Virus record (IMG/VR): IMGVR_UViG_3300030110_000309
Span: 1-20,628 of that record
DNA from: a virus
Reading direction: 5' to 3' (one strand)
Length of the DNA: 20,628 nucleotides
The position numbers and the translations under genes were made by a program. Shown piece after piece: positions 1 to 20,628 of this stretch (its first letter is position 1; the number at the start of each line of letters is the position of its first letter). The notes below the pieces were generated by a model that was not told where the DNA came from, made no database searches, and saw nothing but the letters and a program-made list of their open reading frames with translations.

Positions 1-41
1 ACACTGAAGAGAGAAATCAGTTGAGACTGGTAGCAACATGA
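1..41 (+). CDS. 3' end of an upstream gene (partial)
   Basis: The frame starting at base 3 is open from the window edge to a TGA at 39-41 and encodes the C-terminal residues TEERNQLRLVAT. Its stop overlaps the next start as ATGA (38-41), the usual translational-coupling arrangement in phage operons, and this is the main reason to believe it. Only 12 residues are visible, so no function can be assigned. Frame 1 also ends nearby (TGA at 22-24) and cannot be fully excluded. Confidence 0.45.
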   Translation, partial: TEERNQLRLVAT

Positions 42-259
42 AGAGAGCACGAATAAGCCACTGGAGAATCTGGGTCATGCTTACCAACGAAGAGAAGGTA
101 AAGCTGTATCCAAAACTTAAAGACAACGAAAAAAGAAGAATCTGGAATGATGAATACATGAAAGTCATTAGACTAAATATGTATCCTAACAAATACAAAG
201 AGAAGTATGATGCCAGATTTGCACAACTAAACAATAAAGGAGAACGAGATGAAGAGTAG
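38..259 (+). CDS. small basic protein of unknown function
   Basis: 73 aa, not recognised. It is rich in Lys, Arg and Trp in the first half and has no visible transmembrane segment or cysteine motif, so it is probably a soluble, possibly nucleic-acid-binding small protein (inference from charge only). The ATG at 38 is favoured because it forms an ATGA overlap with the upstream reading frame. An internal ATG at 77 has a GGAG about 10 nt upstream and would give a 60-aa product. The 3' end overlaps the next gene by 11 nt, so the two are co-translated. Position just upstream of a replication-type gene suggests an early or middle operon. Confidence 0.7.
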   Translation: MKRARISHWRIWVMLTNEEKVKLYPKLKDNEKRRIWNDEYMKVIRLNMYPNKYKEKYDARFAQLNNKGERDEE

Positions 260-650
260 TAAAGATAGAGCAATAGTTGCTCAAGTTGCTTTTAAAGGAG
301 CAATCGACTTAGCAGTTGCTGGCAAGATAGATATTAAATCTGTTCTTGATGCGACTGATGCATATGCTGAACACTTGTGGGATAAGTATGGATTCGAAAA
401 CAGTTATGAATCTTATCCATCTAAATCACAATCAAGTGGCAACTCAGACCCAACAGATAAACAACTTAACTTTATAAAGAAGTTATTAAAAGAAGTTCCA
501 AAGTCTGTATCTGATTCAGCACAAACTCAAGTTGATAATGGTCTTACTGGATTAGGAGCTTCTCAATTAATCAAGTCATTACTTGAAGAAAAAGAGAACA
601 ACGAACCAGTAGCAAAAGAACCAGCTAACGAGTTTGAATCTCCATTTTAA
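249..650 (+). CDS. hypothetical protein with SSB-like C-terminal tip
   Basis: 133 aa. An AGGAG at 239-243 precedes the ATG with good spacing. Residues 5-45 look like a compact helical segment (DRAIVAQVAFKGAIDLAV), followed by a Ser-rich linker (about 52-66). Residues 69-113 (TDKQLNFIKKLLKE ... LGASQLIKSLLEE) resemble the small helical module often seen at the C-terminus of phage recombination, SSB or replication proteins (DUF3072-like; recalled, not searched). The last residues, NEFESPF, are an acidic tail ending in Pro-Phe, reminiscent of the bacterial SSB tip that docks repair and replication proteins. There is no OB-fold, so it is not SSB itself. It is followed without a gap by the HTH replication-type gene, which fits a DNA-metabolism role (inference). 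Confidence 0.75.
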   Translation: MKSSKDRAIVAQVAFKGAIDLAVAGKIDIKSVLDATDAYAEHLWDKYGFENSYESYPSKSQSSGNSDPTDKQLNFIKKLLKEVPKSVSDSAQTQVDNGLTGLGASQLIKSLLEEKENNEPVAKEPANEFESPF

Positions 651-1400
651 ATGGATTACATAAAGTCTGATGTATATTTCAGCATAGTTCCAGAGTGGGT
701 AATTGATGCCCCGATATCAGCTCAAGCTGTTAGGGTCTATGCTGTTCTATGCAGATATGCAGACAAAGATGATGGAACTTGCTTCCCTAGCATTAGAACG
801 CTATCGGAACGCATACATGTCTCTGAGAGCACGATTAAGAGGGCTCTAAAGGAACTAAAAGCCATTGGTGCAATCAAGTCGCAGAAGCGGTTTGACAAAG
901 CCACAGGAGAGCAGACTTCGAACTTATATACAGTAATGAGAAGCAAAGAGCTCATATATGACCTACCCAATGTCATAGATGACACTAGCCCTAGTTCATC
1001 AGAGACCTACAAACTAGAGTCAAATAACCAGAGTCATTCTTTGGAAAATAATCTTGAAGATAGAAAAAGATTATGGAGTGCTCTAGTAGATGCAATTGGT
1101 TATCAACCAACAACTCAAGTAGAGAGAGCTGGTTGGAATAAATGCATTAAACAATTAAGAGAAGCTGGTGCTAAAGCTGATGAGATTCCTAGCAGGGTAT
1201 CACAATACAAAACGCTGTTTAAGGGCATGACCCTTACACCATACGCATTAGTTAAGCACTGGACTCTATTGGGGGAATCAGCAACAAAGATTCCAAAGCC
1301 AAGAGATTGTGAAGTAGAAGGGCATGCTATGATTCAACTAGACAATGAATTTGAAGTATGTCAATTTTGTAGAATTACTTCAGATGACATTTTGGTTTAG
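651..1400 (+). CDS. HTH replication-type protein with C-terminal zinc cluster
   Basis: 249 aa. Residues 1-95 form a winged-helix HTH_36-type domain: ISAQAVRVYAVLCRYAD, then the recognition-helix region SIRTLSERIHVSESTIKRALKEL, as in phage replication initiators or replisome organisers. After a Ser/Asn-rich linker (110-135), residues 138-210 carry the helical region ending in TPYALVKHW that is common in actinophage proteins of this kind. C220, H225, C237 and C240 (C-x4-H-x11-C-x2-C) form a likely zinc site. Role by family: binds origin or helicase loader in phage DNA replication; a transcriptional regulator is the alternative. The ATG directly abuts the previous TAA, so translation is probably coupled. 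The frame stays open for 39 codons after its TAG stop (separate entry). Confidence 0.82.
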   Translation: MDYIKSDVYFSIVPEWVIDAPISAQAVRVYAVLCRYADKDDGTCFPSIRTLSERIHVSESTIKRALKELKAIGAIKSQKRFDKATGEQTSNLYTVMRSKELIYDLPNVIDDTSPSSSETYKLESNNQSHSLENNLEDRKRLWSALVDAIGYQPTTQVERAGWNKCIKQLREAGAKADEIPSRVSQYKTLFKGMTLTPYALVKHWTLLGESATKIPKPRDCEVEGHAMIQLDNEFEVCQFCRITSDDILV

Positions 1401-1520
1401 ATATCTAAATTAAATGATGGAGATATCGAGTTAAGATTAGAGTCGGAAGAGAGCTCCGAACTGGTTATATACTCCTTTCAGTCTGGCGACAGATTATTGG
1501 TTACCATGTTGAACACTTAA
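1401..1520 (+). other. open in-frame extension after the TAG stop of the HTH gene
   Basis: Directly after the TAG at 1398-1400 the same frame continues for 39 sense codons to TAA at 1518-1520. The translation looks like real protein, with three alternating beta-type strands (IELRLES, ELVIYSF, DRLLVTML) separated by acidic or Gly turns. There is no ATG, GTG or TTG with a ribosome site that would start it on its own; the only internal ATG is four codons from the end. Possibilities: amber readthrough giving a C-terminally extended protein, the remnant of a once longer gene, a non-canonical start, or chance. A small stem-loop (1441-1462, arms around TCGGA/TCCGA) lies inside it. Apart from this, 1521-1595 holds only promoter-like sequence. 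Confidence 0.4.
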
Positions 1521-1570
1521 CTCAATCTCCTAATAATATTTCAAACAAGAAAATTAGTAATTTTTGATGA

Positions 1571-1581
1571 TAGAATAAAAT
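1571..1581 (+). promoter_or_regulatory. candidate -10 region of the metallophosphoesterase gene
   Basis: TAGAAT (1571-1576) overlaps TAAAAT (1576-1581). Either could be a -10 box placing transcription start at about 1583-1589, giving an mRNA leader of only 7-13 nt before the ATG at 1596. No convincing -35 hexamer is seen 17 nt upstream and there is no Shine-Dalgarno sequence, which fits a leaderless or near-leaderless message. Confidence 0.4.
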
Positions 1582-1596
1582 CGAACAAATGTTCTA
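1581..1596. promoter_or_regulatory. LexA (SOS) box overlapping the start of the metallophosphoesterase gene
   Basis: TCGAACAAATGTTCTA matches the Gram-positive/actinobacterial LexA consensus TCGAAC-N4-GTTCGA at every defined position except base 1595 (T for G). The core GAACAAATGTTC (1583-1594) satisfies GAACRNRYGTTC exactly. It lies between the candidate -10 and the ATG, covering the expected transcription start, an effective repressor position. This implies host LexA control and induction after DNA damage (inference). It is unlike the direct-repeat GTTC type of alphaproteobacteria. Confidence 0.6.
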
Positions 1597-2807
1597 TGAC
1601 AAAAGAATCAAAAAAACTTACAAAGAATAAGCAAGAAGTCGCACATAATCTTGACTTAGGAAATAATTACTACCCTTCTGGGTGGAAACCGAAACTTGAA
1701 TTTGACCATAACACAAATGTTGGAGAGCTTACTCATGTGCAACCTAAATCAGATAACTTTAAATTCAATGAACTGCTAGATTCTTGGGGATATAACTCAG
1801 ATGAATTCTACATTGAAGAAGACCGAATCAAATTTTCAACTTGGGAAGCTCAAGCTAAGGGCGGTCAAGTTATCCAGATGTATGCTTTTAAAGCTACTAT
1901 CCGAAGAAAAAAACCAAAGCACAATGATTATGTTAAGAAATTAGAACGACAGATTGCTCGTAAGAAGCCAGTAAAAGTATCTGAAGTAGCTGGAGAGAAT
2001 GCATTTATGTTCTTTTGTGCTGACTGGCAGTTTGGAAAATCCGAATACAATGCAGAATGGGGAGCTGATGAGACTATTGATTACATTAGGAATGGTATTA
2101 AAAAAGCTCAGAAGCAGATAAGACATTTAAATCGGTCTGGTCAGATAATAGATGAGATTTATATTATAGGTTTAGGAGATTTGATTGAAAATTGTTTTGG
2201 ATTCTTTGACCATCAACCCTTTAATATTGAACTAACAAGAACTGAGCAAGAACATCTTGCAAGAAAAATGCTAATGGAAGTTCTTGATGGCTTACTTAAA
2301 CTTGCACCAAAAATTATTTTGGGAGCAGTAGTCGGTAATCATGGAGAAAATCGTAGTGGTAAGAACAGCATTACAACATCAAGATTAGACAATTCAGATA
2401 CAGCAATCTTCCAAATAGTAGGAGAAATAATAGAAGGTAGAGAGAGATACAAGCATGTTAAGACTGTTGTACCGAATGACTTTTATCTGACTTTAGATAT
2501 AAAAAAACAAAGACTGACTTTTTATCATGGCAATATGACTGGTGGCGGTGGGAATATAGAAAATAAAATTATGAACTGGTGGAAGAATCAAGGGCATGCA
2601 AGAATACCAAGTGGCAGTTCTGACTACTTAGTAACTGGTCATTATCATCATTTAAGAGTTTTAACTGAACGAAGCAGAACTTGGTTTCAAGCTCCATCTC
2701 TGGATACTTCTAAAGAACTAGAAGCAAGATTGGGTCTCACTACTTCGCATGGAATCCTAACCTTTACAGTTTCAGAAAATGGTTGGGATAATTTAAAGAT
2801 TTTATAA
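1596..2807 (+). CDS. calcineurin-like metallophosphoesterase (actinophage type)
   Basis: 403 aa. Metal-binding motifs of the calcineurin-like/SbcD-Mre11 superfamily appear in order: ADWQ (142-145, with Gln where many members have His), GLGDLIEN (192-199), GNH (247-249), the His of YHGN (311) and GHYHH (348-352). Residues 55-105 form a separate N-terminal module (FNELLDSWGYNSDEF ... WEAQAKGG) that, from memory, accompanies this enzyme in many actinophages. Likely role: metal-dependent phosphodiesterase or nuclease in DNA processing; the substrate is not knowable from sequence. No Shine-Dalgarno is present at the ATG, which overlaps a LexA-type box, so it is probably a separately transcribed, damage-responsive gene. 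A noncoding control region of about 98 bp follows it. Confidence 0.88.
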   Translation: MTKESKKLTKNKQEVAHNLDLGNNYYPSGWKPKLEFDHNTNVGELTHVQPKSDNFKFNELLDSWGYNSDEFYIEEDRIKFSTWEAQAKGGQVIQMYAFKATIRRKKPKHNDYVKKLERQIARKKPVKVSEVAGENAFMFFCADWQFGKSEYNAEWGADETIDYIRNGIKKAQKQIRHLNRSGQIIDEIYIIGLGDLIENCFGFFDHQPFNIELTRTEQEHLARKMLMEVLDGLLKLAPKIILGAVVGNHGENRSGKNSITTSRLDNSDTAIFQIVGEIIEGRERYKHVKTVVPNDFYLTLDIKKQRLTFYHGNMTGGGGNIENKIMNWWKNQGHARIPSGSSDYLVTGHYHHLRVLTERSRTWFQAPSLDTSKELEARLGLTTSHGILTFTVSENGWDNLKIL

Positions 2808-2827
2808 TCTTAGGCGAGTCTTAGGCG
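2808..2827 (+). repeat. tandem direct repeat TCTTAGGCG, 11-bp period
   Basis: TCTTAGGCG occurs at 2808-2816 and again at 2819-2827, separated by AG, giving an 11-bp period (about one helical turn). It starts at the stop of the metallophosphoesterase gene and abuts an 18-bp palindrome. A double protein-binding site on one face of the helix is one reading (inference). Confidence 0.5.
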
Positions 2828-2845
2828 TTGTGAAAAATTTCACAA
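2828..2845. promoter_or_regulatory. 18-bp palindrome, candidate operator
   Basis: TTGTGAAAAATTTCACAA has perfect 8-nt arms around a central AA. It lies between the tandem repeat and an A-tract (2851-2869), about 60 bp upstream of the next start codon. It is followed by A residues rather than T on the + strand, so it is not a normal intrinsic terminator for the upstream gene. A dimeric repressor or activator site is more likely (inference). Confidence 0.5.
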
Positions 2846-2850
2846 AGTAT

Positions 2851-2905
2851 TAAAAAAAATAAAAAAAAAGCGGAAATATTGAAAATCTACTCGTATATAT
2901 ACAGT
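2851..2905 (+). promoter_or_regulatory. candidate promoter with A-tract and leaderless-type -10
   Basis: An almost pure A-tract covers 2851-2869, and TATATA lies at 2894-2899, six nt before the ATG at 2906. If transcription starts at that ATG, the A-tract falls at about -37 to -55, where UP elements bind the RNA polymerase alpha subunit. There is no good -35 hexamer and no Shine-Dalgarno. The alternating TA run (2894-2901) makes the exact -10 uncertain. Confidence 0.4.
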
Positions 2906-3151
2906 ATGAGGGAATACAAAAATACCAAAATGCTAGATAGCAAACATTATAGTTACACAACTTATAGAGAGCATTATTCTTCTGGTGGCTTATATCATGT
3001 ATTAGATGATATCTCTTTTGCTGTTGATACACATTTTTGGCAAGCAATTGGAATATGTGGCACAAAATTTCAGACTTATTATAAGCATAATGCAAAAGAT
3101 GTGGTTATTGATTCAATTACTTGTAAGAAATGTTTAAATAAAATTAAATAA
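2906..3151 (+). CDS. small zinc-binding-type protein (H...C...CxxC)
   Basis: 81 aa from the ATG at 2906. An upstream in-frame TTG at 2879 lies inside the promoter region and is rejected. The C-terminal half carries H43, C51 (IGICGTK), C73 and C76 (ITCKKC), a candidate zinc site. Many actinophages encode small proteins ending in a similar VTCKxC motif (recalled), generally of unknown function. The N-terminal third is Tyr-rich and polar. It has its own candidate promoter, an A-tract and a palindrome upstream, so it is probably separately regulated. No function is assigned. Confidence 0.72.
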   Translation: MREYKNTKMLDSKHYSYTTYREHYSSGGLYHVLDDISFAVDTHFWQAIGICGTKFQTYYKHNAKDVVIDSITCKKCLNKIK

Positions 3152-3169
3152 TATTACTAATTGTTGATT

Positions 3170-3175
3170 TATAAT
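3170..3175 (+). promoter_or_regulatory. perfect -10 box (TATAAT) of a leaderless gene
   Basis: TATAAT is followed six nt later by the ATG at 3182, the geometry of leaderless promoters in actinobacteria, where transcription starts on the start codon. There is no Shine-Dalgarno in the interval (AGAATC). No clear -35 is visible. A second -10-like TAGAAT overlaps at 3175-3180. Confidence 0.5.
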
Positions 3176-3181
3176 AGAATC

Positions 3182-3334
3182 ATGAGAAAAGTAGCTATCG
3201 AGAATGATGGTACAAAAGTAAAAATACTTTTGATTGGAAAAGATGGAGATGCTTCATATAGGGAATTACCTAAGGGTATAATTAGCTTAGAGAAGCTGAA
3301 AGAATATGAAACTCCTACTAAATCCAATAATTAG
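3182..3334 (+). CDS. small hypothetical protein, 50 aa
   Basis: This 50-aa frame starts at the ATG exactly six nt after a TATAAT box and ends at TAG 3332-3334. It reads MRKVAIENDGTKVKILLIGK, then a Gly/Asp turn and RELPKGIISLEKLKEY, with a beta-beta-helix pattern and no low complexity. It overlaps the start of the lysozyme-like gene (3306) by 29 nt in another frame, suggesting the two share a message and are coupled. It is not recognised; a small regulator or accessory factor is possible but unsupported. Confidence 0.6.
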   Translation: MRKVAIENDGTKVKILLIGKDGDASYRELPKGIISLEKLKEYETPTKSNN

Positions 3335-3728
3335 TTGTCTAACATTAATTAGCCAACCAGTTACACCAGACATACTTCTTGATTATATGGAATGTAAGCA
3401 GATTGAGTTCCAAGTGGAATCAGTCTCAGCTTGGCAACCCTTAATAGCTAAGTACTTTAAACAAGAAGACTATATTGAAGTAAGCAGAATTATATTTTGT
3501 GAGTCATCTGGAAGGGCTAGAGCAGTTGGGAATAACACTAATGGCACAAGAGATATTGGTCTCATGCAGATTAATGATTCTACTTACGATTGGATTTCAA
3601 ATAAATTAGGTTGGTTTGGGGATAGAAAAAACCCAGAATTCAATTTAAAGATGAGTTCTTGGCTCTATTATAAGTCTGGAAACCATCACTGGAATTCATC
3701 TGGTAAATGTTGGAAGGAGAAAAATTGA
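3306..3728 (+). CDS. lysozyme-like / lytic transglycosylase-like protein
   Basis: 140 aa. The core (residues 57-131) matches the lysozyme-like SLT fold: a catalytic Glu (E66) in IIFCESSGRARAVG, then DIGLMQIN (83-90) and a downstream helix with YKSGNHHWNSS. It probably cleaves peptidoglycan glycan strands. Residues 1-17 (MKLLLNPIISCLTLIS) look like a short hydrophobic export segment but are a weak signal peptide. C30, C65 and C135 might form a disulfide if exported. It lies upstream of the terminase genes rather than after the tail. It could be an endolysin or a virion-associated entry hydrolase. No strong ribosome site is visible, so coupling to the 50-aa frame is likely. Its stop overlaps the next gene's TTG start. 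Confidence 0.75.
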   Translation: MKLLLNPIISCLTLISQPVTPDILLDYMECKQIEFQVESVSAWQPLIAKYFKQEDYIEVSRIIFCESSGRARAVGNNTNGTRDIGLMQINDSTYDWISNKLGWFGDRKNPEFNLKMSSWLYYKSGNHHWNSSGKCWKEKN

Positions 3729-3919
3729 AGAAGATTAGAGTAATGGGTAAGTGGCATAAAGATTTTATAGTCAAAGATATACCAACTGCTGTTAAAGCTG
3801 GTCAAGATTTAGCTGATATGTATCCGCATGCAAACTTACAGATTGATGGAGTAATGTTTTTAGTTGATGAATATGATGATGAAGATACAGAGTTTGAAGA
3901 AGTTCGGGAAGAAGAATAA
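3725..3919 (+). CDS. small acidic-tailed hypothetical protein
   Basis: 64 aa from TTG 3725. AAGGAG at 3714-3719 sits five nt before this TTG, and the TTG overlaps the previous stop (TTGA), so this start is preferred. The in-frame ATG at 3707 lies upstream of that ribosome site and would add six residues. The N-terminal half is basic (MKKIRVMGKWHKDF), the middle looks alpha/beta (TAVKAGQDLADMYPHANLQIDGVMFLV), and the last 15 residues are almost all Asp/Glu. A beta-alpha-beta fold with a disordered acidic tail is plausible. It is not recognised. Confidence 0.68.
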   Translation: MKKIRVMGKWHKDFIVKDIPTAVKAGQDLADMYPHANLQIDGVMFLVDEYDDEDTEFEEVREEE

Positions 3920-4288
3920 TTGTTTTTTGATGAAGTATTGCTTGATGACATTGATGAAGAGCTAGATATGGCAGAAAACTATACTCCCCTACCCTATTTT
4001 TTAACTATAAAAGAATCAAGTATTGAAGGATTAGGTTTATTTGCTAAACAAAATATCGATAGGGGAGTGGATTTAGGAGTCTCTCATGTACATCATTACA
4101 AGTTTTTGAATAGTTATATAAGAACTCCACTTGGTGGATTCGTGAATCATAGTGAAGAACCTAACTGCAAACTGGTTGATTACAAGACTGAGATGCATTT
4201 ATATACAACAGAAGCGATTAAAGCTGGGGAAGAACTAACTTTGAAGTATAAACTTTATGACCCAGTGGAGATAATTGATGAGCGATAG
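3920..4288 (+). CDS. SET-domain protein
   Basis: 122 aa from a TTG abutting the previous TAA. An alternative ATG at 3968 gives 106 aa and still contains the whole domain. SET hallmarks are present: IEGLGLFAKQNIDRGVDLG (35-53, the N-terminal G-x-G strand region), FVNHSEEPNCKL (74-85, the NHS-x-x-PNC cofactor/knot motif) and IKAGEELTLKY (100-110, the GEEL...Y motif). By family, SET proteins transfer methyl groups from S-adenosylmethionine to protein lysines. There is no pre-SET or post-SET cysteine cluster, and the protein is near the minimum size for the fold. It lies between a cell-wall hydrolase and the terminase genes; its target (host or virion protein) is unknown. Catalytic activity is not certain from sequence. 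Confidence 0.82.
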   Translation: MFFDEVLLDDIDEELDMAENYTPLPYFLTIKESSIEGLGLFAKQNIDRGVDLGVSHVHHYKFLNSYIRTPLGGFVNHSEEPNCKLVDYKTEMHLYTTEAIKAGEELTLKYKLYDPVEIIDER

Positions 4289-4787
4289 AAATTTTTTCGG
4301 GATAAAAAAGAAGAACAAATTCTTAGATGAAGAGATAATAGATAGATTGTTATATGCAGTTAGTGAAGGTTCATACATAGAAGATGCTTGTGCTTTTGCT
4401 GGTATTACTTCAAGAACATATAGAACTTGGCGAGAGAGAGCAGAGAATGGAGAAGAATACTTTGTTGATTTGTTTGAGAAGATACAAGAGAGAGAATCAA
4501 AGTTTAAAGTAGAGACCCTTCGCAAGATAAAAGAAATAGGAGAAGAAGATAGAAACCCTAGAGCTTTACAGTGGATACTAGAGAGAAAATACCCTACGCA
4601 GTTTGGAGAGACCAGTAAGTTACAGATACAGAGAGAAGATGTAGAAATAGTCGAGATGGAGTTCTCAGATGGCGAATTATATGAAGATTTTCAAACTAAG
4701 GAGCTCATAGATGAGCAGGATACTTCCGACACTTCCGATAATGAGCAGGAAAAAATAAAAGATGATACACTTGAGAATCATGAATGA
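4278..4787 (+). CDS. terminase small subunit-like HTH protein
   Basis: 169 aa from the ATG at 4278, which has GGAG at 4267-4270 (7-nt spacing); the TTG one codon upstream is rejected. The N-terminal half holds a helix-turn-helix of the small-terminase type: AVSEGSYIEDACAFAGITSRTYRTWRERA. Next come a charged helix (EKIQERESKFKVETLRKIKEI) and ALQWILERKYPTQFGE, a motif typical of phage TerS-like proteins. The acidic C-terminal tail (about 120-169) has a repeated DTSD. Family role: recognise the packaging site and recruit TerL. One small gene separates it from TerL. It overlaps the SET gene by 11 nt. Confidence 0.78.
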   Translation: MSDRNFFGIKKKNKFLDEEIIDRLLYAVSEGSYIEDACAFAGITSRTYRTWRERAENGEEYFVDLFEKIQERESKFKVETLRKIKEIGEEDRNPRALQWILERKYPTQFGETSKLQIQREDVEIVEMEFSDGELYEDFQTKELIDEQDTSDTSDNEQEKIKDDTLENHE

Positions 4788-4995
4788 AGAAGAAGTTAAT
4801 CAAGCGTTTGTAGATATTATCATAGATAATTTCTCAGATTATAAAGTAGATGAAGATTTGTTTGCTGATACTGTTGAATACATTATTCCAATGCCAGCTC
4901 CAAACTTCTATTTCATATCTCAGATTCAACCAGAACAAGTAGAAGAGATATTCAACGACTTACTAAGATGGCTTCGTGATGGATACGATTTCTAA
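4780..4995 (+). CDS. small acidic hypothetical protein between the terminase genes
   Basis: 71 aa from ATG 4780; an in-frame ATG at 4762 would give 77 aa. Both overlap the end of the upstream gene, and no strong ribosome site separates them. The protein is acidic and probably mixed alpha/beta (VNQAFVDIIIDNF, PNFYFISQIQPEQVEEIFNDLLRWL). It overlaps the TerL start by 17 nt, so it is translated with the packaging genes. It is not recognised; a packaging accessory factor is only a guess from position. Confidence 0.62.
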   Translation: MNEEEVNQAFVDIIIDNFSDYKVDEDLFADTVEYIIPMPAPNFYFISQIQPEQVEEIFNDLLRWLRDGYDF

Positions 4996-6241
4996 AGTTT
5001 ATAAGACTAAATACAAACTACCTAAGCTACACCCAGCTCAGCTTGAAGTAGCTAAATCAAAAGCAAGATTCAGAATCTTAGTTGCTGGTCGTAGGTTTGG
5101 TAAGACAAGACTAGGTACATTACTTTGCTTAGCGAAAGCTATGGAAGGTAAGAATGCTTGGTGGGTTGCTCCAACTTATGCAATGGCATTAGAAGGTTGG
5201 AAGACTGTAAGAGACTTAGCTGGTAAGTATGGCATGGAAGTTAAAGAATCAGAGAAGACTGTATATACAAAGTCTGGTGGATTCGTAACAGTAAGAACAG
5301 CAGATAATCCAGATAGACTTCGTGGTGCTGGTTTAGATTTCATTGTATTAGATGAGTGTGCATTCATTAAGGAGCAGACTTGGAAGGAAGTACTAAGACC
5401 AACTCTTACTGAGCGGAAGGGCGGTTGCTTATTTATCTCAACACCAAAAGGAATACAGAACTGGTTCAAAAGACTTTATGATGAAGCAGAGAACAATCCA
5501 GATTGGGAGAGATGGCAGTTCTCAAGCTATGACAATCCAATGATTGATAGAGAAGAACTTACAATAGCTAAGAGAGAGATTGGTTCATTCTTATTTAGTC
5601 AAGAGTATGAAGCTCAGTTTGTTGAACAGTCTGGTGGCTTAATTAAATCAGAATGGTTCAAGTATTACACCAGAGAGACACTTACTGAGTTCAATGAAGA
5701 AGGCAACTACCAAGATTATGTTTATATCCAAACACAAGATGGAGCTGTTCGTTTAGAAGACTTAAAGATATATACAACAGTTGATTTAGCTACAAGTACT
5801 AAAGAGTCTGCTGACTATACAGTTGTAACAACAATCGGACTAGATAATCAAAATAATGTTTATGTTCTTGATGTGATTCGTAAAAGAATAGAAGCTCCAG
5901 ATATAGTAAAGCTGTTAGAGCAAGTATATGAGAAGTGGAATCCAGTATCAATAGGAGTAGAATCAGCAGGATTCCAGTTAGCATTAATTCAAATCATTCG
6001 CAGACAAACTACACTTCCAATAGTAAAGTTAAAGGCAGATAAGGATAAGTTAAGTAGGGCTTTACCATTATCAGCAAAAATGGAAGCTGGTATGGTATTC
6101 TTCCCTAATGATGCTTTGTGGTATTCTGATTTGGAAAAAGAATTGTTAGTATTCCCAAGTGGAGACCATGATGACCAAGTGGATAGTCTTGCTTATGGAA
6201 TATTGCAAGTTGCAAAGAAGAAGACAATAACAGCTTATTGA
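4979..6241 (+). CDS. terL: terminase large subunit
   Basis: 420 aa, normal for the family. ATPase: Walker A AGRRFGKT (36-43), adenine/translocation segment WWVAPTY (61-67), Walker B FIVLDE (121-126), coupling motif ISTPKG (153-158). Nuclease (RNase H-like): VDLA with D269, D279 in SADYTVV, E328 in VESAG, and DHDDQVDSLAYG (396-407) with the last acidic residues. It hydrolyses ATP to push DNA through the portal and cuts concatemers. The ATG at 4979 is preferred over the GTG three bases upstream. The portal gene follows after 7 nt with an AGGAG-like site. All catalytic motifs appear intact. Confidence 0.96.
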   Translation: MDTISKVYKTKYKLPKLHPAQLEVAKSKARFRILVAGRRFGKTRLGTLLCLAKAMEGKNAWWVAPTYAMALEGWKTVRDLAGKYGMEVKESEKTVYTKSGGFVTVRTADNPDRLRGAGLDFIVLDECAFIKEQTWKEVLRPTLTERKGGCLFISTPKGIQNWFKRLYDEAENNPDWERWQFSSYDNPMIDREELTIAKREIGSFLFSQEYEAQFVEQSGGLIKSEWFKYYTRETLTEFNEEGNYQDYVYIQTQDGAVRLEDLKIYTTVDLATSTKESADYTVVTTIGLDNQNNVYVLDVIRKRIEAPDIVKLLEQVYEKWNPVSIGVESAGFQLALIQIIRRQTTLPIVKLKADKDKLSRALPLSAKMEAGMVFFPNDALWYSDLEKELLVFPSGDHDDQVDSLAYGILQVAKKKTITAY

Positions 6242-6248
6242 GGAGAAG

Positions 6249-7961
6249 ATGGCAGAACGAAGGAGCTTCAGAGATTTAGTTTTTGGACAAAGAAGGTTCA
6301 GAGATGATACAACTGGATACAAAAGAACAACAGGTTTCAATTTTTTTAGAGATGACCCTAACGATTTAGTTTATGGTAACTCTTCTTATATCTTAGGATA
6401 TAACTCTACTGCTGGAGATTTTGATATGTCTGGATTGGGCAATGGACAATCTAACTCAGCAGTAACAGCATGTCTTCAAGTATTAGGTGTATCATTCTCA
6501 GAAGCAACACTACAAGTAACTTTTGTTGATGAAGATGGACAACCGCAGTTAATACCTAACCACCCTTTTGGTAATCTAATGAGAAGACCAAATCCTTATA
6601 TGTCTGGAGATGTAGTTCAACAATACATTATGAATGCAATGCATGTATCTGGAGATGCATACTTGATGAAGCAAAAGAATAATGCTGGAGAACTTGTAGC
6701 TCTTTATCCACTTATGCCAGAGCAAATAACTGCTAAAGGTAATAAAACAGATTTAATAACTCACTATGAATATCAATTAGAAAATGGCACTGCGGAAATA
6801 AAGAATACAGATATAGTTCATTTTAGATTAGGACTAGACCCAAAGAACCATAAGAAAGGATTCTCTCCACTTAAAACAGTTCTTAGAGAGATTTATGGAG
6901 ATGAGTCTGCTGGTCAGATGGCAACAGCTTTGTTAGCTAACTCTGGTGTGCCATCAATGTTAATTACACCTAAAGATGATTATGGACTTACTGAAACTGA
7001 AGCTGACCAGATATCAAGAACATATCAACAGAAGGTTGGTGGCAAGAATAAAGGTAAGCCATTGATTCTATCTGGTTCTATGAATGTAGAGAAGTTATCA
7101 TTCTCTCCAAAAGATTTAGACATAGGAGCACTTAGAAGGATTCCAGAAGAGAGAGTATCAGCTGTTCTTGGAGTTCCAGCAATCTTAGCTGGTCTAGGAG
7201 CTGGGCTTGAGAGAGCTACTTACAATAATACTTCTGAGCTTAGAGAGTTCTTTACTGAACAAAAGCTCATACCTTTATGGAGAATGGTATCAGAAGAATT
7301 AACTCAACAAGTATTACTTCCAGACTATAACTCTAATCAAGCTGTATCAGCTGAATATGATTTCTCATCTGTAAGAGCTTTACAAGGAGATGAAAAAGAA
7401 TTATTCGATAAGTTAAATGTCGGAGTACAAGGTGGTTGGATAACAGTTGCTGAAGCCAGAAAACAAGTAGGACTTCCAACAAATGATTCACAAGATGTAT
7501 ATTTGCTTAGCAACTCTGTAATACCAACTCAAGCTAATATGGAGCAACCAGAGCCAGCTCAATTAGAAGAGCCAGAAGCTCCAGAGACTCCAGATGTAGT
7601 AACAGAAGATATGGAAGAGAATCAAGAGAAGGGCATTAAAAGATTTGAAGACAAAGTAGTTAGAAGAATAGATAATCAGTTTTGTGTGATTGCTGAAGAG
7701 TCTGGCAGAAATATGGGTTGCTATCCAACTAGAGAATTAGCTGAAGCTAGATTAGAACAGATATCAAGATATAGTAATAATCCAAAAGCAATGGTAGGTG
7801 TAGATGAATTTACAACAGTTGAAGAAGCTCAAGAGAGAGCAGAAGAGATTGGTTGTAGTGGAACTCATCAACATGATAAAGATGGAAATTTAATTTATAT
7901 GCCATGTTCTACTCATGAAGAGTATGAACAAAGATTATCTGATTACAATGGCTCGGATTGA
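6249..7961 (+). CDS. portal protein, HK97 family, with C-terminal extension
   Basis: 570 aa, longer than the usual 400-450. Residues 1-440 are an HK97-type portal: SAVTACLQVLGVSFSEATLQV (wing start), NPYMSGDVVQQYIMNAMHVSGDAYL, IVHFRLGLDPKNHKKGFSPL, LSFSPKDLDIGALRR, VPAILAGLGAGLERATYNN and an acidic clip/crown linker. It forms the dodecameric DNA gate at one capsid vertex. After a Pro/Glu-rich hinge (about 425-455) come two small Cys-containing modules: FCVIAEESGRNMGCYPTRELAEARL, and EEIGCSGTHQHDKDGN followed by YMPC. Similar modules occur as separate pieces near head genes of other phages (recalled). The last 14 nt overlap the next gene. GAGGAGAAG before the ATG is a good ribosome site. Confidence 0.93.
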   Translation: MAERRSFRDLVFGQRRFRDDTTGYKRTTGFNFFRDDPNDLVYGNSSYILGYNSTAGDFDMSGLGNGQSNSAVTACLQVLGVSFSEATLQVTFVDEDGQPQLIPNHPFGNLMRRPNPYMSGDVVQQYIMNAMHVSGDAYLMKQKNNAGELVALYPLMPEQITAKGNKTDLITHYEYQLENGTAEIKNTDIVHFRLGLDPKNHKKGFSPLKTVLREIYGDESAGQMATALLANSGVPSMLITPKDDYGLTETEADQISRTYQQKVGGKNKGKPLILSGSMNVEKLSFSPKDLDIGALRRIPEERVSAVLGVPAILAGLGAGLERATYNNTSELREFFTEQKLIPLWRMVSEELTQQVLLPDYNSNQAVSAEYDFSSVRALQGDEKELFDKLNVGVQGGWITVAEARKQVGLPTNDSQDVYLLSNSVIPTQANMEQPEPAQLEEPEAPETPDVVTEDMEENQEKGIKRFEDKVVRRIDNQFCVIAEESGRNMGCYPTRELAEARLEQISRYSNNPKAMVGVDEFTTVEEAQERAEEIGCSGTHQHDKDGNLIYMPCSTHEEYEQRLSDYNGSD

Positions 7962-9828
7962 GGATTTATCTGCTGGAGATGCAGTAAGCTGGTCAATACC
8001 AAAACCACCACAAGAAGATTCAATAGCTCATGGAATTATTAAATCACTGAACAGAGAAGATGAAACTGCTACGATTCGAGTATGGGCAATATTAGAGAAT
8101 GGAGAACATGAGGAAACTGACAGAGATGTTGAAATTGAAGTGGGAAGACTTCGGACAATATCTAATTTCGTTAATGAAGAGAGTAAGCAAGTTTCTGCAA
8201 GAGTTGAGCGAGTACTTAGAGACAAAGTAGAAGAGCACAACGCAGACAATCCTAAATACAGAGCTACCTTAAGAATGCTCGAAGCAGTATTCAAAAGAGG
8301 TATTGGAGCTTATAGAACTAATCCATCATCAGTTCGTGGTAATGTTCGTTCAGCTGACCAATGGGCTTATGCTAGAGTAAATGCATTCTTAAGAGCATTG
8401 AGAACTGGTAAGTTCCCAAGAAGTGCATTCGATACAGATTTACTTCCAAGCAACCACCCACTTAGTTCTAAATCTTATGAAGGTAAAGAAGTTGGCACAG
8501 TTCCACAGTTCATAAGAGATAATGCACGAAGAGGATTAGATAATCTTAAGTATGCTGGTTCTGGTCTTAGAGATAAAACTAAAAGAGAAGCCAGAGCTAT
8601 GGCTAATGGTCAGATATCAGAAGATAAAGCAATCCGCATGAATGCATGGCTACTAAGGCACGAATCAGACTTAGCTTCAGAAAGAGCGAATGAATATCTT
8701 CGTGGAGAGACTGAGAAAATGACAGCTGGTCAAGTTGCTTGGTTGCTTTGGGGTGGAGACTTAGATAAAAGAAATAGAATGCGAGCACAAAAGTGGGCAG
8801 AGAGACAAGTCAATCGTATTAGAGATGAGAAGAACTTTGAATCAGCTTCTGAACTTATTAAAAGAAGGCAGATGCTTAGAGACTCTGAATGGGAAGTTAG
8901 ATTAAATAGATTTAGAACAAAACAAACTAGGAATACAGTTTATGAACAATATGACAAACTTATTGGAGATTGGGATTTTGAATTAGCAAAACAATATTTT
9001 GGATTACTTGATGGACAAAGGAAAGCAATCAATAAAGTACTTGCAGAGAATCCACCTACAATAGTTGGAATTGAAATCTTAGTAAATAATGCAATAGACC
9101 AGACAACTACTAAGTGGCAAGAAGATTTAATACCAGTGTATGAGTCTATGGCTTTAGACTTTGCATTCTTACAAACAACATTCCTACTTCCAGATGAAAA
9201 AGATAATGCAGTATTTACAACAGCAGAGCAAGAGAGAATAACCAGAGCAAGAAGAAGAAGACCCCGCAAAGAGATTATTGAAGAAGGTTTGTACCCAAGA
9301 AGAAGAGGTGGTGCAAGATTACCAATAAACAGACAATCGTTTAACAAAGAGTCTGCTAAGTTCGTGCAACAGAGATTAGATACATTCTTACCCGACATGT
9401 CTAAGACTGCTAAAGCAAACTTAAACAGAGCTTTAAGGAAATCGTTTGATAGTGCAAGTGAGCTTGGTCTTACTGGTAGAGAGTTAGAAAACTTTATTAG
9501 AAAGGACATCTCAAAAGTAATTGGTAAGAAGAATCTAGGCAGAGCTATGAATATTGCTAGAACAGAAGGTTCAGCTATATCAAACTTTGCTATGAATGAA
9601 TCAGCTAAGGGTACAGGATTATCTTTAACTAAAGAGTGGCTTACGCAAAGAGATGGTAAAGTAAGAAATAGTCATTTGTTTGCAGATGGACTTGAAGTTG
9701 GAATGAACGAAGCATTTGTTATTTCTGGGTATAAGTTGAATTATCCAGCAGATAGTAGCAATGGTGCTCCAGCTGGTTTAGTATGTAATTGTAGATGTAC
9801 ATTGATTTACCATGAGAAGAGGATATAA
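7948..9828 (+). CDS. multi-domain head morphogenesis protein (Mu F-like / SPP1 gp7-like)
   Basis: 626 aa from ATG 7948; an ATG at 7915 would add 11 residues, lies deeper in the portal gene and gives a less natural N-terminus. Residues 5-70 form a small beta domain (SAGDAVSWSIPKP ... HGIIKSL ... EIEVGRLRTI) resembling DUF2945/HVA1-type proteins. Residues 85-175 form a helical module (GIGAYRTNPSSVRG, QWAYARVNAFLRAL, FDTDLLPSNHP). Residues about 270-530 are a long charged, helix-rich region. Residues 537-626 are the Mu F-like head domain: ARTEGSAISN, EWLTQRDGKVRNSH and CNCRCTLIY. The Mu F-like/SPP1 gp7 family associates with the portal and remains in or is ejected from the head. The fusion is unusually long. 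Confidence 0.85.
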   Translation: MARIEDLSAGDAVSWSIPKPPQEDSIAHGIIKSLNREDETATIRVWAILENGEHEETDRDVEIEVGRLRTISNFVNEESKQVSARVERVLRDKVEEHNADNPKYRATLRMLEAVFKRGIGAYRTNPSSVRGNVRSADQWAYARVNAFLRALRTGKFPRSAFDTDLLPSNHPLSSKSYEGKEVGTVPQFIRDNARRGLDNLKYAGSGLRDKTKREARAMANGQISEDKAIRMNAWLLRHESDLASERANEYLRGETEKMTAGQVAWLLWGGDLDKRNRMRAQKWAERQVNRIRDEKNFESASELIKRRQMLRDSEWEVRLNRFRTKQTRNTVYEQYDKLIGDWDFELAKQYFGLLDGQRKAINKVLAENPPTIVGIEILVNNAIDQTTTKWQEDLIPVYESMALDFAFLQTTFLLPDEKDNAVFTTAEQERITRARRRRPRKEIIEEGLYPRRRGGARLPINRQSFNKESAKFVQQRLDTFLPDMSKTAKANLNRALRKSFDSASELGLTGRELENFIRKDISKVIGKKNLGRAMNIARTEGSAISNFAMNESAKGTGLSLTKEWLTQRDGKVRNSHLFADGLEVGMNEAFVISGYKLNYPADSSNGAPAGLVCNCRCTLIYHEKRI

Positions 9829-9830
9829 GA

Positions 9831-10622
9831 ATGGATAGAGAAAAATTTGAGTCTAAGACCATAGACTTAAAAACAGTTAATGAAGTAGAAGGTAAAGTTG
9901 AAGCAGTTTTTTCTGTATTCAATGAGATAGATTCTGATGGAGATGTAGTTCTTCCTAACTCAATTAAATCTGGTTATGGAGAGAATGGTGTAGCAATGGT
10001 CTGGGCTCACGACTGGAAGAAGCCAATAGGTCGTGGCGAGATTGTATCTGATGAAGGCAAAGCTACATTCAAAGGTCAATTCATAATGGATACCCAAGAA
10101 GGTAGAGATGCTTATGCAACAGTAAAAGCTATGGGAGATTTACAGCAATGGTCTTTTGGATATGAAGTATTAGATTCAGAGAATGGTTCATTTCAAAAAG
10201 ATGGTAAATCTAGTGATGCTCGCTATTTAAAAGAATTAAAAGTATGGGAAGTAAGCCCAGTTCTAGTAGGAGCAAATCAAAATACATATACAGTAGGTGT
10301 TAAAGAAAAGTCAGAGAATAACTCTGGTTTGACATTAGCAGATGAGTCAGATGAGTTACTTAATAATTTGTCTGCTCTTCTTATGAGATTCAAAGAGCTA
10401 ACTGCTTTGAGACTCAAAAAAGAAAAAACATTGTCAGATAATTCAACAAGTATTCTGATGAATCTACAAGATGCACTTCAAGAAGCATATCAAGATTTAA
10501 ATACTTATTTAGATGTTGGTGCTTCAGAAGAACTTAAAGATGAAGTAGATACAGTTGATGCAACTACATTGTTATTAGAAACAAATAGGGTTTTAGCTGA
10601 TAGCTATGACCCAGAAATATAG
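9831..10622 (+). CDS. prohead protease, HK97 gp4 / S78 family
   Basis: 263 aa. The catalytic triad of the S78 (herpesvirus-like) protease is visible: H60 in MVWAHDW, S108 in QQWSFGYEV and E140 in KVWEVSPVLVGA. The protease core covers about residues 8-160. Residues 165-263 form an acidic helical extension (ALLMRFKELTALRLKKEK, LQDALQEAYQDLNTYL) that may act as a scaffold-like tail; this is inference. It cleaves the N-terminal delta region of the capsid protein and itself during head maturation. It starts two nt after the previous stop; the next gene (capsid) follows with AGGAG. It is a standard neighbour in HK97-type head clusters. Confidence 0.93.
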   Translation: MDREKFESKTIDLKTVNEVEGKVEAVFSVFNEIDSDGDVVLPNSIKSGYGENGVAMVWAHDWKKPIGRGEIVSDEGKATFKGQFIMDTQEGRDAYATVKAMGDLQQWSFGYEVLDSENGSFQKDGKSSDARYLKELKVWEVSPVLVGANQNTYTVGVKEKSENNSGLTLADESDELLNNLSALLMRFKELTALRLKKEKTLSDNSTSILMNLQDALQEAYQDLNTYLDVGASEELKDEVDTVDATTLLLETNRVLADSYDPEI

Positions 10623-10634
10623 GAGAAAAACTTT

Positions 10635-11891
10635 ATGCCAAAATTAGAAGAGCTAAAGAAACAACTCCACGAACTCAGAGAGAACACACTTAGTGAGTAC
10701 AAAGAATTCGAAGCAGTAGATTTCGATTCTGAGAAAAAAGAAGAGTGGGCTAAAAGAAATGAGAAAATGGCGGAACTTGTTACACAAGTTAAAGAAGCCA
10801 CACAAATTGAATCCGAGAGAAAAGCTATGGAGACAGAGCTTGAAGCTGGTAAAGCAGTAGAGCCAAAGGCAATACATACTGAAGCAGTAGAAGCTAAAGA
10901 AGCATACAAAACTGTTGGAGAACAATTAATTGATTCAAATGCATATAAAGGTTATATGGAATCTGGACAAAAAAACATTTCTTCTGAGTTAAAGTGGAAT
11001 CCAAAGTATGAGTTTAAAACAACTCTTACAGAATCTGGATACCCACCAGCAGTAACTAGGTCAGACTTAGTAGTACCTACTGCTGTCAGAAATCCAAACA
11101 ATGTTTTGGACTTAATTGATACAATCAATACTGACCAGTACCAATACAAGTACCTAGAAGAAAGCACATTTACTAATAACTCTACTGCAACAGCAGAAGG
11201 TGGAGCTCTTGGAGAAAATGCATTAGCATTTACTGAAAAAACAGAGAGCATTAGAAAAATTGGTTCTTTCTTACCAGTTACTGAGGAACTACTTGCTGAT
11301 GTTTCAGCAGTACAGGGTTATCTTGATTCAAGATTACAAACAATGGTTCAACTTGCTGTAACCGACCAGCTTATTGCTGGTTCTGGTTCTGGAGCAAACT
11401 TAACAGGTCTATTAAATGTATCTGGAATCAACACTTTTGATTTCAGCTCATTCGGTGGAAACCTAAAGAGAATTGGACAAATTTATGAAGCAATCACTGA
11501 AATTCAGAAGGATAGCTTCTTAAGCCCAGATGCAATAATTATGCACCCTTCAGACTGGTATCAAGTCGTAACTGAAGTCAATGCAGTAACAACAAGTGGT
11601 TCATTGAATCCACTATTCGTTGGTGCAGGACAATTCGGTGGAACTGTCGGAGCAACCCTTTGGGGATTGCCAGTAGTTCTTGATACAACAAGACCAGCTG
11701 GAACTGCAATAGTTGGAGTATTCGGTGGCGGACAAGCATGTCATATTGTCGCAAGACAAGGTATGGAAGTTGCTATGTCTGATTCACATGATGAGAACTT
11801 TGTAAAAGATATTATGGTAATGAAGGCAACAGTCAGATTGGGATTCCCAGTTTATAGACCAACTGCATTCTGTACCATTACAAACATCTAA
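10635..11891 (+). CDS. major capsid protein, HK97 fold
   Basis: 418 aa. Residues 1 to about 100 are a charged coiled-coil delta region (LEELKKQLHELRENTLSEY ... AELVTQVKEATQIESERKAM) that serves as built-in scaffold and is normally removed by the S78 protease. The rest is the HK97 fold: VPTAVRNPNNVLDLIDT, IRKIGSFLPVTEELLADVSAV, LAVTDQLIAGSGSGANLTGLL, DAIIMHPSDWYQV and LPVVLDTTRPAGTAIVG. AGGAG lies just before the ATG (10621-10625). A stable hairpin follows the gene, so it may end a strong transcript. The exact protease cleavage site cannot be told from sequence. Confidence 0.95.
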   Translation: MPKLEELKKQLHELRENTLSEYKEFEAVDFDSEKKEEWAKRNEKMAELVTQVKEATQIESERKAMETELEAGKAVEPKAIHTEAVEAKEAYKTVGEQLIDSNAYKGYMESGQKNISSELKWNPKYEFKTTLTESGYPPAVTRSDLVVPTAVRNPNNVLDLIDTINTDQYQYKYLEESTFTNNSTATAEGGALGENALAFTEKTESIRKIGSFLPVTEELLADVSAVQGYLDSRLQTMVQLAVTDQLIAGSGSGANLTGLLNVSGINTFDFSSFGGNLKRIGQIYEAITEIQKDSFLSPDAIIMHPSDWYQVVTEVNAVTTSGSLNPLFVGAGQFGGTVGATLWGLPVVLDTTRPAGTAIVGVFGGGQACHIVARQGMEVAMSDSHDENFVKDIMVMKATVRLGFPVYRPTAFCTITNI

Positions 11892-11913
11892 GAGATTAGA
11901 TATTGACTATTAT

Positions 11914-11940
11914 GAGCCATCATTCGTATGGTGGCTCTTT
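11914..11940 (+). terminator. hairpin after the major capsid gene, terminator-like
   Basis: Arms 11914-11923 and 11928-11937 pair over ten bp (one G-T pair) around the loop TCGT, and TTT follows (11938-11940). The T-run is short, so it may be a partial terminator or an mRNA-stabilising stem rather than a full stop. It lies in the only sizeable gap of the head cluster, which would favour high capsid-message levels relative to downstream genes. Confidence 0.6.
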
Positions 11941-11956
11941 AGTCGGAGAGGTAAAA

Positions 11957-12148
11957 ATGGAATTAAAAAAAGATATTTATATGAATGATGCAGGCGAATG
12001 CATGGAGACAACTGATGGACTACCTAAAGGTTGGCGTAAAGGCAAACTCATGGGTAAAAAAGGTCAAGAGATGTCAGATGCAGACTACAAAGCATTAAAT
12101 ATTATTGCTAAAAAAGCACAAGCTCCAAAAGAGAATAAAGGTAAGTAA
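11957..12148 (+). CDS. small hypothetical protein downstream of capsid
   Basis: 63 aa from the ATG at 11957, preceded by GGAGAGG at good spacing. An in-frame TTG at 11903 would run through the hairpin and has no ribosome site, so it is rejected. The sequence (MELKKDIYMNDAGECMETTD, then a Lys/Gly-rich stretch KGWRKGKLMGKKGQEM) is basic and hydrophilic with one Cys. Small basic genes in this position are common in HK97-type clusters and sometimes encode minor head or joining proteins, but none is recognised here. Confidence 0.7.
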   Translation: MELKKDIYMNDAGECMETTDGLPKGWRKGKLMGKKGQEMSDADYKALNIIAKKAQAPKENKGK

Positions 12149-12154
12149 TAATCA

Positions 12155-12775
12155 ATGGCGGTAGTAAATGGATATGCTACTTTAGCTGAATTAAAAACTT
12201 ACATTGGTCTAAGTGGTTCGGGACAAGATACTAACTTAGAGAATGCTATTAATGGTGCGAGTAGGCAGATAGATGCAATAACTGGAAGGTTCTTTTATCA
12301 GACAAGTTCTGAAGCAAAGTACTTTACTCCAGATAATAGAATATTTCTTGTCGTACCAGATATATCAACACCTAGTGGTTTAGTTGTACAACTAGATACT
12401 AATGATGATGGCACACATGATAAAACTATAACTATTAACACTGACTTCTTTTTAAAACCAATAGATGCTGGAAACCAAGTTGATGGAGAAGAGTTCGCTC
12501 CAATAACAGAGATTGCAATATTAGATACAAGAAGCTCAGAACGATTTGACCCTACAATCGTAAAGAATGTAAAAGTTACTGCACAGTTTGGATATAGTGC
12601 AGTTCCAAAAGCAATCAAACAAGCATGCTTAATACAAGCATTAAGATTATTTAAAAGGAAAGATGCTCCATTTAATATTCTTGGTAATGAACAAACTGGA
12701 CAGATAGAACTCTTCAACAAGTTTGACCCAGATGCAAGAGAACTCATAAAGGGTTATATAAAGAATAAACTCTAA
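12155..12775 (+). CDS. head-tail connector protein (gp6-like)
   Basis: 206 aa. The N-terminal helical segment (YATLAELKTYIGLSGSGQDTNLENAINGASRQIDAITGRFF) and the C-terminal helices (AVPKAIKQACLIQALRLFKRKD) are typical of HK97 gp6/SPP1 gp15-like adaptor proteins, which form the ring under the portal. The middle (about 50-140) is a beta-rich insertion. It lies between capsid and gp10-like genes, as expected. Its TAA overlaps the next ATG (taATG). Confidence 0.82.
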   Translation: MAVVNGYATLAELKTYIGLSGSGQDTNLENAINGASRQIDAITGRFFYQTSSEAKYFTPDNRIFLVVPDISTPSGLVVQLDTNDDGTHDKTITINTDFFLKPIDAGNQVDGEEFAPITEIAILDTRSSERFDPTIVKNVKVTAQFGYSAVPKAIKQACLIQALRLFKRKDAPFNILGNEQTGQIELFNKFDPDARELIKGYIKNKL

Positions 12776-13305
12776 TGGCTTCAACTGATATTACATTTAA
12801 AATCACTGGAGCTGAAAATCTAAAGAAGAGATTAAAAGCCAATAACTTATTAATGACACCACTTCGAAACTATATGAATGGTGCTGGCAAAATAATTAAA
12901 GAGAAATCAAAAGAACATGCTCCAGTTGATACTGGTGCTCTTAAAAGAAGTATTAAATACACTAGAGTAAAAAATACTGGAAGGATTCCTACTAAGGTAA
13001 AGATATTTGCTTCTGCTCCACATGCATCTTTTGTGCATGGTAATCCAAATAAAAAACTTAGAATGAGCGAACCATTTAACAGAACTAGACCACACTTTCC
13101 ACCAGTTAAAGCACTCACTGGTTGGGCAAAAAGACATGGCATGAATCCATATATGGTTGCTAATGCAATAGCCCAAAAGGGTACTCCAATAGTTCCATTC
13201 TTAAAAATGGGTTTCAGAGATTCCGCTCCAGAGAGAAAAGTATTATTATCAGTAGCAGGAAAACAAATAGAACGACAATTTAAGAAAGGAAGGAAAAAAG
13301 TATAA
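12775..13305 (+). CDS. HK97 gp10-like head-tail joining protein
   Basis: 176 aa. The family signature HAPVDTGALKRSIKY (44-58) is followed by a beta-hairpin region (KVKIFASAPHASFVHGNPNK) and, near the C-terminus, PFLKMGFRDSAPE. Proteins of this family are head-completion or tail-joining components. A 40-residue insertion (RTRPHFPPVKALTGWAKRHG) sits before the conserved end, as in actinophage and Gram-positive members with an FxP/W-rich loop. It is coupled on both sides by taATG overlaps. Confidence 0.85.
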   Translation: MASTDITFKITGAENLKKRLKANNLLMTPLRNYMNGAGKIIKEKSKEHAPVDTGALKRSIKYTRVKNTGRIPTKVKIFASAPHASFVHGNPNKKLRMSEPFNRTRPHFPPVKALTGWAKRHGMNPYMVANAIAQKGTPIVPFLKMGFRDSAPERKVLLSVAGKQIERQFKKGRKKV

Positions 13306-13712
13306 TGGCTTCTTTATCATCAATAAGGTCTGGCATAGCAACTAACTTAGGAGATATATCTTCCTTAACTGTTTTTGGTTATGTGCCAGACTCTATTGAA
13401 CCACCAACTGCTGTTGTAGGAGTTGTAGATAATATTGAGTATGATTCAACAATGGCTCGTGGTGCAGATACTTATAACATTCCAGTTTTTCTTTATGTAA
13501 GCAGAGTTGATGCTCAAGATGCTCAAGATACATTAGATGCATACTTAGCTTCAAGTGGAGCTAGCTCAGTGAAAGCAAAAGTAGAATCTGATATAACATT
13601 GGGTGGAGTAGCACAATCTGTTAGAGTGGTAGAAGCAGACAACTATGGAGTCTATACTATAAACAACATAGACTACTTAGGAGTCGAATTTATGATTGAG
13701 GTAATAGCATGA
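13305..13712 (+). CDS. tail terminator-like protein
   Basis: 135 aa. SLSSIRSGIATNLGDI at the N-terminus, YVPDSIEPPTAVVGV, an internal Asp/Ala-rich helix (DAQDAQDTLDAYLASSG) and the C-terminal beta strands NIDYLGVEFMIEVIA match the layout of small tail-completion proteins (lambda U/HK97 gp11-like) that cap the tube next to the connector. Assignment rests on size, fold pattern and position between gp10-like and tail tube genes; sequence identity is low. Its TGA overlaps the next ATG (ATGA). Confidence 0.7.
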   Translation: MASLSSIRSGIATNLGDISSLTVFGYVPDSIEPPTAVVGVVDNIEYDSTMARGADTYNIPVFLYVSRVDAQDAQDTLDAYLASSGASSVKAKVESDITLGGVAQSVRVVEADNYGVYTINNIDYLGVEFMIEVIA

Positions 13713-13939
13713 GTTATATAGTTATGAGTGGCATTGATGTCAAAGATAAACGCATTGAAGCTGGCACAAAAGTTACTAAACAAGATTTAGGTAAATCATT
13801 CAAATGGTTACTTGAACAAGGTATAGTATTAGATGAAAAAGATGTGGAGAGAGCTAGAGATGAAAAAGGAAATTTTATAGCTGATGACCCAGATACTCCA
13901 GATGTTGATGAAGCATGGGTCAAGAAGGAAGAAGAATAA
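13709..13939 (+). CDS. small conserved-type protein in the tail cluster
   Basis: 76 aa. The pattern YIVMSGIDVKDKRIEAGTKV, then GKSFKWLLEQGIVL, resembles small proteins found just before the major tail gene in many actinophages (recalled, function unknown). The C-terminal third is acidic and Pro/Asp-rich (IADDPDTPDVDEAWVKKEEE). Coupled by ATGA upstream and taATG downstream, so it is part of the tail translation unit. Confidence 0.7.
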   Translation: MSYIVMSGIDVKDKRIEAGTKVTKQDLGKSFKWLLEQGIVLDEKDVERARDEKGNFIADDPDTPDVDEAWVKKEEE

Positions 13940-14016
13940 TGGGTTATGGAAGAAGTTATGGCTCTGGAAGTGGCACAAGAAGAAGGCGAAGAAGAAGGGG
14001 AACTGGTAAAAGATAA
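13939..14016 (+). CDS. 25-aa Gly/Arg-rich micro-protein
   Basis: ATG 13939 overlaps the previous TAA (taATG) and its own TAA (14014-14016) overlaps the start of the tail tube gene in the same way. This exact double coupling, in an otherwise gapless operon, is the main evidence that it is translated. The product is 25 aa: a Gly/Ser/Tyr start (MGYGRSYGSGSG), seven consecutive Arg, then GTGKR. AAGGA about 12 nt upstream could serve as ribosome site. It has a protamine-like composition; nucleic-acid or acidic-protein binding is plausible but unproven. The alternative is a mere spacer for reinitiation. Confidence 0.6.
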   Translation: MGYGRSYGSGSGTRRRRRRRGTGKR

Positions 14017-14735
14017 TGGCATTCGTTCATGGTAAAGGAACTAAAGTTCATGTTAATGCAGTAGATTTTAGTCAATATTTTAATAATGTAGATGTAACAA
14101 AAACAGCTGATGTAGCTGAGACAACAAATTTTGGTTCTTCTGGTGCTAAATCATATATAGCGGGAGAAGATGATGGAACATTTTCTTTGACAGGATTCTT
14201 TGATGCTACCGCAGATGCAACATTGCAACCATTACTTGGCGGAGCAGATTTTAATTTAGTTGTTGGTATTGATGGCTTAGAGACTGGGGACAGAAGCCAG
14301 TTTGGTTCAGCTAACATTACTAACTATGGTGTATCAAGCCCAACAGGAGATGTAGTTGCAACTTCAATAGATGCTCAAGCAGATAATGGAGTTACAGTAG
14401 GTCTCATTTTAAATGCTGGTGCTTTTACAACAACAGGAGTGCAGGGTTCTGCCAATGACAACTCAGCGAGTTCAACTGGCGGTGGCGGTGCATTCTTAAT
14501 TGTTACAAGTGTTAGTGGTACTTCTCCAACTGGAGATGTAAAGATTCAGCATAGTGCTGATAATGTAACTTACGCAGACTTGATAACATTCACTCAAGCA
14601 ACAGGTGCTACGAGTGAAATTAAGAAAATAGCTGAAGGTACGACAATCAATAGATATGTGAGAGTACATAATACGATTGGTGGGTCTTCAACTCCTACAA
14701 TAAATGCTATTGTGGGGTTTGGAAGAAATAATTAA
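14016..14735 (+). CDS. major tail tube protein, long form with extra domain
   Basis: 239 aa. Residues 1-130 are a tail-tube domain that is clearly paralogous to the next gene: both start MAFVHGK and share TADVAET, LTGFFDATADA and the TNY-x-x-SSP-x-GDVVA segment. Residues 135-239 form a separate beta domain after a Gly/Ser-rich linker (SASSTGGGG): AFLIVTSVSGTSPTGDVKIQHSADNVTYADLITF ending in VGFGRNN, similar to add-on domains seen on other phage tube proteins. In the virion it should polymerise around the tape measure with the extra domain outside. It starts by taATG overlap with the micro-protein. Confidence 0.85.
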   Translation: MAFVHGKGTKVHVNAVDFSQYFNNVDVTKTADVAETTNFGSSGAKSYIAGEDDGTFSLTGFFDATADATLQPLLGGADFNLVVGIDGLETGDRSQFGSANITNYGVSSPTGDVVATSIDAQADNGVTVGLILNAGAFTTTGVQGSANDNSASSTGGGGAFLIVTSVSGTSPTGDVKIQHSADNVTYADLITFTQATGATSEIKKIAEGTTINRYVRVHNTIGGSSTPTINAIVGFGRNN

Positions 14736-14748
14736 GGAGAAGGAATAA

Positions 14749-15159
14749 ATGGCATTTGTACATGGAAAAAGTTCGGTTTTTAAATTAGATAACGCATCTG
14801 GTTCAATGACTGACATAAGTTCTTTTGTAAATAATGTTGATTTCCCAGAGACAGCTGATGTTGCAGAGACATCTGTTCTCGGAGCATCTAATAAGACATA
14901 TATTGTTGGATTAAAAGATGCAACGATTGGTCTCACTGGATTCTTTGATGCTACTGCTGATGCAATATTTGGAGCAGTAATAGGTCAAAGTGCTACTCTC
15001 TCTTTTGAATATAGCCCAGAAGGAACAGCTTCTGGAAAAATCAAATATACTGGCGAATGCATACTTACAAACTATGCACTCAGTTCTCCAGTAGGAGATG
15101 TCGTAGCTTACAGTGGAGACTTACAAGTATCTGGTGCAATCACAAGAGGAACACACTAA
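14749..15159 (+). CDS. second tail tube protein (short paralog)
   Basis: 136 aa, a paralog of the preceding gene without its C-terminal domain. Shared blocks: MAFVHGK at the start, FVNNVDFPETADVAET, LTGFFDATADA, and LTNYALSSPVGDVVA near the end. It has its own AAGGAG site, so its translation need not equal that of the long form. One may be the main tube subunit and the other a minor, distal or decorated ring; sequence alone cannot say which. The pair probably arose by tandem duplication followed by gain or loss of the outer domain. Confidence 0.82.
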   Translation: MAFVHGKSSVFKLDNASGSMTDISSFVNNVDFPETADVAETSVLGASNKTYIVGLKDATIGLTGFFDATADAIFGAVIGQSATLSFEYSPEGTASGKIKYTGECILTNYALSSPVGDVVAYSGDLQVSGAITRGTH

Positions 15160-15190
15160 GTAACAATTAAATAGATAAGAAGGGAGATAC

Positions 15191-15517
15191 ATGAAACGAT
15201 TATCTGCTGATGATATTAAAAACCTACCTTCAGTTCCAGAAGAAGATATTGAACTCGAAGAATGGGGATTCTCTATCAAGATTCGTGGGATAAACAAAGC
15301 AATGCAAGTACAGCTTGGTAAATTACTTAATCAAGATGATGCTGATGCTTTTGATTACCAAAGAGAACTGCTTAAGGTATGTGTAATAGAACCAGAATTA
15401 GATGATGAACTTATTGACCAACTTTATGAGAAGGACTCAAAAGTAATCGATAGGATATTCTTAAAGATAAATGAAGTAAATGGTGTTGGAGGTTCTGCGG
15501 AAGCAGAGCAGTTTTGA
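15191..15517 (+). CDS. tail assembly chaperone, upstream frame (gpG-like)
   Basis: 108 aa with GGGAG before the ATG. The composition (acidic, helix-rich: LSADDIKNLPSVPEEDIELEEWGFSIKIRGI ... QVQLGKLL ... YEKDSKVIDRIFLKINEVNG) and location between tube and tape-measure genes match the first of the two tail chaperone frames. These proteins coat the tape measure during tail assembly and are absent from the virion. The frame ends CAG TTT TGA, where a +1 slip would join the next frame. Confidence 0.82.
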   Translation: MKRLSADDIKNLPSVPEEDIELEEWGFSIKIRGINKAMQVQLGKLLNQDDADAFDYQRELLKVCVIEPELDDELIDQLYEKDSKVIDRIFLKINEVNGVGGSAEAEQF

Positions 15518-15707
15518 GACTGATTACGACTTAACATTTAGATTTAAACTAGCTAGAGAACTTGGCATGACTGTTGGCGAGCTTATGACTACAATGAGCT
15601 CAATGGAATACAATCAATGGATTGCATTTTATAAATGGGAAACAGGAGAAGTTAATAAAGCAAGAGCTTTAGCAGAAGCTGAAGCCAAGAAGAACAGACA
15701 AAGATAA
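15191..15707 (+). CDS. tail assembly chaperone frameshift product (gpG-T-like)
   Basis: Joining frame 15191-15514 to frame 15516-15704 by a +1 slip on TTT (15512-15514 to 15513-15515) gives a protein of about 171 aa: 108 from the first frame plus 63. The second part begins ETDYDLTFRFKLARELGMTV and contains GELMTTMSSMEYNQWIAFYKWE, the signature of the T part of gpG-T proteins. The second frame has an ATG at 15480 but no ribosome site, so expression by frameshift is preferred. Its stop overlaps the tape-measure ATG (taATG). Family role: the T part binds the tail tube subunit while G coats the tape measure. Confidence 0.7.
15512..15517 (+). promoter_or_regulatory. candidate +1 programmed frameshift site TTT TGA
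   Basis: The upstream frame reads CAG TTT TGA; the run of four T allows tRNA-Phe to re-pair on TTT one base forward with no mismatch, after which GAG is read in the T frame. This is analogous to the CTT TGA site of prfB. The prfB-type Shine-Dalgarno at short spacing is missing; GGAGG lies at 15488-15492, about 19 nt upstream, probably too far to act the same way. Confidence 0.6.
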
Positions 15708-18106
15708 TGGCAATAGCAGACATAGCAATTCAGATAGTAACTAAGGGTGCAGACTTAGCTAAAAATCAATTAAACAAACTTGGTGGCTCTGCTGACAAGT
15801 CTGGCAAGATGATGGGCAAACTTGCAACTGCTGGTAAAGTAGCTGGCATTGCAATAGGTGTAGCTCTAGTCAAAGGAATGACTAAGGCAACTCAAGAATT
15901 TATAGCATTCAACGACAAGATGACTCAGTCTCTTGCAATTATGGATACAACCATTGACCAACAAAAAGCAATGGAAGAGCAAGCACTTGCTGTATCAAGA
16001 ACTACAAGAATCGGTGCAGAACAATCCGCAGAAGCATTCTTCTTCTTAGCATCTGCTGGTTTGAATGCAGAGCAGTCTATATCAGCTCTACCACAAGTAG
16101 CTAAGTTCGCTCAAGCTGGTATGTTTGATATGGCTACTGCTACTGACTTAGCAACTGATGCTCAGTCTGCATTAGGAATGACTGTTGATGATGCACAACA
16201 AAACTTAGACAACTTAACAAGAGTTACTGATGTACTTGTAAAAGCAAACACATTAGCTAACGCATCTGTACAACAATTCTCTGAAGCACTTACAAACAAA
16301 GCTGGTTCTGCTTTGAAAGTTGCGAATAAAGGTATTGAAGAAGGTGTTGCAGTCTTATCAGCTTTTGCAGATAGAGGTGTTAAAGGAGCTGAAGCTGGAG
16401 AAAAACTTAACCAGCTCTTAAGAGATATACCAAGAGCAACAGCTAAAAATGCAGAAGAGTTCGCTAAGTTGAATCTCCAGATGTTTGATGCTGATGGAAA
16501 CTTAAAGAATGTTGCAGACTTAATAGAAGAACTTGATGGAGTTCTTGCCCCAATGTCTGATGAATTAAAAGCATCTACATTAGACCAGTTAGGACTTAAT
16601 CGTGGTGTTGCAGATGCAGTCAAGATATTATCTGGAGCTGGAGATGAGATTAGAGCTTATGAACAAGCATTGCATGATTCTGGTGGTACTACTGCTGATG
16701 TGGCAGATAAACAGATGGGCTCATTAAAAGCTCAAATAGAATTAATGAGTAATGCTTTTTCAGAGCTTGGTATCTTACTTGGCTCAACTATTGCTCCAGC
16801 ATTATCTTCTATTGTTGGATTTATAACAAAGGTTATTCAAAGTACTTCTGATTTTATTAAAGAACAAAAAGAACAAAAAGATGTTGTAGAGGAATCTACT
16901 AAAGCAATAGTTATTTCTGGTGTAGCTATAAAAGAAAATACTCATACTTACAATGCATATTCGCAGGCAATGTTTGAAGCTAGAACACAAACAATAGATA
17001 CTAGGACAGCAACAGAAAAAGCAATAGATGCTCAAAGAGGAATGGAAAGAGCTAACAGAAATTCTGCTCCAAGTTACATGGAAGTTACTGACTTAGCTAT
17101 TGCTAAAGCTCAAGCTAATAGAGAAGATGCTGAATCAGCTAAGGAAGCAACAGAAGCTAGTGCAGAATATGCTGAGAACATTAAAAAGAATATGCTTCCT
17201 TCTCTTGATGCAGTTATATCAGCTCAAAATAAGTTAAAAGATATTCAAGAGAGAGTTAAAGATGCAGAAGAAGACAGAGATGAAGCATCTAAAAATGTAA
17301 CTGAAGCTCAAAAGAATTTAGAGCAAGCATCTAATAAAGTATCTTTGGCAGAACAAAAACTTAAAGAAGCTAAAGATGAAGCAGTAAAAGTTACCTTAGA
17401 AGAAAAACTTGCTATTGCTCAACAAGAAGAAGCAATAAGAAAACTTACAGAAATAGAAGAGAGAAATACTGTTGAAGAATTACAACTTGCAGTTGCAAAA
17501 GAAAAACTTACTGAGCTTATAGAAAAATCAACTGGTGCAACTATTGAACAAGAATCTGCACAAAGAGAACTACAAAGAGCTTTAGAAGATGAAGAAAGAG
17601 CTATGGATAAACTTACTAAAGCACAAGACAAGTTAATTGAAGCTCAAAAAGAATTAAATGAAGTTACTGCTAAGACTCCAGAGAACTTACTAGAGATAGC
17701 AATGGCTAAAAAAGAATTAGATGATGCATTGACAAATCTTAATGCTCTAGGTTCTTTTGAAGATGCTATGGCTCATCTTGTTGAATCTACTGGCATGAAG
17801 CTACAAGATTTAATCAATATGGCTAATGCTATTAAGAGTGGCAAAGATATTGCTATAACTTCTACTGGTGGTGGAAGCGAATCTGTTAAGACTGGAACTG
17901 ATGGTTCAGAAGTAGATGCGGATATTGTAAGCCCTACTGCTCCTTCTAGTAGAGCTGGTGCTGGTATGGAAGCACTGGCTAGAAATAATGCAGTTGTTAT
18001 TCATCAGAATATAAATGTTGAAGGTAAAGATGCTAATGCACAAGCATTAGATATTATTGATGCTTTGAACAGAGCTAAGAGGAATGGACAAAGGGTAGTT
18101 TTCTAA
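15707..18106 (+). CDS. tail tape measure protein
   Basis: 799 aa. Residues 60-350 are a TP901-type tape-measure core (FNDKMTQSLAIMDTT, AEQSAEAFFFLASAGLNAEQSISALPQVAKFA, EALTNKAGSALK, FADRGVKGAEAGEKLNQLLRDI, KASTLDQLGL). A hydrophobic stretch (about 355-380, ILLGSTIAPALSSIVGFITKVI) may be the segment inserted in the host membrane. Residues about 495-670 form a long charged coiled coil (repeated EAQK/LAVAKEKL/EDEERAMDKLTKAQDKL heptads). At about 0.15 nm per residue it predicts a tail near 120 nm. There is no C-terminal peptidase or lysozyme domain, so wall degradation must come from elsewhere. The start is taATG-coupled to the chaperone frame. Confidence 0.93.
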   Translation: MAIADIAIQIVTKGADLAKNQLNKLGGSADKSGKMMGKLATAGKVAGIAIGVALVKGMTKATQEFIAFNDKMTQSLAIMDTTIDQQKAMEEQALAVSRTTRIGAEQSAEAFFFLASAGLNAEQSISALPQVAKFAQAGMFDMATATDLATDAQSALGMTVDDAQQNLDNLTRVTDVLVKANTLANASVQQFSEALTNKAGSALKVANKGIEEGVAVLSAFADRGVKGAEAGEKLNQLLRDIPRATAKNAEEFAKLNLQMFDADGNLKNVADLIEELDGVLAPMSDELKASTLDQLGLNRGVADAVKILSGAGDEIRAYEQALHDSGGTTADVADKQMGSLKAQIELMSNAFSELGILLGSTIAPALSSIVGFITKVIQSTSDFIKEQKEQKDVVEESTKAIVISGVAIKENTHTYNAYSQAMFEARTQTIDTRTATEKAIDAQRGMERANRNSAPSYMEVTDLAIAKAQANREDAESAKEATEASAEYAENIKKNMLPSLDAVISAQNKLKDIQERVKDAEEDRDEASKNVTEAQKNLEQASNKVSLAEQKLKEAKDEAVKVTLEEKLAIAQQEEAIRKLTEIEERNTVEELQLAVAKEKLTELIEKSTGATIEQESAQRELQRALEDEERAMDKLTKAQDKLIEAQKELNEVTAKTPENLLEIAMAKKELDDALTNLNALGSFEDAMAHLVESTGMKLQDLINMANAIKSGKDIAITSTGGGSESVKTGTDGSEVDADIVSPTAPSSRAGAGMEALARNNAVVIHQNINVEGKDANAQALDIIDALNRAKRNGQRVVF

Positions 18107-19368
18107 TGCCAGCAAGTTTCGACTCTAATGTTGATATTAAAGTAGAAGTTGCTTTTGATTCAGAACCTTTTGCATCAAGTCAATCATTTACAGATATAAG
18201 TTCCTATGTAAGATACTTTGATATTAGTCGTGGTAGGTCTCACGAACTAGGAGACTTTAGAGCTGGTACATTATCATTTTCAGTATCTAATCAAGACAAT
18301 AGATTTAATCCAAGTCAGACAACTCACTTTTATGACTCTACTAACAATCGAACCAAGATAACACCATTAAAACAAGTTAAAGTATCCGCAATTTATGATT
18401 CAAGTACTCATGTTATTTTTCGTGGATTCTTAGATGTAGTACCAGTTAAGTTCTTAGCAGAAGGTGCAGACTCTATTGTTACATTTACTGCTATTGATGC
18501 ATTTAGATTATTTCAAAGTCAGACATTACAATCAGTAGGTTGGAGAGTTGGAAGAACTGGATTTACTGAACTTGGTCAAACAACAAGACTTGGTTATGGA
18601 GATTCAGCAGAATTAAGTTCTGTAAGAGTTTCAAGAATCTTAAATGCAATTGGATTCCCTTCTGCTCTTAGGACTATTGGAACTGGCACAAAGAATGTTC
18701 AACAACAAGCACTTACAACTAATGTTCTTGCTGGACTTAAAGCATGTGAGACAGCTGAGAATGGACAGTTCTTTATAAGTGCAGATGGTAAAGCAACCTT
18801 TAGGAATAGAGCTTATAAATTTACTAATGCTCTAGCAACAACTTCTCAAGCAACATTTAGTAACAGTGGGTCTAATTTACCATTTACAGATGTTCAAGTA
18901 TCTTTTGATGACAATGAAGTTATCAATAACTATTCATGGACTAGAAGCGGTGGTTCTACTCAGTTTATAGCTGATGCGGATTCCATACTTAGATTTACAG
19001 CTCTCAACTCTAGTGAATCAACAATCAACACAAGTGATGCAGATGTTTTAAGTATTATTCAACAGAAGTTATCTGAAACTGCTATTCCAATTATTAGAAT
19101 TGACTCTTTGCAAATTAATCCAAGACAAAATACAAGTATCTGGACTCAAGCTCTAGGAAGAGAGATTGGCGATAGAATTACTGTTAATATAGTTAATACA
19201 GATGGAAGTACCTTCTCAGATGAATTATTTATAGAATCTATTAAACATTCTGTAAATGCTTCATCACAAACATGGAATTGGACTTTGACACTTAGCCCAG
19301 CAAGTACATCTTCTTGGGTATTGGGTCAAGCACTTCTTGGAGTTGGAACTAGATTTGCATATAGTTAA
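18106..19368 (+). CDS. distal tail / minor tail protein
   Basis: 420 aa. The N-terminal segment (FTDISSYVRYFDISRGRSHELGDFRAGTLSFSVSNQDNRFNP) is the recurring start of actinophage and Gram-positive-phage minor tail (distal tail/baseplate hub) proteins. Next are PLKQVKVSAIYDSS and FRGFLDVVPV, a Dit-like beta sandwich, then a beta-rich C-terminal half ending WNWTLTLSP. It follows the tape measure with taATG overlap, the normal position of the tail-tip gene. Expected role: ring at the tail end that attaches receptor-binding fibres. No enzymatic motif is seen. Confidence 0.82.
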   Translation: MPASFDSNVDIKVEVAFDSEPFASSQSFTDISSYVRYFDISRGRSHELGDFRAGTLSFSVSNQDNRFNPSQTTHFYDSTNNRTKITPLKQVKVSAIYDSSTHVIFRGFLDVVPVKFLAEGADSIVTFTAIDAFRLFQSQTLQSVGWRVGRTGFTELGQTTRLGYGDSAELSSVRVSRILNAIGFPSALRTIGTGTKNVQQQALTTNVLAGLKACETAENGQFFISADGKATFRNRAYKFTNALATTSQATFSNSGSNLPFTDVQVSFDDNEVINNYSWTRSGGSTQFIADADSILRFTALNSSESTINTSDADVLSIIQQKLSETAIPIIRIDSLQINPRQNTSIWTQALGREIGDRITVNIVNTDGSTFSDELFIESIKHSVNASSQTWNWTLTLSPASTSSWVLGQALLGVGTRFAYS

Positions 19369-19403
19369 TGCTAAGATAAAAGAGATATTAAGGAGATTTA
19401 AAT

Positions 19404-19955
19404 ATGGCAGGAGCAGGTTGGAAAAGTTATAGCACTGGAGATTTAATAAGTGCTACCGAGTTCCAGACATTCGTTCAAGACCAAGTTATACAAGTTTATA
19501 ATAATGCAAGTGCTAGAGATACAGCATTAGGCACATCAGATGCAGAAGGTATGTTCTGCTTCTTAAAAGATAACAGTGCTGGGTCAGATGGTTCTGGTTC
19601 TTCAGAATTACAATTTTATAATGGTTCAGCTTGGGTAGCTTTTATTGGAGATGGAGATATTACTGGAGTTACAATAACAACAGCTGGTGCTTCTGGATTA
19701 TCTGGTGGAGCAACTGCTACTTCTGGTGCATTTAGTTCCACTCTAACATTTACACCTAATGGGTTAAGTGCTGGTGCGGTTAATGTTGCTAATGATAGTT
19801 TTGTTATTATTGATGCAGATGATAGCAACAACCCTAAAAAAGAAAGCATTGCAGATTTAGCAACAGCAATGGCGGGTACTAACTTGACTGCATCTAGTGG
19901 TCAATTAAATGCTTCAGCTGGAGTATCATTAGGATTAGTATTAGCTTTAAGCTAA
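19404..19955 (+). CDS. tail fibre / appendage structural protein
   Basis: 183 aa, AAGGAG before the ATG. An N-terminal helix (LISATEFQTFVQDQVIQVYNN) precedes a small beta unit (GMFCFLKDNS ... LQFYNGSAWVAFIGDGDITGV), then a Gly/Ala/Ser/Thr-rich repetitive region and NVANDSFVIIDADDSN with KKESIADLATAMAGTNL. This last motif is familiar from structural proteins of phages in marine metagenomes (recalled). Probably a fibre or tail-appendage protein. No chaperone or cleavage domain is seen. Confidence 0.68.
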   Translation: MAGAGWKSYSTGDLISATEFQTFVQDQVIQVYNNASARDTALGTSDAEGMFCFLKDNSAGSDGSGSSELQFYNGSAWVAFIGDGDITGVTITTAGASGLSGGATATSGAFSSTLTFTPNGLSAGAVNVANDSFVIIDADDSNNPKKESIADLATAMAGTNLTASSGQLNASAGVSLGLVLALS

Positions 19956-19969
19956 GGAAGGAATAAATT

Positions 19970-20296
19970 ATGGCAGATACTTTACATTCAGTACAAGGAG
20001 TTTTAGGTACATCAGCAGGCGATATTGTTGATGCAGTTCCTTCTTCTACTACTGAAACTGTTATAGGTATTACTCTTGCTAATGTAAGTGGTTCAAGTGC
20101 TGATGTAACAGTAGATTTGAGTGTTACAAAATCTGGTGGAACTTTAAGACACATTTTAAATGATGTATCTTTACCATTTGGCACAACCATTGTATTAGAT
20201 AACAAGATAACATTAGAAACTGGGGACAAGTTACAAGGATTATGTTCTTCAGCTTCTAGTGCAGAATATAATGTATCATTTCTTAGACAAACCTAA
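19970..20296 (+). CDS. small beta-rich structural protein
   Basis: 108 aa. The pattern (TVIGITLANVSGSSADVTVDLSVTKSGGTLRHILNDVSLPFGTTIVL, then LETGDKLQGLCSSASSAEYNVSF) is that of a compact beta sandwich, as in small virion appendage proteins encoded next to fibre genes in marine phages. AAGGAA lies shortly before the ATG. A role as fibre or decoration subunit is inferred from fold pattern and neighbours only. Confidence 0.65.
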   Translation: MADTLHSVQGVLGTSAGDIVDAVPSSTTETVIGITLANVSGSSADVTVDLSVTKSGGTLRHILNDVSLPFGTTIVLDNKITLETGDKLQGLCSSASSAEYNVSFLRQT

Positions 20297-20307
20297 AGGA
20301 GTTTTTT

Positions 20308-20628
20308 ATGGCTTACTTAGGTACGCAACCAAATGATGTAAAAAAGAATATAGGTTTATACACACCTAATGAAATATTACAACTAACTAAAGAGGGTAGT
20401 TGGGGTGGTAGCTTAGAACTTATACTTAGCCAAACAGTATCAAGTGTTAGTACAGTTGATTTTACTAATATTGCAGGTGCTAACTATGAAGTACATATGC
20501 TCGAATTAATAAATGCTCATACAACTGATGATAATAAAGCATTTACAACTCAATTTTCAAATGATGGTGGAAGTTCTTTTGAAGCAGGAAGTAATTACAA
20601 ATGGGCTTTTAAATATATGAAATCCAAT
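20308..20628 (+). CDS. tail fibre-like protein, cut by the window end
   Basis: The first 107 codons are visible; the frame is open to the window edge. AAAGGAG (20295-20301) overlaps the previous stop and gives a strong start at 20308. MAYLGTQPNDVKKNIGLYTPNEILQL is a typical N-terminal attachment segment of marine phage fibres, followed by a beta-rich domain (LELILSQTVSSVSTVDFTNI ... YEVHMLELINA ... TTQFSNDGGSSFEAGSNYKW). It is probably a receptor-binding or appendage protein of the tail tip. The remainder is not seen, so the C-terminal specificity domain is unknown. Confidence 0.75.
   Translation, partial: MAYLGTQPNDVKKNIGLYTPNEILQLTKEGSWGGSLELILSQTVSSVSTVDFTNIAGANYEVHMLELINAHTTDDNKAFTTQFSNDGGSSFEAGSNYKWAFKYMKSN

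Follow-up and report, generated by a model that had tools for sequence, protein, structure and literature searches.

A conserved arginine-rich micro-ORF in the tail gene cluster of a group of tailed phages

Between a small acidic gene and the major tail tube gene of a single virus record, we identified an arginine-rich micro-ORF that is almost certainly a real, conserved gene. Analyses covered 20,628 of the 21,995 bases of the record (hereafter the window). Substitution patterns among relatives indicate that the micro-ORF is under protein-level selection in one reading frame. Across relatives its sequence is fluid and its grammar holds.

The product contains nine Arg among its 25 residues, seven of them consecutive (Table 1). 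The ATG at 13939 shares one base with the TAA of the upstream ORF (13937-13939), whilst the micro-ORF's own TAA (14014-14016) shares one base with the tube-gene ATG, confirming the double one-base overlap of this 78-bp frame given in a preliminary description, with TAATG at both junctions. That description read the peptide as GYGRSYGSGSG followed by seven Arg; both blocks are present, but one Thr lies between them. Its argument that so exact a fit is unlikely unless the frame is translated did not hold for the window taken alone. No other open frame of 15-45 codons on the plus strand is bounded by TAATG; 200 mononucleotide shuffles of the whole window yielded an average of 0.315 such frames per strand (maximum 2), and the shuffled 72-base interior of the micro-ORF remained open in 17 % of trials. 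The overlap fit was therefore dropped as evidence by itself, and it is conservation in relatives that exceeds chance. The Shine-Dalgarno-like site 5' of the start, within the last codons of the upstream gene, has a duplex energy of -5.7 kcal/mol; over the 76 micro-ORF loci described below the mean was -6.0, compared with -2.3 at random positions. The 3' end of the micro-ORF in turn contains a Shine-Dalgarno-like sequence for the tube gene (mean -6.5, n=65).

Table 1. Features of the window around the micro-ORF, and loci of the Cys-rich micro-ORF in relatives
Feature	Position or loci	Strand	Remarks
Portal ORF	6249-7961		DUF3721 match, residues 521-556, E 1.9e-8
Head-tail adaptor	12155
HK97-gp10-like tail completion protein	12775..13305	+	PF04883, E 4.9e-8; 176 aa, net charge +29, basic C-terminus
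Tail terminator	13305..13712	+	phrog_17840, E 7.8e-36; net charge -12
Small 76-aa gene	13709..13939	+	Acidic C-terminus, net charge -7; no PHROG or Pfam match
Shine-Dalgarno-like site	13922..13930	+	AAGAAGGAA
Arg-rich micro-ORF	13939..14016 (stop included)	+	25 aa, MGYGRSYGSGSGTRRRRRRRGTGKR
Major tail (tube) protein with extra C-terminal domain	14016..14735	+	phrog_9522, E 9.9e-48; net charge -11
Second, shorter tube-like paralogue	14749..15159	+	Assigned by DNA identity to the tube gene
Tail assembly chaperone	15191
Tape measure	15707		Net charge -36
Cys-rich micro-ORF	L055, L064, L095, L156, L161, L164, L165, L179, L181, L182, L190, L212, L247, L254; L206-L285

Relatives were collected as tube-gene homologues from IMG/VR in two scans (80 kept of 217 and 80 kept of 358), so the distribution reported here is that of the kept relatives. 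Counting identical upstream intervals once gave 83 distinct intervals; one locus was left out as its match began at residue 7 (L114) and three were skipped because the upstream sequence was too short (L028, L136 and L138). A 17-34-aa ORF rich in Gly/Tyr/Ser and Arg was present in 76 of the 83, a total that includes three atypical members, one starting inside the upstream gene (L073) and two with fewer Arg (L067 and L133). One further interval (L064) held a Cys-rich ORF only; our script had called it Arg-positive, and it was removed by eye as the ORF concerned is part of the upstream gene read out of frame. The remaining six (L068, L089, L111, L112, L148 and L174) had neither an Arg nor a Cys ORF. 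Start codons were mostly ATG, 51 of the 76 lying within TAATG, and at the 3' end 59 stopped on the tube-gene ATG, 6 abutted it and 11 ended 31-47 nt before it. All but one of the 76 members carried a Tyr among residues 1-12, and the last two residues included Lys or Arg in every member. Overall composition was 34 % Arg, 26 % Gly, 17 % Ser and 8 % Lys, with net charges of +8 to +15. Although Lys is cheap to encode at 36 % GC, Arg is preferred: the R:K ratio was 656:150 in the micro-ORFs versus 294:426 across 24 other window ORFs, and Arg was encoded by AGA, AGG, CGA, CGT and CGC (codon counts include L064). The preliminary description had proposed looking in relatives for a short Gly/Arg frame between the same genes, and had held that an interval varying in length and frame without keeping Arg/Gly codons would speak against a peptide. 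The frame relative to the upstream gene does vary by locus, as does length, but the Arg/Gly codons are retained.

Selection on the frame was assessed in 17 independent close pairs, where pN/pS was 0.47 for the micro-ORF frame, compared with 1.16 and 1.21 for the two alternatives. The synonymous share was 0.41; 500 random placements of the same base changes gave 0.27 (sd 0.03) and never more than 0.36. As 6 of the 17 pairs differ by a single base, the signal comes mostly from the remaining pairs. The +1 frame was interrupted by stop codons at 11 of the 76 loci, the +2 frame at every one. Readthrough of the upstream TAA into an acidic +1 frame (EEGEEEGELV) was also considered, and was rejected because that frame carries stops in some relatives (for example L027 and L031) and because the micro-ORF lies in the upstream gene's own frame in L060 and L061.

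The six relatives that lack an Arg ORF had no copy elsewhere in the available loci, nor did the whole records of L068 and L148; the whole record of L064 likewise contained no Arg ORF, and these three records may be fragments. Some of these loci are very close to carriers, L068 falling beside L073 and L148 beside L154. The micro-ORF would thus be dispensable in some phages, or sits outside these records. In a rapidly built tree of 92 tube proteins, with SH-aLRT support only and no outgroup, at least seven changes were needed for the Arg state and six for the Cys state; the six Arg-less rows accounted for five changes and were scattered. This scatter suggests that the Arg ORF was probably ancestral to the kept set and lost repeatedly, gain and loss not being formally separable on such a tree. 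Among 16 cultured phages with a distant tube gene, the 4 that were inspected had a small gene at the upstream place and no Arg ORF. Searching a collection of genome contigs for prophages or hosts recovered no tube-gene relatives, and a terminase search for the same gave distant matches only.

Twelve of twelve family members gave no match to Pfam, PHROGs or NCBIfam at E 1, and a PDB sequence search with the peptide returned no match. Cultured phages likewise yielded no match to the micro-ORF, a null result that is weak because the BLAST low-complexity filter was on. No description of such a peptide was found in open-licence PMC literature. The earlier suggestion that the frame is probably unannotated is consistent with these results, as judged from these libraries.

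To locate copies irrespective of the tube gene, the viral collection was scanned with a DNA pattern comprising the start half and the Arg run, with nothing required after the ORF. This returned 50 stretches, which are not independent as many lie on contigs already among the relatives; 48 were real micro-ORFs and 2 (L329 and L350) arose by chance. The tube gene followed 47 of the 48 real copies, directly or via one Cys micro-ORF, with the contigs of L331, L347 and L353 breaking off within that gene. The exception was L334, in which the Arg ORF (6239-6316) lies after the HK97-gp10 gene and before the tail-terminator gene, overlapping each by one base; no Arg ORF precedes the tube gene at 6969 in this contig, its copy lying two genes upstream. 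A tighter pattern, built from the end half and TAATG, matched 17 stretches, every one before the tube gene and on a contig from the first scan. No further copy away from the cluster was detected in approximately 1.15 Mb of (redundant) loci; the only unrelated matches there, six in cultured phages (L102, L104 and L105), were taken as chance. A DNA pattern unable to match the window's own ORF produced four matches, one of them real (L190). DNA patterns were used in place of a peptide-alignment search, which confirmed one locus only, probably as low-complexity sequence defeats the tblastn confirmation step.

The AlphaFold2 model of the tube protein had a mean pLDDT of 76.5, with residues 28-52 poor. 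It resembles the monocin tail tube (8qhs, probability 1.00, E 0.034), and the C-terminal domain (residues 130-223) resembles a Bordetella phage cement protein (3j4u, E 8.7e-4; profile E 5e-4). The model thus supports the tube assignment and predicts an added decoration-type domain, and is silent on peptide binding. The adjacent paralogue shows 71 % DNA identity to part of the tube gene over 140 bases, and both proteins start with MAFVHGK.

We propose that the micro-ORF is a microprotein gene of the late phage operon, putatively translated in tandem with its neck and tail neighbours via its own Shine-Dalgarno-like site plus coupling. The predicted product, a strongly cationic peptide, would be intrinsically disordered, its head made up of Gly/Tyr/Ser and its tail of poly-Arg. 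It would act in trans, not only via its translation, and, while head and tail are joined or the tube is assembled, would bind a polyanion, for which the end of the DNA in the neck and the acidic tail proteins (tube, terminator, tape measure and the 76-aa protein) are candidates. Action in trans is suggested by the L334 copy and by those copies parted from the tube gene by another ORF. A polyanion partner is suggested by the persistence of the gene in the HK97-gp10/terminator/tube cluster and its retention of charge and Arg over exact sequence, and the neck or tail as the site by its adjoining the basic gp10-like protein and the acidic tube, terminator and tape-measure proteins. A role in cis would equally predict the near-fixed position ahead of the tube gene, and a single relocated copy was found. 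We put the chance that the micro-ORF encodes a trans-acting cationic peptide of neck/tail assembly at about even.

A leader acting in cis would have micro-ORF translation, or a slow poly-basic nascent chain, set reinitiation on the tube gene, with the peptide itself lacking a target. The many stops that overlap or abut the tube-gene ATG fit this reading, as such junctions couple translation, and so does the position of all but one of the real pattern copies. Coupling leaders with -1 nt overlaps, as covered in PMC10666635, are alike in that at most loci the micro-ORF overlaps each neighbour by one base; it differs from the leaders treated there in its kept composition, its separability from the tube gene and the one copy elsewhere. 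According to the same paper, coupling is nearly abolished at a distance of about 20 nt. A leader should lie directly before the gene that it controls, but the L334 copy precedes the terminator and the 11 ORFs that end 31-47 nt away still keep their composition; together with the loci separated by a Cys ORF, L334 argues against a pure reinitiation leader. A leader should also function independently of its amino acids, whereas selection was frame-specific and composition fixed, coupling does not need the conserved Tyr/Gly head, and the tube gene has a Shine-Dalgarno-like sequence after the ORF too. Reinitiation control of the tube gene as the main role, an option raised in the preliminary description, is weakened by these observations and appears rather unlikely, with cis action as an added role in most loci being possible.

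Alternatively, the peptide could be a host-directed product of the late phase, acting on host DNA, RNA or membranes or helping lysis, for which the tail operon supplies only timing and level. Poly-Arg/Gly composition generally fits nucleic-acid or membrane binding, and absence from some close relatives is as seen for many accessory genes. Accessory host-directed genes are usually more mobile, however, and every copy seen remains in the neck/tail cluster; we consider this explanation rather unlikely. That the tract is a purine-rich DNA or RNA element without coding function, or that the frame is open by chance, seems extremely improbable: the tract is indeed purine-rich, and double-TAATG frames do arise in shuffled windows, but selection is specific to one frame and the others carry stops, an Rfam search of the region gave no match, and its RNA folds worse than shuffles (z = +2.0).

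Protamines and the baculovirus core peptide P6.9, which condense nucleic acid, are short, rich in Arg, Ser, Gly and Tyr, and have hardly any acidic or hydrophobic residues. The micro-ORF peptide is like them in being short and in its Arg-dominated composition with very few acidic or hydrophobic residues. It differs in having half their length or less, in lying in the tail cluster of tailed phages, in being known from sequence alone and in the lack of any family match among the 12 members searched. The Arg-rich RNA-binding peptides of the lambdoid N type, encoded in an early operon and targeting an RNA hairpin (nut/boxB), are likewise short phage peptides, but the micro-ORF belongs to a late structural operon, its Gly/Tyr head should not be helical and no family match was found. 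FUS-type proteins combine two stickers, [G/S]Y[G/S] and Arg-rich segments; of the 76 micro-ORF members, 75 have a Tyr between small or basic residues, with an Arg block after it. Here there are only one or two Tyr in about 25 residues and no homology, so that the likeness is one of sequence pattern. More speculatively, a Tyr/Gly/Ser-head, poly-Arg-tail 'sticker' microprotein might, as the tail is built, draw DNA or acidic tail proteins together into a condensate or plug located at the neck or tube, in some phages together with a 12-16-aa Cys-rich (mostly four-cysteine) peptide encoded by the next micro-ORF, as an undescribed class of phage assembly peptides; we regard this fuller scheme as distinctly improbable.

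Tail genes are among the best-mapped phage genes, yet the profile libraries searched contain no entry for this conserved additional product encoded beside the tube gene, plausibly owing to its small size and low complexity. The peptide may also be overlooked because trypsin-based proteomics cuts Arg runs to nothing. Were it a tail or neck component, it would be a missing part in the tail assembly of this phage group.

A Cys-rich ORF of 12-16 aa was found directly before the tube gene in 11 loci, in 10 of them 3' of the Arg ORF, so that it separates the Arg ORF from the tube gene in 10 of the 76 Arg-ORF loci. Its forms were mostly CCGxxCCGG or CCGxCPDxCKGG (MDCCGxGCCGGK and MNCCGxCPDxCKGGQ). 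The pattern M[DN]CCGxxCCGG matched at least 120 stretches at no fewer than 98 distinct viral loci. Among the 98 distinct matches listed, 94 were exactly 12 aa long. By simple motif labels of context, 61 of the 98 follow a membrane-like protein of approximately 60-70 aa, and 40 of these precede a conserved gene of approximately 196 aa; 5 follow a tail-terminator-like gene and 6 occur with the Arg ORF and the tube gene described here. The membrane-protein context suggests a lysis-like setting. The Cys micro-ORF may be more striking than the Arg ORF, and its spread suggests more unlisted peptides of 12-30 residues in phage late operons. In L213, L234, L245 and L278 the Cys micro-ORF is followed by a 34-37-aa ORF ending in DDCGD(A/S)CKI, a small conserved Cys protein. 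In L216, an extremely Glu/Val-rich acidic protein of 410 aa (4140-5372, minus strand) is encoded upstream of the membrane-like protein and Cys micro-ORF.
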